DNA of 64,000 nucleotides, from contig NZ_CP100355.1 in NCBI RefSeq assembly GCF_024204665.1, positions 2,709,451 through 2,773,450 of the forward strand, read 5' to 3'. The notes under the pieces were generated by a model. That model worked only from the letters and a program-made list of their open reading frames with translations, was not told the origin of the DNA and made no database searches. Made by a program: the position numbers and the translations under genes. The stretch comes from Natronosalvus rutilus (GTDB lineage Archaea > Halobacteriota > Halobacteria > Halobacteriales > Natrialbaceae). How positions within the stretch are numbered: position 1 is the first letter of the stretch; every line of letters begins with the position of its first letter. Positions 1-64,000 of this stretch are shown here, piece after piece.

Positions 1-1383
1 GCGTTCTACGCCGTCGACGACGAGTTTCGATTCATGCACGTCAACGAACGCGCCGCGGAACTACTTCAGCGACCGAGAGCAGAGTTACTCGGTGAGAAAC
101 TCTGGGAACTGTACCCCGAAGCGGCGGAGGTGGACGAGGTCTGGGACGCGTTTCACACGGCGCTGAACGACCAGGTGTCGACCAGCTACGACCTGTACTT
201 CGACCCGCTCGACTTCTGGGTGGAGGCGAACCTCTACCCCTCCGAGACAGGCGTCTCCGTCTACTTCCGCGACATCACCGAGAGCAAACAGCACGAACTG
301 GAACTCGAGCGTTATCGGGCGCTTACGGAGGCGGCCAACGACGTCATCGTGACGATCGACGCCGAGAGCACGATCCGCTCGGTAAATCCCGCCGTCGAGG
401 ACGTCTTCGGCTACGAACCCAACGAATTGATCGGCGAGTCGCTAACGAAACTCATGCGCGACGACCTCGCGGTTCGACATCAGGCGGGACTGCAGCGGTA
501 TCTCGAGACCAACGAGCGGACCCTCGACTGGGACTACGTCGAACTCAAGGGTCAGTGTGCCGACGGTTCGGCGGTGTCGCTGTCGATCACGTTCAGCGAA
601 ATCGTCTACGAGAACGACCGCTACTTCACCGGCGTTATCCGGAACATTTCCGATCGGAAAAAACGAGAATGGCAACTCGAGCGAGCGAACGAGCGGTTAA
701 CACGGTCGAACAGACGCCTCGAACAGTTCGCCTACGCGGCCAGCCACGACCTCCAGGAGCCCCTGCGAATGGTCTCGAGTTACCTCCAGTTGATCGAACA
801 ACGCTACGGAGACGACCTGGATGCCGATGGGACGGACTACCTCGAGTTCGCCATCGACGGGGCCAACCGAATGCGGGCGATGATCGAGGGACTGCTCGAA
901 TACTCCCGCATCGAGACGGGAGGGAAGCCGCTCGAACCGACCGATCTCGACGCCGTCTTCGAGGACGTGCTCGACGACCTCGCGGGGCAGATCGAACGGA
1001 GCAACGCCACCATCACGTCCGATTCGCTTCCCCGGGTCCAGGGGGACCGTACGCAACTACGCCAACTGTTCCAGAACCTCCTGGACAACGCGATGACCTA
1101 CAGCGGCGACGAACCGCCACAGATACACGTCTCGGCCGAACAAGACGAGACGGAATGGGTCGTGTCCGTGTGCGACGAGGGGATCGGACTGGACCCTGCG
1201 CGGGCCGATCGAGTCTTCGAGGTCTTCCAGCGGCTCCACAGCCGCGAGGAGTACTCGGGATCCGGTATCGGCCTGGCGCTCTGTAAGCGCATCATCGAGC
1301 GTCACGGCGGCGACATTTGGGTCGATGCTGAACTCGGAGAGGGGGCGACGTTTTCGGTTACGCTCCCGGCCCCTGAGACGTGA
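1..1383 (+). CDS. PAS-domain sensor histidine kinase (5' end outside window)
   Basis: This is a cytoplasmic-type sensor kinase that autophosphorylates on His and passes phosphate to a response regulator. The frame is open to base 1, so the N-terminus is missing. Two PAS-like domains are visible (window residues about 1-100 and 105-225), followed by a phytochrome-type HisKA with the phospho-acceptor His in ASHDLQEPL near residue 250. The HATPase domain shows an N box (QNLLDNAM), a G1 box (DEGIGL) and a G2 box (GSGIGLAL), so the catalytic parts look intact. I see no transmembrane segment in the visible part. No partner regulator lies beside it. The ligand or signal cannot be told from the sequence. 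Confidence 0.93.
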   Translation, partial: AFYAVDDEFRFMHVNERAAELLQRPRAELLGEKLWELYPEAAEVDEVWDAFHTALNDQVSTSYDLYFDPLDFWVEANLYPSETGVSVYFRDITESKQHELELERYRALTEAANDVIVTIDAESTIRSVNPAVEDVFGYEPNELIGESLTKLMRDDLAVRHQAGLQRYLETNERTLDWDYVELKGQCADGSAVSLSITFSEIVYENDRYFTGVIRNISDRKKREWQLERANERLTRSNRRLEQFAYAASHDLQEPLRMVSSYLQLIEQRYGDDLDADGTDYLEFAIDGANRMRAMIEGLLEYSRIETGGKPLEPTDLDAVFEDVLDDLAGQIERSNATITSDSLPRVQGDRTQLRQLFQNLLDNAMTYSGDEPPQIHVSAEQDETEWVVSVCDEGIGLDPARADRVFEVFQRLHSREEYSGSGIGLALCKRIIERHGGDIWVDAELGEGATFSVTLPAPET

Positions 1384-1495
1384 GCGCCTTCTGCCGTACA
1401 CTGCGAGACGTCGGTACGGGCCCGGCGGACCCACGATTCGAGCCAGTGACTTCTCGAGTCAACACGACTATACCGTCCACGCCGAATGCACGCCC

Positions 1496-2245
1496 ATGTC
1501 CACGACTCGAGGCGCGATCATCGTCGGCGCCTCCTCCGGCATCGGGGAAGCGCTCGCCCGCGAACTCGCCGAAGAGGGGTACGAACTCGGCCTCGCGGCG
1601 AGGCGAACCGAGCGGCTGACGTCGATCGGCGAGTCTCTACCGACGAACACCTACGTCGCGACGATGGACGTCACCGACGTCGAGGACGCCAGGGACGGTT
1701 TCGAGGACCTGGTCGAGGCCATGCCGCCGGTCGACCTGGTCGTCCTCAGTGCCGGCGTCGGTGGCCCCAACCACGGCCTTGAGTGGGAGCACGAACGGGA
1801 GACCATCGACGTCAACGTCCGCGGCTTTACCGCGCTGGCAACGGCGGCGATGGAGTACTTCGAGAATCGCCAGGCGTTCGAGAGCGAGCGCGACGGCCAC
1901 CTCGTCGGCATTTCGTCGGTCGCATCTCGGTTCGGGAACCCCAGCTCCCCCGCCTACAACGCCTCGAAAGCGTTCGTCTCGACGTACCTCGAGGGGCTCC
2001 GGTATCGGCAATCGAAACGAGCGGCCGACGTGACGATTACGACTGTCGAACCCGGATTCGTCGACACCGAGCTCATGCTCGCGGACGACCCGTTCTGGGT
2101 CAGTTCGCCGGAGACCGCGGCTACACAGATCGCTCGAGCGATCCGGCGGGAGCGCTCGCACGTCTACGTCACCCGGCGCTGGCGGCTGGTCGCGTGGCTG
2201 TTCGAGGCGTTGCCCGAGCCGGTGGTTCGGCGAATAATGACCTGA
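1496..2245 (+). CDS. SDR family NAD(P)-dependent oxidoreductase
   Basis: A classical-length short-chain dehydrogenase of 249 aa. The Rossmann glycine motif GASSGIG lies near residue 13, followed by an AARR segment typical of NADP-binding members. The catalytic Ser is in GISSVAS, and the Tyr/Lys pair is in YNASK. The start is placed at the ATG followed by STTRG because the dinucleotide-binding strand begins a few residues later; the longer open frame upstream has no similarity to the family. The C-terminal part (residues about 215-249) is hydrophobic, as in many haloarchaeal SDRs. The substrate is unknown. Confidence 0.93.
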   Translation: MSTTRGAIIVGASSGIGEALARELAEEGYELGLAARRTERLTSIGESLPTNTYVATMDVTDVEDARDGFEDLVEAMPPVDLVVLSAGVGGPNHGLEWEHERETIDVNVRGFTALATAAMEYFENRQAFESERDGHLVGISSVASRFGNPSSPAYNASKAFVSTYLEGLRYRQSKRAADVTITTVEPGFVDTELMLADDPFWVSSPETAATQIARAIRRERSHVYVTRRWRLVAWLFEALPEPVVRRIMT

Positions 2246-2296
2246 GTCTGCGTCGAAGCGCGAGGCTGCTCACTCAGGAACAGAATCGGTTGCAAC

Positions 2297-3412
2297 TCAC
2301 TCGAGCCCGAGCACCGCGGGCCGCTCGAGTTCGAGGTCGTACTCACCGACCGCCTCGACCTCGACGGTCGGCCAGTCGTCGGCATCGCTGCCAGCGTCCG
2401 TCAACGTCTTGAAGCCGTCGTCCGAGACCAGAACGGTATCCTCGCTCTTGGCGCCCTGGACGGTCGGATTCCAGGCGTAGGCCATCGGCGCGGTCACGGG
2501 CGCTTCGTGGTCCGGGGTCGCGATCCACTCGCGTCCGGCGAAGCCGGCGGCACCGCCCTGGTGGTGGTGCTCCCACTCGCCGGCGTGGCCGAGGGCGTCG
2601 TAGGCCGTCTGAATCTCGGCGAAGACGTCGCCGGCGGTGCCGCCCGCCGCGGCAGCGTCCCGGGTCGCGGCCAGCGCGGTCGTCTCGACCCGGGCGGCGT
2701 GACGGTGGCGCTCTTCGAGCCACTCCGGCGGGTCGAAGGCGACGGCGCGGGTGCAACTGGCGTGCAGGCCGTGGCGCTGGGTGGTCACCGAGACGAGCGC
2801 GTAGTCGCCGAACTCGACGGGTTTGGGGGTGTAGTGGCGGTATTGCTGCGCGCGTTCGGAACCACCGACGAGGACGACGGGCGCCTCGATGTTTCGGGCG
2901 GCGAGTGAAACCGTGAGCGCCGCGGTGACCTCGTCTTCGGTGTCATCGGGCTGGAGCTCACGGCAGACGGCCTCGACGGCCGCCGCCGTCTCTCGGCCGA
3001 GGTCGCGGTAGCGCTCGCGGTCGGTCGCCGTCAGCGGCTGGCGAACCGTCGTGGGATCGAGGCGCTCGAGGCCGGGGACGTCGACGTCCGCGGCTGCTTG
3101 GCCCTCCACGCGTTCGGCAATCGCCTCGACGAGCGAGCGTTCGTACCAGGGGAACGATTCCCGGGTTACCGATACACCTGCGGCCTCGAGGTCGGGCAGT
3201 TCTTCCTCGTAGAGACGGTCGATCTCGATGGTATCAGCCAGCAGTGTCACCTCGTCGCCGTCGTAGCCGAGGGCCCCGACGCCGAGGTCGCCCTCGCGGT
3301 CGACGACCGAACTACCGCCGCTCAGCCACGCGAACGAGTTCGGGCGGGCGAACCAGACTGACTCCAGGTCGGTCGCCTCGAGAGTGGCGTCCAGTCGCTC
3401 GAGTTTTTCCAT
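2297..3412 (-). CDS. M24 (creatinase/aminopeptidase fold) family protein, metal ligands not conserved
   Basis: A 371-aa protein with an N-terminal creatinase-like domain (about 1-130) and a C-terminal pita-bread domain (about 140-371). The closing ED motif is present (KSEDTVLV). In active Xaa-Pro aminopeptidases the first metal Asp residues sit in a D-x-G ... S-D-x-TR pattern. Here the matching strands read VSVTTQRHG and ASCTRA, so both Asp positions appear to be Ser/Cys. The GHG-type His region reads HHHQGGAAG. It may therefore be a metal-independent enzyme, like creatinase, or an inactive paralogue. The start ATG (MEKLERL) is chosen over a longer open frame because family similarity begins there. 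Confidence 0.85.
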   Translation of the reverse strand: MEKLERLDATLEATDLESVWFARPNSFAWLSGGSSVVDREGDLGVGALGYDGDEVTLLADTIEIDRLYEEELPDLEAAGVSVTRESFPWYERSLVEAIAERVEGQAAADVDVPGLERLDPTTVRQPLTATDRERYRDLGRETAAAVEAVCRELQPDDTEDEVTAALTVSLAARNIEAPVVLVGGSERAQQYRHYTPKPVEFGDYALVSVTTQRHGLHASCTRAVAFDPPEWLEERHRHAARVETTALAATRDAAAAGGTAGDVFAEIQTAYDALGHAGEWEHHHQGGAAGFAGREWIATPDHEAPVTAPMAYAWNPTVQGAKSEDTVLVSDDGFKTLTDAGSDADDWPTVEVEAVGEYDLELERPAVLGLE

Positions 3413-3566
3413 GCCGGTGGGTCGGGTGGCGGGTTCTTGAATCCGACGAAGGGCGCGTCTCGGTGTCGCTGACGCGCCGCATCGATGGTGTTCGGCCCGG
3501 TTCCCACGCGGTGGGACGAACGCGGACGATTCAAATACGGGCGCACCCAATCACCGCTTAGAGACC

Positions 3567-4451
3567 GTGTCGTACGATACTCACACGTCCGATTCCTCGC
3601 GTTTACCGATCGACCTCGGTCGACGGGGGTTCTCCGCCCTGCTCACCGTGACGGTCGCGCTCGTGGCGGGAACGATCGTTCTCGGCGTCGCCACGCGAAC
3701 GACCGGTTCGGGGCTGGCCTGCGACGCCAACTGGCCGGTCTGTGACGGCGGCTTTCTGAACCTGCTCCCGCAGGGACGGCCGAGCTTCTGGGAGTGGTTC
3801 CATCGCCTCGTTGCGATGTTCGCCGGGTTCGCCATCGTCGCCTCCGCACTCGTCGGGTACTTCGACGAGGCCGTCGATCGACGGATCACGGGCCTCGTGG
3901 TGGCCGGAGCGCTGCTCACGCCGATCCAGGTGCTGCTCGGCCGAGAGACCGTCCTCACCTACGAGTACGAGATCCTCAACCTTCACTTCTGGACGGCCAT
4001 CGTGATCTTCGTCTGCTTCGTCCTCGCACTCGTTATCGCCCTGCGCCATCGCCTTTCGGGTCGACACCTCGTCGCCGCACTCGTCGTCGCGGCCCTCACG
4101 GTCCCGGCCCAGGTGATCCTGAGCCCGCTGTTCATTTCACAGAACACGCCCACGACCCTGACGATCCAGATGGTGTTGCTCCTGACGCTCGTCGGCGCCG
4201 TCGTCTTGGCGACGGTCGTCGGCCGCGCTGTTCTCGAGAGACGGTTCCCTCGCGTGGCGATCGGTGCGGGCGTCGGACTGACCGCAGTAACGCTGTTCCT
4301 CAGCCGCGAATCCGTGATGACTGTCTCGTCGGCACTCGACCTGCTATACGTGCTCGCCGCGGGCGCCCTGATCGTGGCGCTCCTCGCCGGAGCCTGGGCG
4401 AGTCGAGCGGAGCTTCGGGGTGGACAGTCTGGAGCGTCGCGTTCGAGTTGA
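3567..4451 (+). CDS. ctaA: COX15/CtaA family heme A synthase
   Basis: A multi-pass membrane protein of 294 aa that converts heme O to heme A for terminal oxidases. About eight hydrophobic segments are visible. Conserved features are the DANWPVCDG loop after TM1 (with the Cys pair seen in this family near residues 52 and 58), the heme-ligand region EWFHRLVAMF near residue 78, and NLHFWTA near residue 135. The start is a GTG, with a possible TATA-like CAAATACG about 30 bp upstream. It is divergent from the M24-like gene. No cytochrome oxidase genes are adjacent. Confidence 0.92.
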   Translation: MSYDTHTSDSSRLPIDLGRRGFSALLTVTVALVAGTIVLGVATRTTGSGLACDANWPVCDGGFLNLLPQGRPSFWEWFHRLVAMFAGFAIVASALVGYFDEAVDRRITGLVVAGALLTPIQVLLGRETVLTYEYEILNLHFWTAIVIFVCFVLALVIALRHRLSGRHLVAALVVAALTVPAQVILSPLFISQNTPTTLTIQMVLLLTLVGAVVLATVVGRAVLERRFPRVAIGAGVGLTAVTLFLSRESVMTVSSALDLLYVLAAGALIVALLAGAWASRAELRGGQSGASRSS

Positions 4452-4487
4452 TTCGCGCCGTCGCGCCGTTTCCGTCGAGGGTTCGAG

Positions 4488-4497
4488 CGTTCGAACG
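4488..4497. promoter_or_regulatory. 10-bp palindrome upstream of the luciferase-like gene
   Basis: CGTTCGAACG is a perfect palindrome embedded in a run of GTTCGA/AACGTTCG repeats (4481-4530), about 110 bp ahead of the next start codon. It could be an operator or just low-complexity sequence. Confidence 0.25.
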
Positions 4498-4603
4498 TTC
4501 GTGTCGTTACCGTCGAGCATCCAAACGTTCGAGCGTCCGAGTCTGACCCGTCCGGATTTCCGCCTCGAGAACCCTTTTCCACCGCGCTCGCTAGCCTCGA
4601 GAC

Positions 4604-5626
4604 ATGGACCTCTCCATCGTCGACCTCTCGCCCGTTCGCGAGGGAGAGACGGCAACCGACGCCTACGAGAACACGATCTCACTCGCGAAGTTGGCCGAAC
4701 GAGTGGGCTACGAGCGGTTCTGGGTCGCCGAGCACCACGGGATGGCCGATTCTATCGCAGGGACGACCCCCGAGGTTTTGATCGGCCACCTCGTCGCCCG
4801 AACCGAGGAGATCAGGCTCGGGTCCGGAACGGTCCTGCTCAACCACTACAGCCCGTTCAAGGTCGCCGAGGCGTTCGGCGTCCTCGATTCGCTCGCTCCC
4901 GACCGGATCGACCTCGGCCTCGGCCGCGCGACCGGAATCCCAGCCGCCGACAGCGCGCTCCAGACCTCGCGGGTGAGCGAGAATCCCGACCGCGATCACG
5001 CCGAGAAGATCGAGGCCGTCGCGAACCACCTCTACGACGGGTTCGGGGACGACCACGCCTACGCCGACCTCACCCTGGCGCGATCCGGCGCCGGTCCGCC
5101 CGACCTCTGGGTACTTGGCTCGAGTCCCTCGAGTGCGAAGATCGCGGGCGAACTCGGCCTCCGCTACTGCTTCGCGGCGTTCATCAGGCCGACGTTCGCC
5201 GAACGCGCGTTCGAGGTCTACCGGGACGCGTTCGAGCCCTCCTCGATCGGCGCTGGACCCGACGACCCCCACGGAATGTTGGCGATCAACGCCGCCTGTG
5301 CCGAGACTGATAGGGAAGCGGCCCGATTGCGAGCGACTGCGGAAGCCTCTTACAAACGGATGCAACGCGGCGTCGTCGGCTCGATGCCGTCGGTCGAGAC
5401 GGCGATTTCGGAACTCGGCGATGTGCCCGAGCCGACGCCGGCCGAACTCCAGGACGGACAGTGGCCGCGGGCGATTTCGGGCGATCCGGACACGCTGGCA
5501 GGGCTCCTCGAGCAACTGACCGACCGCGTCGGCGTCTCCGAGGTGATGGTCCAGAACCTCGTCGCCGATCACGAAGACGTATTGCGATCTCACGAACTCC
5601 TGTCCGAGGGCGTCGGCCTCGAGTGA
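4604..5626 (+). CDS. LLM-class flavin-dependent oxidoreductase (luciferase-like)
   Basis: A 340-aa TIM-barrel flavin monooxygenase of the bacterial luciferase superfamily. Family signatures are LAKLAERVGYERFWVAEHHG near residue 30, the RLGSGTVLLNHYSP strand near residue 70, and the LGLGRATG segment near residue 105 that binds flavin phosphate in relatives. Length and order fit the MsnO8-like group. The gene appears monocistronic. Its substrate cannot be inferred from the neighbours. Confidence 0.93.
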   Translation: MDLSIVDLSPVREGETATDAYENTISLAKLAERVGYERFWVAEHHGMADSIAGTTPEVLIGHLVARTEEIRLGSGTVLLNHYSPFKVAEAFGVLDSLAPDRIDLGLGRATGIPAADSALQTSRVSENPDRDHAEKIEAVANHLYDGFGDDHAYADLTLARSGAGPPDLWVLGSSPSSAKIAGELGLRYCFAAFIRPTFAERAFEVYRDAFEPSSIGAGPDDPHGMLAINAACAETDREAARLRATAEASYKRMQRGVVGSMPSVETAISELGDVPEPTPAELQDGQWPRAISGDPDTLAGLLEQLTDRVGVSEVMVQNLVADHEDVLRSHELLSEGVGLE

Positions 5627-5764
5627 GACGATCACCTCGTCGCACACTTGCGGTGGGACGATTCAATGCGTGATTTTTATCCCTTCGATAGCTGATCGGC
5701 GATCAGAACCCGATGCAACGTTCGATTTCTCGGTCAAGTTTTATCCCGCGTTCCGTAAAACGAG

Positions 5765-5782
5765 CAGTACTCGTGAGTACTG
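5765..5782. promoter_or_regulatory. 18-bp inverted repeat ahead of the GAP-family gene
   Basis: CAGTACTC-GT-GAGTACTG is a perfect 8-bp inverted repeat with a 2-bp centre. It ends 12 bp before the ATG at 5795, where a repressor would block transcription or initiation. Confidence 0.4.
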
Positions 5783-5794
5783 GTTGATCAACAC

Positions 5795-6412
5795 ATGCGT
5801 TTTCTCGAAGTTTTACCGCTGGTGTTCGTGATGGTCGCGGGTCCACAGATCCTCAGTGCTATTTTCCTCGCGACGAGCGAGAACTGGCGACAGAATTCCG
5901 CGGCCTTCGTCGCCGGTGCAGCCCTTTCCATCTCGCTCGTCGTCATGCTCGCGTATACGTTCGGGACCGGCGCTCGCAGCCAGGGCGCGTCGAACACGAC
6001 GCTTACAGCCGTCGTCCTCGCCGTACTCCTGTTCGCGATGGTCAATACGTACCGAACGCGAGAGGAGGCCGAACCGCCGCGGTGGATGGGAAAGCTCGAG
6101 CGGGCGATGCCGCGGTTCTCGTTCAGACTCGGATTTCTCCTCATGGGCTTCTTTCCGACGAATATCCTCACGTCGATCGCCGTCGGTTCCTACCTCGCAG
6201 CACGCGAGGCGCCGTGGACGGATGCCGTCCCGTTTATCCTGGCCACGCTCCTGGTCCTAGCGCTCCCGTCGCTGATCCTGGTCGGGTTCGGAGAGCGGGC
6301 TGAATCACTCCTGCCCAGGGCCCGCGACTGGATGAATGCGAACTCGTGGGTCGTCAACGAAGCCGTGATCGTCTTCTTCATTGTCATGGCAGTGAACAAT
6401 TTACTGGGTTGA
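5795..6412 (+). CDS. GAP-family (SfLAP-like) integral membrane protein
   Basis: A 205-aa polytopic membrane protein with about six hydrophobic segments, resembling the GAP/Sap family (PF11139-like) of LysE-type transporters. Typical cues are the N-terminal LPLVFVMVAGPQ segment and the central LGFLLMGFFPTN segment that starts the second repeat. The substrate is unknown; bacterial relatives take part in lipid or peptidoglycolipid export. A perfect palindrome just upstream suggests dedicated regulation. Confidence 0.75.
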   Translation: MRFLEVLPLVFVMVAGPQILSAIFLATSENWRQNSAAFVAGAALSISLVVMLAYTFGTGARSQGASNTTLTAVVLAVLLFAMVNTYRTREEAEPPRWMGKLERAMPRFSFRLGFLLMGFFPTNILTSIAVGSYLAAREAPWTDAVPFILATLLVLALPSLILVGFGERAESLLPRARDWMNANSWVVNEAVIVFFIVMAVNNLLG

Positions 6413-6568
6413 ACGTTCGGGTTTCGACTGTCGATAAGATCGTTCGATCGTCATCGGTCACAGACACGAGTATTCACATTCAGTCAGATATTCTGTCTGA
6501 GACGTTTGACTCTTCGTAATTGCTGAGGTGCCCTTTATTCCCGCTGCCAGCCTATGTATAGAGTGACC

Positions 6569-6973
6569 ATGAAATTGAATTGGACAGCAATCGCAACCGG
6601 TTTCGTCGTAACGTTCCTCGTCGCCGTCATCAGCGGACTGCTCGTCGCGGGTTCTGAGCTTACCACATTGGCAATGTCGTGGACGGTCATCGGCATCGTC
6701 GGCGGACTCGCCGCCGGGTACGTTGCCGGCGGAACGATGACCAGTGGCGTCGTCCACGGCGGTATCGCGACCGTCGTGGGATCGCTCGTCACGCTGGTGA
6801 TCGCAGTCTTCACCACCTTGCTCTTCGCGGGCCTGGTCCCGGCGTTCGGCGTGTCCGTGGGCGGCCTGCTCCTGATCGCCTTCTACGCCGTCCCCGGCGC
6901 TATCGGCGGCGCGGCCGGGTCGTGGGCTCACACTCGCCGGGAGGCCCGGCGGATGGCCGGCGTCCGCGCGTGA
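6569..6973 (+). CDS. DUF5518-type small membrane protein
   Basis: A 134-aa protein of four hydrophobic, Gly-rich segments, ending in a short basic tail (HTRREARR). The pattern of GLAAGYVAGG in the second helix and AVPGAIGGA in the fourth matches the haloarchaeal DUF5518 family as I know it. No function is known. An in-frame ATG at 6554 would add five residues; the ATG at 6569 (MKLNW) is preferred because family members begin with a similar NW segment. A T-rich run at 7016-7021 follows the gene. Confidence 0.75.
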   Translation: MKLNWTAIATGFVVTFLVAVISGLLVAGSELTTLAMSWTVIGIVGGLAAGYVAGGTMTSGVVHGGIATVVGSLVTLVIAVFTTLLFAGLVPAFGVSVGGLLLIAFYAVPGAIGGAAGSWAHTRREARRMAGVRA

Positions 6974-7177
6974 GTACGTCACTCGAGACGCCGAGTGACT
7001 AGCGCACCAAGCCGATTTTTTCGACCGTACGCTGTCTCAACTGAGCCAGAAACTCTCGTTTCTACTGACGTTGACAGTCATCGCGCCTCGAAGGGCCGAA
7101 TACTGGTATCGAACCGACTGCAACCGGAAGGTACGCTCGTTCCGTATCGTCACCCGTCGAGGGCGCGCGGTGACGGG

Positions 7178-7669
7178 CTACAATCCACCCGTGACGACGC
7201 CGATCGACAGCACGCTCGCGGCGACGCCGAGCGCGAAAAGACCATAGTTCGCGATCGGGTTCTTCGCGGTCGTAACCCGGAGCGAGAAGTGATACGATGA
7301 GAGTGGCCAGAAGGGAGTGATTCCCATCGGCGTCAACGCGTCGGCCAGCAAGTGCGAGCCGAGCGACAGTGCGGTAACGCCGTAGACGAACCCCACGACG
7401 GTCGGGTCGGGCGATCCCATCGTCACCTCGAGGGTCGCGTAGGCCGCGCCGGCGACCACGGCCGGGACCAGGAGGACGAATCCGATCGTGTGGGTGATCC
7501 CGCGGTGGGCGACGAACGGCAGACTGTGGTCGCAGTCCGGAAGCGTCGAGAAGGAGAGACAGATGACGGCGCCCAGGAGGGCGACGAACTCCTCGCCGGC
7601 GAGGCCGAGCCAGATAGCGACGGGCGCGTAGAGGAGGAGGGCAACGCCGTAGTGACCGAGTTGGTACAT
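7178..7669 (-). CDS. YdjM/DUF457-type membrane-bound metal-dependent hydrolase
   Basis: A 163-aa membrane protein of the LexA-regulated YdjM family. Conserved polar motifs lie between the helices: an N-terminal GHYG, then LPDCDH, then HRGITHT and finally GSHLLADALTPMGI. In this family these His/Asp residues are thought to bind metal at the membrane face. Four to five hydrophobic segments are visible. Nothing beside it points to a role. Confidence 0.85.
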   Translation of the reverse strand: MYQLGHYGVALLLYAPVAIWLGLAGEEFVALLGAVICLSFSTLPDCDHSLPFVAHRGITHTIGFVLLVPAVVAGAAYATLEVTMGSPDPTVVGFVYGVTALSLGSHLLADALTPMGITPFWPLSSYHFSLRVTTAKNPIANYGLFALGVAASVLSIGVVTGGL

Positions 7670-7847
7670 GGACCTCTACTCGATGGCACGAACAGCCGTG
7701 GCATAATCCTTCTGAACGATCCGTTTCGATGGCGATACGCGTCCCGGAGCGACCCGCGTCCCGAAATGCAGGATACCGGTGGACTCGAGGTGCCGTCTGA
7801 CCGTTCGAACCCGGAACGTTTTCCTCGAGGCGCCCGTCCTCGAGACC

Positions 7848-8420
7848 ATGACCGACGTCGATCCGATGACGCGATTTCCGGTGCCAGACGTGGACGAGCT
7901 CCCTGAAGACCTGCAAGAGCGCATCGAGGAGGAGACCGAACGCGCCGGCTTCACGCCGAACGTATTCCTCGCCTACGCCTACCGCCCGTCGCATTTCCGG
8001 GCGTTCTTTCAGTACTACGACGCCCTCGTTGAGGACACCGAACTCACCCGACTCGAGGTCGAGATGATCATCGTCGCCGTGAGTGGAGCCAACGACTGCT
8101 ACTACTGCAACACGGCTCACGGGGCGCTCGTTCGCCTCTACGGGGACGATCCACTGCTCGCGGATCAACTCATTTCGAACTACCGGAACGCCGACGTCAG
8201 CGACCGCCACCGGGCGATGCTCGACCTAGCGGTCGCGCTCACGACCGACCAGGCGACCGTCGAGGATACGGACCTCGAGGCACTCGAGGAGCACGGATTC
8301 AGCCGTGAGGCAATCTGGGACATCGGCTCGGTGGCGGCGTTTTTCAACCTCTCGAACCGGATGGCCCAGCTCGCGGACATGCGACCGAACGAGGAGTTTC
8401 ACACGCTGGGTCGTGAATAG
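7848..8420 (+). CDS. Carboxymuconolactone decarboxylase / peroxidase-like (AhpD fold) protein
   Basis: A 190-aa all-helical AhpD-like protein with the redox motif NDCYYCNTAH near residue 83 (C-x-x-C followed by H), as in alkylhydroperoxidase D and related peroxidases. The N-terminal FTPNVFLAYAYRP helix is typical of the uncharacterised peroxidase-related subgroup. The ATG at 7848 (MTDVDPM) is chosen because sequence further upstream in the frame is unlike the family. A role in detoxifying peroxides is likely but not shown. Confidence 0.88.
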   Translation: MTDVDPMTRFPVPDVDELPEDLQERIEEETERAGFTPNVFLAYAYRPSHFRAFFQYYDALVEDTELTRLEVEMIIVAVSGANDCYYCNTAHGALVRLYGDDPLLADQLISNYRNADVSDRHRAMLDLAVALTTDQATVEDTDLEALEEHGFSREAIWDIGSVAAFFNLSNRMAQLADMRPNEEFHTLGRE

Positions 8421-8617
8421 TTGCCGCGCGGTGATCGATGTTTGTGCACGCCTCTGTCGAAACCCTTCGATCCTGGCAGGGGTCGCGTGCTGAACGCACA
8501 GCGCGAATGCGGCACGAGAGTTTGCTCGATCACCGTAGTGGTGGGCGGTTAATACAGAGAAGTCACAGATCAATGCCAATTGGCCGCAGCCTTTTCACTG
8601 TTCGGTCAAAATCATCT

Positions 8618-9079
8618 ATGATGGCTTCAGACAGTGCGCAGGAGGATAGGCTGGTAACCATATTACTGGTTGAACCAAACCCCGGGGATACCCGTCTCTT
8701 TACGGAATCGTTCAAAGATGCGAAACTCAAGAATAGTCTCTACACCGTCGCTGATGCTGACGCAGCCCTCGATTTCGTCAATCAGCGGAGAGAGTATGCA
8801 GACGAACCGCGTCCTGATCTCATCCTGCTCGAACCCAAGTTACCTGGAAGAAGTGGTACGGGCGTACTAGCTGAACTGAAGAATGAACCCTCACTCCGTA
8901 AGATCCCGGTTGTTGTCCTCACGAGTTCGGAGGTTGGAGCGGACATTTTCAAATCGAAGGGGCTCGATGTGGATCACTTTGTCCAAAAGCCAGTTGAACC
9001 AGAGGATTATATCGGATTTGTCCAGGAAATCGAGGGATTTTGGATGGCGCTCATTCAAGAGGAACCCGAAGAAGCCTGA
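8618..9079 (+). CDS. Response-regulator receiver protein with altered phospho-acceptor site
   Basis: A stand-alone receiver domain of about 152 aa, similar in layout to the Rcp1-like haloarchaeal family. The core strands are ILLVEPNPGD, DLILLEPKLPG, PVVVLTSSE and FVQKPVEPED. In active relatives the first motif is VEDNPGD and the second is LLDLNLPG. Here the acidic pocket has Pro in place of the second acid, and the phospho-acceptor Asp is Glu (LLEPKLPG). The conserved Thr (VLTSS) and Lys (QKPV) remain. It may be locked in one state. The start is one of two adjacent ATGs at 8618 and 8621. Confidence 0.85.
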   Translation: MMASDSAQEDRLVTILLVEPNPGDTRLFTESFKDAKLKNSLYTVADADAALDFVNQRREYADEPRPDLILLEPKLPGRSGTGVLAELKNEPSLRKIPVVVLTSSEVGADIFKSKGLDVDHFVQKPVEPEDYIGFVQEIEGFWMALIQEEPEEA

Positions 9080-9242
9080 GCACCTACTGGTGATTCGATA
9101 TCTGAGTTCTTCACGTGTGGTATAAAAGGACGATACTATGCCACGGTCAGTACGCACGTGTGGTGTGCGGCTACCCGCACCGTGGATACAGCACAGCAGT
9201 ACAAACCTATCACCCAGAGGGGGGTGAACAGAGCTTTTGCAC

Positions 9243-9674
9243 CTACTCCGTGACGGGATCGAGATCCCGCCCCGACTCGAGTTCGTCGAACAGCGCGGTG
9301 ACCCGTCGTCGGACGTCCTCGCGAATCTCATGCACTCGCTCGGGTGATTTCCCGTGAGGATCCTCGAGGTCCCAGTCGCGAACGTCGACCTCGGCGTTGA
9401 GGTCGAGCGTCGAACAACCCATCGTCGCCACAACGTCGCAGGACTCGAGTTCGTCGGTGCTGATCGACGTCGGCGTCCGGCCAGCGAGGTCGAAGCCTTC
9501 CTCGGCCATGGCTTCCTGTACTTCGTCGTGGACCTCGTCGGCCGGACGGGTTCCGCCGGAGAGAATCTCGACCTCGTTCTCGAGGCCGCGGACCGCACGC
9601 TCCCGTTCGGCGTAGGCGGTCGCCATCTGACTACGGCCGGCGTTCTGGACGCATACCAGTGCGATTCGCGTCAT
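9243..9674 (-). CDS. Low-molecular-weight phosphatase / arsenate-reductase-like protein
   Basis: A 143-aa member of the LMW protein-tyrosine phosphatase fold. The P-loop CVQNAGRS at residues 8-15 fits C-x5-R-S, and the C-terminal segment RDWDLEDPHGK carries the Asp-Pro general-acid motif. The ArsC-type redox Cys pair expected around residue 80-90 is represented only by the Cys residues in ESCDVVATMGCSTLD, so arsenate reduction versus phosphatase action is unresolved. No ars genes are adjacent. Confidence 0.85.
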   Translation of the reverse strand: MTRIALVCVQNAGRSQMATAYAERERAVRGLENEVEILSGGTRPADEVHDEVQEAMAEEGFDLAGRTPTSISTDELESCDVVATMGCSTLDLNAEVDVRDWDLEDPHGKSPERVHEIREDVRRRVTALFDELESGRDLDPVTE

Positions 9675-9828
9675 GGTCGACGTGGTCGCTCGAGGAACCT
9701 AACGGTTCGTACGAGCCGAACGGTGTGATACGGTAGCATAGGGAGTCGAGAGCGGCGACGTTTCGACGGGAACAGTCGGGTGTTCATGGGGGAATAATAC
9801 GAGGGCGGCTCGACCCGTGAACGTCGAC

Positions 9829-10590
9829 TCAGCGCGAGAAGAAGCCGCGAAGTCGAGCGAGCAGTCCGCTCGAGTCCGCCTGGTCGTCGGCTTCGTCGCT
9901 CGAGGGAGCAGCGTCGTCGACCCCGTCGGAAGGGGGCGATACCGTCGGCCCGGACGCCGCGGACTCGGACGCCTGGTTCGTCTCGAGGTCGTCGAGGGAG
10001 AGGTCGATTTCGTCGATGTCCGGGGTTCGCTCGCGGCCCTCGCCGGCCTCAGCGGCCCGGACGTCGGCGCCCGTTACGGCTCCGCGTTCGATGCGACTCG
10101 AGAGGGCGTCCTGGGTCGGGGTGCTCGCAGTCGGTACGTCGTTCTGCGGCTGCTCGGGTTCCATTTCTCCATCGGCCCCTTCGGCGGTCTGGGTCTGTTC
10201 GGCGTCTCCGTCGGCGTTCTCCGTCCTCGCTTCTTCGACGTTTTCTTCCCCCGCTTCTTCAGCGTTCCCCGTCTCCGCCTCTTCAACGTTCTCTCTCCCC
10301 GCTTTTTCGTCCTCCTCGAGGCTCGCCTCGTCCTCGAGTTCTCCTCTCGAGTCAGCGGACGGCCCGGACTGAGTGCGAGTGTCGCCAGTCGCTCGAGGGC
10401 TCGAGTTGCCGGCGTTCGTCTCGTTCAGCGAGTTGAGAATGTCGTCGACGCTCGTGTTCGAGACGACCCGTTTCGGCCCGCCGCCGGGTCCCTCACGTTC
10501 CCTTTCACCCCCCTTTTCCCTCGGGCCGTCGTCTTCGCTTTCGGCCCCCTGGTCCCCCGAGTCGTCGCCCGCGCCGTCGTGCTCGCTCAT
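9829..10590 (-). CDS. Acidic, largely disordered protein of unknown function
   Basis: A 253-aa protein dominated by Glu, Asp, Gly, Ser and Ala. It has a short ordered-looking segment near residues 40-62 (RVVSNTSVDDILNSLNE) and an amphipathic C-terminal helix (LLARLRGFF) that could touch a membrane. The middle (about 95-140) carries degenerate NVEEA/NAEEA repeats. I do not recognise a family. It lies 93 bp downstream of the BrkB-like gene on the same strand and may be co-transcribed with it. Confidence 0.7.
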   Translation of the reverse strand: MSEHDGAGDDSGDQGAESEDDGPREKGGEREREGPGGGPKRVVSNTSVDDILNSLNETNAGNSSPRATGDTRTQSGPSADSRGELEDEASLEEDEKAGRENVEEAETGNAEEAGEENVEEARTENADGDAEQTQTAEGADGEMEPEQPQNDVPTASTPTQDALSSRIERGAVTGADVRAAEAGEGRERTPDIDEIDLSLDDLETNQASESAASGPTVSPPSDGVDDAAPSSDEADDQADSSGLLARLRGFFSR

Positions 10591-10683
10591 TGCTCACGCC
10601 TGGCGCTCGAGTCGGCATAAATTTTCCCCGTTCGAGGGGGACGAAACTCGCCCTTCGCTCGCCTGTTGGGTCTGCGGTCACGG

Positions 10684-11487
10684 CTACGTGGGGACGAGTC
10701 GCGGTCGAGACATCACCACGTTGATGACTGCCCCCAGCAGGATCAGGATCCCGGCGAAGTAGAGCCAGGTGACGAACAACAGGATGGCGCCGATCGCCCC
10801 GTAGGCCTCGTACTGCCCGGCGTTCGCGGCGTAGAGCTGAAAGCCGGCCTGGAGGATCACCCAGCCGATCGCTGCGAAGAACGCGCCCGGAATCACCTCG
10901 CGAAGGTCGACGGGAATCGGCGGCAACACGTAGTAAAGTGGCAGGAATACCAGGAGGAGCCCCAGGAGCAAGCCGAGCCAGCTGAGGACCCCGACGTAGG
11001 GAACCCGCCCGGCGAGGAGGCCGATCACCGCCCCGATGAGGATCATGAGCAAGAGCGCGAGGACGATGGTCAAGATGACCGTGATCCCGTCGCGAATCTG
11101 CTCGAGCAGGGAGTTTTCGGCGACGGTGTCGTAGACGCGGTCGAACGCGAGGCTCAGCCCGCGAAAGACCTTCAGTGCACCCCATATCGAGACGGCGAGG
11201 GCGACGACGGTCGCCTCGGTTCGTCCCGATTCGGCGGTGAGCGCCTCGAGCACGAGGTCCTCGCCGGCGTCGGGAAGGAAGTCGCCAGCCAGCATGATCA
11301 GGTCCTCCGCGACCTGCTGGCCGCCAACGAGGGTACCAACGACGAGCGCCAGCACGATCATCGGAAAGAGCGAGACGAACGCGTAGTAGGCGAATCCGGC
11401 GGCGAGGAACGTTATCTCTCGCTCTTTTGCGGTGCCGACGACCCCTCGTACGATAGTACGAACGTCGCGGTCCGACTGGTGGCTCAT
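10684..11487 (-). CDS. YihY/BrkB family inner-membrane protein
   Basis: A 267-aa protein with six hydrophobic segments matching the YihY/virulence factor BrkB family. The signature FLAAGFAYYAFVSLFPM lies at the first helix, and the SIWGALKVFRGLSLAFDRVYD segment follows TM2. A PDF-like FLPDAGED loop and the C-terminal FVTWLYFAGILILLGA helix are also typical. The transport role is unproven across the family. The ATG at 11487 (MSHQSD) is preferred over one five codons upstream. Confidence 0.9.
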   Translation of the reverse strand: MSHQSDRDVRTIVRGVVGTAKEREITFLAAGFAYYAFVSLFPMIVLALVVGTLVGGQQVAEDLIMLAGDFLPDAGEDLVLEALTAESGRTEATVVALAVSIWGALKVFRGLSLAFDRVYDTVAENSLLEQIRDGITVILTIVLALLLMILIGAVIGLLAGRVPYVGVLSWLGLLLGLLLVFLPLYYVLPPIPVDLREVIPGAFFAAIGWVILQAGFQLYAANAGQYEAYGAIGAILLFVTWLYFAGILILLGAVINVVMSRPRLVPT

Positions 11488-11544
11488 GCCGTCGGCTTCC
11501 ACGAGGAGAACTTAAGGGTATGCGAAGTATCGGCGACGAAGGTG

Positions 11545-12303
11545 TTACCAGTCGAAGGTTTTGCGCACCGTACAGAAGTTATGGGTCGCGAACACCCGCC
11601 CGTCGTCGGCGATGTAGACGCCGACGCCGCCCCGGTCCCAGCCGTCGATTTCGTCGCTCTCCTCGAGAATCGTCGCCCGGTGTTCCTCTGAGTGCATCCA
11701 CTGCTCGACGAGCCCTTCGGCGAGTTCGTCCGCAGTCTGGTACTCGACGTGTTCGCCGTCGTGGGAGCGTTCGACCGTCGTGCCGACGCTCGTGAGTGCG
11801 ATGTTCTCCCCATACGCTCGGCAGTAGTCGGCGACGTCGCCGAACCGGTCGTACGGCGACTCGCCGTCGGCGTTGACGTGGGCGAATCGGTCGTCCGCGT
11901 GCATGTCCTGGCTGTGGGCGCGGGACACCGAGGCAACCGTCCCGTCCCACGCGAGCGGCTCGAGGTCATCTTCGGCGCGTCGCTCGTTGACGAGTTCGTG
12001 AACCCGGTCCTCGACGGCGCTCGAGTTGACTCGTTCGGTGTCGGTTTCGTAGCTCGAGTGGCCCTGATCGCCCGGGTCGGTGACGGGCGGATTTCGGTCG
12101 CCCGGTTCCGGTGGCTCGACGGAGGGGCCGAGTTCGTCCTGGACGAACGCGATGGCCTGCGGGGCGAGCAGTACCCCCGCGAGGACGACCGCGCCGATCA
12201 GGACGACGGTCATCACGAGCGACGTGAGGTTGAGACTGGCTCTGTTCGTCTGGCGCTCGCTGGACGACCTCGTCCGCTCGAGGCGGCGACCGCGTCTGCT
12301 CAT
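11545..12303 (-). CDS. CAP/SCP-domain exported protein
   Basis: A 252-aa protein with a basic N-terminus (RRGRRLERTR), one membrane anchor at about residues 28-52, a Pro/Asp-rich linker, and a CAP (cysteine-rich secretory protein/PR-1) domain from about 95 to the end. CAP landmarks are LVNERRAEDDLEPLAWD, the His in SRAHSQDM, YGENIA near residue 165 and EQWMHSEEHRATIL near 205. The domain would sit outside the cell. The family's biochemical role in archaea is unknown. Confidence 0.9.
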   Translation of the reverse strand: MSRRGRRLERTRSSSERQTNRASLNLTSLVMTVVLIGAVVLAGVLLAPQAIAFVQDELGPSVEPPEPGDRNPPVTDPGDQGHSSYETDTERVNSSAVEDRVHELVNERRAEDDLEPLAWDGTVASVSRAHSQDMHADDRFAHVNADGESPYDRFGDVADYCRAYGENIALTSVGTTVERSHDGEHVEYQTADELAEGLVEQWMHSEEHRATILEESDEIDGWDRGGVGVYIADDGRVFATHNFCTVRKTFDW

Positions 12304-12401
12304 GGGTGTACCTCCACGAAGGACAGTAACTAACTACCGATTGTGAGTGTCGTCGGCCGAGACAGATTGTGTCGAGGGGGTCGTTCGCGACGACGTACGG
12401 G

Positions 12402-12749
12402 CTACCTCTTGGCTGGCGATGGATCACCCTCTTCCAGGGAAGTGGACGCACTCGAGCCAAAAATCGTCTCGTGGAAGGCGATGACCAGACCGGGGACGAC
12501 GGCCATGAACAGGTGTTCCTCGATCGGAATACCGCCGACTTCGTAACCCGTTCGCAGTTGAATGTCGAATACGCCGACCTCGAGCGTGTACCAGTCCCAG
12601 AAGTACGCGATGGGGTACAGCGCGAGGATAGTCACAGCCGCTCGTCTGAGCGCGCCGGCCCGTCGCAGCAATACGAACGCGACGGCACCCCAGAAAATCT
12701 CCGTTGCGAGGTAGGTATACCGGCCGAAGACGGAAATGTCTCGAGCCAT
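12402..12749 (-). CDS. Single lycopene-cyclase-domain membrane protein
   Basis: A 115-aa, three-helix membrane protein that matches one lycopene cyclase (CrtYcd/CarR-type) domain. It has a YLATEIFWG first helix, an aromatic-rich WDWYTLEVGVFD loop, and the hallmark GIPIEEHLF ahead of the last helix, with the paired acidic residues required by the family. Haloarchaeal CrtY proteins normally carry two such domains, so this one may act as a homodimer or in another isoprenoid step. ATG 12749 (MARDIS) is chosen over an upstream in-frame ATG. Confidence 0.8.
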   Translation of the reverse strand: MARDISVFGRYTYLATEIFWGAVAFVLLRRAGALRRAAVTILALYPIAYFWDWYTLEVGVFDIQLRTGYEVGGIPIEEHLFMAVVPGLVIAFHETIFGSSASTSLEEGDPSPAKR

Positions 12750-12851
12750 GTCACGACCAGGATGGCGGTACATAAAAACACCCGGTAGTCACGGGTTACA
12801 TGGCCGGGCGGTACGTTAAATAGTCCAGCGAGAGAAGGGGCAAGTGGAACG

Positions 12852-14009
12852 ATGAATATCGCCGATATCGCCACCACGGAGTACATCGAGGTCGACGTCG
12901 GGACGCGAATGGGGAAAGTCCGTTCGACCTTCGAGGACGGCAACCCCAAGGGGCTGATCGTAACCGACGACGGAGAGTACGCTGGCGTGATCAGCGAACG
13001 CGAGGTACTCCAGTCACACGTCGAAGACGACGCCAAGGTGGCGGCGTTGATCAAGCCGAGTCGCAACGACCCGGCGCCGAAAGTCGACCGGCACGAGGAC
13101 GTCCGGGAGGTCGCCCGCATGCTCGTTGAGGGCAACACCAAGGTCGCGCCGGTGTTCGAAGGCGACAACCTCTGGGGCGTCATCACCGAGGACGACCTAC
13201 TCACCGCCGTCCTCGAGAACCTCGACGCGATCACCGTCGGCGACATCTACACCACCGAGCCGATCACGCTCGCGGAGGACGACGGCGTCGGCAAGGCGAT
13301 CAACCACCTGCGCGAACACGGTATCTCCCGACTCCCCGTGGTCAACGAGAACGGCTACCTGACCGGCGTCGTGACGACCCACGACATCGCCGACTTCGTC
13401 ATCCGGGAGAACGAGCGCATGACGACTGGCGACCGCGTCGGCGACAACCAGCGGATGCTCGACGTCCCGATCTACGACATCATGAACAGCCCCGTAGTCA
13501 CCACGACGGCCGACAAGACCGCTCGAGAGGCCGTCGAAACCATGCTCGAGGACGACTACGCCGGCCTCGTCGTCACGCCGACGGACGACGACCGCCTCAT
13601 CGATGGCGTGGTCACCAAGACCGACGTGCTTCGGGCGCTGACGTTCACCGAGGAAGAGCACATGGACGTCCAGATCACGAACATCTCGCTCATGGACACC
13701 ATCTCCCGGGAGTCCATCGTCCAGAGCATCGAGCAAGTCTCTGACAAGTACGCGGACATGCAGGTCCACCACGCCCACGTTCGCTTCCACGAGCACAAGG
13801 AGAAACTCCGTGGCACGCCGCTTATCCAGTGTCAGATCCGCCTCCGGACGAACAAATCCCAGGTTGCCGGCTCCGGCGAAGGCTACGGTGCGGAGAATGC
13901 GTTCAGGGTCGCTCTGGACAAACTCGAGCGAAACGTCCTGGAGCTCAAGGGCGTCCGGAGCGACGAAGAGTACCGCGGGCAGTTACTCCGAAAGTTGAAC
14001 GAATTGTAG
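12852..14009 (+). CDS. CBS-domain protein with HPF-like C-terminal domain
   Basis: A 385-aa soluble protein. Four CBS motifs are visible, at about residues 1-60, 65-120, 128-185 (GDIYTTEPITLAEDDG) and 205-265 (IMNSPVVTTTADKTA), which should make two nucleotide-binding Bateman pairs. The last 115 residues (MDVQITNIS onward) look like a ribosome hibernation-promoting factor (S30AE) fold. That suggests an energy-sensing factor acting on ribosomes, which is inference. It begins 12 bp after a short G-rich leader and is monocistronic. Confidence 0.88.
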   Translation: MNIADIATTEYIEVDVGTRMGKVRSTFEDGNPKGLIVTDDGEYAGVISEREVLQSHVEDDAKVAALIKPSRNDPAPKVDRHEDVREVARMLVEGNTKVAPVFEGDNLWGVITEDDLLTAVLENLDAITVGDIYTTEPITLAEDDGVGKAINHLREHGISRLPVVNENGYLTGVVTTHDIADFVIRENERMTTGDRVGDNQRMLDVPIYDIMNSPVVTTTADKTAREAVETMLEDDYAGLVVTPTDDDRLIDGVVTKTDVLRALTFTEEEHMDVQITNISLMDTISRESIVQSIEQVSDKYADMQVHHAHVRFHEHKEKLRGTPLIQCQIRLRTNKSQVAGSGEGYGAENAFRVALDKLERNVLELKGVRSDEEYRGQLLRKLNEL

Positions 14010-14099
14010 GGCCAGGGCTCGACTCGAGCGAAAACCGCACAAATCAAAAAATTTGTCACGTTACGGCTCGCCGCGCGCGGCGACTGAGAACGGAAGACG

Positions 14100-14798
14100 C
14101 TACGGTCGAGCGTCGTCGGCGCCCTCGAGTCCCGACCCCGTGATCCGGAACGTCGCTGATTCGCCCGCCGGTTTCGAACGGTGTTTCGTGAGCGTCGCCC
14201 GCCGGTTGCCCCCGCGGAATCGCTCGAGACGGAGCACCACGCCCGTCCAGTGCTCCAGGGTGTTCCCCCCGAGCGGACGCGTCCGGTCGCTATCGGGGTC
14301 GGCAAATACCTGGTTCGTGACGACCACCGCGAGGTCGTGTTTGCGCGCGAGCGAGAGCAGGTGGGTGATCTGGCTGGCCACCTGCCGAAGGGCGTCGCCC
14401 GCGTCACCGTCTTCGGCGCGCTCGATTCGGTAGAAGCCGGTCGCGCTGTCCAGGACGATCAGGTCGGCCTGGGTCGCGAAGTCCGCCGCGTCGCGCACGG
14501 CCTCGGCCTGTTCGTCGAAGTCGTAGGCGTCCTCGATGATGATCCGGGAAGCGACCGACTCGACGTCGTCGGTACGAGCGGAGAGGAGCTGTTCGAATCG
14601 GTCGACCGAGACGCCCTCGGTGTCGATGAAGACGGCCGTACCACCGTCGACGGCCGTCTCGACGGCGGCCGACAGCGCGAGGTTCGTCTTCCCCGACGCT
14701 GGCGGGCCGTACACCTGGGTGACGGCGCCGCGTTCGAACCCGCCCTCGAGCAACGCGTCGACCGGGGGACAACCGGTCGATATCGCCTCGTCGTTCAC
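14100..14798 (-). CDS. radB: DNA repair and recombination protein RadB
   Basis: A RecA-fold paralogue of RadA that assists homologous recombination. Walker A is GPPASGKT near residue 31, Walker B is LIVLDSATG near residue 115, and there is no N-terminal helix-hairpin-helix domain, which separates RadB from RadA. The start is set at a GTG (VNDEAISTGCPPVD). The longer open frame would overlap the start region of the divergent gene at 14893, and family similarity begins at the GTG. Length is 232 aa, as expected for RadB. Confidence 0.92.
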   Translation of the reverse strand: MNDEAISTGCPPVDALLEGGFERGAVTQVYGPPASGKTNLALSAAVETAVDGGTAVFIDTEGVSVDRFEQLLSARTDDVESVASRIIIEDAYDFDEQAEAVRDAADFATQADLIVLDSATGFYRIERAEDGDAGDALRQVASQITHLLSLARKHDLAVVVTNQVFADPDSDRTRPLGGNTLEHWTGVVLRLERFRGGNRRATLTKHRSKPAGESATFRITGSGLEGADDARP

Positions 14799-14892
14799 GC
14801 GCTCAGTTGGGAGGTAGCGGGCAAAAACCCCCCGGAACCGATCGCTCGTCCGGAGACGGAGCAATTTATTCGGTGGCGGTCGAAGCACGGCT

Positions 14893-15708
14893 ATGATCGT
14901 CGTCGCCACCGCGGACTTCGAAGTGTATCACGAGGTCGTCGCCGACCTTCGCGAGCGAGGCGCGACGTTCACGACGATCGAGCCCGACGATCCGCTTCCG
15001 TCGAAAACCGCCGTCGTCCTCACCGGCGCGGAACACGCCGAGTCGTTCGGGGACACCGACGCGCCGACCATCGTCGTGGACCCCGACGACAGCCGACAGG
15101 CGGTCGATCAGGCGCTCGCGACCATCCGTGGCGAGCACGGCCGAACCGTCGTCGGCGTCGATCCCGGACGTCAACCCGGCATCGCCGTGCTCGCAGGGGA
15201 GACCGTCGTCGCCGCGTTCCAGGTGCCGCTGGGTGACGCCGTCGACGTCGTTCTCGAGGAGGTCCGCGGGGACGACGCCGTCGACCCGGTCGTCCGCATC
15301 GGCGACGGATCGCGCCTCGAAGGCGCCAAACTGATCAACGAACTCGAGGACGTCCGCGTCGAGATGGTCGACGAAACGGGGACGACGCCGTACCTCGGAA
15401 CCGGTGCCAGAGGGATGGGTGACGTCCTCGCGGCGGTGAACATCGCCCGTCTCGAGGGAGAGGCGATCGACACGCGCGAGATCGAACCGACGCCGGGGGA
15501 GCTACAGGTGATCAAGGACCGCTCGCGCGAGCGAAGCGAGACGAACCGGGCGATCGACGAGACCCTGGCCAGGCGGGTCGCGAGCGGGGAGTTGACGGTC
15601 GAAGAGGCGCTCGCGGTGCATCGAAACGATGTCGACGGCAGCGACGGGGGAGACGGGAGAGACGGGGGAAACGGGGGAAACGGGGGAGACGGCGGCGACG
15701 CAAACTGA
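14893..15708 (+). CDS. RuvC/RNase H-fold-like protein of unknown function, divergent from radB
   Basis: A 271-aa protein. Residues 1-75 form an alpha/beta domain ending in TIVVDPDDS. Residues about 84-205 start with VVGVDPGRQPGIAVLAG, which closely resembles the first strand of RuvC/YqgF-type nucleases (D-x-G-x-x-x-G-I-A). It is followed by further acidic positions in VEMVDETG and RGMGDVLAAVNIA, placed where RNase H folds carry their second and third catalytic acids. A charged helical segment (about 205-240) and a Gly/Asp-repeat tail (about 245-271) follow. A nuclease role in recombination is inference from the motif and from radB next door. Confidence 0.75.
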   Translation: MIVVATADFEVYHEVVADLRERGATFTTIEPDDPLPSKTAVVLTGAEHAESFGDTDAPTIVVDPDDSRQAVDQALATIRGEHGRTVVGVDPGRQPGIAVLAGETVVAAFQVPLGDAVDVVLEEVRGDDAVDPVVRIGDGSRLEGAKLINELEDVRVEMVDETGTTPYLGTGARGMGDVLAAVNIARLEGEAIDTREIEPTPGELQVIKDRSRERSETNRAIDETLARRVASGELTVEEALAVHRNDVDGSDGGDGRDGGNGGNGGDGGDAN

Positions 15709-15835
15709 TTTCGAGGTCGTGACTCGAAGTCGTAGCTCGAGGTCGCGTATAGAGCCATCACACCCAATGATATAAAATACATAGTGAATTACTCCAATCA
15801 ATACATCGATTGCTATAGTAGTTATAGTTTCGGCA
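15709..15835. terminator. AT-rich convergent intergenic region
   Basis: An AT-rich stretch (especially 15760-15825, with several TATA-like runs and ATCGAT) between two convergent genes. It probably ends both transcripts. No clear hairpin-U-tract was found. Confidence 0.35.
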
Positions 15836-17314
15836 TCAGGGCGAATTATCTGCCCAGAACGCCCGCTCCGCTCGAGCCACGATCGACTGAATCGGTTCGC
15901 CGGTTTCGGCAGCGACGGCCGCGGCGTCGTCGTATTCCGCGCTCACGTCGTAGACATCGCCGGCCTCGTCGCTGGCCACCTTGACCGTCACCTCGTAGGC
16001 GTCGCCGCCGACTTCGAGCGTCACCGTCTCGAACGCCCGCCGAGCGACCCAGCGGTGGGTGACGCCGGCGTCGCGGATCCCGAGGGTTCCCGTCTCCTCG
16101 GCGAGTTGCCGGGCGACGCGTTCCCTGTCGGCGGGTCTGCAGATCACCTTGACCAGGTGGCCCGGCCGGGACTTCTTCATCGTAACCGGGACGACGGAGA
16201 CGTCGCGCGCGCCCGCGTCTGAGAGCGTCTCCTGGAGACCGCCGAGCACTTCGGGGGTCGCGTCGTCGAGGTTCGTTTCGAGGACGGCGATGTCCTCGCG
16301 CTGGAGGCTTCCGCGAGTCGTCCCGACCAGCGCGCGGAGGACATTCGGGTGTGGATCGAGGTCGTAGCCACCGGCGCCGTAGCCTGCGTCTTCGATGGTC
16401 ATCGTCGGCAGGGTCTCGACCCCCTCGGCGACGTGGGCCAGGATAGCAGCCCCCGTCGGCGTCAGGAGTTCCGCTTCGACCGGGCCACCGGAGAGCTCCC
16501 AGCCGGCCCGCTCCGTGATCTCGAGGACGGCCGGGGCGGGGACCAGGTACTCGCCGTGGCTCATCGTGACGGTGCCGCCGCCGGCCGAGATGGGCGTCGT
16601 GACGACGCGATCGACCTCGAGGTCGTGTATCAGTAGGACGGCACCGACGACGTCCGCGATGGCGTCGTCGGCGCCCACCTCGTGGAAGTGGATCGACTCG
16701 AGGTCGGTTCCGTGGACGCTCGCTTCGGCCTCTCCGAGCCGTTCGAAGATGGCGAGGGCGTCGGCTTCGACCGCATCCTCGAGATCCATGTTTCGGACAA
16801 TGTCGCAGACCTCGAGGTAGCTCCGGTGGGGGCCGTGGCCTTCGGCGTGGACGTGACCGTCGTCTCCATGGTTGTGGTCGTGGTCGTCGTCTCCGTGGTC
16901 GTGGCTGTGATTGTGGCCGTTACCGTGGCTGTGATTGTGATCGTGACCATGGCCATTATCGGCGGCGTGACTGTGCTCGTCTTCTTTGCCGTGGTGATGG
17001 TGACCGCCCGTAACCTCACTTCCCGAACCTTGCTCGTGCACACCGTCGTCCTTATGCTCGTCCCCGCGCTCTCTATCGTCGTGACGGGCCGCCCCGAGGT
17101 GGGCGTCCTGGCTGCTGGAGGTGGGGATCACGACGTCGACTGCCGTCGCGTGAATCCCACACTTCGAGGTGTGCCCGATACGATACTCGACGTCGAGCGC
17201 GTCCTCGATGGGCTCGAGGGCCGCCCGGTCGGCCCCGGCGGCGAGCAGGGCGGCGAGCAGCATGTCGCCGCTGGCGCCCATCCGGCCGTCGAAAGCGAGC
17301 AGTCTCCTGGTCAT
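15836..17314 (-). CDS. larC: LarC-type nickel-insertion protein with His-rich insert
   Basis: A 492-aa LarC (TIGR00299-like) protein that inserts nickel into the pincer cofactor of lactate-racemase-type enzymes. The N-terminus has LLAFDGRMGASGDM, and HFHEVGADDAIADVVG lies near residue 212. A C-terminal CTP-binding-type half follows, with DDATPEVLG and KKSRPGHLVKV. Residues about 104-163 are an insert almost made of His, Asp, Gly and Asn, a likely nickel store. In some bacteria larC is split by a frameshift; here it is one frame. No larA or larE is adjacent. Start ATG 17314 is chosen at MTRRLLAFD. Confidence 0.9.
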   Translation of the reverse strand: MTRRLLAFDGRMGASGDMLLAALLAAGADRAALEPIEDALDVEYRIGHTSKCGIHATAVDVVIPTSSSQDAHLGAARHDDRERGDEHKDDGVHEQGSGSEVTGGHHHHGKEDEHSHAADNGHGHDHNHSHGNGHNHSHDHGDDDHDHNHGDDGHVHAEGHGPHRSYLEVCDIVRNMDLEDAVEADALAIFERLGEAEASVHGTDLESIHFHEVGADDAIADVVGAVLLIHDLEVDRVVTTPISAGGGTVTMSHGEYLVPAPAVLEITERAGWELSGGPVEAELLTPTGAAILAHVAEGVETLPTMTIEDAGYGAGGYDLDPHPNVLRALVGTTRGSLQREDIAVLETNLDDATPEVLGGLQETLSDAGARDVSVVPVTMKKSRPGHLVKVICRPADRERVARQLAEETGTLGIRDAGVTHRWVARRAFETVTLEVGGDAYEVTVKVASDEAGDVYDVSAEYDDAAAVAAETGEPIQSIVARAERAFWADNSP

Positions 17315-17544
17315 AGCTAGGACGGCGGGCAGCGTGACCAAAAACCCACGCACTCCCACGCAGGGAAAGGCCGTCGTTCCGTCTCGGAAAACGACCGATG
17401 CCGGTACATCTATGTAGCTCCCTGACTCAGTCTCATATGACAGGCGCTAGCACAGGTGCGTTCGCGGTTCGATGCGTCTGCTGTGAGCAAAACACCTATC
17501 CGACACCGAGTCGGAGTCAGGAACATCCCCGTCTACCCCAAACC

Positions 17545-19776
17545 ATGAACGAAGTGCAACTGGAGGTCGCGAAAGCGTACCCGAACGACTCGGGCCGCGG
17601 CATCGCCCGTCTCGACCCGGACACCTTGCTTCACCTGAAGCTGAGTCCGGGCGACATCATCGAGATCGAAGGGTCGGAGACGACCGCTGCGAAGGTCTGG
17701 CGTGCGGACCGTCAGGACTGGAACACGGATACCGTCCGCATCGACGGGTTCACCCGCCAGAACGCCGACGTCGGCATCGGCGAACGCGTCACGATCCGGA
17801 AGGCCGAGGCCACGAAGGCGAACACGCTGGTGCTCGCTCCCCCGGAGGAGGCCTCCGTCCAGTTCGGCTCCGACGCCGCCGGCATGGTGAAACGCCAGAT
17901 CCTCAAGCGGCCGGTCGTCGGTCACGACATCGTCCCCGTGATGAGCTCGACGAACCACCCGTTCATGCGCTCGCCGGGCCAGGCGATCCCGCTGATCGCC
18001 GTCGAAACCGATCCCGAGGGCGTCGTCCTCATCACCGAGGACACCGACGTCGAACTCCGCGAGGAGCCCATCTCGGGCTTCGAGAAGACCGGCGGCGGGA
18101 TCACCTACGAGGACATCGGTGGGTTGCAAAACGAGATCCAGCGCGTCCGCGAGATGGTCGAGCTGCCGATGAAACACCCCCAGATCTTCAAGAAACTGGG
18201 GATCGAGCCCCCGCAAGGGGTGCTCCTGCACGGCCCGCCGGGGACGGGCAAGACGCTGCTCGCGAAGGCCGTCGCCAACGAGACCTCCGCCAGTTTCTTC
18301 TCCATCGCCGGCCCCGAGATCATCTCGAAGTACTACGGCGAGTCCGAACAACAGCTCCGCGAGATTTTCGAGGACGCCAGCGAGGAGTCCCCCGCGATCA
18401 TCTTCATCGACGAACTCGACTCAATCGCCCCCAAGCGCGAGGACGTCACCGGCGAGGTCGAACGCCGCGTCGTCGCCCAGTTGCTGACTATGATGGATGG
18501 CCTCGAGGCTCGCGGTCAGGTCATCGTCATCGCCGCGACCAACCGCGTCGACAGCGTCGACCCTGCCCTCCGTCGGCCCGGTCGGTTCGACCGCGAGATC
18601 GAGATCGGCGTCCCGGACGAGGTCGGCCGCGAGGAGATCCTGCAGATCCACACCCGCGGGATGCCCCTCTCCGACGACGTCAACCTCTCGCACCTGGCCG
18701 ACGAGACCCACGGCTTCGTCGGCGCGGACATCGAGAGCCTGACCAAAGAATCCGCGATGAAGGCCCTGCGGCGGTACCTCCCGGAAATCGACCTGGACGA
18801 AGAGGACATCCCGCCGAGCCTGATCGACCGGATGATCGTCAAGCGCGAGGACTTCCGCGGCGCCCTCGCCGAGGTCGAACCGTCGGCGATGCGGGAAGTC
18901 CTCGTCGAGTTGCCGAAGGTCAGCTGGGACGACGTCGGCGGTCTCGACGAGGCGAAAGACCAGGTCAAGGAGTCCGTCGAGTGGCCCCTGCGCGAGCCAC
19001 AGAAGTTCGAGCGGATGGGCATCGACCCACCCGCAGGCGTCTTGCTGTACGGGCCGCCGGGCACCGGAAAGACGCTCATGGCGAAGGCCGTCGCCAACGA
19101 GACTAACGCCAACTTCATCTCCGTGCGCGGCCCGCAGTTGCTCAGCAAGTGGGTCGGCGAGTCCGAGAAGGCGATCCGTCAGACCTTCCGGAAGGCCCGG
19201 CAGGTCTCCCCGACGGTGATCTTCTTCGACGAACTCGACTCGCTCGCCCCAGGCCGCGGCGGCGAGGTTGGGTCGAACGTCTCCGAACGAGTCGTCAACC
19301 AGCTACTGACCGAACTCGACGGCCTCGAGGAGATGGAGGACGTGATGGTGATCGGCGCGACGAACCGGCCGGACATGATCGACCCCGCCCTCCTCCGGTC
19401 GGGTCGCTTCGACCGACTGGTCATGCTCGGCGAGCCCAACACCGAGGGTCGCGAACGGATCCTCGAGATCCACACCGACGACACGCCCCTGGCCGCGGAC
19501 GTCAGCCTGCGCGAGATTGCCGAGATCACGGAGGGGTACGTCGGCAGCGACCTCGAGTCGATCGGTCGGGAGGCGGCGATCGAAGCCCTTCGCGAGGACG
19601 ACGACGCCGACATCGTCGAGATGCGCCACTTCCGGAAAGCGATGGAAAACGTGCGCCCGACGATCAACGAGGACATCCTCGAGTACTACGACCAGATCGA
19701 ACAGCAGTTCAAGGGCGGTGGAAACCGGGTCGAACCCGGCACGGGTCGCCGGGGCAGTCGTATCGGGTTCCAGTAA
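17545..19776 (+). CDS. cdc48: CDC48/VCP-like AAA+ ATPase
   Basis: A 743-aa double-AAA unfoldase. The N domain (about 1-185) has a double-psi barrel that begins [20 protein letters not shown]1 Walker A is GPPGTGKT near residue 230 and its Walker B is [10 protein letters not shown]2 Walker A is GPPGTGKT near residue 502 and its Walker B is VIFFDELDS. Arginine-finger regions ([16 protein letters not shown]) are present. It would unfold proteins for the proteasome, whose alpha subunit is encoded 2 kb away. ATG 17545 is chosen because family similarity starts there. Confidence 0.96.
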
Positions 19777-19959
19777 CGTACGGTCGTACGGCCGGCGTAA
19801 TTCGGGTTCCCACCGGTCGTAATCGGTTCTTTCTCGCAGACGTCGAATCGACTCAACCCAGTAATCACGGCTTACACGAGTGAACTGAATCGATTCCACT
19901 GAAACGCAGTATCCGATATTTACGCGTCCACGGCGTAGGTATCGGCGATCAGGTAACCA

Positions 19960-20247
19960 ATGCCAGGGCCTCGAGCGACACAGAACAGTCGCCTCGCAAC
20001 CGACCAGGAAGCGCCCGGAGAAGCCGGTTCCACGCCCGAACAGGAAGGCGAGCGCAGATCCACGACCGAGAGTTTCATCGAGCGCCTCCGCGTTGCGAGT
20101 TTCTGGACGGCAATCGTACTGCCGATCGCGTACCTGCCGATACTGGCCATCAGTTCAGACGGGACACGAACGGGTTTGTTCGTCGCCCTGCTCGCCGTCC
20201 ACCTGGTGGCGCTCTACGCCGGCCACGCGCACGAACTCGAGCGGTAG
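19960..20247 (+). CDS. Small membrane protein of unknown function
   Basis: A 95-aa protein with a charged, flexible N-terminus (about 1-40) and two hydrophobic segments (about 50-67 and 73-88), ending in a short His/Glu-rich tail. It has normal haloarchaeal codon use and an ATG start. I do not recognise a family. Confidence 0.6.
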   Translation: MPGPRATQNSRLATDQEAPGEAGSTPEQEGERRSTTESFIERLRVASFWTAIVLPIAYLPILAISSDGTRTGLFVALLAVHLVALYAGHAHELER

Positions 20248-20337
20248 TTCGCAGTGCCAGTTTCGAATGGTGGTTCGCGGTACCAGTTTCGAACGGTATT
20301 CACACTGGTAGTTTTAAACGGAGGTTCGCGTTGCTAG
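20247..20337. repeat. Degenerate 26-bp tandem repeat
   Basis: Three to four imperfect copies of a unit that begins GTTCGC and contains CCAGTTTCGAA, with a period of 25-26 bp. The array starts at the stop codon of the preceding gene. Confidence 0.6.
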
Positions 20338-20442
20338 TCCGTTCTACAGTCGTCGGCCACTCCACTCTGCATCGTTCATCCAATTCCTGAGAATGTCCAC
20401 CCACCACAAAAGTCATGGTGACCGACTCGAATTCTCTCTATC

Positions 20443-20748
20443 ATGGTCAATATCGATCCAACGGCCCTCGGACTCGAGTTCGGTGGTGGTGCAGCCATCG
20501 GCGCTCTCATGGGCTTCGCCGCGAAGAAAATCGCTAAACTTATCGCCGTCATCATCGGCGTGCAACTCGTCATATTCCGGTACCTCGAATCACAGGGCAT
20601 CCTCATCGTCGATTGGAGCGCGCTGTCGAACGGACTGATCAAAACCTCAGAACACGCGGACCCGAGCTACCTCGAGTCGTTCATCTCGACGATGTCCGTC
20701 GGGGCCGGCTTCACGGCCGGCTTCCTGATCGGATTCCGTCGCGGATAA
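20443..20748 (+). CDS. FUN14-domain family membrane protein
   Basis: A 101-aa protein with the FUN14 layout: a Gly-rich first segment (LEFGGGAAIGALMGFAAKK), a hydrophobic helix after it, a polar stretch with WSALSNGL, and a final Gly-rich helix (GAGFTAGFLIGFRRG). In eukaryotes the family acts at mitochondria; the archaeal role is unknown. It is convergent with the SBDS gene. Confidence 0.85.
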   Translation: MVNIDPTALGLEFGGGAAIGALMGFAAKKIAKLIAVIIGVQLVIFRYLESQGILIVDWSALSNGLIKTSEHADPSYLESFISTMSVGAGFTAGFLIGFRRG

Positions 20749-20781
20749 CTGTTTTTTCGAATTTCGCGCGTCGAACGATCG

Positions 20782-21507
20782 CTACCGCGTGCTCAACTCC
20801 CCTTTGTCGCTGACGATCTGCGTCTCCGCTTCGCCGCTCGTGTTCTCGTTGACGACGTCGTAGAAGTCGTTCTGCAACCCCGCCGGGAACGTGATGACGC
20901 CAATCCAGGAGCCGTCGGGTTGCCACTCCTCACGCTCGAGGTCGCCGTACTGGCGGATCTTCGCCTGGGCACTCCCGGCGTATTCCGGAGGGATCTGGAC
21001 GGCGATGGTGATCTCTTCGAACCGGATCGGGATCACGGGACGGAGGGCGTCGAGGGCGTCGTCGACCTGCTCGCTCGCCGGTTCCATCGGATCGACCGTG
21101 AATCCGGCCTCCTCGAGGGCGTTCTCGATCCGCTCGGGGGGATGGGGCGCGTCGTCCATCTGCGGGTTGATGGCATTTCGCGCGATGGTCGTGATCAGTT
21201 CCTTTCGCTTCTGTTCTTGCATCTCGCGGCGCTGGTCGGCCGTGATCTGGATCTCTCCACGTTTGATGACTTCGGGGATAATCTCGAGGGGATCCGTGGT
21301 GTCGAACACGTCCTCGAGGTCGTTCTCGGCCGGCCGGTCGCCCGTCGAGGCGTTGTCGAAGACGTCCTCCGCGGCGATGACGTCCTCGAGGTCGCCGTCG
21401 AACTCGCCGCGTTTGATCGCCAGTGCTGCGTCCGGGTCGACAAGCACTTCGAAGCGCGCGCCGTGTGACTCGAGTCGCGCGGTGACTGCCTCGTCGAGCG
21501 ATATCAT
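20782..21507 (-). CDS. sdo1: Ribosome assembly factor SBDS (Sdo1)
   Basis: A 241-aa SBDS homologue that helps release the 60S-type anti-association factor during 50S maturation. Residues 1-90 form the FYSH domain (KRGEFDGDLEDVIAAEDVFDN), followed by the helical domain with RREMQEQKRKELITTIARNAINPQ and PHPPERIENALEEAGF, then a ferredoxin-like third domain. ATG 21507 (MISLDEAV) is chosen; the open frame continues upstream without similarity. It is the last gene of the minus-strand rnp3-rnp2-psmA-SBDS cluster. Confidence 0.95.
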   Translation of the reverse strand: MISLDEAVTARLESHGARFEVLVDPDAALAIKRGEFDGDLEDVIAAEDVFDNASTGDRPAENDLEDVFDTTDPLEIIPEVIKRGEIQITADQRREMQEQKRKELITTIARNAINPQMDDAPHPPERIENALEEAGFTVDPMEPASEQVDDALDALRPVIPIRFEEITIAVQIPPEYAGSAQAKIRQYGDLEREEWQPDGSWIGVITFPAGLQNDFYDVVNENTSGEAETQIVSDKGELSTR

Positions 21508-21639
21508 ACCCGAAGATATCCGCGGGCGGTTACAAGAGTGTTTCCCGTCGGGCGGTAGCGATGTCGGGATGGGGACGAGGGCGGGGACGAGGCGGAGCAA
21601 CGTCCTCCGCGGCGTGGGTCGCCGTCGCGATTGCGAAGG

Positions 21640-22407
21640 TTACTCGTCGCCGTCGCCTTCGGCTTCGTCGTCGCCTTCGTCGAGCAGTTCGTTCTCCACG
21701 AGGTACTCCTCGATGCGGTCGTCGTCGAACTGGACGAACGACTCCGTCTCGGCGTCGATCGTCGCCAGGCCGACTTCAGTGGGGAGGAGGGAGTCGTCGT
21801 TGACCGACGCGAGTGCCTCGAGCGCGAGCGCGACGCCGCTGTCGAGGTCCGCCTCCTCGTCGTAGTTCTCCTCGAGGAAGCCCTGGAGTTCGCCGCGTTC
21901 GGCGCCGACGGCGAGGGCTTTCCACTCGTAGGGCGTTCCCGACGGGTCGGTCTCGAAGAGGCGGGGTTCGCCGTTCTCGATGCCGCCCACGATGAGCGCG
22001 ACGCCGAACGGGCGGGCGCCGCCGACCTGGGTGTACTGCTGGATGTGGTCGGTGATCTCTTTGGTCAGGCTCTCGACGCCGATGGGTTCGCCGTAGCGGA
22101 GGTGGTTGACCTGCGCGCGCCGCCGAGCGAAGTCGATGAGTTGGCGAGCGTCGGCGACGTGGCCAGCGCTCGCGATGCCGATGTGGTCGTCGGCCTTGTG
22201 GATCTTCTCGACGCTCGAGTCCTCGAGCAGCGGCGACGGGATCCGCTTGTCGACGGCCAGGACGACGCCGCCAGCCGTTCGGATGCCGATGCTCGCGGTG
22301 CCACGTTTGACCGCCTCGCGGGCGTACTCTACCTGGTAGAGTCGGCCGTCTGGCGAGAAGATCGTGATGCCGCGGTCGTACGCCTGCTGTTGGGCTTGTC
22401 CCTGCAT
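21640..22407 (-). CDS. psmA: Proteasome alpha subunit
   Basis: A 255-aa 20S core alpha subunit. The N-terminal gate and H0 helix (AYDRGITIFSPDGRLYQVEYA) are diagnostic, and GTASIGIR begins the first strand. The C-terminal 12 residues are acidic (EGDDEAEGDGDE-like), as in haloarchaeal PsmA proteins. It shares the cluster with RNase P subunits and SBDS, a conserved archaeal linkage. The CDC48 homologue nearby is a plausible partner. Confidence 0.97.
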   Translation of the reverse strand: MQGQAQQQAYDRGITIFSPDGRLYQVEYAREAVKRGTASIGIRTAGGVVLAVDKRIPSPLLEDSSVEKIHKADDHIGIASAGHVADARQLIDFARRRAQVNHLRYGEPIGVESLTKEITDHIQQYTQVGGARPFGVALIVGGIENGEPRLFETDPSGTPYEWKALAVGAERGELQGFLEENYDEEADLDSGVALALEALASVNDDSLLPTEVGLATIDAETESFVQFDDDRIEEYLVENELLDEGDDEAEGDGDE

Positions 22408-22763
22408 AGTATCACGTTAACGTTAGATCGGAATCGAGGGGTGTCGTGGTGACGGTCGCGTCATCGAGTCGTGGTGAAACGGCGTCGGCACCGGTTCCAT
22501 CGGGACGAGTGGCTGCTCCCGGATGACCGCTATCGGCACCAGTCATCGCCACAGGATGGAAACGACGCTCGTTCGCCCGACGACTCGGTCAGCGATGTCG
22601 AACACGACGAATCTCTCTACCCGACCTTACCGGCGGCGTCCTAAATAGTTTTCTTCCTCCGGCCTCGCTTACCGCGGTCCGGGGACGTATTCGTCGTGAG
22701 TGTTCCCCTCGAGCGTCGGGCTCGAGAAACAGGGAGGGGGGGGGTCGTCGATCGAACGCCCCA
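22408..22763. other. 356-bp gap between rnp2 and psmA
   Basis: No convincing gene. A 44-codon minus-strand frame (22412-22546) ends 4 bp before psmA and could be a leader peptide, but any frame is long in this GC-rich DNA. A minus-strand TATA-like ACTATTTAGG lies near 22645-22656, so psmA may have its own promoter and a long leader. An eight-base G run occurs near 22736-22743. Confidence 0.4.
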
Positions 22764-23111
22764 TCACAGATGGGACTCGGCCGCCCGAATCGTTCCGCTC
22801 ACGCCCCGAACCACCAGACCCAGCGGCGCGTCGTCGACGCTGTGGACGCAGGCGACCGCGGCTCGAGCGCGGTCGACCTCGCCGTGGCGGACGCGAATTA
22901 TCGCCTCCCCGTTCCCTGTATCGGCGTCGAATCGGAATCGGACGACCGCCAGGTCGGCGTCCGCACTCCCCGGATCGCCGAGGAGGTTCTGGCCGGCGTA
23001 CCAGACCTCCCGCTGGAAGGCCCGCCGACCAATAGCGTCGTCGGGCCGGGTCTCGAGGGCGACGGCGAGGTATCGCCAGCGCGGTCGGAGGTGTTTGGGG
23101 AGGTGTTTCAT
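22764..23111 (-). CDS. rnp2: RNase P protein component 2 (Pop5/Rpp14 family)
   Basis: A 115-aa RNase P protein that works with Rnp3 to bind and activate the catalytic RNA for tRNA 5' maturation. The start region MKHLPKHLRPRWRYLAV is diagnostic of Pop5, and the RNP-type FQREVWYAGQNLLGDPGSADADL and RVRHGEVDRARAAVA segments follow. ATG 23111 is chosen; the frame upstream belongs to the preceding methyltransferase gene's end region. Confidence 0.93.
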   Translation of the reverse strand: MKHLPKHLRPRWRYLAVALETRPDDAIGRRAFQREVWYAGQNLLGDPGSADADLAVVRFRFDADTGNGEAIIRVRHGEVDRARAAVACVHSVDDAPLGLVVRGVSGTIRAAESHL

Positions 23112-23121
23112 CTGCGTCGGC

Positions 23122-23745
23122 TCACGACTCCTGGTTCTCGGCGCGCTCGGCGACCAGGACACCGACCTGGTCGTGAACGCGCTCGACGGCCGTCAGCGAG
23201 AAGCCGGCGTCGGTGAACGCGTCTGCCAGCGTTCCGACCGTCGCCGGGTCGTCGACCGATGGGTCGTAGAACGGCTCGCTCGGATCCGGTTCGCCGAAGA
23301 ACATCACGTCCCCGAGGACGAATCGTCGAGGCTCGAGGGCGGCGATGACGTCGATGGCTTCGCGCTTCTCGTCGTCCGCGAGGTGGTGCATGGCGAAGTT
23401 CGAGGTGACGATATCGACGGAGACGCGGTCGTCGACGTCGGGTTCGCGGAAGGTTCCGTAGTCGAAGGAGATGTTTTCGAGGCCGCGCTCCTCGGCTTTC
23501 GTGCGCGCTTCGTCCATCATGCCCTCGCTGATGTCCCGGCCGATCACCCGCTCGGCGTCGGGTGCGAGGGCGAGAGCGATCGCCCCGGTTCCAGCCCCGA
23601 GGTCGAGGACCGTCTCGTCGGATTCTGGGGTCGCGTGTTCGATAACCAGATTCGCGCACGCGCGGTATTCGTCGCTCTTCGAGTCGTCGTACTCACTCGC
23701 CTTCTCGTCGAATCGAGCCGCGTGATCCGCCACGCTTCGTTTCAT
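23122..23745 (-). CDS. Class I SAM-dependent methyltransferase
   Basis: A 207-aa Rossmann methyltransferase. Motif I is VLDLGAGTGAIALAL near residue 47, motif II follows at VIGRDISEGMMDEA, and motif IV reads VTSNFAMHHL. The substrate is unknown. The gene overlaps the end of rnp3 by 53 bp and stops 10 bp before rnp2, so it is translated inside the RNase P operon. A role in RNA or ribosomal protein methylation is a guess from this position. Confidence 0.9.
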   Translation of the reverse strand: MKRSVADHAARFDEKASEYDDSKSDEYRACANLVIEHATPESDETVLDLGAGTGAIALALAPDAERVIGRDISEGMMDEARTKAEERGLENISFDYGTFREPDVDDRVSVDIVTSNFAMHHLADDEKREAIDVIAALEPRRFVLGDVMFFGEPDPSEPFYDPSVDDPATVGTLADAFTDAGFSLTAVERVHDQVGVLVAERAENQES

Positions 23746-24451
23746 ATCGTCCACGTTCGACCCCCGGTTCAATGAACGAATCGGACTGGATCCGTCGGTT
23801 GCGCGCCGCGAGGGTTTTCCAGGCTTCGAGGCCGTCGACGATCCACTCGCGATCGAAGCCGAGTTCGACGCCGAGCGCGCAGAGTTCTCTGGGCGCCCGT
23901 ACCTCGAGTGGCCCCTCGGGGTCGCCGCTGACGACGTACGGCGCGTCGTAGTAGTCGACGATCTCCTGGAGTTTGCGAAGCGACTGGATGGCCCGAACCC
24001 GGCGACCGCCCGTGGTTCGGAGGACGTCCGCAAAGGAGAACTCGAGGCGAACGCCGTTAGCTGCGGCGGCTTTCGCCAGGACGTGGTTGACGTCGCCGGA
24101 GCCGTCCATTGGATGGGCGAGCACGTCGACTTTGTCGGTTTCGACGGCGAACCGGTTGAGTGCGTTCGTGCCGCCGTGGATCGCCAGGACCGTGTACTGC
24201 GGTCGGTAGTTCCCCACCGAACCGCTGGCTTGGTGCGGGTCGTCGGCCCGAATTTCGATGCCGTCGACGACGTCGATGCCGTGCTCCTCTCCGAGTTCGT
24301 CGGCATCGAACTCGAGTCGCGAGCCGTCGTGATTACGAACGACCACGCCATCGAAGCCGTAACTTGCGGCAGTTTCGACGACGCGGGAGACGGCCTCGGC
24401 GTCCGTCTCGACCCCGTCGGCGTCGGCGTTCACGCGAACGGCCTCGTACAT
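23693..24451 (-). CDS. rnp3: RNase P protein component 3 (Rpp30 family)
   Basis: A 252-aa Rpp30/Rnp3 protein with a TIM-barrel-like PHP-related fold. Landmarks are the N-terminal MYEAVRVNAD strand, GFDGVVVRNHD near residue 35, VDVLAHPMDGSGDVNHVLAKAA near residue 110, and the VSGDPEGPLEVRAPREL loop near residue 175. It partners with Rnp2, encoded two genes downstream. The C-terminal 30 residues (after RRIQSDS) are basic and lie within the overlap with the methyltransferase gene. Confidence 0.94.
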   Translation of the reverse strand: MYEAVRVNADADGVETDAEAVSRVVETAASYGFDGVVVRNHDGSRLEFDADELGEEHGIDVVDGIEIRADDPHQASGSVGNYRPQYTVLAIHGGTNALNRFAVETDKVDVLAHPMDGSGDVNHVLAKAAAANGVRLEFSFADVLRTTGGRRVRAIQSLRKLQEIVDYYDAPYVVSGDPEGPLEVRAPRELCALGVELGFDREWIVDGLEAWKTLAARNRRIQSDSFIEPGVERGRYETKRGGSRGSIRREGE

Positions 24452-24780
24452 ACGCGTCTCGAGGGACGGTGTTGACTTGTGGTTTGCGACCGTATACGTG
24501 GAGAATTGCTACCGATAAGAACAGCCCCGGACAACCGACGTGGCCGGACGCGGGGCTCGAGCATTGCGAGAGCCCCGCGTTTCGGGGGAGGGCAGGCCCC
24601 ACACCAGTTTGTACCGCGAGCGAACGTGTGAGCGAGCGGACCGACGAGCGATGTGAGAGAACGGAGTGAACGAACGGAGGGAGGAGTGCTTTTGGTCGAG
24701 CTTTTACCGAGTGCCAGCGCGTCGTGCGCCAGCTACGCTGGCGTCGACGCGAAACAATCGCAGCGTAAAAGGTCGGTTCT
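24452..24780. other. 329-bp non-coding region with a strong hairpin and a SER-type tract
   Basis: No gene is supported. A 9-bp perfect hairpin (GCGGGGCTC 24550-24558 with GAGCCCCGC 24570-24578) sits ahead of rnp3. It is followed on the plus strand by a repetitive GAGCGAGCGG/GAACGGAGTGAACG tract (24618-24688) and the phrase TGCTTTTGGTCGAGCTTTTACCGAGTG. Similar tracts recur between genes in haloarchaeal genomes as I remember them. Confidence 0.5.
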
Positions 24781-25599
24781 CTAGTTCAGAATACTCTGAG
24801 CGACCGTCGCGAGCTGGCCGTTGTCGGCCTCGTCGAGGCGCTCGTCGCCGATTTTGAGGCGCAGTCGCGGACGACCGACGTCGATCGGGACCTTCTCGGT
24901 GTCGATCAGGCCCATGTCCTCGAGCTTGGTCTTCGTTCGGCTGAACGTCGCCTTGCTGGCGATGCCGACGTCCTCGCCCCACTTGCTGATGTCGTAGAGC
25001 AGGGCCTCGTTCTTCGCGGCCACGAGCAGCGAGATGGTCACTTCGTCCAGGCCGTCACCATCGCCGCGGGCGGTCTCGAGCGAGTTGAGGATCGCCGTGA
25101 AGTCCTCCTCGGCCTCGGCGCTGATCTCGTCGGTGAGGGTCTCGCGGACGCGCGTGATCGGCGGCGTCCGGAGGTTGAAGTCGTCTGCCTCCTCCCAGCG
25201 GCCGGCGTAGGTGTCGAACGCGGACTCGACGAACTCCTCGTCCTCGGTGACGAGCCCGCCGACGCGGTCGCCCGCGTGGACGACGGCGACGACGCTGTCT
25301 TCGGTGATGAGCAGGGAGTTTTCGGGGGCCTGCTCGAGGGTGCGCAGTTCGAGGGCGCCGTCGGCGATGAGGTCGGCGGCGTTCGAGGCGACGATGAAGT
25401 CGTCCATGACGTCCTTGAGCGTGCGGTCGTCTGCGAGCATGTGGACGGTCGGGAGGTCGCCGTCGAAGGCCGTCGCGACGGTGACGAACTCGTCGATGGC
25501 GTCCCAGGACGGGTTGATCATGTATACGTCGCCAGTCGTCTCCTCGAGGACGGACTCGAGGATATCGTCAATCTGGTGGTTGAGTAAATTCGAAGCCAT
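24781..25599 (-). CDS. tbsP: Transcriptional regulator TbsP (DUF5821 family)
   Basis: A 272-aa haloarchaeal regulator. The N-terminal MASNLLNHQIDDILESVLEE and the INPSWDAIDEFV segment match the TbsP family, known from work on sugar metabolism regulators in halophiles. The C-terminal third (about 200-260) is a winged helix: ISKWGEDVGIASKATFSRTKTKLEDMGLIDTE. ATG 25599 is chosen because a start nine codons upstream adds unrelated residues. An AT-rich palindromic AATATT region (25630-25640) upstream may be its TATA and control site. Confidence 0.85.
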   Translation of the reverse strand: MASNLLNHQIDDILESVLEETTGDVYMINPSWDAIDEFVTVATAFDGDLPTVHMLADDRTLKDVMDDFIVASNAADLIADGALELRTLEQAPENSLLITEDSVVAVVHAGDRVGGLVTEDEEFVESAFDTYAGRWEEADDFNLRTPPITRVRETLTDEISAEAEEDFTAILNSLETARGDGDGLDEVTISLLVAAKNEALLYDISKWGEDVGIASKATFSRTKTKLEDMGLIDTEKVPIDVGRPRLRLKIGDERLDEADNGQLATVAQSILN

Positions 25600-25978
25600 G
25601 CGTATACACAAGTAATTGATCGCCAACTACTTAATATTATTGGCCCAAATTCCCCCAGACCTTGTGGTTAACGCCTAGATGAGGTGATTTTTGTCGCTTT
25701 TCTCGGCATTTCTCCCGATCGGCAGAGAGTTTAGCTAGCAAACCACATACAGAAAGCCGTCCGGCACCGGTCCGTACCGAAGTTCCATCGACAGTGACAA
25801 ATAGTCCCCCACCCATGCTAGACAGTCACACAATAGCAACAGTTAACTTCCCTGAATGCCATTCCTGTTGTCGTATGGGTGTCACGGATACGCGACCGTG
25901 GGGACGAGAGCGAAGAACCGTCGAACAGTCGATCCAGGATTACGAGACGACGACCGACGCGTCCAGCCGAATCAGCAC
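25600..25978. other. 379-bp intergenic region upstream of tbsP
   Basis: It holds the tbsP promoter (TACTTAATATTATTGG near 25628-25643) and then sequence with no supported gene. Short frames exist on the plus strand (25794-25994) but lack any family signal. Confidence 0.5.
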
Positions 25979-28057
25979 TTACGGAGGCCCCTGACCGCCA
26001 AACTCGCCGGCGAGTTCGGTCGACCAGTAGACGTCACCGTCGTAGATGACCGCGACGTTCGATTCCGCGAGAAACGCCGCTAATTCTGCTCGATTGAGCG
26101 TGAACGTCGCTGGTGACCCACAGAGGTAGCTGTACTCGTTGTCGGCCGCGTGCGGGAAGTAATAGAGGCCGTTGACCCGCGTGGAGTAACACTCGAGCTC
26201 GAGCAAGTAGCGGCCGTCCTCCAGTCGGTCGATGGTCGCCGTCGTCGGCAACTCGAGGTTGCCGCCCGTCAGCGCGTGCGTGCCGTCGCCGACGACGGCG
26301 TAGTCTTTTCCCATCATGATCCGTCGCCTGGCGAGCCGCATCGCGCGCTCGAAGCTGAAGCCGTGGACGAGGAGTTTCGCGAACGTCGCGCCCACCTTCA
26401 GCGCGTGGTCGTTGAGCACTTGCGTGAACGTCACCGCCCCCGCGACGCTCCCGCGTTCGATGAGTCCCATTCCCTCGTAGTACGAGCCACAGGCGTTGAG
26501 GAAGAACGTCTCGACGCGACACTGCTCGAGGCTCGAGACCGAGAGCGATCCGTCCGAGCACCGGAAGCCACCGGTCTCGCAGTGGCCGATGTAGTGGACG
26601 AACGCATGGTCGTCCTCGAGCATTCGCGCGAGGGCGTCGGTCGTGAGGTGTTCCTCGACGCGAACGTCGAGGGAGAGTTCCTCCGCTCGCTGCTGATAGA
26701 TTTCGGCGACCCGTTCGCGCTCGCCGGCCATCTCGGGATCGTTCAGGACGACGCGGATCGACGTCGACTCGGTGTCGCGCTCGAGAAACCGGAGGCGATT
26801 CCGGTAGGCGCCGACGGTCGATTTGAACACGTCGATGGGGACGCCGTCTGCGAGCCAGCCGTGGACGCGTCCGCCCCGAAGTTCCGGCTTGACGATGTTG
26901 ACGGACGCGACCTTCCCGGCCCCGGACGGCCCGCTGCGGTAGAAGTCGGTGAGCGAACGCTCGACCAGTTCCCGTCCCTCGAGCGCAGACGTCCTGGGCG
27001 TGAAGATCAGGCTGAGGCGGTCGAGCAGGTAGGGAATCCCCTCGACACTCGCGGCGTTTGGCTCGACGTACGTCGAGAGGTGCCACTCCGGCAAGCGGTG
27101 TTTGACCGCGGCGTAGGGAACGTCGAGATACGTCGATAGTCGCTCCTGGGGCGTCGCGTGGTACAACCGATCCGCGTCGAGGTCGAGGACGTCCAGGAGG
27201 CTCGATTCCGCGAGCGTGGTGCCGTAAGGTCCGGCGTTGCGAACGAGACAGTCTAGGAAGAACCACTGACGCAGGCACTGTTCGGCGTTGCGCTCGAGGT
27301 CGGGCATCGGCGCGAGTTCGTGCTCGCGGGCGACCGACGGGAGGCGAATCCGTGGCGTCGCGTCGGGTTCGGTCCTAACCGTCGCCTGCAGGTAGTATGC
27401 GAGCGGTGCCGTCACGAACAGCGTGTCGTAACACGGCGGGACGACGAGTTCGATGCCGGGCTGAGTCGCCTGCTCGAGGACCGAGTCGGGTGCCGAAAAC
27501 GTGGGCCCGGTCTCGAGCAGCGGCGGATGACCGCGGAGCGTCGGGTACGTCCGATCAGGTGAGTCGGTCTTGATCGACGATGAGAGCGCGGAGAGGCCGC
27601 GAGCGAATCCGGCGGGCGTGTCGGGTATCGTGATCGTCTCGGCCGGAAGTTCGTGACGGCTCCGGAAGCCGAGGATGGTTCGCATGCGCTCGGGGAAGGA
27701 GACGATCAACGAGGAATAGTCCGGCGCGCGCTGGACGACAGCCTCTCCCGAGAACCGGAGGTAGGTCTTGATGCCCGTGTCGATGTCGAGGACGTACTCG
27801 CCGGGAGGAAGCGTCATCGAGTGTTGGTCCGGCTCGAGGTGGAATCGTTCGTCGCGGCCGAGCGAGAACGCGTAGACGACGGCGTGAGGGAATCGGAAGG
27901 TGGTAGCCGTCACCGCGACGGTGTCGTCGACCGGCCGCGAGATGTCTGGGCCGGGGCCTTCGACGTCGAGGCCGATTCCCTGCACGCGGAGTTCGGCGTT
28001 GTCCGCGTCGACGACTCGCAGGTGGGTGTCGTCGTCGGCCACCTCCCACTCTATCAT
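25979..28057 (-). CDS. CHAT-domain (caspase-like) protein
   Basis: A 692-aa protein. Residues 1-130 look like a beta-rich domain and the middle is helical, with no clear family. The C-terminal third is a CHAT peptidase domain: the catalytic His lies in AFVHYIGHCETGGF near residue 487 and the Cys in FFLNACGSYYEG near residue 522, followed by AGAVTFTQVLND and the FERAMRLARRRIM helix expected at the end of CHAT domains. CHAT proteins are caspase-family cysteine proteases used in cell-death and defence pathways. No gasdermin-like or sensor gene is adjacent; it is divergent from glyA. Confidence 0.78.
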   Translation of the reverse strand: MIEWEVADDDTHLRVVDADNAELRVQGIGLDVEGPGPDISRPVDDTVAVTATTFRFPHAVVYAFSLGRDERFHLEPDQHSMTLPPGEYVLDIDTGIKTYLRFSGEAVVQRAPDYSSLIVSFPERMRTILGFRSRHELPAETITIPDTPAGFARGLSALSSSIKTDSPDRTYPTLRGHPPLLETGPTFSAPDSVLEQATQPGIELVVPPCYDTLFVTAPLAYYLQATVRTEPDATPRIRLPSVAREHELAPMPDLERNAEQCLRQWFFLDCLVRNAGPYGTTLAESSLLDVLDLDADRLYHATPQERLSTYLDVPYAAVKHRLPEWHLSTYVEPNAASVEGIPYLLDRLSLIFTPRTSALEGRELVERSLTDFYRSGPSGAGKVASVNIVKPELRGGRVHGWLADGVPIDVFKSTVGAYRNRLRFLERDTESTSIRVVLNDPEMAGERERVAEIYQQRAEELSLDVRVEEHLTTDALARMLEDDHAFVHYIGHCETGGFRCSDGSLSVSSLEQCRVETFFLNACGSYYEGMGLIERGSVAGAVTFTQVLNDHALKVGATFAKLLVHGFSFERAMRLARRRIMMGKDYAVVGDGTHALTGGNLELPTTATIDRLEDGRYLLELECYSTRVNGLYYFPHAADNEYSYLCGSPATFTLNRAELAAFLAESNVAVIYDGDVYWSTELAGEFGGQGPP

Positions 28058-28085
28058 TCGAGTTATTGAATCTCCGCCCGTGAAG

Positions 28086-28112
28086 TTAGTTGTATCGCCT
28101 TATTAGTTGTAT
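28086..28112. promoter_or_regulatory. Direct repeat in the CHAT-glyA divergent promoter region
   Basis: TTAGTTGTAT occurs at 28086-28095 and 28103-28112, a 17-bp spacing, within 60 bp of the CHAT start codon. It could be an operator or overlapping promoter elements. Confidence 0.35.
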
Positions 28113-28216
28113 ATCTTCCATTTCCTTCTCTGGATCCGCTGTACGGTTCCGACCGTTCGCGGCCCACGTTGCCGGGGAAAGGTACACTTATACAGCGTCC
28201 GGGCGCCACTCGAAAT

Positions 28217-29464
28217 ATGGACCACGACCACGTCCGAGGGGTCGACCCCGTCGTCGCCGACGCGCTCGAAGGTGAGATCGAACGACAGCAGGACACGCTG
28301 TCGATGATCGCCAGCGAGAACCACGTCAGCCGCGCCGTTCTCGACGCCCAGGGGAGCGCGCTCACGAACAAGTACGCCGAGGGCTACCCCGGCGCGCGCT
28401 ACTACGGCGGCTGTCGGTACGCCGACGAGGTCGAACAACTTGCCATCGACCGCGCAACGGAACTCTTCGGCGCCGAGCACGTCAATGTCCAGCCCCACTC
28501 GGGCACGCAGGCCAACCAGGCCGTCTACTTCGCGATGCTCGAGCCCGGCGACAAGATTCTCTCGCTCGACCTGACCCACGGCGGCCACCTCAGCCACGGC
28601 CACCCCGCGAACTTCACCGGCCAGCTCTACGAGGTCGAGCAGTACGAGGTCGATCCCGAAACAGGGTACCTCGATTACGACGGCCTCGCCGACCACGCCG
28701 CCGAGTTCGAACCGGACATCATCGTCTCGGGATACTCCGCGTACCCGCGAGAGGTCGAGTGGGAACGTATCCAGGACGTCGCCGAAGAGGTTGACGCGCT
28801 CCACCTCGCCGACATCGCCCACATCACGGGGCTCGTGGCCGCGGGCGTCCACTCCTCGCCCGTCGGCGTCGCGGACTTCGTGACCGGCTCGACCCACAAG
28901 ACGATTCGTTCCGGACGGGGCGGCATCGTCATGACGAACGAGGAGTACGCCGACGATATCGATTCCGCCGTGTTCCCCGGCGGCCAGGGTGGTCCGCTCA
29001 TGCACAACATCGCCGGCAAGGCCGTCGGCTTCGGCGAGGCCCTCGAGCCCGAGTTCGAGACCTACGCCGAACGGACGGTCGCCAACGCGAAGGCTCTCGG
29101 CGAAACGCTCGCTGACCACGGGCTCTCGCTGGTTTCGGGCGGCACCGACAACCACCTCGTGCTCGTGGACCTCCGGGAGTCCCACCCCGATACGACCGGC
29201 GGAGACGCCGAAGAGGCGCTCGAGGACGCCGGCATCGTCCTCAACGCGAACACGGTACCCGGCGAGACGCGCTCGGCGTTCAATCCGAGCGGCATCCGGG
29301 CGGGGACCCCGGCGCTGACGACCCGTGGCTTCGACGAGGACGATCTTCGAACCGTCGGCGACCTCATCGCGCGCGTGATCGATTCGCCCGACGACGAGGA
29401 CGTGATCGCCGACGTGAGCGAGTCGGTCGACGAGCTCTGTGCGGCGAACCCGCTCTACGAGTGA
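28217..29464 (+). CDS. glyA: Serine hydroxymethyltransferase
   Basis: A 415-aa PLP enzyme that interconverts serine and glycine with a folate or pterin one-carbon carrier. Diagnostic segments are MIASENHVSRAV near residue 30, NKYAEGYPGARYYGGC near residue 55, and the PLP-binding Lys in TGSTHKTIRSGRGG near residue 230. The C-terminus follows the GIRAGTPALTTRGF motif. ATG 28217 is chosen (MDHDHVRGVD) after a TATA-like TACACTTATACAGC region about 30 bp upstream. Confidence 0.97.
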   Translation: MDHDHVRGVDPVVADALEGEIERQQDTLSMIASENHVSRAVLDAQGSALTNKYAEGYPGARYYGGCRYADEVEQLAIDRATELFGAEHVNVQPHSGTQANQAVYFAMLEPGDKILSLDLTHGGHLSHGHPANFTGQLYEVEQYEVDPETGYLDYDGLADHAAEFEPDIIVSGYSAYPREVEWERIQDVAEEVDALHLADIAHITGLVAAGVHSSPVGVADFVTGSTHKTIRSGRGGIVMTNEEYADDIDSAVFPGGQGGPLMHNIAGKAVGFGEALEPEFETYAERTVANAKALGETLADHGLSLVSGGTDNHLVLVDLRESHPDTTGGDAEEALEDAGIVLNANTVPGETRSAFNPSGIRAGTPALTTRGFDEDDLRTVGDLIARVIDSPDDEDVIADVSESVDELCAANPLYE

Positions 29465-29550
29465 GTCACTGAGCGGCTAATTTTTGAGCTGTGGGCGCCT
29501 TTCTGTGCATCGATTCGGGCCACGCAGTTGCTGCTCGAGCCGACTAGCGA

Positions 29551-32247
29551 TCACCGCTCGAACCGACTCACGAGCGCGGCGACGACGAGGTAGGCTGGCA
29601 AGCAGATCGCGAGGACGGCGGTGACGAGTCCCCAGTCCGAAACGGTTAGCGGGATCGTCCCGAAGTACCGATTGAGCGGCGTGTAGAGCACGGCGAGCTG
29701 GAGCGCGATCGAGATCGTGACAGCGATCGCTAGCCACCGGTTCGAGAACGTCGGCGTCTCGCGTACCCAGCGGATAACGTAGAGCTTCTCGAACTCGAGG
29801 AAGACGAACGCCGTGAACACCATCGTCATCGCATATGGCGTCACTTCGGCAGCGCCCTCGAGCGTCCACAGCATGAGCGCGAGCATCACGACGGTGGTCA
29901 CGGCCCCGAAGCCGCCGATCAGGCCGAGCATCTGCCGCTCGACGATGTCGCGGCCGTGGTCCCGCGGCGGGCGGTCCATCACGTCCGCGCTACGCGGATC
30001 GGCGCCAAGCGCGAGCGCCGGGAGCCCGTCGGTCAGAAGGTTGATCCACAGGAGCTGGACGGCCGGCAGGATCAGGTAGCCGTACAGGGAGGCGAGGAAC
30101 ACGAGCGCAACCTCCGCGACGTTGGCGCTGAGGAGGTAGGCGACGAACTTCCAGATGTTGTCGAAGATCGTCCGCCCGCGCTTGATCGCGCGCTCCATCG
30201 TCGCGTAGTTGTCGTCGAGCAGGACGATGTCCGAAGCTTGCCGGGCGACGTCCGTCCCCCGAATACCCATTGCGACGCCCACGTCCGCGTTCTTCAATGC
30301 CGGCGCATCGTTGACGCCGTCGCCCGTCATCGCGACCTCTCGCCCCCGCCCCTGGAGGGCCTGCAAGATTCGAACCTTGTGTTCGGGCGAGGTACGAGCG
30401 AACACGTCGACGGTCGTAACCCGCCGGGCGAGCGTCTCGGCATCCATCCCCTCGATCTCCCGCCCTTCGAGGACGCTCGTCCCGAGTCCGAGGGTGTCGG
30501 CGATGGCCCGCGCCGTCCGAACGTTGTCCCCGGTCACCATCTTCACGTCGATTCCGGCACTCCTAGTTGCCGCGATTGCGTCGGCGACCTCCGTGCGTGG
30601 TGGGTCGATCATCCCCGTCAGCCCGACGAACGTCAGCCCCCGCTCGAGATCCGCGACGTCGGTGGGATCGGCACGGTAGGCCATCGCCAGGACGCGAAGC
30701 GCGTCGTCGCCGAACGCCTGGATCCGCCCTTCGACCCGATGGCGGGCGTCGTCACTCATCGGTCTCCGTCCCGCTTCCGTGAGGATCGAATCGCAGTGCT
30801 CGAGGACGACCTCCGGTGCGCCCTTGACGTAGCCGACGTCGTCGTGGATCGTCCCCATCCACTTGCGGTCGGAGGAAAACGGGACTTCGTCGCTTCGCGG
30901 CGTCCCCTCTCGGAGCGCCTCGACGTCGGCGCCCAGACGCTCGGCTAGCTCGAGCAGGGCCCGCTCGGTCGGGTCACCGTCCTCGAGGGTGGCGTCGTTA
31001 CAGAGGACGCCGATTCGGACGAGTAACTTCTCGCGATCGGCTGTCCGGCCCGTCTCCGCTTTCGCCAGCTCGGTCTCGGTCTCGTTTTCGATTTCGATCT
31101 CGGTCTCGAGGTCACTGTCGTACTCGCCGATAGTCGTGTCGTCCCCGCTCCAGGCAGCGTCGTTTTCGCCTCCTTCGACCCCTCGAACCTCGAGGACCTC
31201 GTCGTTGAGCCAGAGTCTGCTGACGGTCATTTGCCCCTTCGTGAGCGTCCCGGTCTTGTCCGTGCAGATGACGTCGACGGCCCCGAGCGCTTCGACGGCG
31301 GGAAGCCGACGAACGAGTGCGTTCTCGTCGGACATTCGCCGAACGCCGAGGGCAAGCGTGAGGGTGACGACCGCTGGCAGCCCCTCGGGAATCGCGGCAA
31401 CGGCGAGCGAGACTGCAGTGAGCGCAGCCTGCACCACCGACGTGTCCCGAACGATCAACAGCGGGACGACCAGCGCCGAGAGGACGAGAACGCCGAGGCC
31501 GAGCGTACGGCCCAGCTCGTCGAGTTCCTCCTGGAGTGGCGTCTTCGTCGTTTCGGTCATCGAGAGTTCGTGAGCGATTTCCCCGACCGCCGTTTCCATC
31601 CCAGTGTCGGTGACGACCGCACTCGCTCGGCCGCGGGTGATGTTCGTCCCCTTGTAGACCATGCCCTCCCGCTCGGCGAGTGGGGTTTCTGCATCGACGG
31701 CGGGTATCGACTTCGACACTGGGGTACTCTCTCCCGTGAGGGTCGCCTCATCGACCTGCAGGTCGCGCTCCTCGAACAACCGACCGTCGGCTGGAACGAC
31801 GTCGCCGCGACGCAGTTCGACGACATCCCCGGGAACGAGTTCCGTCGCGTCGACGGTTCGGGACTCGCCGGCCCGGCGAACGGTCGCCGTCGGCGCGGCG
31901 AGTTTGCGAAGCGACTCGAGGCTCTGTTCGGCCCGGAAGTCCTGTGTGAAGCCGAAGAAGCCGTTGGCGACGACGATGATCGCGATCAGAGCGGCGTCGA
32001 CGGCGTGGCCCGCCCAGATCGACAGCGCGGCCGCGACCAGCAGCACCCAGATCAAGACGCTATCGAACTGTGCGAGGAGGATCGAAACCGGGGTTCGACC
32101 GGCGGTTCTGACGATCTCGTTCGCACCGTCGGTCTCGAGGCGCCGCTCGGCCTCTTCGTCCGATAACCCGTCGGGCCCCGACTCGAGGGTCTCGAGGACG
32201 CGCTCCGGTGGGCGTTCGTGCGGATGGGCGACCATCGACTCGACCAT
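29551..32247 (-). CDS. P-type cation-translocating ATPase (P2 type)
   Basis: An 898-aa P-type ATPase with an N-terminal cation-ATPase domain ([17 protein letters not shown]), the actuator TGES motif, the phosphorylation motif [10 protein letters not shown] near residue 335, the hinge [15 protein letters not shown] near residue 650, and six C-terminal hydrophobic segments. The overall layout is that of P2A/P2B calcium-type and related pumps; the transported ion cannot be told here. A Glu/Thr-rich acidic insert sits in the N domain (about residues 375-410). The start is [11 protein letters not shown]; a second in-frame ATG lies at 32235. Confidence 0.94.
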
Positions 32248-32864
32248 CGACGTCGAACGGTAAAGACGCGGGGTGGGCGACGCGGTTCGAGACCGTTGGA
32301 CGCCCGCGAAGTTGGACGCTCGCGAAACGAGAACACGCCGTCGCATGGAATCTGAAGACGGAGATAAAAACGAAGACGGAGCGGAACAGCTACAGCCGCG
32401 GAAAACTCGCGATAGCCCCCGGCACGGGAATAAACGTTAATGCGTGTCCGTGGAATCCCTCCCCAGTGAACAGCATGGAAATCGCGCTCAGGCTGCTCGC
32501 TGGAGTCGGTTTGATTCTGGTGAATGCCTACTTCGTCGCCACCGAGTTCGCGCATACCTGAGTCAGGCAGTACCCCTAAAGAGGAGTTCGACGACCTGCT
32601 CGAGGCGGAGGAGTTCCAGATCGGTCGTGTAACGTTTTCGCGTAGACGTGGGTAGAGACGTGGATAGCGTCGTTGGATTTGCGGTGGCTCGGTCGCTTTA
32701 ACGGTCCAGTTCGCCACGCGTCGATAGCCATTATCGGATTCGGTAGCCGTTCGTCGAACCTCGGTAGTCGCTCGCCGCACATCGGTAGCCGTTCGACGAC
32801 GTCGATCTCAGAACTGGTCTGGAAACGCCTCACAGTTATGACCGCTCCGGTCGAACTCCGCCCC
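32248..32864. other. 617-bp stretch between the P-type ATPase and the USP gene
   Basis: It contains the decayed CorC-like remnant (32475-32655) and otherwise no supported gene. A short tandem pattern GGTAGCCGTTCG/GGTAGTCGCTCG (near 32741-32790) lies ahead of the USP gene. Confidence 0.5.
32475..32655 (+). pseudogene. Remnant of a CNNM/CorC (hemolysin-like) transporter gene
   Basis: The frame from ATG 32475 reads as the first membrane helix of a DUF21/CNNM protein (MEIALRLLAG, then NAYFVATEFA) and stops after 28 codons. A second frame just downstream reads KEEFDDLLEAEEFQIGRVTF and stops at 32653-32655, resembling the acidic C-terminal part of such proteins. The middle of the gene seems deleted. 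The link to the C-terminal piece is tentative. Confidence 0.5.
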
Positions 32865-33752
32865 ATGTACGACTTCCTCCTCGTTCCGGTCGACGGGAGC
32901 GAGGCGTCGACCGTCGCGCTCGAGTACGCCCTCGACATCGCGGCCGACCACGACGCGACCGTGCACCTGTTATACGTCGCCGATACGAACAAACCCAGTC
33001 TCGTCCAGACGCAAGGGGCCGTCGTCGACGTGCTCGAAGAGACCGGCGACGACGTGGTCAAGGACGCACGCGAGCGGGCCGAGGCCCGCGGCGTCTCGAC
33101 CGTCACCGACACGATACAGGGGCAACCGCGGACGGTCATCACCGAGGTGGCCGCCGAGGACGTCGTCGACCTGGTCGTGATGGGGACGAGCGGTGAACGC
33201 AGTCTGACCGAACACGTTCTCGGGAGCGTCACCGAACACGTCGTCAACGCTAGCGACAAGCCGGTTCTCGCGGTTCGAGCAGCCGACGACGCGAGCCACC
33301 CGTACCCCTACGAAGACGTGCTCGTGCCGACGGACGGCAGCGAACACGCGGAACGTGCCCTCGAGTTGGCGGGTGAAATTGCGCGCGAACACGGTGCCAC
33401 GCTCCACGTCCTCTCGGTCCTCGAGGACTCGCTGTTCGCCATTGGAACGGACTCGTCGGACGAAACCACGTCAGGGCCGCGTGACCGTGCTCAGGACGCG
33501 CTGGCCGAAACCGCCGAGACGATGCGAGCGGGTGGCGTCGACGAAGTGACGACGGCGGTCGAATCGGGATCCGTCCCGAAAGCAATTCGCTCGTATGCTG
33601 TCGAACACGGGATCGACCTGATCGCGATGGGGACGCACGGTCGGTCCGGGCTCGATCAACGCCTGCTCGGTTCCAGGACCGAGCGCGTGCTTCGGATCAC
33701 GCCAGTTCCGGTGCTCACGACGTCACGTCCGGGTTCGATCGATCACCAGTAG
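32865..33752 (+). CDS. Tandem universal stress protein (two UspA domains)
   Basis: A 295-aa protein made of two UspA domains (about 1-145 and 150-290). Each starts with a DFLLVPVDGSEAS- or DVLVPTDGSEHAE-type strand and ends in the ATP-binding G-x2-G-x9-G-S/T loop (MGTSGERSLTEHVLGSVTEHV; MGTHGRSGLDQRLLGSRTERV). ATP binding is expected from these motifs. ATG 32865 (MYDFLLVP) is chosen over ATG 32838 because the first strand begins immediately. Confidence 0.94.
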   Translation: MYDFLLVPVDGSEASTVALEYALDIAADHDATVHLLYVADTNKPSLVQTQGAVVDVLEETGDDVVKDARERAEARGVSTVTDTIQGQPRTVITEVAAEDVVDLVVMGTSGERSLTEHVLGSVTEHVVNASDKPVLAVRAADDASHPYPYEDVLVPTDGSEHAERALELAGEIAREHGATLHVLSVLEDSLFAIGTDSSDETTSGPRDRAQDALAETAETMRAGGVDEVTTAVESGSVPKAIRSYAVEHGIDLIAMGTHGRSGLDQRLLGSRTERVLRITPVPVLTTSRPGSIDHQ

Positions 33753-33864
33753 AGACAGAGTACGAATCTCGACCGCCGCGTCCACGAAGCGCGCCCTCGA
33801 GCGCGCCCGCGGCAGTGAGTAGACACAACAGGTACGTATCTCCAATCCGAACCGATCACCGACG

Positions 33865-34662
33865 ATGAGTCTCCTCGAGAACCTGACGCTGGTATTCGTC
33901 GCCGGATTCGTGACTGCCCTCGCAACCGGACTCGGGGCACTCCCGTTTTTCTTCTTCGACGAGATTAGCGACCGGCACAACGTCGTGCTCTGGGGACTCG
34001 CGTCCGGGATCATGATCTCGGCGTCGGTGTTCGGCCTCATCGAGGAGGGGCTGGCCGAGGGGACCGCCCTCGAGATCGCGGTCGGAATGGCCGTCGGGGT
34101 CGTCCTCGTCGTCCTGGCCCACGACGTGCTCCTCGACGCGGATCTCGACCCTCGAGAGTACGAGGAGGCCGACTTCAAAAAGCTCGTGCTCATCCTCGGC
34201 ATTCTAACGGTTCACAGCTTCCCGGAGGGGATCGCCGTCGGCGTCTCCTTCGCCGACCTGGGGCTCGAGGGCGGGTTCGGGTTTCTGGGATTCACCGTCC
34301 CGCTCCTAGCGGTGTTCATGACGGTCGCCATCTCGATCCACAACATCCCGGAGGGGACGGCGATTTCGATCCCGCTGAAGGCTATGGGCGTCGATCGCTG
34401 GAAGATGGTCTGGTGGGCCGTCTTCTCGAGCCTTCCACAACCCATCGGGGCCGTCATCGCCTTCGCGTTCGTCCAAGTGGCCCGAGACTTCCTCCCGTTC
34501 GGATTTGGGTTCGCCGCGGGTGCGATGATTTACCTCGTCGTGAGCGAATTCATCCCCGAGGCGCTCGACATCGGCTCGGCGTTGCCACGTGGCGGAAAAC
34601 CGGAGCTAGCTGGCGGGATCATCGCGGGGGTCCTGGTGATGGTCCCGCTGGCCTTCATCTGA
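33865..34662 (+). CDS. ZIP-family metal transporter
   Basis: A 265-aa membrane protein with eight hydrophobic segments. The two transmembrane metal motifs are HSFPEG near residue 113 and HNIPEG near residue 159, with SEFIPEAL near residue 230. These His/Glu residues form the binuclear metal site in ZIP proteins, which import zinc or iron. The acidic loop DADLDPREYEEADF lies between TM3 and TM4. No metal regulator is adjacent. Confidence 0.94.
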   Translation: MSLLENLTLVFVAGFVTALATGLGALPFFFFDEISDRHNVVLWGLASGIMISASVFGLIEEGLAEGTALEIAVGMAVGVVLVVLAHDVLLDADLDPREYEEADFKKLVLILGILTVHSFPEGIAVGVSFADLGLEGGFGFLGFTVPLLAVFMTVAISIHNIPEGTAISIPLKAMGVDRWKMVWWAVFSSLPQPIGAVIAFAFVQVARDFLPFGFGFAAGAMIYLVVSEFIPEALDIGSALPRGGKPELAGGIIAGVLVMVPLAFI

Positions 34663-34670
34663 CCACGACA

Positions 34671-35024
34671 CTATCGATTCCGTTCGTCCTCGAGTCGAGC
34701 ACGCCGGGTTTCGAACTCTTCCTCGGAGAGGTCGCCGCGGGCGTACGCCAGGCGCAATTACTCGAGAGCAGGGTCGGTTGCGCCACTTCGCGGGGTGAGC
34801 GCTCTGTAGAGCAGGTAGCCGCTCGCGACGACGATGGCGAGAAACAGGGCCCACATCACGAGCCAGGACCACGACATCCCCGTTCCGTCCCACGGGCCAC
34901 TGCCCATGTGTCCGCTACCCCACATGCCCATCGCCGGCCAGAAGATGGCCATCGCGACGAACGGGACGAGTACGAGGACGACGACGAGGATGAGCAGCGA
35001 TCGAACCGTGTCACTCGAAGCCAT
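34671..35024 (-). pseudogene. SHOCT-domain membrane protein interrupted by an in-frame TAA
   Basis: An intact start gives an 88-aa protein with two hydrophobic segments and a Met/Gly-rich loop (GMWGSGHMGSG). It stops at a TAA (34758-34760) right after DPALE. Read through that codon, the same frame continues LRLAYARGDLSEEEFETRRARLE and stops at 34671-34673. That continuation is a standard SHOCT helix pair, so either a nonsense mutation removed the domain, the base call is wrong, or the codon is bypassed. The N-terminal 88 aa could still be made as a membrane peptide. Confidence 0.75.
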
Positions 35025-35153
35025 ACGTCAACCTTCTCCCGAATTCGTGATAAAGATTCGACCCGGCTGTCCGCGGTAGTCGCGCGTTGCCCGCGAGAAC
35101 GTCTACGTCGGCGTCGTCCTTCGCCCGACTGACTCGACGCCCACTTCCGAGCA

Positions 35154-36332
35154 TCACATCCCGATCGCCGTCTCGACTCCGTACCCGAGGCCGAACGCCA
35201 GGCCGAACGAACCGATCCAGGCGAGGACCGTCACGCCGAGTTTTCGAGGACTGACGCCGCCGGTCCCACCCACGGCCAGTCCGCTACCGATGATCGCGCT
35301 GACGATAATCTCGTTGAACGAGACGGGAACGCCGAGTACGACGGCCGTCTGCGCGATCAGAAACGAGGGAACGAGCGTCGAAATCGACCGCCGGGGACCG
35401 AGCGAGGCGTACTCCTGGGAGATCGACTTGATCATTCGCGGCGCGCCGGTCCAGGAGCCCACGAGGATCCCGAGTCCGCCACCGGTGAGGATCGCCGTGG
35501 TCGAGACGGCCATCGCCGCCTCCTGTTCGACCAGCGGGAGCAGGGGGCCGACCGCGAGTCCGACCTGACTCGCTCCCGCCGAGAAGGCGACGAGGCCACC
35601 GAGCGCGAGCAGGAACCGGCGAAGGCCCCCGGCCTGGTCGCGGCTGACGTCCCAGCGGACCAGCAGGCCCACTGGAATCGCGACGAACGCGGTTGCGACC
35701 CCCGATCCGACGAGTCCCTCGAGCGGGATAAACCGGCTTCCGGCCGCCGCTAGGGTCCCACCTGCGGACGCGAGGAACGCGAACTCGAGGTTCGCGACGA
35801 CGGCGCCGACGATCACGGCCAGGATCGGCACGCTCACCCGTTCGGGGACGTCAGCGCGCGGCAGGATACTCGCGATTCCGTAGGCGATCCCGCCGCCGAC
35901 GAACGGCGTCAGGACCCACAGCGCCCCGATTTCGGCGTACTTCGAGGGAACGGGGTGTCCGCCGAGTGCGAACCCGACGCCGATCACCGCGCCCGTGACG
36001 GTGAACGCGGTTGCGATCGGATACCCCGTTACGATGCCGATCGCCATCAGGCCGGCGCCGATCAGGAGAACGACGATGACGGCGCTGGGCGGGAGAGTGA
36101 CTCCCTGCACGAGGCCGCGGCCGACGGCGTCCGAGACGCTCCCGCCCTGTGTAACCGCGCCAGCGAATCCGAGGATGCCGACCACGAACGCCGCCCGCAT
36201 GGTCGAGATGGCGTTCGCGCCGACCGCCGGGGCGAACGGCGTCGCGCCGCTCGAGCCGGCGCCGATCACCCAGGCCATGAACAGGCTGGCGAGTGCCGCG
36301 ACGCTGAAGAGCGCAATCGTTGTGGGATCCAT
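35154..36332 (-). CDS. PiT/CysP-family anion permease
   Basis: A 392-aa permease of the inorganic phosphate transporter family. The duplicated signature is visible: GANAISTMRAAFVVGILGFAGA near residue 35 and GSWTGAPRMIKSISQEY near residue 295. About eleven hydrophobic segments are seen. Because two YeeE-type sulfur transporters, a persulfide-dioxygenase-like gene, TusA and DsrE lie directly upstream, sulfate or thiosulfate (as for CysP) is a likelier cargo than phosphate; this is inference. ATG 36332 (MDPTTIALF) is chosen; the upstream frame is low-complexity. Confidence 0.9.
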   Translation of the reverse strand: MDPTTIALFSVAALASLFMAWVIGAGSSGATPFAPAVGANAISTMRAAFVVGILGFAGAVTQGGSVSDAVGRGLVQGVTLPPSAVIVVLLIGAGLMAIGIVTGYPIATAFTVTGAVIGVGFALGGHPVPSKYAEIGALWVLTPFVGGGIAYGIASILPRADVPERVSVPILAVIVGAVVANLEFAFLASAGGTLAAAGSRFIPLEGLVGSGVATAFVAIPVGLLVRWDVSRDQAGGLRRFLLALGGLVAFSAGASQVGLAVGPLLPLVEQEAAMAVSTTAILTGGGLGILVGSWTGAPRMIKSISQEYASLGPRRSISTLVPSFLIAQTAVVLGVPVSFNEIIVSAIIGSGLAVGGTGGVSPRKLGVTVLAWIGSFGLAFGLGYGVETAIGM

Positions 36333-36469
36333 CGTTGGTGACGTGTATGTCGAAAATCTGGTCGTTGGGTCGGAAGTTGGTCCTTGGCTCGAGGGGTGCG
36401 TGGGTCGTTGGGCGTGAGTCGTCGAGCGTTGGTCGTGGGGCGTCGGTTGTTGATCGTCGTCGTCGCCTC

Positions 36470-36940
36470 TCAGTCCGCGCTCGACGGTGTCGTCCCGCTC
36501 GAGGCGCGCTGGCTCCGCCAGACGCCCTGGAGGTAGGCGCCGGCGAACATCCCGCCGATCGCCCACAGGATCGTGACGTTCCCGATCCCGAGGCTGGCGT
36601 AGGCCGCGCCGGGACAGATTCCGGAGAGGCCCCAGCCGACGCCGAAGATGGCGCCGCCGATCAGGACGTTCCGGTCGAACGACTTCAGGCGACGGCCGTA
36701 GGTATCGCCGGTCAGCGGCGCCCGTTCACGGAGTCGCGGCGTGACCCAGAACGCGATGCCCGAGACGATCGCCGCACCGAACATCACGAACAACAGGCCG
36801 AAGTCGTCGAACTGGAGGAAATCCAGCACGACCTCCGGCCGGGCCATGTGGCTGTAGGCGAGACCAAACCCGAAGATCAGGCCGCCAACGAGGATCAGCG
36901 GCATGAACAGCGGGTGCCGTTCGGGCCCACTCGTGCTCAT
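36470..36940 (-). CDS. YeeE/YedE-family protein (DUF6691-like half)
   Basis: A 156-aa membrane protein forming one half of a split YeeE/YedE thiosulfate transporter. The motif GWGLSGICPGAAYASLG near residue 105 carries the conserved Cys that in YeeE binds thiosulfate through the S-H group. Four to five hydrophobic segments are visible. ATG 36940 overlaps the end of the upstream half by 4 bp, which implies translational coupling. Confidence 0.92.
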   Translation of the reverse strand: MSTSGPERHPLFMPLILVGGLIFGFGLAYSHMARPEVVLDFLQFDDFGLLFVMFGAAIVSGIAFWVTPRLRERAPLTGDTYGRRLKSFDRNVLIGGAIFGVGWGLSGICPGAAYASLGIGNVTILWAIGGMFAGAYLQGVWRSQRASSGTTPSSAD

Positions 36941-37434
36941 GGACTCACCCCCAGTGCGGAGACCAGTTGTGCGGTCACAATCGCCACCGCCAGGAACGTC
37001 ACGACGCCGACGATCGAGGTCTTCGAGGCCGAGCCGACGCCGCAGACGCCGTGGCCCGACGTACAGCCCTTGCCGACGCGCGTGCCGATACCGACGAACA
37101 CGCCGCCGACCAGGAGTCGCCACGCCTGGACATCGGTCGTCCAGGCGCCGCCCTGCCAGACGACAGCGTAGACCGCCGCCCCCAGGACAATTCCGAGGGT
37201 GAAGACGACGCGCCAGTCTCGAGACGCCCGATACTGCTGGAACCGGGACTGGTCCGAGACGTACGACAGCGTCGACTCGAGGAACGTGCTCGCACCGGCG
37301 GCGATGCCCGTCCCGAGGTAGATTACGACCGCGCCGAGACCGACGAGTAAGCCCCCGACGGCGTACCGCGAGAGGCCGTTCGGGAAGAGGTCGGCGGGTG
37401 GCGTCAGTTGTAGCGGCAGAAGTTCAGCGATCAC
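36937..37434 (-). CDS. YeeE/YedE-family protein (first half)
   Basis: A 165-aa membrane protein with the YeeE motif GKGCTSGHGVCGVGSAS near residue 128, including the functional Cys. It has four hydrophobic segments. Together with the following gene it reconstitutes a full YeeE channel, a common split in haloarchaea and proteobacteria. It starts 11 bp after the stop of the rhodanese-MBL gene. Confidence 0.93.
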   Translation of the reverse strand: MIAELLPLQLTPPADLFPNGLSRYAVGGLLVGLGAVVIYLGTGIAAGASTFLESTLSYVSDQSRFQQYRASRDWRVVFTLGIVLGAAVYAVVWQGGAWTTDVQAWRLLVGGVFVGIGTRVGKGCTSGHGVCGVGSASKTSIVGVVTFLAVAIVTAQLVSALGVSP

Positions 37435-37445
37435 GGGTATATGGA

Positions 37446-38639
37446 TCAGTCGTCAGCCAGGGAATCCTGGCTGGCGGCGCAGTTGTTCGGACCGAGCTCG
37501 AGTTCGAACGCCTCGTCGTCCTCGGCGGTCTGCTGTCCCAGGTTCGTCGCAATGATGTCCTCGTAGTTGGCCGGACGAGGCGGCATGTTCGAGAGGATCA
37601 GGTCGACGAACTCGTCTTCGTCCATCGTGAGCGCGTCCATGCGGTCGACGAGCTCGCCGATCGGCGCCGTGTACGTCCCGTCCTCGGCAGGGGCGGCCGC
37701 GTCGCTGAAGTGAGCCCCGCCGACGAGCGTGTCCTCGGGTAAGGTCAGCACGCGCTCTTGCAGCGATTCGTACAGCGTGCGCGCGGCGTCTTCCGCCCCG
37801 GCGTCGCCCTCCTCGAGGTCCGGTCGGGCGACGCTCTCGACGAACAGGCCGTCGCCGGTCGCGAGCAGGCCGTCGTCGATCAGGTAGGAGGTCATTCCGG
37901 AGGTGTGCCCGGGTGTGTAGACCGCCTCGATCGTGGCGTCGCCGACCGCGAATTCGTCGCCGTCCTCGGCCAGCGTCACGTCGTCAGTGTAGGTGACCCC
38001 GCGGTCGGCTGCGGGCGCGGGGAGAACGCCCTCGACGCCCTCCTCGGCGAGCGATCGAAGTCCCGAGATGTGGTCCGCGTGTACGTGCGTGTCGAACGCG
38101 TACGTCAGGTCGACGCCGAGGTCGTCGGCGTCCTCGAGGTACCGGTCGGTGAAGGCACGCAGCGGGTCGACCACGGCGGCGTCGTCGTTATCGTAGAGCA
38201 GGTAGCCCAGACAACCCGAGGAGGGACGCTGGTACTGAAGCAGGGTACCAGCGCCGTCGTAGTTCGTGACTTCGTGGGCCTCGTAGATGCGTGCCCACCC
38301 GTTCATCCCGTCCTCGAGGTGGTTGACGTCGTAACCGCGCTCCTCGAGCGCCCCGGCGACGAACTCGCTGGCGCCGCCTTTCGCACAGAGGACGGTGACT
38401 TCGCGGTCGTCCGGAATCTGTGCAAGCACGTCGTCGTCGATTTCGTCGTCCAGGAATTCGAAGTACGGGACGTTGATCGTCTCGACGGTGTCACCCTCGA
38501 TACGCCACTCGTCGTAATCCGATTGCATGCGAGCGTCGAGGATCGTGACCGAATTTCCCTCGTCGATGCTGGCTTTCAACTCCGCAGGCGTGATCGAATC
38601 GACTGGAACGTCGGACGTTGGAAAGTCCATTTCGCTCAT
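37446..38639 (-). CDS. Rhodanese-metallo-beta-lactamase fusion (persulfide dioxygenase-like)
   Basis: A 397-aa protein. Residues about 10-115 are a rhodanese domain with the active Cys in VTVLCAKGGAS near residue 87. Residues about 125-340 are an MBL domain with the metal motif THVHADHISG near residue 190, PGHTSGM near residue 244 and TGDGLFVE near residue 260. This resembles ETHE1-type persulfide dioxygenases fused to rhodanese, which oxidise glutathione- or protein-bound persulfides. The order is rhodanese first. It heads the minus-strand sulfur operon. ATG 38639 (MSEMDF) is chosen. Confidence 0.92.
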   Translation of the reverse strand: MSEMDFPTSDVPVDSITPAELKASIDEGNSVTILDARMQSDYDEWRIEGDTVETINVPYFEFLDDEIDDDVLAQIPDDREVTVLCAKGGASEFVAGALEERGYDVNHLEDGMNGWARIYEAHEVTNYDGAGTLLQYQRPSSGCLGYLLYDNDDAAVVDPLRAFTDRYLEDADDLGVDLTYAFDTHVHADHISGLRSLAEEGVEGVLPAPAADRGVTYTDDVTLAEDGDEFAVGDATIEAVYTPGHTSGMTSYLIDDGLLATGDGLFVESVARPDLEEGDAGAEDAARTLYESLQERVLTLPEDTLVGGAHFSDAAAPAEDGTYTAPIGELVDRMDALTMDEDEFVDLILSNMPPRPANYEDIIATNLGQQTAEDDEAFELELGPNNCAASQDSLADD

Positions 38640-38883
38640 GGTGTACATCCCTCTGTACCGGGTGCTCCCACTTAAGGGTTTGCATGGTAGTTCCCTGTTT
38701 GTACAATACTGCCTCCGTCGTTTGGTCGCCGATATCTCGAATAACGCACGTGGCAGTGCGCACAAGCAGATATAGCCATCACCTCTGCATTGCGGTGGTT
38801 CATCACCAGGGCAATAATCGATACTCTTTTATTCTCCCGCCCGGTATTGTGGGATAGCTCCAATACAGAGCACACGATCATCA

Positions 38884-39129
38884 ATGAGTTCAGAGTACAC
38901 CGTTACGGAGACGCTCGACGTGAAAGGACAGTCCTGCCCAATGCCCATCGTGAAGACCAAGCAGGCCATCGACGACCTCGGCGACGGCGACGTCCTCGAG
39001 GTCGTGGCGACCGACTCGGGTAGCATGAGCGACATTCGAGGCTGGGCCGAGGGAACCGACGGCGTCGAGCTCCTCGACCAGGTCGAATCGGACGATCTCT
39101 ACACGCACTACGTGAAGAAGACTGCGTGA
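38884..39129 (+). CDS. TusA-family sulfurtransferase
   Basis: An 81-aa sulfur carrier. The active Cys is in the diagnostic GQSCPMPIVKTKQAI near residue 18, and the strand LEVVATDSGSMSDIRGWAE follows. TusA proteins accept sulfane sulfur and pass it to DsrE-type or other acceptors. It is divergent from the rhodanese-MBL gene and followed, 7 bp later, by a DsrE-like gene. Confidence 0.95.
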   Translation: MSSEYTVTETLDVKGQSCPMPIVKTKQAIDDLGDGDVLEVVATDSGSMSDIRGWAEGTDGVELLDQVESDDLYTHYVKKTA

Positions 39130-39136
39130 GCATACA

Positions 39137-39715
39137 ATGAGCACCGACAACGCAACCCCATCCATCGACGACACCGAGTTCGACGCCGCCGACATGGAGG
39201 CCCTGCTCGAGCGCGTCGAGGAACTCGAGGACACCGTCGCCGACCTGGACGACGACCAGAAGAAGATGACGATCGTCGCCACCCAAGGAAGCTTCGACAT
39301 GGCGTACCCGCCGCTGATCCTCGCGAGTACGGCAGCAGCCTTCGGCTGGGACGTCGTCGTCTTCCACACGTTCTGGGGGCTCGACATTCTCCACGAGGAG
39401 AAGTCCCAGAACCTCAAGCTGAGCGCCGTCGGAAACCCGAACATGCCGATGCCGAACGCCCTCGCCGCGCTCCCCGGGATGGACTCGATGGCGACGAAGA
39501 TGATGCAGAAGAAAATCGACGAGAACGGCACGGCCACCATCGAAGAGCTCATCGACCTCTCGCTCGAGACCGGGGTTGACCTCCAGGCCTGCCAGATGAC
39601 CATCGAGCTGATGGACTACGACGAGGACGACTTCTACGACGGCGTGACGACCGGCGTCGGGGCCGCGACGGCGCTCCAGCACATGGCCGAGTCGGACATC
39701 CAGCTGCTGGTCTAA
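39137..39715 (+). CDS. DsrE/DsrF/DrsH-family (DsrE2-like) protein
   Basis: A 192-aa protein with an N-terminal coiled-coil-like helix (about 15-35) and a DsrE fold: KKMTIVATQGSFDMAYPPLILA begins the domain, and FHTFWGLDILHEE lies near residue 77. The conserved sulfur-carrying Cys of this group is in DLQACQMTIELM near residue 154. It probably exchanges persulfide sulfur with the TusA protein next to it and helps the YeeE/rhodanese module. Confidence 0.92.
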   Translation: MSTDNATPSIDDTEFDAADMEALLERVEELEDTVADLDDDQKKMTIVATQGSFDMAYPPLILASTAAAFGWDVVVFHTFWGLDILHEEKSQNLKLSAVGNPNMPMPNALAALPGMDSMATKMMQKKIDENGTATIEELIDLSLETGVDLQACQMTIELMDYDEDDFYDGVTTGVGAATALQHMAESDIQLLV

Positions 39716-39723
39716 CCGTGCGC

Positions 39724-39972
39724 ATGGCACCAGACGATGCTATCGGTTCGTGGGCGACGGATCCGAGTTTGCGCGTCATCGAAACTGTCGCCAAGGCCGA
39801 TGGTATCGCCCCACATGCCTGTAATCCACCGCTCAATGACGTCGTCGATCCGTCCGCTCTCGACCAGCTATTCATGGGAACTGGGCCAGCGGCGTCGTTC
39901 AAGCAGGTGAGCTTCGAGTACCGTGGCTACGCCATCACCGTCCACTCCGACGGTCGCGTCACGCTCGAGTGA
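39724..39972 (+). CDS. HalOD1 output-domain protein
   Basis: An 82-aa stand-alone HalOD1 domain, a short haloarchaeal output module usually attached to receivers or sensor kinases. The core pattern SLRVIETVAKADGIAPHACNPPLNDVVDPSALDQLF is followed by VSFEYRGYAITVHSDGRVTLE. A GTG at 39718 would add two residues. It begins directly after the DsrE-like gene, so it may be co-transcribed with the sulfur genes. Confidence 0.85.
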   Translation: MAPDDAIGSWATDPSLRVIETVAKADGIAPHACNPPLNDVVDPSALDQLFMGTGPAASFKQVSFEYRGYAITVHSDGRVTLE

Positions 39973-39977
39973 GAAAC

Positions 39978-40028
39978 TTCGTTCTGTGACTGCATTCGTT
40001 CTGTGACTGCATTCGTTCTGTGACCGCG
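39978..40028. repeat. 17-bp tandem repeat, three copies
   Basis: TTCGTTCTGTGACTGCA occurs twice exactly (39978-39994, 39995-40011) and a third time with end changes (40012-40028). It lies just after the HalOD1 stop codon. Confidence 0.85.
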
Positions 40029-40089
40029 TACGTACTCGAGACGTATCGCTCGCACCCAACTCGAGCGTAGATTCGGTCACGCGTGGGGC

Positions 40090-40168
40090 GGTGAGAATTG
40101 TGAGGCGGTGAGAATGGTGAGACAGTAAGAACGGTGAGGCGGTGAAAACAGTGAGGAGGTTAGAATGG
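40090..40168. repeat. Second 17-bp tandem repeat, about 4.6 copies
   Basis: Units GGTGAGAATTGTGAGGC, GGTGAGAATGGTGAGAC, AGTAAGAACGGTGAGGC and GGTGAAAACAGTGAGGA follow each other at exactly 17 bp. The array ends in a partial copy that contains the aldehyde dehydrogenase stop codon. Confidence 0.8.
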
Positions 40169-41704
40169 ATATTCCCGACGGTCGTGCTGGAGCGAGATCC
40201 ACTTCTTCTCGGTCATCTCGTTCATGATGTCAGTGCTGTTGTAGCTGCCGACGCCGGACGCCTTCGCTCCGCTGAACGGAACGTGGGCCTCGTCGTTGAC
40301 CGGCTGGTCGTTGACGTGAACCATGCCCGTCTCCATCCGTTCGGCGATTTGCATTCCCGTTCCGACGTCGCCGGCGTGGACCGATCCCGAGAGGCCGTAC
40401 TCGGTGTCGTTGTGGACCTCGATCGCCTCATCGATGCTCGAGACGCTGATCACCGGTGCAATCGGGCCGAAGTGTTCGTTGGACGCGGCGGCCATGTCGT
40501 TCGTGACGCCGGAGAGCACGGTCGGGGCGACGAGCAGGGAGTCGCTACCCCCGTCTCCATCGCTGTCGCCGTCGACGGCGTCGCTCGCGTTTCCATCGCC
40601 GCCGCCATCCATCGGCACCTTCTCGCCGCCCGTCTCGAGCGTCGCCCCGGTCTCGACCGTCTCCTCGACGTAGCCCAGCATCTCGTCGCGCTGGGATTCG
40701 TCGATGACCGGACCGACCACCGTGTCGGGGTCGTGGGCGCTTCCCACCGGGAGCGACTTGGCGCGGTCGGTGAGTCGGTCGACGTACTCGTCGTAGACGT
40801 CCTCGTGCACGATGTGGCGGTTTATGGAGATACAGACCTGTCCCTGGTGGACGAAGGTCCCGAAGACCGCCGAATCGACGGCCGCCTCGAGGTCGGCGTC
40901 GGCGGTCACGATGTGGCCATTGTTTCCGCCCAACTCGAGGGCGATCACGGAGAGGTTCTCGCCGCCGGTCGTCGCGACGCCGCGTCCGACCGGGGTCGAA
41001 CCGGTGAACGCGACGACGTCGCTCTCGGGGTGAGCGACCACCGGATCGCCAATCTCTGAGCCGCTCCCGGTGACGACGTTCAGCAGGCCGTCCGGTAAGC
41101 CCGCCTCTTCGTACAGTTTCGCGAACAGGAGCCCGCCCGTGATCGGCGTGTTCGACGCGGGTTTGAGCACGACGGCGTTACCGGTCGCGATGGCGGGTGC
41201 GACGGCCCGCCCGGAGAGATTGAGGGGGAAGTTCCACGGCGAGATGACCGTAACGACGCCCTGCGGTTCCCGCCTGACGAGGTTTTCCTTGCCCGGGACG
41301 TTCGAGTCGACCTGTTCGCCCTTCATGCGGCGAGGGAGCGTGGCCGCCTCCATCGCCTGGTCCGCGGCGATCTGGACCGACGTTTCGCCCATAATCCGAG
41401 ACCCGCCAGCCTCGTGTGCCAGGAGATCCACGATTTCGTCTTCGTACTCCTGAAGCAGGTTCGCCACCTCGAGGGCGACGCGCTCGCGCTCGATGGGCGG
41501 GGCTTCTCGCCACTCGGCCTGGGCCGCTGCGGCGGCCTCGAACGCCGCGTCGACGTCGGCTTCCGTTCCCGCGGGGACGCGGGCGATTTCCTCGCGACTC
41601 GAGGGGTCCTGGACCGAGATTTCTTCGTCGCCGTCTGATTCCGTCCATTCGCCGTCGATGTAGAACGCGTTCCAGTCTGCGTCAATCGAGAGGGTATCCG
41701 GCAT
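40160..41704 (-). CDS. Aldehyde dehydrogenase family protein
   Basis: A 514-aa NAD(P)-dependent aldehyde dehydrogenase. Cofactor-binding ISPWNFPLNL lies near residue 150, the catalytic Glu is in ALELGGNNG near residue 255, and the catalytic Cys is in HQGQVCISINRHIV near residue 288. A Gly/Asp-rich insert (about 364-390, with GDGNASD) interrupts a surface loop that is short in most relatives. The ATG at 41704 is followed directly by typical N-terminal sequence. The substrate is unknown; the gene is monocistronic. Confidence 0.95.
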   Translation of the reverse strand: MPDTLSIDADWNAFYIDGEWTESDGDEEISVQDPSSREEIARVPAGTEADVDAAFEAAAAAQAEWREAPPIERERVALEVANLLQEYEDEIVDLLAHEAGGSRIMGETSVQIAADQAMEAATLPRRMKGEQVDSNVPGKENLVRREPQGVVTVISPWNFPLNLSGRAVAPAIATGNAVVLKPASNTPITGGLLFAKLYEEAGLPDGLLNVVTGSGSEIGDPVVAHPESDVVAFTGSTPVGRGVATTGGENLSVIALELGGNNGHIVTADADLEAAVDSAVFGTFVHQGQVCISINRHIVHEDVYDEYVDRLTDRAKSLPVGSAHDPDTVVGPVIDESQRDEMLGYVEETVETGATLETGGEKVPMDGGGDGNASDAVDGDSDGDGGSDSLLVAPTVLSGVTNDMAAASNEHFGPIAPVISVSSIDEAIEVHNDTEYGLSGSVHAGDVGTGMQIAERMETGMVHVNDQPVNDEAHVPFSGAKASGVGSYNSTDIMNEMTEKKWISLQHDRREYPF

Positions 41705-42006
41705 ATCCTACCTCACGGGAAATCGCTGTGTAATACCCCGGCTTGCCTCTTCAGACGTGGTGAAATTGAGGGACAGGCGCTTCAACTGCCGCGCAGGTAG
41801 ACTGTCGTACAAGTCGAAATTTGCCAGATCGTTGTGCTGGGCTCACAAACCGCCTCGAGCCCGGTCGCCCTACTCGAAGGTAGGTTCGTCGCCGTTACTG
41901 GTGCAGCGTTTTGTCTCCGACCTCGAGACGAAGTTGCATCCCCGTCCCTCGAGGCGGACGTTGAGTTGCGTCGCCTACCGAGACGAAGTTACGCTACCAT
42001 TCACGA
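41705..42006. other. 302-bp intergenic region
   Basis: Upstream DNA of the aldehyde dehydrogenase and downstream DNA of the sugar dehydrogenase. The only feature is a pair of direct repeats, GAGACGAAGTT at 41925-41935 and 41980-41990. No gene is supported. Confidence 0.5.
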
Positions 42007-44316
42007 TCACGCGGTATCGTTCCCGTCACCCCCGTTGGAGTCGGTTTCGTTTCCGTCGGTGGTTTCGTTTGCGTCGTCCGTTTCGTTCCCGTCGTCAGTT
42101 CCTTCTTCCTGCTCCGTATCGTTACCCGCGTCGCTTTCACTGTCGTCCGTCTCGCTTTCGTCTTCTCCTTCGCTTTCTTCTCCGTCGCCCTCTTCTCCTT
42201 CACCGTCTTCTCCGTCGCCTTCCTCGTCACCCGTTTCCTGAGCGATCGAATCTTCGTGCGGTTCGATCTCCTCACCGTCTTCCTCCGAGACGATTCGGAA
42301 CACTTCGCCCGTTTCGCCATCGGTGTACCGCGCCGTCGTCAGGACGTACAGCTCGCCGTCGTGATCCCGACCGAACGAGAGGATGAATCGGTTGATCGCG
42401 TTCTCGGGCGCGTTGGCAACCGAAAGTCGGTTGATGTCCCACAGGTCCTCCTCGCTTCGATCGGCCATCGGTTCGTACTCCTCGAGCGGCGACGCGAAGA
42501 GCGCCCCCGAAGGTCGTTCGAACGCGTCACTCCAGTCGCCGAAGACGTAGTGACCCTCGAGCGCCGGTGCCGCCTCGCCCTCGTAGACGTAACCGCCGGT
42601 GATCGAGATGCCGATGGTCTCCTCGCCGACCTGGTGTGGGTAGTGGATGACGGGATCGAGCAGCGGTTCGCCGCCGCGAACGTCGTCGGGAGTCTGCGAC
42701 GGGCACTCCGAGGGCGACTGGTTCGGATCGGCCGTCGAGAAGCATTCGATGCCCTCCTTGACGTTCCAGCCGTAGTTGCCGCCGTTCTCGACGATGTTGA
42801 CCTCCTCGTACAGGTTCTGGCCGACGTCCGCGACGAAGAGGCGACCCTCGCCGTCGAACGAGGCCCGCCACGGGTTGCGAAGCCCCCAGGCGAAGTACTC
42901 GTCGAAGCCGTCCTCGCTGTCGACGAACGGGTTGTCGTCCGGGATGGCGTAGGGTTTCCCGTCCTCGCCCTCGTTGTCGACGTCGATCCGGTGAATCCCG
43001 CCGAGCAGGGTTTCGGTCGTGTTCTGAGCGTTGCCGCCCTCGTTCTCGTCGTACCAGTCTTCCAGGTGGCCGAAGCCCACGTCGTCCGCTCCGCCGCCGT
43101 CGCCCAGCGCCCAGTACAGGTAACCGTCCGGTCCGAATACGACGGGGCCGCCATTGTGGTTGAACTGTGGTTCGTCTACCTCGATGAGAATCCGTTCCGA
43201 ATCGAGATCGACCGACGCGAAGTCCTCCGTCGCCTGGAACTCGGCGAGGACGGCGGTGTGGTTGTAGGTTTCTTCCGCTTCGTCCTCCTCGCTCGAGTCT
43301 TCGCTGTCGTTCTCGTTGTCGGTCCCGTTCTCGTCGTCAGTCTCGCTGTCGTTGTCGTCACTCGCGTTCTCGTCGGTAGTACTGTCGGTCTCGTTGGCAT
43401 CGTCGCTCGAGCCCTCCCCGGTTTCGGACTCGCCCTCGGCACCATCATCGCTCGAGTCCTCACGCAGGGGTGCGCTGTAGTAGACGAAGAGCCGACGGTT
43501 ATCCTGATAGTCGGGGTGGAACGCGAGGCCGAGGAGGCCGCGCTCGTCGAACCCAGCATCCGTCGCGGCGCCGACGTCGACCATCCGGTCGGTGAGGTCG
43601 AGGAACTCGGTCGATTCGCCACTGCTGGCACCGACGTGGTAGATCTGACCCGGTTGGTCGAGCACGTAGTAGCAATTTGGCTGGCCCGGCGCTATCTCGA
43701 ACCCGACCGGCGAGACGAACCCGCCGGCGACGTGTTCGAGGCCGATCGTGGGCCCTTCACCGATGACGTCGCTCACATCTTCCTCAGTCTCGTCGCCGTC
43801 GGCACCGTCCGCTGCCGCTCCGATCTGGATGTCGCCGCGCATCGTCCCCGGGTGGACCGAACAGTAGTACTCGGCCATCTCCTCGGTCGCCTCGAACTCG
43901 AGGGTCTGGGTTTCGCCCTGCTCGCTCATGATTTCCGTCCCGACGATGTCGTTCCCGTCCGCGTCCAGGATGATGATATCGTGTGGAAGGCCGTCGACGT
44001 TCTCCCAGGTTATCGAGTACGTCTGTCCGGCCTCGAGCGTCAACGTCGGGTTCGTCTCCCCTTCGATATCGGATGGCGATCGCCCCTCCCAGCCGGAGGT
44101 GACGCCGCCGAGTTCGAACGTCGTTTCTTCCTGGGCGACGGTGAGTCCACTGAGGCTAGCTACGGCGCCCGCCGTAGCGGTCGCCCGGAGAAAGGTTCGT
44201 CGTGACGGCCACGTCCGTCGACTCGTCCCGTCGCGTAATTCTCCCTCGAGTGTCGTCCGTGCAGTGTCGGGCGCCTGCTCGTCGTCAGGTGCCCGTCCGT
44301 TGTCGTTTGGTTTCAT
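42007..44316 (-). CDS. Exported cupredoxin-PQQ-type sugar dehydrogenase fusion
   Basis: A 769-aa exported protein. A Tat signal (SRRTFLRATATAGAVASLSG) lies near residues 37-56. Residues about 62-155 are a blue-copper (plastocyanin-like) domain with ligands in GLPHDIIILD and YYCSVHPGTM. Residues about 175-690 are a beta-propeller of the glucose/sorbosone dehydrogenase family (FDERGLLGLAFHPDY, HNGGPVVFGPDGYLYWALGDGGG). Acidic Ser/Asp/Asn/Thr linkers sit inside the propeller (about 283-350) and at the C-terminus (about 692-769), with N-glycosylation sequons such as NET and NDT. Electrons probably pass from the propeller to copper outside the cell. Confidence 0.88.
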   Translation of the reverse strand: MKPNDNGRAPDDEQAPDTARTTLEGELRDGTSRRTWPSRRTFLRATATAGAVASLSGLTVAQEETTFELGGVTSGWEGRSPSDIEGETNPTLTLEAGQTYSITWENVDGLPHDIIILDADGNDIVGTEIMSEQGETQTLEFEATEEMAEYYCSVHPGTMRGDIQIGAAADGADGDETEEDVSDVIGEGPTIGLEHVAGGFVSPVGFEIAPGQPNCYYVLDQPGQIYHVGASSGESTEFLDLTDRMVDVGAATDAGFDERGLLGLAFHPDYQDNRRLFVYYSAPLREDSSDDGAEGESETGEGSSDDANETDSTTDENASDDNDSETDDENGTDNENDSEDSSEEDEAEETYNHTAVLAEFQATEDFASVDLDSERILIEVDEPQFNHNGGPVVFGPDGYLYWALGDGGGADDVGFGHLEDWYDENEGGNAQNTTETLLGGIHRIDVDNEGEDGKPYAIPDDNPFVDSEDGFDEYFAWGLRNPWRASFDGEGRLFVADVGQNLYEEVNIVENGGNYGWNVKEGIECFSTADPNQSPSECPSQTPDDVRGGEPLLDPVIHYPHQVGEETIGISITGGYVYEGEAAPALEGHYVFGDWSDAFERPSGALFASPLEEYEPMADRSEEDLWDINRLSVANAPENAINRFILSFGRDHDGELYVLTTARYTDGETGEVFRIVSEEDGEEIEPHEDSIAQETGDEEGDGEDGEGEEGDGEESEGEDESETDDSESDAGNDTEQEEGTDDGNETDDANETTDGNETDSNGGDGNDTA

Positions 44317-44517
44317 GTCCCTTCGAGAACAACTCCTGATACCGGAATAACGTGAAACGACTGTTACGGCGGGTAATCGGGGCTTCGTTGAGGTAGTGAT
44401 CCTTTTATTCGAGAAACAGTCTCGAGCGAGGTCGGTGGTCGAATAGGATGCGGAGAGCCGGGCTCAGACGAAAGCTGAACTCGAGGAGAGAGCGTCAGAT
44501 ATCAGGTCGCGGCTTGC

Positions 44518-45642
44518 TCAACCCTCGTAGCCTGCGTGCCCCATGAGCTCGCTGAAGATGTCGGTGTCCATGACGTCTCGGTAGACGATCGCACTGACCA
44601 TGCCGCCGGGGTAGAAGTTCCCGTTCATCGCGTGGTCGACCTTGTGACAGTGCATCAGGTAGATACCGGGATCGGCGTTCGCTTCGAACTCGATTGTGTG
44701 GCGCTCCGCGGGCGCGACGTTGGTGATGTCGCGCTCGTACTGCGCCGCTTCGGGAATCTGGCCGCCGTCCTTCTCGACCAGACGGAAGCGGTGGTTGTGC
44801 GTGTGCAACGGGTGAGACATGTACCCGGCGTTGACGAAGTGGAGCCTGACCGTGTCACCCGAATCGACGATCATCGGCGAACCGTCTTCGGGGTGGAGCG
44901 TCCGGGGAAGGCTCTTTCCGTTGATCGTGAACACGTCGGGGTTACGCTGGCGAGGGCTGTAGTCGACGTCCTCGCCGTTCATCTGCCTGGGGACGCGCGA
45001 GTCCCAGTCCTTGACCGTCATGAAGTACTCCTTGTCGGCTGGTTCGTACCCCTTCGGATCGACGCGGAAGATTCCGTACATCCCCATGTCGATGTGTCGG
45101 TTCGTCTGGTAGTGGCAGTGGTAGAGGTGCGTCCCCGGGACGTTCGCCGGGATCGTGTAGGTGTGTTTCTCGCCTGGATCGACGCGAATGCCTGTCGTCG
45201 TCGGCACGCCGTCGTTCTCCCAGGTCTTGTGTGAGCCGTGGAAGTGGAGCGTGTGCGCGTGGCTCCCGTCCGTGTTGTCGAGCGTCACTTCCATGTCGTT
45301 GCCCTCGGTCGTCCGCAGGATTGGCCCCGGAACGCTGGGTTCGCGATCGTCGGCCTGGAACGCCCAGACCTGCGGGAACTCGATCGGCCCGCCCATCGAC
45401 TCGAGCGGGTGAACAGGGTGTCGAGAGGTGACGCTTCGAAGCGTGACTTCTCCGCCCTGCTCATCGACCTGGACGACCGACGGTGGACTCGTCGTCGGGA
45501 GGTCTGACTGGGCGGCTGCTTTCGAATTCAGATTCATCGGTGACTGACAGCCGGCGAGGACGGCAGCGCCGGTTCCGCCGGTTGCAGCCAGATATTCGCG
45601 CCGCGAGATGCCAGTTCCAGGGGCTCCGATGTGATCGGTCAT
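44518..45642 (-). CDS. Exported two-domain multicopper oxidase
   Basis: A 374-aa Tat lipoprotein: ISRREYLAATGG is followed by the lipobox VLAGC near residue 30. Two cupredoxin domains hold the copper motifs HTLHFHG, HLYHCHYQTNRHIDMGM, HPLHTHNHRF and, at the end, YLMHCHKVDHAMNGNFYPGGM with a full type-1 copper set. The layout matches two-domain laccase-like oxidases rather than nitrite reductase, though that is not excluded. ATG 45642 (MTDHIGAPG) is chosen because the Tat motif follows at once. It may accept electrons from the sugar dehydrogenase next to it. Confidence 0.9.
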   Translation of the reverse strand: MTDHIGAPGTGISRREYLAATGGTGAAVLAGCQSPMNLNSKAAAQSDLPTTSPPSVVQVDEQGGEVTLRSVTSRHPVHPLESMGGPIEFPQVWAFQADDREPSVPGPILRTTEGNDMEVTLDNTDGSHAHTLHFHGSHKTWENDGVPTTTGIRVDPGEKHTYTIPANVPGTHLYHCHYQTNRHIDMGMYGIFRVDPKGYEPADKEYFMTVKDWDSRVPRQMNGEDVDYSPRQRNPDVFTINGKSLPRTLHPEDGSPMIVDSGDTVRLHFVNAGYMSHPLHTHNHRFRLVEKDGGQIPEAAQYERDITNVAPAERHTIEFEANADPGIYLMHCHKVDHAMNGNFYPGGMVSAIVYRDVMDTDIFSELMGHAGYEG

Positions 45643-45793
45643 GTACACTTGACCATATGAACTCCCGTAGTATAGCGGGCCACGCCAGTTCTTAGCCGCT
45701 GGGAATACGAACGAAGATGTTCGTCCAGATGACTTAAAGAAAGAGGAGGGCCAATTCGAGGTCTGTCCGGTCGATCGGCATTTCATGAGGTGT

Positions 45794-45817
45794 CCCACCC
45801 CACCGTGTCGAGTGTTT
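45794..45817 (-). repeat. ORB-like box 1 (reverse)
   Basis: CCACCCCACCGTGTCGAGTG, followed by a T run. On the minus strand it is AAACACTCGACACGGTGGGGTGG. Confidence 0.75.
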
Positions 45818-45864
45818 TTGGGAGTGTGGGACGGCCGTCGGTTGAGGGGGTGGTGGGGTGAGAG

Positions 45865-45885
45865 ACCCCACTTTGTCGAGTGTTT
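45865..45885 (-). repeat. ORB-like box 2 (reverse, one-base variant core)
   Basis: ACCCCACTTTGTCGAGTG followed by TTT, i.e. AAACACTCGACAAAGTGGGGT on the minus strand. Confidence 0.7.
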
Positions 45886-46423
45886 CGGGTTAGGGGGGGG
45901 GTGGTGTCTGCGAAGCGAGCAAAAGTCGAGACGTCTTCGATGAGGGAGGCCGGGGTGGGTGGACTCGAGGCGCCTTCGAAGAGGTGGTCTGAAAGAGGAC
46001 GGTACCTCGACGGTGAGTCTCTTGGCACGGAAGGGTGATAGTAACGTCACCGACGAAGAAAATCACGTCGGCATCACAACATCGAAAAGATAGTCATCAT
46101 CGAACGCAAACTCCCGCTAACAGAACGCAACGAGCGATTCACTCGGATGGCTCATCGAGACCGCCAACGCAAATGAGTCATCGAGACCGTCGGATGAGAA
46201 ATCCGAAATCAAGTGTACGTCACTGGAAGGAGTGTTTCCCGGCTACGCATACAGTGGAAGACTCGAGATCTGAACTCGGTATCGAGACAGTCTATCTGAT
46301 ATCTCGATACGTTCGTGATCTCTCGATACGATCAGTCGCGACGCGCTAGGACCACTATGCGACATGTGACGTGCCGGAGGTCGACCAGGGAGGACGAACA
46401 GATCAAGGTCCTAGGGAGCTCCG

Positions 46424-46447
46424 AAACACTCGACACGGTGGGGTGTC
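46424..46447 (+). repeat. ORB-like box 3 (forward)
   Basis: AAACACTCGACACGGTGGGG followed by TGTC. It matches boxes 1 and 6 over the whole core. Confidence 0.75.
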
Positions 46448-46490
46448 CGCCTCATCAAGGGGCGGTAGGGACGACCGAAGACGTCCGTTG

Positions 46491-46526
46491 AACACTCGAC
46501 GCACTCGACACGGTGGTTTTATATAT
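46491..46526 (+). promoter_or_regulatory. ORB-like box 4 abutting the orc1 TATA element
   Basis: A half copy (AACACTCGAC 46491-46500) runs into CACTCGACACGGTGG (46502-46516), which is directly joined to the TATA-like TTTTATATAT (46517-46526). The ATG is 23 bp further on, so the transcript is probably leaderless. Orc1 bound here would block TBP/TFB. Confidence 0.7.
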
Positions 46527-46548
46527 CTTGCAGCGAGCAGTCCAACTA

Positions 46549-47775
46549 ATGCCGCTGTTCGATCGGGACACGTCGATTTTCTCCGACGAGGACGTGCTAC
46601 GGGAGGACTATCAACCGGAGTCGATCCAGGAACGGGACGAAGAGATCGACACGTACATGGCTTCCCTCCAGCCCGTCATCAACGGAGCACAGCCACGAAA
46701 CCTCTTTCTCTACGGCAAGGCCGGCGTCGGGAAGACGGCCGTCACCCGCTATCTCCTCTCCCATCTCGAGCGAGACGTCGACGCTTACGATGACGTCGCG
46801 TTGACCGTCGTCTGGCTCAACTGTAACAACCTCTCCTCTTCCTACCAGGTCGCCGCGAATCTCGTCAACGAACTGCGACCACCGAGTCAACAGATCAGTA
46901 CCACCGGCTACCCGCGCCAGACCGTCTTCGACATGCTCTACACCGAACTCGAGAGCATCGGCGGCACCGTCCTGATCGTCCTCGACGAAATCGACCACAT
47001 CGGCGACGACGACGGCATCCTCTACGAACTTCCGCGCGCTCGCGCGAACGGCTATCTCTCGTCGGTCAAACCCGGCATCATCGGCATCAGTAACGACTTG
47101 AGCTTTCACGACAGTCTCTCCCCGAAGGTCAAGGACACGCTCTGTGAGGAGGAAGTCCACTTTCCGCCGTACACCGCCGGCGAGTTGCGCTCGATTCTCG
47201 AGCAGCGAGCGGAGAACGCCCTGTACGAAACCGCCTACGAGACGAACGTGCTCTCGCTGTGTGCAGCACTCGCCGCCCAGGACACCGGCAGTGCGAGACA
47301 GGCATTGGATCTGCTCTACAAGGCAGGGGACATCACGCGTGCGGCTGACGAGACGACCATCAGAGAATCGCACGTTCGCGACGCCCAGCAGGCGCTCGAG
47401 CGCGGACAGATCCGGCAGGGAATGATGGAGTTGACCCGACACGGTCACCTGGCGCTGGCGGCGGTGCTCAGCATCGCGATTAGTGACGAGACGCCCGCCC
47501 GCGTTCGCGAAATCTACCCCGAGTACTCGGCGATCGCCGAGCGGTTCGGGACGAAGCCCCTCGTCCGTCGACGAATGCACGACCACCTCTCCGATCTGGC
47601 TATGCAAGGGATTTTGAAGCGGTACGCCCGCAATCACGGTCGATCGGGCGGGCAGTACTACGAGTACGATCTCGACGTGACCCTCGAGTTGGCCCTCGAC
47701 GTCGTCGACGAACTCGAGGACGTCGACATCTCGCTCGAGGCGGTTCGTGGTGCGAAACTGCGTGGATTACGGTGA
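46549..47775 (+). CDS. orc1: Orc1/Cdc6-type replication initiator
   Basis: A 408-aa AAA+ origin-binding protein. Walker A is [13 protein letters not shown] near residue 62, Walker B is [15 protein letters not shown] near residue 145, and sensor 1 is GIIGISNDL near residue 182. A C-terminal winged helix (about 330-400) would bind the boxes around it. ATG 46549 ([14 protein letters not shown]) is chosen because haloarchaeal Orc proteins begin with this phrase and a TATA element sits 23 bp upstream. Seven ORB-like repeats flank it on both sides. Confidence 0.95.
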
Positions 47776-48067
47776 CTATGGGGATTACGGTGGCTGCGAG
47801 AAGTACGATGATCGACAACCGCCTGAACGAAAGCTACCCGATTGCGGGCTACTCGTCTGTTCGGGTTGATTAGATCGCAAACTCGAGTCGCCGTCGACCT
47901 CAATTGATCCGTTTACTCGCCGTGGACTTCCAAAGATCCCAGTCGTCGAGGCGTCGTCTTCCATCGACCCTACCAGTCGAGTTATTCCGGTCTTCCATCA
48001 ATTTTTGAGATGCTCCCTAACAGCCCCTCGAGTCCCCCTCCGTTCGACCCACCAGTAGCGTTGGCAG

Positions 48068-48093
48068 AACACTCGACACAGTGGGGTGGGGGT
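48068..48093 (+). repeat. ORB-like box 5 (forward)
   Basis: AACACTCGACACAGTGGGGT followed by GGGGGT. Confidence 0.75.
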
Positions 48094-48178
48094 GTAACCT
48101 GCAGACCCCTGCCCTCGATCCGACGGATATTCACCCTCGTTCGCCTGAATGTGATCCGAGACGGACGGTCGCCCGATT

Positions 48179-48203
48179 AAACACTCGACACGGTGGGGAG
48201 GGT
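48179..48203 (+). repeat. ORB-like box 6 (forward)
   Basis: AAACACTCGACACGGTGGGG followed by AGGGT. Confidence 0.75.
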
Positions 48204-48267
48204 CACCCAGATGTCCGAATATTTTGGACGGCTTCTCTTATTCTGACCGTTCCCCGCCGACGCAGGG

Positions 48268-48295
48268 AAACACTCGACACAGTGGGGTGGGTGGG
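48268..48295 (+). repeat. ORB-like box 7 (forward)
   Basis: AAACACTCGACACAGTGGGG followed by TGGGTGGG. Confidence 0.75.
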
Positions 48296-48457
48296 TCACG
48301 GATACCCTCCGAGTAGCTCCCCTTCGATCCGACTCAGCACAGTCTCATCGAGGAATCTTCGTCTCGTCTCACTCGCTACGACATCCTCTCACACGTTTAT
48401 CGGGCCGGACTGGACCGAATGGCAACCCTTAAAACTCGAGCGAGGATTCATTCGGGT

Positions 48458-48934
48458 ATGGCTGGAACCATCGAAGCGCTCGTACCGGGTGGCCAGGCCA
48501 ATCCTGGCCCGCCGCTCGGTCCCGAGCTCGGACCGACGCCCGTCGACGTACAGGCGGTCGTCAACGACATCAACGAACAGACTGCGGCCTTCGACGGCAC
48601 CGAAGTGCCGGTTACCATCGAGTACGAAGACGACGGCAGCTACTCGATCGACGTCGGTGTCCCACCGACGGCCGCCCTCGTCAAGGACGAGGCCGGATTC
48701 GACACGGGAAGCGGCGAACCGCAGAAGGACTTCGTCGCCGACCTCTCGATCGACCAGGTCAAAACGATCGCCGAGCAGAAGAAGCCCGACCTGCTCGCCT
48801 ACGACACGAAGAACGCGGCCAAAGAGGTCGTCGGTACCTGCGCTTCGATGGGCGTTACCATCGAAGGCGTCGACGCTCGCGAGTTCAAAGCGAAGGTCGA
48901 CGACGGCGAGTACGACGACGTTCTCGTCGAGTGA
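48458..48934 (+). CDS. rpl11: Ribosomal protein L11
   Basis: A 158-aa large-subunit protein of the GTPase-associated centre. The flexible Gly-Pro loop GGQANPGPPLGPELGPTPVD near residue 10 is diagnostic. The C-terminal RNA-binding domain (about 75-145) holds KPDLLAYDTKNAAKEVVGTCASMGVTIEG. ATG 48458 (MAGTIEAL) is chosen over an ATG 13 codons upstream because L11 starts there and a TTAAAA promoter element is about 25 bp before it. Confidence 0.97.
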   Translation: MAGTIEALVPGGQANPGPPLGPELGPTPVDVQAVVNDINEQTAAFDGTEVPVTIEYEDDGSYSIDVGVPPTAALVKDEAGFDTGSGEPQKDFVADLSIDQVKTIAEQKKPDLLAYDTKNAAKEVVGTCASMGVTIEGVDAREFKAKVDDGEYDDVLVE

Positions 48935-49056
48935 CGATCAGAGCACCGAGCTGTCACCCACTTCTCCATCACAGTCGGTAGTTCGAGTAGCAGCCGCTAC
49001 CGTCCTCGATTCGCCACATCGCGTAAAGAAGGGTGACGCGACAATCGCTCGAGAGC

Positions 49057-49668
49057 CTACACCTTGTTCGCCGGTGGAACGACCCGTTCCTCTGGCTGGC
49101 GAACGCCACCGTTCCCGACGAGCACTCGAGTACCGGCACCGACCCCCAGCGCGGTGGCTATCGTCACGAGTGCGATCCCGAGAACCGGAACGAGCGCGGT
49201 AACCCCACCGAGGAGGCCGCCTGCGATCACCCAGACGGCGGTCCGAGACAGGCCGACTCGCGTCGCAATCGTCGCCCCGATGGCGACGTAGCCGAGCGCT
49301 GCACTCACCGGAAGCACGATCACGCCGATGGCGACGAGTGGAATCGCGAAGAAAATTCCGACCGCCGAGGACGAAAGCAGGATGCCAGTGTAGAACAGGC
49401 CGCCGAGGACGAGCGCACCTGGAAGACCGATACACAGGGAGATGACCGGGCTCCGTCTGGAAACCTCGAGCGTCTTCGTCCCCGAATATCGGAGGATTCC
49501 GAGAGCGACCCCGCCAATCAGGACGATCGCGACGGCCTGAATCGCGGCTTGCTCGAGCGCTGACAGCCCGGTGAACACCGCGACCGCCTGTTCGTAGACG
49601 TGAACTGATCCGCTCTCGCCCTCTCCCCCGACGCCCCCAACGATAGCGTATAAATCTACCGGCCCCAT
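49057..49668 (-). CDS. Multi-pass membrane protein of unknown function
   Basis: A 203-aa protein with about five hydrophobic segments between residues 40 and 180, rich in Gly, Val, Leu and Ile, and a short polar tail. I do not recognise a family. It is placed opposite the ribosomal genes, between rpl11 and rpl1, and has its own AT-rich upstream region. Confidence 0.65.
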   Translation of the reverse strand: MGPVDLYAIVGGVGGEGESGSVHVYEQAVAVFTGLSALEQAAIQAVAIVLIGGVALGILRYSGTKTLEVSRRSPVISLCIGLPGALVLGGLFYTGILLSSSAVGIFFAIPLVAIGVIVLPVSAALGYVAIGATIATRVGLSRTAVWVIAGGLLGGVTALVPVLGIALVTIATALGVGAGTRVLVGNGGVRQPEERVVPPANKV

Positions 49669-49876
49669 TGTCGCGTTCTACATCTGCCACCATAATGTAT
49701 ATTTCGGTCAGTTGCACATTCACAATTTCTAATTATTCGGCTTTCTGAATCAGCCGGGCGAACCGCGCACTTGAATTGCGTCGAGGCTGGATCAATTCGA
49801 GGCCACGAAACTCCTCGCTCCTCGAGGCGCAGAGTTCGACGGGTTTAAGTTCGCCATGACACTTTCTCAAAGCGAG

Positions 49877-49934
49877 ACAGGCATGGCCTGTTTCACTGAC
49901 CCGTAGGAGCATACCCTGCGTACTACGGAGGTGA
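49877..49934 (+). promoter_or_regulatory. Folded leader of the rpl1-rpl10-rpl12 operon (possible L1-binding control site)
   Basis: Two perfect hairpins stand directly ahead of rpl1: ACAGGC-ATG-GCCTGT (49877-49891), and CCGTAG (49901-49906) with CTACGG (49923-49928), enclosing an asymmetric loop. The 3' strand of the second runs into the Shine-Dalgarno GGAGGTGA (49927-49934). L1 of archaea is known to repress its own operon by binding such a leader; the match here is by layout. Confidence 0.5.
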
Positions 49935-49937
49935 ACG

Positions 49938-50570
49938 ATGGCAAATTCGGATATCGAAACAGCAGTCACTCGCGCACTCGAGGACGCGCCCGATCGGAAC
50001 TTTACCGAGACGGTCGACCTTGCGATCAATCTGCGCGATCTAGACCTCAACGAACCGTCGAATCGTGTCGACGAGTCCGTCGTGTTGCCGTCTGGAACCG
50101 GCCAGGAGACCCAAATTATCGTCATCGCCGAAGGCGAGACCGCCGTCCGCGCCGAGGAGGTTGCGGACCAGGTCCTTTCGGGGAGCGACGTGGCCGATCT
50201 GGACGACGACGACGCCAAAGATCTGGCGGACGAAACCGACTTCTTCATCGCCGAAGAGGCGATGATGCAGGACATTGCGCGGCACCTGGGGACGATCCTG
50301 GGCCCGCGAGGGAAGATGCCGGACCCGCTCTCGCCCGACGACGACGTCGTCGAGACGGTCAACCGACTGAAAAACACCGTGCAAGTTCGCTCGCGGGACC
50401 GACGTACGTTCCACACGCGCGTCGGTGCCGAGGACATGGGCGCCGAGGACATCGCCGACAACATCGACGTCATCCTCCGACGCCTGCACGCCGACCTGGA
50501 GAAGGGCCCCCAGAACATCGATTCCGTCTACGTGAAGACGACGATGGGCCCGTCCGTGGAGGTGGCCTGA
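49938..50570 (+). CDS. rpl1: Ribosomal protein L1
   Basis: A 210-aa L1 stalk protein. [17 protein letters not shown] near residue 20 begins domain I, and the strand [14 protein letters not shown] near residue 118 is a strong signature. The acidic surface is typical of halophiles. Shine-Dalgarno GGAGGTGA lies 4 bp before the ATG, unusual among leaderless neighbours and consistent with a regulated leader. Its stop is followed by one base and then the L10 start. Confidence 0.97.
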
Positions 50571-50571
50571 G

Positions 50572-51627
50572 ATGAGCGCCGAAGCACAGGCGGAAGCCGA
50601 GCGCAAGACCGAGAACCTTCCCGAGTGGAAGCGCGAGGAGGTCGACGAACTCGAGAGCCTCATCGAGGACTACGAGAGCGTCGGCGTCATCGGCATCACC
50701 GGGATCCCCTCGAAGCAGCTGCAGGACATGCGTCGCGGCCTCCACGGTACCGCCGTGGTCCGCGTCAGCCGCAACACCCTGCAGACGCGCGCGCTCGAGT
50801 CCGGCGGACTCGACGACCTCGTCGAGCACGTCGACGGACAGGTCGGCCTCGTCGCGACGAACGCGAACCCGTTCGCCCTGTACAAGGAACTCGAGGCCTC
50901 GAAGACGCCTGCGCCGATCAACGCCGGCGAGGTGGCCCCGAACGACATCGTCATCCCCGAGGGTGACACCGGGGTCGACCCCGGTCCGTTCGTGGGCGAA
51001 CTCCAGCAGGTCGGGGCCAACGCCCGGATCGAGGAGGGTTCGATCCAGGTCATGGAGGACTCGACCGTCCTCGAGGCCGGCGAGGAAGTGTCCGCGGATC
51101 TCGCGAACGTCCTCAACGAACTCGGCATCGAGCCCAAGGAAGTGGGTCTCGACCTGCGCGCCGTCTTCTCCGAGGGCGTGCTGTTCGACCCCGAGGACCT
51201 CGACATCGACGTCGAGGCCTACGAGAGCGACGTGCAGACGGCCGCGGCCTTCGCACGCAACCTCTCGATCAACGCGGGCTACCCGACGGCCCAGACCATG
51301 CCGACGATCATCGCGAAGGCGACGGGCGAGGCCAAGAGCCTCGGCCTCCACGCGGCGATCGAGAACGACGACCTCATGCCCGACCTCGTCCGCAAGGCCG
51401 ACGCGCAATTGCGCGCGATCGCGGCCCATATCGACGACGAGGAGGCGCTCCCGGAGGAACTCCAGGGCGTCGAGGCCCCCGCTGCTGACGCGGGTGCGGC
51501 AGGATCTGCGGAAGAAGAATCGAGCGACGACCAGAACGGCGACGAGTCCGAGGCCGCTGACGATGACGAAGACGAGGACGATGACGACGGTGACGGCGCG
51601 GAAGGACTCGGCGCAATGTTCGGATAA
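50572..51627 (+). CDS. rpl10: Ribosomal protein L10 (P0)
   Basis: A 351-aa stalk base protein. Residues about 10-100 bind the L11 rRNA region ([18 protein letters not shown]-like start, [18 protein letters not shown] near residue 45). The middle holds the archaeal insertion domain, and the C-terminal spine helices bind L12 dimers. The last 50 residues are very acidic and end EGLGAMFG, the shared tip with L12 that contacts elongation factors. It starts one base after the rpl1 stop. Confidence 0.97.
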
Positions 51628-51660
51628 CACAGATACAAACACACTACGAGGATTACACCA

Positions 51661-51999
51661 ATGGAATACGTTTACGCAGCACTCATCCTGAACGAGACCG
51701 ACGAAGAGATCAACGAAGACAACCTGATCGCCGTGCTCGAGGCCGCCGGCGTCGAAGTCGAGGAGTCCCGCGTCAAGGCGCTCGTCGCCGCGCTCGAGGA
51801 CGTCGACATCGACGAGGCCGTCTCCGAGGCCGCTGCGGTCCCTGCTGCCGGCGCTGCCGCCGGCGGTGCGGCCGCCGCCGACGACGAGGGCGAGGCCGAG
51901 GAAGCCGAAGAGACCAGCGACGTCCCGGACACGACGGACGACGACGATGACGAGGAAGAGGAGGCCAGCGGCGAGGGCCTCGGCGAACTCTTCGGCTAA
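51661..51999 (+). CDS. rpl12: Ribosomal protein L12 (P1/P2 type)
   Basis: A 112-aa stalk protein. [22 protein letters not shown] begins the dimerisation domain. An Ala/Gly-rich hinge (about 63-75) and an acidic tail ending EGLGELFG follow. It lies 33 bp after rpl10, closing the rpl1-rpl10-rpl12 operon. Confidence 0.97.
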
Positions 52000-52278
52000 G
52001 TCGGGTCTCGACGTTTCACAGTCACATCGATTTTTTGGCGCGATGCCGTGACACGTAACGAGAGTCGCAACCGCAGCCACAGTCGAGCTACAGCCACTGG
52101 TGAAGCACTTGCGCTACCACGGGGTTGGTCGCCTTTTTAGTGATGTTGGTCAGACTGGCCATCTCATCTATTGTTAAGTTTCCACCTATTGCACCTATTT
52201 TGACTATTGACTGCTCTCGCCGAGCAACCATTGCACACTACTCGAGTTTAAGTACTGAAACGCGCCCAGACGTGACCA

Positions 52279-53054
52279 ATGGCACAGGCGTTCCTCGAGG
52301 TGACCGTGGACCCGACGTTCACGGCCGCGCTCCTGTGCTGGATTCTCGGCGGTGCCGCTCTCGGCTCGGTCAGCGGCCTCATTCCCGGGCTGCACGCGAA
52401 CAACTTCGCGCTCCTGCTCGCAGGCGTCACCCCCTCGGTTCCGGGGCCGACGCTGTTCGTCGGCTGTGCGATGCTCTCGGCGGGCGTCGTCCACACCTTC
52501 CTGAACGCCGTCCCGGCGATGGCACTCGGGGTCCCCGACGCCGAGAAGGCCGTCACGGCGCTACCGGGCCACCAGCTGGTACTCGAGGGCCGGGGGTTCG
52601 AGGCGATTCGGCTCTCGGCAGTTGGGAGCCTGCTGGCAGTCCTCGTGGCGATTCCGCTCGCGATTCCCGTGATCGTCGCCGTCACTGCCGTCTACCCCCA
52701 GATACGGGCCAACCTCTCGGTGTTGCTCGTGGTGATCGTTCTCGCCCTCGTACTCTCTGAGTCCACGTGGCGGCGTCGCTTCGCCGGTCTCTTCGGTGCG
52801 CCGGTGTTGATCGACGCCGTTCGGGGCGGTGGCGTCCCGCCACAGGGAGGAACGATTCTCCGAATGTCCCGACCGCTACTTCTGGTGACGGCTGTCGCCG
52901 GCGCACTGTCCAGTGCCGTCGTCGGCTACTTGCCGGGCATCTCCGCGGCGATCGCCGCAGTCGCTGTTCTCGTCGTCCTCCCAGAGCCACCGCCCGGAGC
53001 TACATCGTGGCGACGAGCGGCGTCGACACCGCGAACACGATCTTCGCAATTTAG
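52279..53054 (+). pseudogene. TctA-type tripartite transporter permease, frameshifted and cut by the island
   Basis: The first about 235 codons read as the N-terminal part of a tripartite tricarboxylate transporter permease (SGLIPGLHANNFALLLAG, then NAVPAMALGVPDAEKAVTALPGH, then GYLPGISAAIAAV). Near 52985-53000 the frame shifts: the family phrase SYIVATSGVDTANTIFA is found in another frame and then ends at a TAG (53052-53054). Relatives of about 400 aa continue with LFALVALG at this point. The 3' part is missing from the window, and an integrase gene starts 50 bp later. Confidence 0.85.
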
Positions 53055-53103
53055 GATAAACAGCAAAACATATGTCAACACCTGTGAATCCTAGGACAGA
53101 GAG
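53034..53103. other. Probable left attachment junction of an integrated element
   Basis: The homology to the permease gene ends near 53048 (ATCTTCGCA). An AT-rich leader follows, with an inverted pair TAGGAT (53052-53057) and ATCCTA (53088-53093), then the integrase ATG at 53104. This is where a tyrosine integrase would leave attL. Confidence 0.6.
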
Positions 53104-54402
53104 ATGGCCCAAACGCCCCGTGACCGACTGAATCATGAAAAGGACATCGTCGACGAGATGTTCGACGATGGCGAGCTCGATACAGAAACGAGAGATGCGC
53201 TGCTCGAATGGGCCGACGCTCTCGATAAAACGACTACACGACGGAAGTATATCGACGACAAGGGCACCATCAAAACGCTCGAGCCCCGGTCGATCGAGAA
53301 CTACCTTCAAGCGATGCGCCTCTGTGAACAGCGTGGTCTCGATCTGCTGGCGTGTACGGCTGAGGAGTTCAACGAGTTCATCGACCGGATGCATGACGAG
53401 AGAGGGCTTGCAAAGACCACGCTGATGCGCTACCAGGCGGCTGCACAGACCTTCTACCGATATCACGACTTCGGCGTGTTTCCTGACGATATCGACTCCT
53501 ATACAGAGCGTTCGAAGCCGCGCCACGACGAACAGGATATGTTCACTGACGCGGAGGTCGACGCACTTCGCGAAGCCTGTAAGGGCTACCGTGATCGTGC
53601 ATTGCTCGAACTGTTGGTCTACACTGGCCAGCGGCTCACAGCCCTGCGGACACTTCGTATGAAAGACGTCGACTATGCGCAGGGGTACATCTACTTGAAC
53701 GACGAGGTAGATGGACTGAAAGGCGCGCGAAAGCGCGGGCGAAAGCGGCCGATGTTCGGCGCTCGAAAGTACGTCCGAGAGTGGAAACAGAACCACCCTC
53801 ACAAGGGCAAACCCGAGAAGCCCTTTTTCATCGGCGATCCGGATCATTGGAAAACCAAGATGGACGAACCGTGGAGCGAACCGGGTGTCCGCAACCACCT
53901 CAAGCGGATCGCTGAACGAGCAGGTGTTGAAAAGCCGGTGAACCCCCACAATTTCCGTCACTACTGGGTGACGGTGATGAAACGAGAGTACAGCCTGGAC
54001 TCGGATACGCTTCGGGCACTGATGGGTGTCGCCAAAGACAGCACCGTTCTCGAGACGACGTACGCGCACGTGACGAACGACGATTACGTTCGCAAAGCCG
54101 AGGCGCAACTGGGGTACAGAGACGAGAACGAAGCTCAATCGCTCACCCCCGATAGCTGTCCGACCTGTGGGGAGTTGCTCGAGGATCACTGGCGTCGATG
54201 TCCGGCCTGTGACGAACTGTTCGCGCCGACACTCAAGAACGTCGAGAACGAGTTGGCCGAAACGCGAGATGAAGTGATCGACGAGGCTGTGGGTGGCGAT
54301 CGGGATTTCACTGCCGACGAGCGTCGGGCGTTGCGGAAGGTGTTGACGGCGATCGATGATCCAGTCGCTATCGCTGACAAACTCGACTCCGGGGACATCT
54401 GA
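53104..54402 (+). CDS. Tyrosine-type site-specific integrase with C-terminal zinc ribbon
   Basis: A 432-aa integrase. A SAM-like core-binding domain (about 55-125) is followed by the catalytic domain: Arg in LLVYTGQRLTALRTLRM near residue 178, the HxxR-type box NPHNFRHYWVT near residue 282, and the nucleophile Tyr in LETTYAHVT near residue 320. A zinc ribbon (CPTCG-x10-CPAC near residues 352-370) and a helical tail follow. It sits at the junction with the broken permease gene, so it is likely the enzyme that inserted this island. Confidence 0.93.
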   Translation: MAQTPRDRLNHEKDIVDEMFDDGELDTETRDALLEWADALDKTTTRRKYIDDKGTIKTLEPRSIENYLQAMRLCEQRGLDLLACTAEEFNEFIDRMHDERGLAKTTLMRYQAAAQTFYRYHDFGVFPDDIDSYTERSKPRHDEQDMFTDAEVDALREACKGYRDRALLELLVYTGQRLTALRTLRMKDVDYAQGYIYLNDEVDGLKGARKRGRKRPMFGARKYVREWKQNHPHKGKPEKPFFIGDPDHWKTKMDEPWSEPGVRNHLKRIAERAGVEKPVNPHNFRHYWVTVMKREYSLDSDTLRALMGVAKDSTVLETTYAHVTNDDYVRKAEAQLGYRDENEAQSLTPDSCPTCGELLEDHWRRCPACDELFAPTLKNVENELAETRDEVIDEAVGGDRDFTADERRALRKVLTAIDDPVAIADKLDSGDI

Positions 54403-54421
54403 CCCGTAGTCGACGGCCATC

Positions 54422-54640
54422 TTACAGCTCTTGTGCGAGTTTGGGGAGCGATTCGAGGCCTGCGCGTTCGCAATCGACAGCCGACGGCGTTTCTCCATCG
54501 GAAATATCGATCACGACACGTGCGAGTGCGCCGAATTTGTCTTCCCGTTCGGCAAGGGTCTCGACGTCGGATCGAACTGAATCGTCAGTTCGAATCGCAT
54601 CGAGCACCTGGTCGGTCGATTTCTGATAGCTGTGACTCAT
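54422..54640 (-). CDS. Small acidic protein of unknown function
   Basis: A 72-aa soluble protein with two helical-looking halves (about 8-30 and 35-68). Codon use is like its neighbours. It starts with ATG at 54640. It is convergent with the integrase and may be an element accessory gene. I do not recognise a family. Confidence 0.6.
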   Translation of the reverse strand: MSHSYQKSTDQVLDAIRTDDSVRSDVETLAEREDKFGALARVVIDISDGETPSAVDCERAGLESLPKLAQEL

Positions 54641-54736
54641 GGGTGTGTTGCGTTGCTATATCGTGACCGGTCGCCCGGTCCGTGGACGGGGTTATCGTTG
54701 GTCGAAGTTTGCATTCAATTTCCAGGGGTACGTAGA

Positions 54737-54751
54737 GGCAGTGTCACTGCC
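54737..54751. promoter_or_regulatory. 15-bp palindrome between two island genes
   Basis: GGCAGTG-T-CACTGCC is a perfect 7-bp inverted repeat with one central base, in a 190-bp gene-free stretch upstream of 54422-54640. It is a good operator candidate. Confidence 0.4.
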
Positions 54752-54831
54752 ACGGGCACCCGCCCTAACGGATGCCGGGTTGTTTCGAGCCCGCCGCCCT
54801 AACGACGGGGAGTCGATGCGTCGGTCGTACT

Positions 54832-55143
54832 TCACCGCTGGACAGACACCTCGTTGATATCCATGACTGCGAGCACGGCCACGATCCAGTCGGGAACGCG
54901 ATCGGGCTTGCGGCCGACGCCATCACCGTAGACGGCAGTCAACTCCGCGCTTCCGGAAGCGCCCTTGATGACGTAGCGATCTGCGCGCCGTTCGAAGTCG
55001 ATCGTGTAACTCGAGCGATCGCCGGCGACGGTGACCTCGACGTCAGTGCCGCTTGGGACGCCGGGGACGAAGTCCGCGAGGTCGATCGTTGCGGTATCTG
55101 CAATCGCGTTCGCGATGGTCGCACTCTGCGTTTCGACGGCCAT
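54832..55143 (-). CDS. Small island protein of unknown function
   Basis: A 103-aa protein with a beta-rich middle (DVEVTVAGDRSSYTIDFERRADRYVIKG) and a C-terminal helix (VPDWIVAVLAVMDI). ATG 55143 is chosen over a longer frame because a TATA-like CTTAATAG (55165-55172) stands about 25 bp upstream, giving a leaderless transcript. I do not recognise a family. Confidence 0.65.
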   Translation of the reverse strand: MAVETQSATIANAIADTATIDLADFVPGVPSGTDVEVTVAGDRSSYTIDFERRADRYVIKGASGSAELTAVYGDGVGRKPDRVPDWIVAVLAVMDINEVSVQR

Positions 55144-55457
55144 ACCATGATGTAGACTGACCCTACTATTAAGCGCGGGGCCCCCGTTTCGTCCGTTTCG
55201 TGCCGCGCCGTCTGGCGATTTACCGGTAGTATAGTTTTGTATGGGTGATCCGTTCGTCATGGTGTTGGCCTCGTTTGCGTCAACGATCACCTGTCCCTGC
55301 GTGGGGGCGCAGGGATTTCCCACAACTTGTAGAGCCGTGAGCCGGTCGTATTCGCTGACAGCACCCTCTTTATGTTACTCCCACTTAAAGTTTGACTACG
55401 GAATCGTATTCAAAAGATACTACTATAGGTGTTGAAAAACTCACATCATACACTACT
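55144..55457. other. 314-bp gap with promoters on both sides and a strong hairpin
   Basis: A perfect hairpin (CCCTGCG 55295-55301, loop TGGGGG, CGCAGGG 55308-55314) lies in the middle. A TATA-like ACTTAAAG (55383-55390) and the AT-rich 55391-55440 lead into the next plus-strand gene. No gene is supported inside. Confidence 0.5.
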
Positions 55458-55760
55458 ATGGGTGATTCACCGAACGATGCAGACGACGAAATGCACCACA
55501 GCGTCGACTGGATGCGGCCTTCAGATAGGCCGATTGTGAAGAAAATCGTTGAATACGGAGGTGATTGGGTGAAGGCCCCGACGCTGGCGCTGAATCTCCC
55601 ATACACGAGGCGGCATATCTCAAACCGGTGCCGAGAACTTGCTGATCACGGATTACTCGAGAAGCACCCAGACAAGGCGGCCTACCGCCCGATAGAACAG
55701 AGCTACAAGTTCTTAAGAGATGAACTCAACGCCGACGAGCTCGAAGACGAGGAGGACTGA
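55458..55760 (+). CDS. Winged-helix protein, first gene of a two-gene unit
   Basis: A 100-aa protein. Residues about 15-85 form a winged helix-turn-helix: RPSDRPIVKKIVEYGGDWVKAP, then ALNLPYTRRHISNRCRELADHGLLEKHPDKAAYRPIEQSY, like the PhiH1-repressor/MarR-type modules common in haloarchaeal elements. The C-terminus is acidic. ATG 55458 (MGDSPND) is chosen; a TTG 22 codons upstream is less likely. It stops 3 bp before the next gene's ATG and is probably translated with it. Confidence 0.8.
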   Translation: MGDSPNDADDEMHHSVDWMRPSDRPIVKKIVEYGGDWVKAPTLALNLPYTRRHISNRCRELADHGLLEKHPDKAAYRPIEQSYKFLRDELNADELEDEED

Positions 55761-55763
55761 TGG

Positions 55764-56738
55764 ATGACGCGGACGCGACCACTGTGGATGGACGCGGCTG
55801 ACGATACGATTTTACTCCACCTTCGAAAGACAGACTCAGCGCAGACCGCCTCTGGGCTAGCACTCAATCTCGAGAAGCTATCCTACGGGCAGATTCTCGA
55901 TCGCCTCAAAGTGCTCGAAAAGTACCGCTTCATCAAACCCGTCAAGTGGGGCTATTACGAACTCACGGAAGCAGGACGGGCATACCTAGATGGCGAGATA
56001 TTCGAGCATCCTATCGAGAGCAATACTATCGATGAAGACACGTCTAACCCCTCTCAACTGGCATTATCAGATTTCGTTTTAGAGGACGAACCTGACCTCA
56101 ATGCACTGGAAAAAGGTATAGATGAAGCTCGAGAGACGATCGATCATCAGATCCAATCGTTAAATGATATGGATTCAAAAGCAGCCAAGATACTTCGGCT
56201 CAACGTGCTTTTGTTCGGTTTGATCCTCACAGCTATTTCGATAGCCCCTCAGACAGATGGACTCAGGTTAGAAGACTTCAATAGCGATTTTTTGGTTATT
56301 GGATTATTATTTTTGTTCGTGTCTACGACGTTCGCAGCGCTAACTTATACCGCCTCAGAGTATCTCCCAGGTGTTCAGCCAGCCGACTTGGACACAATTA
56401 CCGATGAAAATTTCACGGAACACGAATTGCATATCGTACTTACAAATAGTTACTCGGATTGGATTCAGTTTAATAACGAAACGAACATCCGAAACACTCC
56501 ACTAAGTACTGCAACCACACTTTCGCTAATTGCAGGAATAACATATCTGGCTATTGGTGTTTTTGACTCCATCGAAGAATTACCAGCACCAGAACCGGTA
56601 TGGTTAGTTCACTTGCTTCTCATCGGGTTAGTGATCTGGGCAGATTTACCGAAACAGATTGCTCGCTGGTGGCATGTCTCTTTCTGGGGCCGTAAAATCG
56701 CATTCTGTAAAGAGAAACTGAGAAACCAGTTCTTCTGA
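55764..56738 (+). CDS. Winged-helix protein with C-terminal membrane domain (PycTM/SLATT-like)
   Basis: A 324-aa protein. Residues about 5-75 are a winged helix (ILLHLRKTDSAQTASGLALNLEK, then YYELTEAGRAYLDGE). A linker and a helix (about 110-140) lead to LNDMDSKAAKILRLNVLLFGLILTAISIA, whose D-x-K-A ... N pattern recalls the first helix of PycTM/SLATT-type defence effectors. Three more hydrophobic segments follow (about 172-195, 247-268, 275-292). Codon use is poorer in GC than its neighbours. I infer a DNA-binding or signal-sensing head joined to a membrane-acting part. Confidence 0.7.
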   Translation: MTRTRPLWMDAADDTILLHLRKTDSAQTASGLALNLEKLSYGQILDRLKVLEKYRFIKPVKWGYYELTEAGRAYLDGEIFEHPIESNTIDEDTSNPSQLALSDFVLEDEPDLNALEKGIDEARETIDHQIQSLNDMDSKAAKILRLNVLLFGLILTAISIAPQTDGLRLEDFNSDFLVIGLLFLFVSTTFAALTYTASEYLPGVQPADLDTITDENFTEHELHIVLTNSYSDWIQFNNETNIRNTPLSTATTLSLIAGITYLAIGVFDSIEELPAPEPVWLVHLLLIGLVIWADLPKQIARWWHVSFWGRKIAFCKEKLRNQFF

Positions 56739-56749
56739 ACCACCACATA

Positions 56750-56757
56750 CTTATATA
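56750..56757 (+). promoter_or_regulatory. TATA element of the basic coiled-coil gene
   Basis: TTATATAC is centred about 28 bp before the ATG at 56782, so the transcript is likely leaderless and the gene has its own promoter. Confidence 0.5.
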
Positions 56758-56781
56758 CAAAGCCCTCGCCTATACACAACT

Positions 56782-57075
56782 ATGAGCACCTCTCAAGCTT
56801 TACGCGAATTGCGCGAATTGAGGCGAGAATTGCGCAGGATACGCAGCGAAAAGCGAGAGGTACGTAAGGAGTATGTAGATTCAGAAGATGGAGAGATTAT
56901 CGATGACCTCAACGCTCTCGCTAGAGAGGAAGGTCAAATCCTTCACCAAATTCAAGAACTCCGGAAGAAAGAATCGGAAAATCCAGATCGAAAAGAGCGG
57001 ATTTCAAATATGTCCTTCAGAGGACAACGTGTTTCCAAAGGGAAACGCCGAAAGCGCCGGAAGTCCGATTCATAG
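56782..57075 (+). CDS. Small, strongly basic coiled-coil protein
   Basis: A 97-aa protein. Residues 5-65 are a continuous charged helix (LRELRELRRELRRIRSEKREV), and the C-terminus ends in a Lys/Arg patch (GKRRKRRKSDS). Such a positive charge is unusual in a haloarchaeal proteome and suggests nucleic-acid binding or a viral structural role. I do not recognise a family. Confidence 0.6.
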   Translation: MSTSQALRELRELRRELRRIRSEKREVRKEYVDSEDGEIIDDLNALAREEGQILHQIQELRKKESENPDRKERISNMSFRGQRVSKGKRRKRRKSDS

Positions 57076-57196
57076 TTCTAGGCCACATTATCGGTAGTCA
57101 CTACTAATACACCACTTCTCTAGTTCGGGTCCTGCTGGCTGATTATGTTTTTCGGAACGAACTCAAGGAGCAATCCCCTCGAATGAACTCGGGTTG

Positions 57197-59011
57197 CTAT
57201 ATCCTCCAGCTGGATGGGATAAACATACTTTCTTCAATAAAGCCCCAGTCATCGAAGTCGTTCGGGCCTGCACTTCCGTCAGAATAGCCGTAAGATCCGC
57301 TTGGGTGGTTGTAGTTCATGACGCTCGGATACTGGGAATAGGAGTACTTCGTCGAGTCGATCCCCTCAAATTCACCCGATCCAAATCCGAGCCCCAGGGA
57401 ATGACCTAGCTCGTGCATCACGACAGATCCAATCTCATTATATCTGGGTTCTTCGACCACCATAGAGCCGTACCCTCCAAGGCCTACGACATTCGATGAT
57501 TCCTCACTCCCCTCTACATCACTGGCGACGAGCAGGTAGTGATATGCATATCCCGATTTGTCAAAATATTCTTCCTGGTAGTCATAGAGGCTATCTGTGT
57601 CCGTTGATGGTTCTTCGGGAACGGTCTCATCGAAGATGAAATGTAAGTCAATCCCAGTCGATCCATCTGGGTTTTCTACTGGCGCGTCTTTGAACTCTTG
57701 GACGATAGGCCTGGTATCGTATACTGTGAGACTTCCCCCTTGCATTTGGTCAACTTCAACGTAGATATCAGTTCGAAGCGGATCCGCATCTGGGAATAGA
57801 TCTTGTCTGTGGACTTCGGCGCCGTCCGCGAGGCCGTCCCCATCCGTATCTTTGTTTACCGGGTCAGTTTGGTATTCGTGCACCTCTTTGCCGTCCTCGA
57901 GGCCATCGTCGTCGGAGTCCGCGTTTAGTGGGTCAGATCCAATGTCAACCTCATTGCCATCCTTGAGGCCATCGCCGTCGGAATCTTCTTCGGTTGGATC
58001 GGTCTCTATCTCTCGTACTTCCTCGTAATCGTCGAGTCCGTCGCCGTCGGTATCGGTCTCGGTTGGATCGGTATTATGGCGAACTTCGTCTCCGTCACTG
58101 AGGCCGTCACCGTCTGTATCTCCATCGAGCGGGTCGGTGTCGTGCTCGTGTACTTCCCTCCCATCTGGGACCGTGTCGCCATCGGTGTCCGATTCGGTCG
58201 GATCGGTGCCGATCTCGACCTCTTCACGATCGTCGAGGCCGTCACCGTCGGTATCGGAATAGGTGGGATCAGTGTCGAGTGTGAGTTCCTCGTTGTCCTC
58301 GAGGCCGTCGCCATCGGTATCACGTTCTCCCGGATCGGTTCCGGCTTCGATCTCGTCGAGATCGGAGAGGCCATCACCGTCAGTGTCTGCCTTGACCGGA
58401 TCGGAACCGTAATCGACCTCCTCACCATCGTCGAGACCGTCGCTATCAGTATCGGCCTCGAGGGGATCGCTTTCGTGGTCGTTGACTTCCGCCCCATCGC
58501 TTAACCCATCACCATCGGTATCCCTCTCGGTCGGGTCAGTACCGTGTTCATTGATCTCGGCGACGTCACTTAATCCGTCACTGTCAGAATCCTTTTGCGA
58601 GGGGTCTGTCCCGTGGGCAAGCACCTCTTCACCATCCTCGATACCGTTCCCAACAGTGTCGGCCTCAAGCGGGTCACTGCCGTACTCATCAACCTCTTCA
58701 CCATCGGAAAGACCATCATCGTCAGTATCGGGGTTCGTTGGGTCCGAATTCACCAGATACACTTCCCGACCGTCGTCAAGGCCGTCGCCGTCCGTATCGG
58801 GTTCAGTCGGATCGGTTCCATGTTCGCCCTCTAAATCATCACTCAGACTATCTCCGTCGGTATCCTCATCCAATGGGTCCGTGCCATCTCGAAGTTCCGA
58901 GAAGACTGATATTCCGTCACCATCTGGGTCAGCAATTGAAGCGCCCGCGAGCGCGCCTGTCGAAAGGACTCCCACCAGAGCAACTACCACAACAATCCGC
59001 TTTGTATCCAT
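57197..59011 (-). CDS. Exported thrombospondin-type-3 repeat protein with zincin-like C-terminal domain
   Basis: A 604-aa secreted protein with an N-terminal signal or anchor (about 1-26). Residues about 28-395 hold 17 consecutive calcium-binding repeats of the form D-x-D-x-D-G-L-x-D-x-x-E-V (TSP3/EF-hand-like). From about 400 a metalloprotease-like domain follows, with [11 protein letters not shown] near residue 532 and a Met-turn-like PSVMNY near residue 557. In metzincins the zinc motif is H-E-x-x-H-x-x-G-x-x-H; here the third ligand position is Phe. Codon use is lower in GC in the protease part. Confidence 0.85.
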
Positions 59012-59055
59012 TCATGGAAAGTCAGAAACACTAACTAATAGGTGTATTGGGCGTT

Positions 59056-60096
59056 CTACTTGAGCACGTCTCGCGCAGCCTGGGTGAGCTCGAACTCGGT
59101 CGGACTCGCGGACGAATCCTTCTGAACCAGATTGTACTGCGGGAACTTATCCCGGAGCCAGTTACCGATCGTCCGCTTGGTTTTATCCCCGATCTCTGCC
59201 TCGTAGACCTCGTAAATCTCACCAATCTTCGCCGGCTCGATCTCGAGGAGCGCCTCGAGCAACTGGCGTTGCTCACGCGTGACCGCGCTAACCCGCGCCT
59301 TCGCGATATCTCGCTGGGCGATCGGGATGGCGTCGTCGATGATCGCCTCCGAGAGCGACTCCTCTTCGCGAGCGGTCGCCAGATCCAGAGACACCCGGAG
59401 AATATTGATCGCTACCCGCGCGTCGCGAGCTGCGGCGTCGGCGATCTCCTCCAGGTGGTCGTCGTCGACGACACCATCGTGGACACCGACGCGGACGCGC
59501 TCGCGAAGGATTTCCACCAGTTGCTCGTCGTGATACGGATCGAATTTGATCCGATGCATTGTGCCGATCCGGGAGTGCAGGCCCGGCTCGAGATTCCCGA
59601 ACACGGAGTGCTCTTTGTTGGCGATCAAGAGCATGGTGACATCGGGTAACTGGTAGACGTCCCTCAACACGGTGAAATCCTCGAGTTGGTCGGCCTCATC
59701 GAACATGACGACGGCGGGTCCGTCGACGGCGTTCCGAATCCGGTGGAGAAGATCGCCTGGGGCAGCGTTCTCGGCGTTGATCGCTGTCGCGTCGTCGAGC
59801 CCGTTGAGGATCGCCAATAGCGCTCGGCGCCGAGAGTGATCCGACCAGCAGTCGACTTCGGCGGTCGCGACGTCGGCTTCCTCGTGTAGTTCATCGAAAA
59901 TCTGGCGGGCGGTGACGGTCTTGCCCGTTCCTGGCGGGCCGTAGATGAACGCACCCGAGGCGCTGCCGCCGGCGGTGAGCGGCGACAACAGCGAGATGAG
60001 ATGGTCGGTTTCGCCATCGCGGTGGAGGACGTCCTCCGGCTGGGTATCGTCCTCGAGGACCTCCCGGTTGCGAACCAACCTGTCTGTGACGATCAT
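59056..60096 (-). CDS. Orc1/Cdc6-family paralogue encoded in the island
   Basis: A 346-aa AAA+ protein: Walker A is [16 protein letters not shown] near residue 54, Walker B is VVMFDEADQLED near residue 132, and sensor 1 is TMLLIANKEH near residue 157. A winged helix ends the protein (KIGEIYEVYEAEIGDKTKRTIGNWLRD). It is diverged from the chromosomal initiator at 46549. The gene's own upstream DNA has no ORB-like box of the kind seen there. It may start replication of the element or be a relic. Confidence 0.92.
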   Translation of the reverse strand: MIVTDRLVRNREVLEDDTQPEDVLHRDGETDHLISLLSPLTAGGSASGAFIYGPPGTGKTVTARQIFDELHEEADVATAEVDCWSDHSRRRALLAILNGLDDATAINAENAAPGDLLHRIRNAVDGPAVVMFDEADQLEDFTVLRDVYQLPDVTMLLIANKEHSVFGNLEPGLHSRIGTMHRIKFDPYHDEQLVEILRERVRVGVHDGVVDDDHLEEIADAAARDARVAINILRVSLDLATAREEESLSEAIIDDAIPIAQRDIAKARVSAVTREQRQLLEALLEIEPAKIGEIYEVYEAEIGDKTKRTIGNWLRDKFPQYNLVQKDSSASPTEFELTQAARDVLK

Positions 60097-60369
60097 ACCC
60101 GTTGGTCGGCGTGACTGTCAGAAATAGATAGGGGTCCGGTTTCGTACGTTTCGTTCCTCCAGGCGCGCGTAGGTATTCGCCTGCGACTCGAGTCGATTTA
60201 CGACCGATCTGGGCTGTCAGTCGGCGCACGAGCGCTGTTCGCGATGGCGACCGCAAAAATAGATATGCGTTCTGGTAGGACATTCAAAAATCCGGTACCC
60301 GGTAGCCTCGATACACTATACCAGAAAACCGAGAGGAACACCAATCTATAAGGTGGTAGCGATCTAGAG
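60097..60369. other. Divergent intergenic region upstream of the cdc6 paralogue and the structured leader
   Basis: AT-richer than its surroundings. A minus-strand TATA-like CTATCTATTT (60122-60131) serves the cdc6 paralogue. A plus-strand TATA-like CTATAAGG (60346-60353) would place a start site near 60375. A palindromic CCGGTACCCGG lies at 60292-60302. No protein gene is supported. Confidence 0.5.
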
Positions 60370-60454
60370 AACTAACTAGAAAGGAGTTGGTTCGGGAGGA
60401 ATCCCGGCCGCGTGCTGGAACCACGCGACCAACTGCTTTCTGAGGTCAGAAAGC
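60370..60454 (+). ncRNA. Structured RNA leader: three-way junction plus start-proximal hairpin
   Basis: Three perfect Watson-Crick helices nest in 50 nt. The outer helix is AGTTGGT (60385-60391) with ACCAACT (60428-60434). Inside are CGGGA-GGAA-TCCCG (60393-60406, a GNRA-type tetraloop) and CGCGTG-CTGGAAC-CACGCG (60409-60427). A hairpin GCTTTCTGA-GG-TCAGAAAGC (60435-60454) follows at once and holds a GAGG Shine-Dalgarno-like motif 10 nt before the ATG at 60456. AACTAACT (60370-60377) can pair instead with AGTTGGTT (60385-60392), giving an alternative fold. A TATA box about 25 bp upstream fits an RNA starting here. Confidence 0.65.
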
Positions 60455-60455
60455 T

Positions 60456-60875
60456 ATGAGTCAGTCACAGACACCGACGCAAAAAGGTATCGACGACGAA
60501 CCACTTGAGTTGATCCGCCGCGCTGAACACTCCCGCACCACTGTCCGGCGCATCCGCGAACTGCTCGAGGGCGATCGCTGCATCTCGACCATCAAACAGG
60601 GCGACTGGTTTTCGACCATCGAGCACGTCCGCGACGAGACGGGCGTCGATCTCGTACTCTTCAGCGAGAATCGATTCGGCGCCTCGGTCAAAGGTCTGGA
60701 CGAGAGCGGCCTGTGGGTCGTCTCGGCGAGCTACGACGAGCGCGTCGGGTTCGGTAAATCCAAACGGCCGCGCTGGGACGTCGAGGACGGACTGACGTTC
60801 CTCCAGCCGGACGACCCGCACCCGGAGTTCTGCCGACTCGAGGACGCGAAAGCGCGTCTCGAGCAGTATCGATGA
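60456..60875 (+). CDS. Protein of unknown function downstream of the structured leader
   Basis: A 139-aa soluble protein. A helix at about 15-50 (ELIRRAEHSRTTVRRIRELLEGDRCISTI) is followed by a mixed alpha/beta region (VDLVLFSENRFGASVKGL, VVSASYDERVGFG) and a polar tail. I do not recognise a family. It overlaps the next gene's start by 4 bp (ATGA), so the two are translationally coupled. Its start codon sits one base after a 9-bp hairpin, which makes translational control likely. Confidence 0.75.
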   Translation: MSQSQTPTQKGIDDEPLELIRRAEHSRTTVRRIRELLEGDRCISTIKQGDWFSTIEHVRDETGVDLVLFSENRFGASVKGLDESGLWVVSASYDERVGFGKSKRPRWDVEDGLTFLQPDDPHPEFCRLEDAKARLEQYR

Positions 60876-61147
60876 CGCCCGAACGGGCCGTACTCGAGGC
60901 CATCGTCGACGCCGGCCAATCGACGCGGTGTACGACCTGCGGAACTACACTCCGACCGAACGCACTCGTCGAGTGTGTCCTCTTGGAGGACGGCACGCTC
61001 GAGGCGACGCGCTGTTTCGGGTGCCACGAACACGGCCTCGATGGCGACGGCTGGCTCGTCGAGGGCCAGCTCGAACCGTCGATCTCGCCGGCCGGGCGCT
61101 CGCGTTTAGTCCTCAGTGGGGCTACGGTCGTGGATCGGTCGAAATAG
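60872..61147 (+). CDS. Small zinc-ribbon-like protein, second gene of the leader-controlled pair
   Basis: A 91-aa protein with two Cys pairs, CTTCG near residue 20 and CFGCHEHG near residue 48, a likely zinc ribbon. It is coupled to the preceding gene through ATGA overlap. I do not recognise a family. Confidence 0.75.
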   Translation: MTPERAVLEAIVDAGQSTRCTTCGTTLRPNALVECVLLEDGTLEATRCFGCHEHGLDGDGWLVEGQLEPSISPAGRSRLVLSGATVVDRSK

Positions 61148-61190
61148 CAAATTCGTTGTAGCGGGAAAATACACAGATAGAAGAAGCACT

Positions 61191-62888
61191 CTATTCTGTA
61201 CTGTCTGAATCCATATCTAAGAGAACAGATTTGGTATTGCATCCAGTGCTCTGTATCTCGTGTTCGAATTCAATAGCAGGTGCGCTATCAATTAGTGCCT
61301 GCTGATTGGAGTCGAAACCATCGCACTTTTTTAAAATATACACGTATCTCACGCCCGACCGATCCATGTCCTCCTGAGATTGAATATCAGCTAGCGAGCT
61401 GAAGTACAAGGTATCCTGTTCTAATTCTTCAGGAGTCAGAAAAACTGTCGGCCAGAGCTCGCCATTTGAGTATAACACTGTTCTATAATAGCTATAGGAG
61501 TCAACGACACCAATTTGGTCATCAGGTCCGACTGCTTGACGCACTTCTCGTATTTCGTTTTGTGTATCGGATGCGTCACTAGCAGTGAACGATCCATGAA
61601 CCCCGCCTACAGCTAGCAGACTCAAAAAGAGGCAACAAACGAAAAACACCGAGAGGGTCTTTGGCACGCTAAAGGGTCCCTGACTGGATTGGAAATTAGA
61701 GAGTCGTCCCGAGTATCGATCATATAGTGTTGCTGCTCCAACCCCAAAGACAATACATATTGCTGGGAGAATCGGTGATACTTGTCGTGTCATAAAAGCG
61801 CCGACCCAACCAATATTCTTGCCGTTGTAGAGGATTACGAAAACGATTAACCAGCTAAACAACCAGAGTGTCTCAGGGGTTTTCTGACGGTATAGCGCCG
61901 CGATTCCAGCGAACACCAAACCAGTAAGCATCACAACGACTGAAATCCAGAAAATAGCGGCAGGGATGAAGAGTATTCCGAGAAGATCAGCAATCGACCC
62001 GATACGCTCAAAAATGTGATTCTCTGCATCCCATCCGCGTTGGTGCCACCAAAAATCGATAAACGTGTATCCAACATACCTGACGCTTTTCTCAATCACA
62101 CCATAGGAGTTAATGAAAAGCGGTCGACTTCCAAACCCGATTGCAGACCCAGTTGTGGCTGAGAGTGCTACACTAAGGGGGCCGTATATCAAATATAAAA
62201 CGCCGACAATAAAAGAAGGGAGGGCGAATGCTGCTGTTTTCAATTCCGGCAGAAAGCCTGTGGTCTCGTTCTGATGCCGGACATACAGATATAATGTCGT
62301 GACGATCCCAACTAGAACGGCAGGCATATACATGAGATATGCAAAGAGAGCGGCTACCCCTGAAACCAGAAAATAGCGAGAACGCCCCGTCTCGAACCCT
62401 ATAGCCAGCGGGTAGAACATACAGCCAATAATACTGATTGCGGCTGCTTCTGGAATACCTCTGGCCGTCATTATCACGAATTTAGGATAGAAGGCGAACA
62501 TAACAGTGGCATACAGACCAATCCTGTCAGAGAATAGCTTTCTTGCACCCAGATTGAAAGCCACAACCCCCACACATGACACGATCAACGAGAATAGAGT
62601 AACTGCTTTTATACCAAGTAGCCCCTCTGTAGGTAGGAAAAACACAGCAGCTGCGACGTCATAGAAGGGCATTCGGAGCGGGTGATAGCTCTGAAACCCA
62701 GCCATGTACGACAATGCGGAACCACGTAGTGGGATGAAGACGGAGTATGACTTCCAAATAGGCGGGTAAAGGAGCCAAAATATTATTCGAACAGCAATCC
62801 CGCCTATCACGATCGCCAAGTGGGGAGACAACAATCGATCCTTAGAAATCGAATTATCCATGATTTGGATTGAACTCAAGTAATTCAT
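61191..62888 (-). CDS. Multi-pass membrane glycosyltransferase-like protein (GT39/ArnT type)
   Basis: A 565-aa membrane protein with about a dozen hydrophobic segments and a C-terminal extracellular-type domain (about 440-565). The layout resembles GT-C glycosyltransferases that take sugars from polyprenyl-phosphate, with a loop after TM1 (PPIWKSYSVFIPLRGSALSYMAG). A clear D-E catalytic motif is not seen, so this is inference from layout and from the GtrA and GT2 genes upstream. ATG 62888 is chosen over a TTG six codons upstream. Codon use is markedly AT-richer than the core chromosome. Confidence 0.7.
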   Translation of the reverse strand: MNYLSSIQIMDNSISKDRLLSPHLAIVIGGIAVRIIFWLLYPPIWKSYSVFIPLRGSALSYMAGFQSYHPLRMPFYDVAAAVFFLPTEGLLGIKAVTLFSLIVSCVGVVAFNLGARKLFSDRIGLYATVMFAFYPKFVIMTARGIPEAAAISIIGCMFYPLAIGFETGRSRYFLVSGVAALFAYLMYMPAVLVGIVTTLYLYVRHQNETTGFLPELKTAAFALPSFIVGVLYLIYGPLSVALSATTGSAIGFGSRPLFINSYGVIEKSVRYVGYTFIDFWWHQRGWDAENHIFERIGSIADLLGILFIPAAIFWISVVVMLTGLVFAGIAALYRQKTPETLWLFSWLIVFVILYNGKNIGWVGAFMTRQVSPILPAICIVFGVGAATLYDRYSGRLSNFQSSQGPFSVPKTLSVFFVCCLFLSLLAVGGVHGSFTASDASDTQNEIREVRQAVGPDDQIGVVDSYSYYRTVLYSNGELWPTVFLTPEELEQDTLYFSSLADIQSQEDMDRSGVRYVYILKKCDGFDSNQQALIDSAPAIEFEHEIQSTGCNTKSVLLDMDSDSTE

Positions 62889-62912
62889 AACTCTATTGGA
62901 GACCAATTCAAA

Positions 62913-63338
62913 TCATTGTTGGACGCGCCAGGTAAAGAGGCTCTCAGCACAGTAGTTGACGAAAAATCCCCCACCTATTCCGACTATATTGGCGGCCAAA
63001 TACCAAACTCCGAGAATATTATGAAGAACGAATAGGGTCAACAGAGCTACTCCCACGCCGCCGCTTCTTACGACGTTCGATTTGGCAAATCGCCGGAAGA
63101 GTGACCACATGTTATCGGAGCCAAAATCCGAGAAAGTCCATTTGTCATTTATTAAGAACATTATAATAATTGCGATCTCAGCAGCAATCACCTTTGATAA
63201 GAGGGGCTCAAGCGAAATGAACTCAACAAAAGCTAGGAGAGCGACATTGTCAATGATAGCACCCGCCACACCAACACTGAGGAATTGATTGAACCGTGGA
63301 GCTGACGCGATTGAATGAATGTTTTTAGCGAGTTCCAT
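62913..63338 (-). CDS. GtrA-family membrane protein
   Basis: A 141-aa protein with four hydrophobic segments typical of GtrA, which flips or helps transfer polyprenyl-phosphate-linked sugars. FNQFLSVGVAGAIIDNVALLAFVE starts the domain, and NDKWTFSDFGSDN lies in the central loop. Its ATG overlaps the stop of the upstream GT2 gene by one base, so the two are coupled and probably act together. Confidence 0.9.
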   Translation of the reverse strand: MELAKNIHSIASAPRFNQFLSVGVAGAIIDNVALLAFVEFISLEPLLSKVIAAEIAIIIMFLINDKWTFSDFGSDNMWSLFRRFAKSNVVRSGGVGVALLTLFVLHNILGVWYLAANIVGIGGGFFVNYCAESLFTWRVQQ

Positions 63339-64000
63339 TAATCGTCACTCAGAAGAGGTCTATGGTTGCTTTGTGGAAGGGCTGAATGAATCGGATGACC
63401 CTTTATTCTCAAAGACCGATGACGAATTGTCAATAATGCTCGAGCAAAATCGAACACAGTGCTAAACGGATCTACTGTCGATCCAGGATAATCGTTCCAG
63501 GTGATGGGGATTTCGGATATCTTGAGATCAAATGAACTGGCTACAGATAGCATTTCAATATCCCACGCGAATTTATCCTCGTAAAGGTGATTTCGAATCT
63601 GTTTCCATGCGGAAGATGTAATCGCTTTTGCCCCGCATTGGTAATCATTTAATTTCACCGGGAGTGCAACCCCGGCAGCGAGTGCAAAAAAATCTCCGAG
63701 ATACCGGCGTACTGTGGTTTGATGACTCGTTATGTTAGACTCTGGATGGCGACGAGAACCAACACTAATGTCAGTAATTCCCCGACGAATAGGATCTAAG
63801 ATTTTTCGAACGGATTTGACTGGTGTTGATCCATCAGCATCAAGGAACATCATTATATCCGTGGTTAGCTCTTCAAACCCAGAAGTAATGGCCATCCCTT
63901 TCCCACGCCGTGTAGATGATGTGGCGACTGATACACTCTCTTGACTGATCTGCTCAACCACGCTCTCAGACTTCGGATCATCGAGCTCTACCCGTATCTC
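63338..64000 (-). CDS. GT2-family polyprenyl-phosphate glycosyltransferase (N-terminus outside window)
   Basis: A cytoplasmic GT2-type enzyme that makes dolichyl- or polyprenyl-phosphate sugars. The frame is open to the right window edge, so the N-terminus is missing. TRRGKGMAITSGFE, the D-x-D-type MMFLDADGSTP, and VKLNDYQCGAKAI with the WDIEMLSVA acceptor region are visible in order, matching dolichol-P-mannose/glucose synthases. It heads the GT2-GtrA-GT39-like set. Confidence 0.93.
   Translation of the reverse strand, partial: EIRVELDDPKSESVVEQISQESVSVATSSTRRGKGMAITSGFEELTTDIMMFLDADGSTPVKSVRKILDPIRRGITDISVGSRRHPESNITSHQTTVRRYLGDFFALAAGVALPVKLNDYQCGAKAITSSAWKQIRNHLYEDKFAWDIEMLSVASSFDLKISEIPITWNDYPGSTVDPFSTVFDFARALLTIRHRSLRIKGHPIHSALPQSNHRPLLSDD

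Follow-up and report, generated by a model that had tools for sequence, protein, structure and literature searches.

A covarying three-way-junction leader with competing start-codon pairings precedes diverse small genes in haloarchaea: a putative translational switch

What is the role of a compact set of helices placed immediately before a start codon in a haloarchaeal genome? The locus lies in a stretch of 64,000 nt of Natronosalvus rutilus (NZ_CP100355.1), called here the window, to which all coordinates refer. A three-way junction at 60385-60434 can be read directly from the sequence, and it is followed by a hairpin separated by a single base from the ATG at 60456. The element and its neighborhood comprise the following features.

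59056-60096, minus strand: divergent neighbor, Orc1/Cdc6-type AAA protein (TIGR02928 at E = 1.6e-46, below the cut-off; Cdc6_lid)
60347-60352, plus strand: TATA-like box TATAAG, from the sequence; spacing of 25 nt to strand U in the window
60375-60383, plus strand: expected RNA 5′ end and strand U (AGAAAG, 60378-60383), from TATA spacing and pairing with strand M
60385-60391, plus strand: 5′ strand of P1, AGTTGGT, forming 7 bp with ACCAACT; from sequence, folding, and covariation
60393-60406, plus strand: P2 hairpin of 5 bp, CGGGA (60393-60397) with TCCCG (60402-60406) and a GGAA loop; from sequence, folding, and covariation
60409-60427, plus strand: P3 hairpin of 6 bp, CGCGTG (60409-60414) with CACGCG (60422-60427); from sequence, folding, and covariation
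between 60414 and 60422, plus strand: P3 loop (L3), CTGGAAC in the window; its pattern is kept in the leaders
60428-60434, plus strand: 3′ strand of P1, ACCAACT, starting with the conserved adenine that follows P3
60435-60454, plus strand: start-codon hairpin, GCTTTCTGA (60435-60443) with TCAGAAAGC (60446-60454); from sequence and folding
60436-60441, plus strand: strand M (CTTTCT), partner of either U or D
60448-60453, plus strand: strand D (AGAAAG), within the 3′ arm of the start-codon hairpin
60456-60875, plus strand: open reading frame for a 139-aa protein without assigned function, the first gene after the leader
60872-61147, plus strand: open reading frame for a 91-aa, possibly zinc-binding protein with two CxxC pairs, overlapping the first gene by 4 nt

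A preliminary description of the locus had claimed junction helices of 7, 5, and 6 bp, a 9-bp hairpin one base before the ATG, and a TATA box placed for a start at about 60375. The three helices held on direct reading, by folding, and by covariation. The hairpin was confirmed in position; 8 bp with an AGGT loop, with GAGG inside the hairpin, is the more realistic form, since a ninth pair would close a loop of only 2 nt. The TATA box was likewise confirmed, while transcription from it and a start in the 60375 region are inferred from the TATA spacing without transcript data. The leader at 60370-60458 folds at −35.5 kcal/mol (z = −3.65), with only 1 of 200 shuffled sequences equally stable; thus, its fold exceeds chance, and it is kept with covariation in relatives. 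When the folded stretch was extended to 60370-60480, the optimal structure had P1 lengthened by pairing of AGAAAG (60378-60383) with CTTTCT (60436-60441) and the start hairpin dissolved, a change that gave the first sign of true competition among the strands U, M, and D.

To follow the element beyond the window, a covariance model (R1) was built from the leaders of four relatives, excluding the window because MAFFT had misaligned either it or one relative. R1 recovered the window leader at 27.6 bits (E = 1e-4) and, across the 125 genomes of the family searched, returned 81 matches at E ≤ 1e-6, spread over 48 genomes; a single genome, G056, contained 15 matches at E ≤ 1. A second model (R2), built from 35 sequences including the window, matched 93 of 391 genomes and 46 of 86 genera of the class at E ≤ 1e-3, and every match in a 295-genome sample of the phylum fell within the same order. 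The element occurs on plasmids, virus-like contigs, and chromosomes of haloarchaea: four virus-like contigs (L165, L166, L169, and L171) carry matches above 45 bits, with portal and head proteins encoded on L166 and a tail-like protein on L165, and on plasmid 5 of Halalkalicoccus jeotgali B3 (NC_014302.1) the match stops 13 nt 5′ of an annotated SWIM zinc finger gene. Among the matches in G056 (Natrinema halophilum according to its plasmid record; L065-L075), one group of leaders accompanies MYTHTPxYERIS-type genes and has another P2 shape.

The preliminary description had named a covariation analysis of homologues and an Rfam search as its checks; the former found covariation, and the latter gave no match. 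In Rfam 15, nothing matched the element at E ≤ 1 (window region plus the leaders of eight relatives), and no match reached the gathering score anywhere in the 64-kb window. Membership of a known RNA family was therefore rejected, as was tRNA or tmRNA identity, neither being present in the window. A search of open-access literature found no description of the element, although absence there is weak evidence. From these limited negatives it is inferred that the haloarchaeal leader represents an apparently undescribed RNA family.

The junction helices are a conserved RNA structure with class-wide covariation. Among 30 distinct leaders, 98.1% of alignment cells pair, versus 88.1% after shuffling, and 10 of the 19 pairs vary on both sides; among 88 distinct leaders from across the class, the values are 94.4% and 71.8%, with two-sided change in 17 of 19 pairs and 333 two-sided cells compared with 95 in shuffled data. 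The covariation score for the 88 leaders was 0.520, versus 0.141 for shuffled alignments and at most 0.091 when partners were slid. A referee may object that the alignments were fitted to the model and so biased toward structure; the sliding control and the independent start-codon test described below argue that fitting is not the cause. Antisense echoes made up 2 of 91 matches. G.U pairs occur often, and in one P2 pair G.U is the commonest state (20 of 30 leaders), a pattern that RNA, but not a DNA cruciform, would be expected to show. An unpaired adenine between P3 and P1 (J3/1) is present in 84 of 88 leaders, and L3 takes the form YUNNAR (U in 78 and A in 66 of 88). The P2 loop varies across leaders, with the overall shape, the J3/1 adenine, and the L3 loop retained, and unpaired positions are less conserved than those of most metabolite riboswitches.

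The position of the element is tightly coupled to translation starts. An ATG opening a frame of at least 38 codons was found 8-26 nt 3′ of the element in 108 of 121 hits. Seven offset positions gave only 5-22 of about 121, and the opposite strand 4 of 121; the covariance model holds no start codon, so this test is independent of it. Covariation and the pre-start position together satisfy one criterion for a riboswitch, a conserved structured domain in an mRNA 5′ leader, transcription being inferred. A crude finder placed a TATA-like box 23-27 nt 5′ of the motif in 29 of 64 leaders. If the usual archaeal TATA spacing applies, the RNA would start at strand U, close to where P1 begins.

Competition among U, M, and D is conserved at the sequence level. 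In 116 of 121 leaders, the outer 3′ strand of P1, or adjoining bases, can pair with the bases preceding the ATG in a stem of 4 bp or more, and in 108 of these 116 the stem terminates 0-1 nt from the ATG. Stem lengths were examined in 64 leaders with dissimilar proteins by taking the longest Watson-Crick stem and permuting D among leaders. M:D stems averaged 5.5 bp, versus 3.60 ± 0.13 bp in permuted sets (maximum 4.05 in 1000), and M:U stems averaged 5.89 bp, versus 3.95 ± 0.17 bp; the permutation test is conservative, because many related leaders have M/D types in common. The two stems share M bases in 61 of 64 leaders. The median energy difference between the alternative folds is 1.6 kcal/mol, and in 35 of 60 leaders the difference is at most 3 kcal/mol; the junction core is kept in both folds in the examples printed. 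One fold is favored by more than 5 kcal/mol in 12 of 60 leaders, and a few have gaps of 7-13 kcal/mol, for which switching would be hard; all energies were computed for 37°C and standard salt rather than molar KCl. At the sequence level only, the competition also fulfills a further riboswitch criterion, that of an expression platform able to trade pairing with the sensor domain. The preliminary description had also proposed two exclusive folds, which held in principle, with different strands: its AACTAACT/AGTTGGTT alternative is possible in the window sequence with one G.U pair, but it is not the conserved competitor. Lying at or before the expected transcript start, it was rejected as the switch and replaced by the conserved U/M/D set. 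Two other candidates were set aside: a DNA operator dyad, ACT-N-AGT, was not claimed (a modest excess of short dyads, with the pattern in 13 of 64), and masking of a Shine-Dalgarno sequence was rejected as a general principle. Occlusion of the start codon itself fits better, since many start-hairpin loops lack an SD-like motif.

The reading favored here, with moderate confidence, is that the element is a cis-acting translational switch within an mRNA leader of about 80 nt; transcription, any effect on translation and in which direction, and the trigger are all inferred. In this model, the RNA would start near U and the P1-P2-P3 junction would act as the sensor. With the junction stabilized, M would pair with U in a long P1 and leave D open, and translation would be on; with an unstable junction, M would pair with D to form a hairpin ending 0-1 nt 5′ of the AUG, and initiation would be blocked. 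A factor that binds the junction and stabilizes P1 would thus turn translation on, and without it the start hairpin would compete. A hairpin reaching the AUG is expected to repress on the basis of a haloarchaeal reporter, in which a stabilized 5′-UTR stem-loop abolished translation and a destabilized one gave constant high translation (PMC2636863). As the trigger, a protein is preferred to a small molecule by a narrow edge, because the overall shape, together with the J3/1 adenine and the L3 loop, is retained despite variation of the P2 loop; there are no ligand or binding data. Against the switch stands the lack of transcript data, the RNA being predicted and not seen. The downstream genes offer no common pathway by which a ligand could be named.

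The gene behind the leader in the window gives little indication of function. The 139-aa protein has no match in Pfam, NCBIfam, or PHROG, and the 91-aa protein has none in Pfam. AlphaFold models the 139-aa protein at pLDDT 85, with residues 1-11 disordered; with neither a family nor a fold match at a useful level, inference of function through this protein was rejected. Single-sequence scans with it found nothing in the genome or viral contig sets, and its few relatives were identified by whole-genome and profile searches: on a Natronosalvus halobius plasmid (89%), in Natrinema ejinorense (G060, about 50%), and in Natrinema thermotolerans, Natribaculum breve (G049), and G056. Inspection and folding showed that all of them carry, 5′ of the start codon, a three-way junction built from different helix sequences; that of N. 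thermotolerans is the most divergent, and the models did not recover it on the right strand. The N. halobius plasmid shares only about 1.2 kb with the window around the leader and carries MCM and AAA-ATPase genes nearby. Distant relatives in other haloarchaea, such as L016 and L034, share a domain with part of the 139-aa protein; they lie inside operons, some as fusions to DNA methyltransferase-like sequence, and showed no leader. Elsewhere in the window, 57197-59011 on the minus strand encodes a protein of 604 aa in which twelve TSP3-type calcium-binding-like repeats were matched, along with a weak match to a metallopeptidase.

The leader is not restricted to the 139-aa family, as an autoregulatory leader of that protein would be, and most copies precede other families. 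The preliminary description had suggested control of the gene pair at 60456-61147, to which the leader is not specific. The downstream proteins are small and diverse: besides the window family, they comprise one of 90-130 aa that carries a GxDxEGxHH-like motif, short proteins near 64 aa in length, a CxxC-containing type of 70 aa, another of 177 aa resembling a SWIM zinc finger protein, and others. Those scanned gave no Pfam match of note, and no ribosomal protein was recognized among them, only a sample having been scanned against libraries. About 14 N-terminal residues (60456-60515 in the window) are common to otherwise unrelated downstream proteins, and at the nucleotide level the pattern GAAAANNGTNNCG occupies codons 9-13 of most leader-bearing genes. 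One of its positions is G in 56 of 64 genes, even though the encoded residue is D, E, A, V, or G; none of five coding-motif segments tested for pairing with the leader exceeded permutation. On the other side, a small gene in divergent orientation commonly begins about 85-130 nt 5′ of the leader (L085-L088, L101-L160) and is often wHTH-like or carries an LLTEREREI motif; the arrangement resembles an immunity or regulator module, and some of these neighbors match winged-helix families in Pfam.

Several known systems share parts of this design. As in translational purine-type riboswitches, an outer P1 closes a multi-helix junction and its 3′ strand can pair with a sequence controlling initiation; in contrast to them, the leader has no known ligand, few conserved unpaired bases, and no Rfam match, its output is the start codon itself, often without a Shine-Dalgarno sequence, and unrelated genes follow it. 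The fluoride riboswitch of Thermococcus kodakarensis, called in 2021 the only experimentally determined archaeal riboswitch (PMC8241225), is likewise an archaeal RNA leader presumed to act on translation, but differs in structure and genes, and the present leader has no Rfam match. Ribosomal-protein leaders such as that of S15 in Halobacteria, which resembles a multistem rRNA junction (PMC7247131), are also structured, cis-acting, and haloarchaeal; they precede ribosomal-protein genes, whereas the present leaders precede small mobile-element genes. The phiH T1 leader with its divergent imm gene offers a similar layout on a haloarchaeal mobile element, in which the promoter of a leadered operon faces a small divergent gene, but that leader is 150 nt long rather than about 80 nt. 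R2 found no match at E ≤ 0.4 in the stretches of phiH1, phiCh1, and ChaoS9 searched, and homology to their immunity regions was rejected, the motif being absent from those stretches.

Other explanations of the element must be weighed against the switch. The closest is a fixed 5′ leader without true switching, in which the junction would protect the mRNA 5′ end or recruit a factor and the hairpin would be a constant brake. Retention of structure despite sequence change and the leaders that prefer one state by more than 5 kcal/mol speak for it; however, M is complementary to both U and D through overlapping bases, each above permutation, and a fixed structure needs no such double complementarity, making this reading unlikely. 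A sense/antisense or processing element like the phiH early leader is much harder to sustain. Here, an antisense RNA or RNase would target the leader, which would act with a divergent repressor to control the early operon of mobile elements. In its favor, the annotation of phiH describes T1 as an early transcript and includes a divergent immunity gene as well as an antisense transcript, and many leaders here likewise face a divergent small gene; against it, the phage stretches lack the motif, and intramolecular pairing already explains the covariation within single leaders.

A DNA-level site, such as a cruciform, a recombination site, or a replication-origin element of a mobile element, was the main alternative in the preliminary description. 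It is consistent with the frequent location on plasmids and virus-like contigs, with the Orc1/Cdc6-type gene that adjoins the element in the window and in N. halobius, and with the occurrence of the same 5′ segment before unrelated genes. Nevertheless, G.U pairs would be mismatches in DNA, the element keeps a single orientation to the ATG, and the start hairpin is anchored to that ATG, so this explanation is disfavored and judged very improbable. Equally remote is a small RNA, in which the junction would be released to act in trans and its place before genes would be secondary: the fold is compact and stable, and the number of matches per genome can be high, but a trans-acting RNA has no need of tight coupling to the start codon and D. 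The riboswitch-like or protein-binding leader of the preliminary description thus remains the best supported reading, by class-wide covariation, sense-strand position before starts, and a two-state design.

A bolder form of the switch reading is that one class-wide family, common to plasmids, viruses, and chromosomes, subjects many small genes, unrelated except for their shared N-terminal coding segment, to one host signal or host protein, with control at the start codon; this joint claim is slightly less likely to hold than to fail. Natural RNA switches are almost unknown in archaea, with one experimentally determined riboswitch named as of 2021 (PMC8241225). A leader family with strong covariation, present in about half of the sampled haloarchaeal genera and visibly designed for two states at the start codon, makes RNA-level control in archaea directly testable in tractable species, and the covariance models provide a means to find and annotate the genes that carry it. 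That the leader recurs ahead of unrelated genes, frequently on mobile elements, suggests that plasmids and viruses sense a shared signal.
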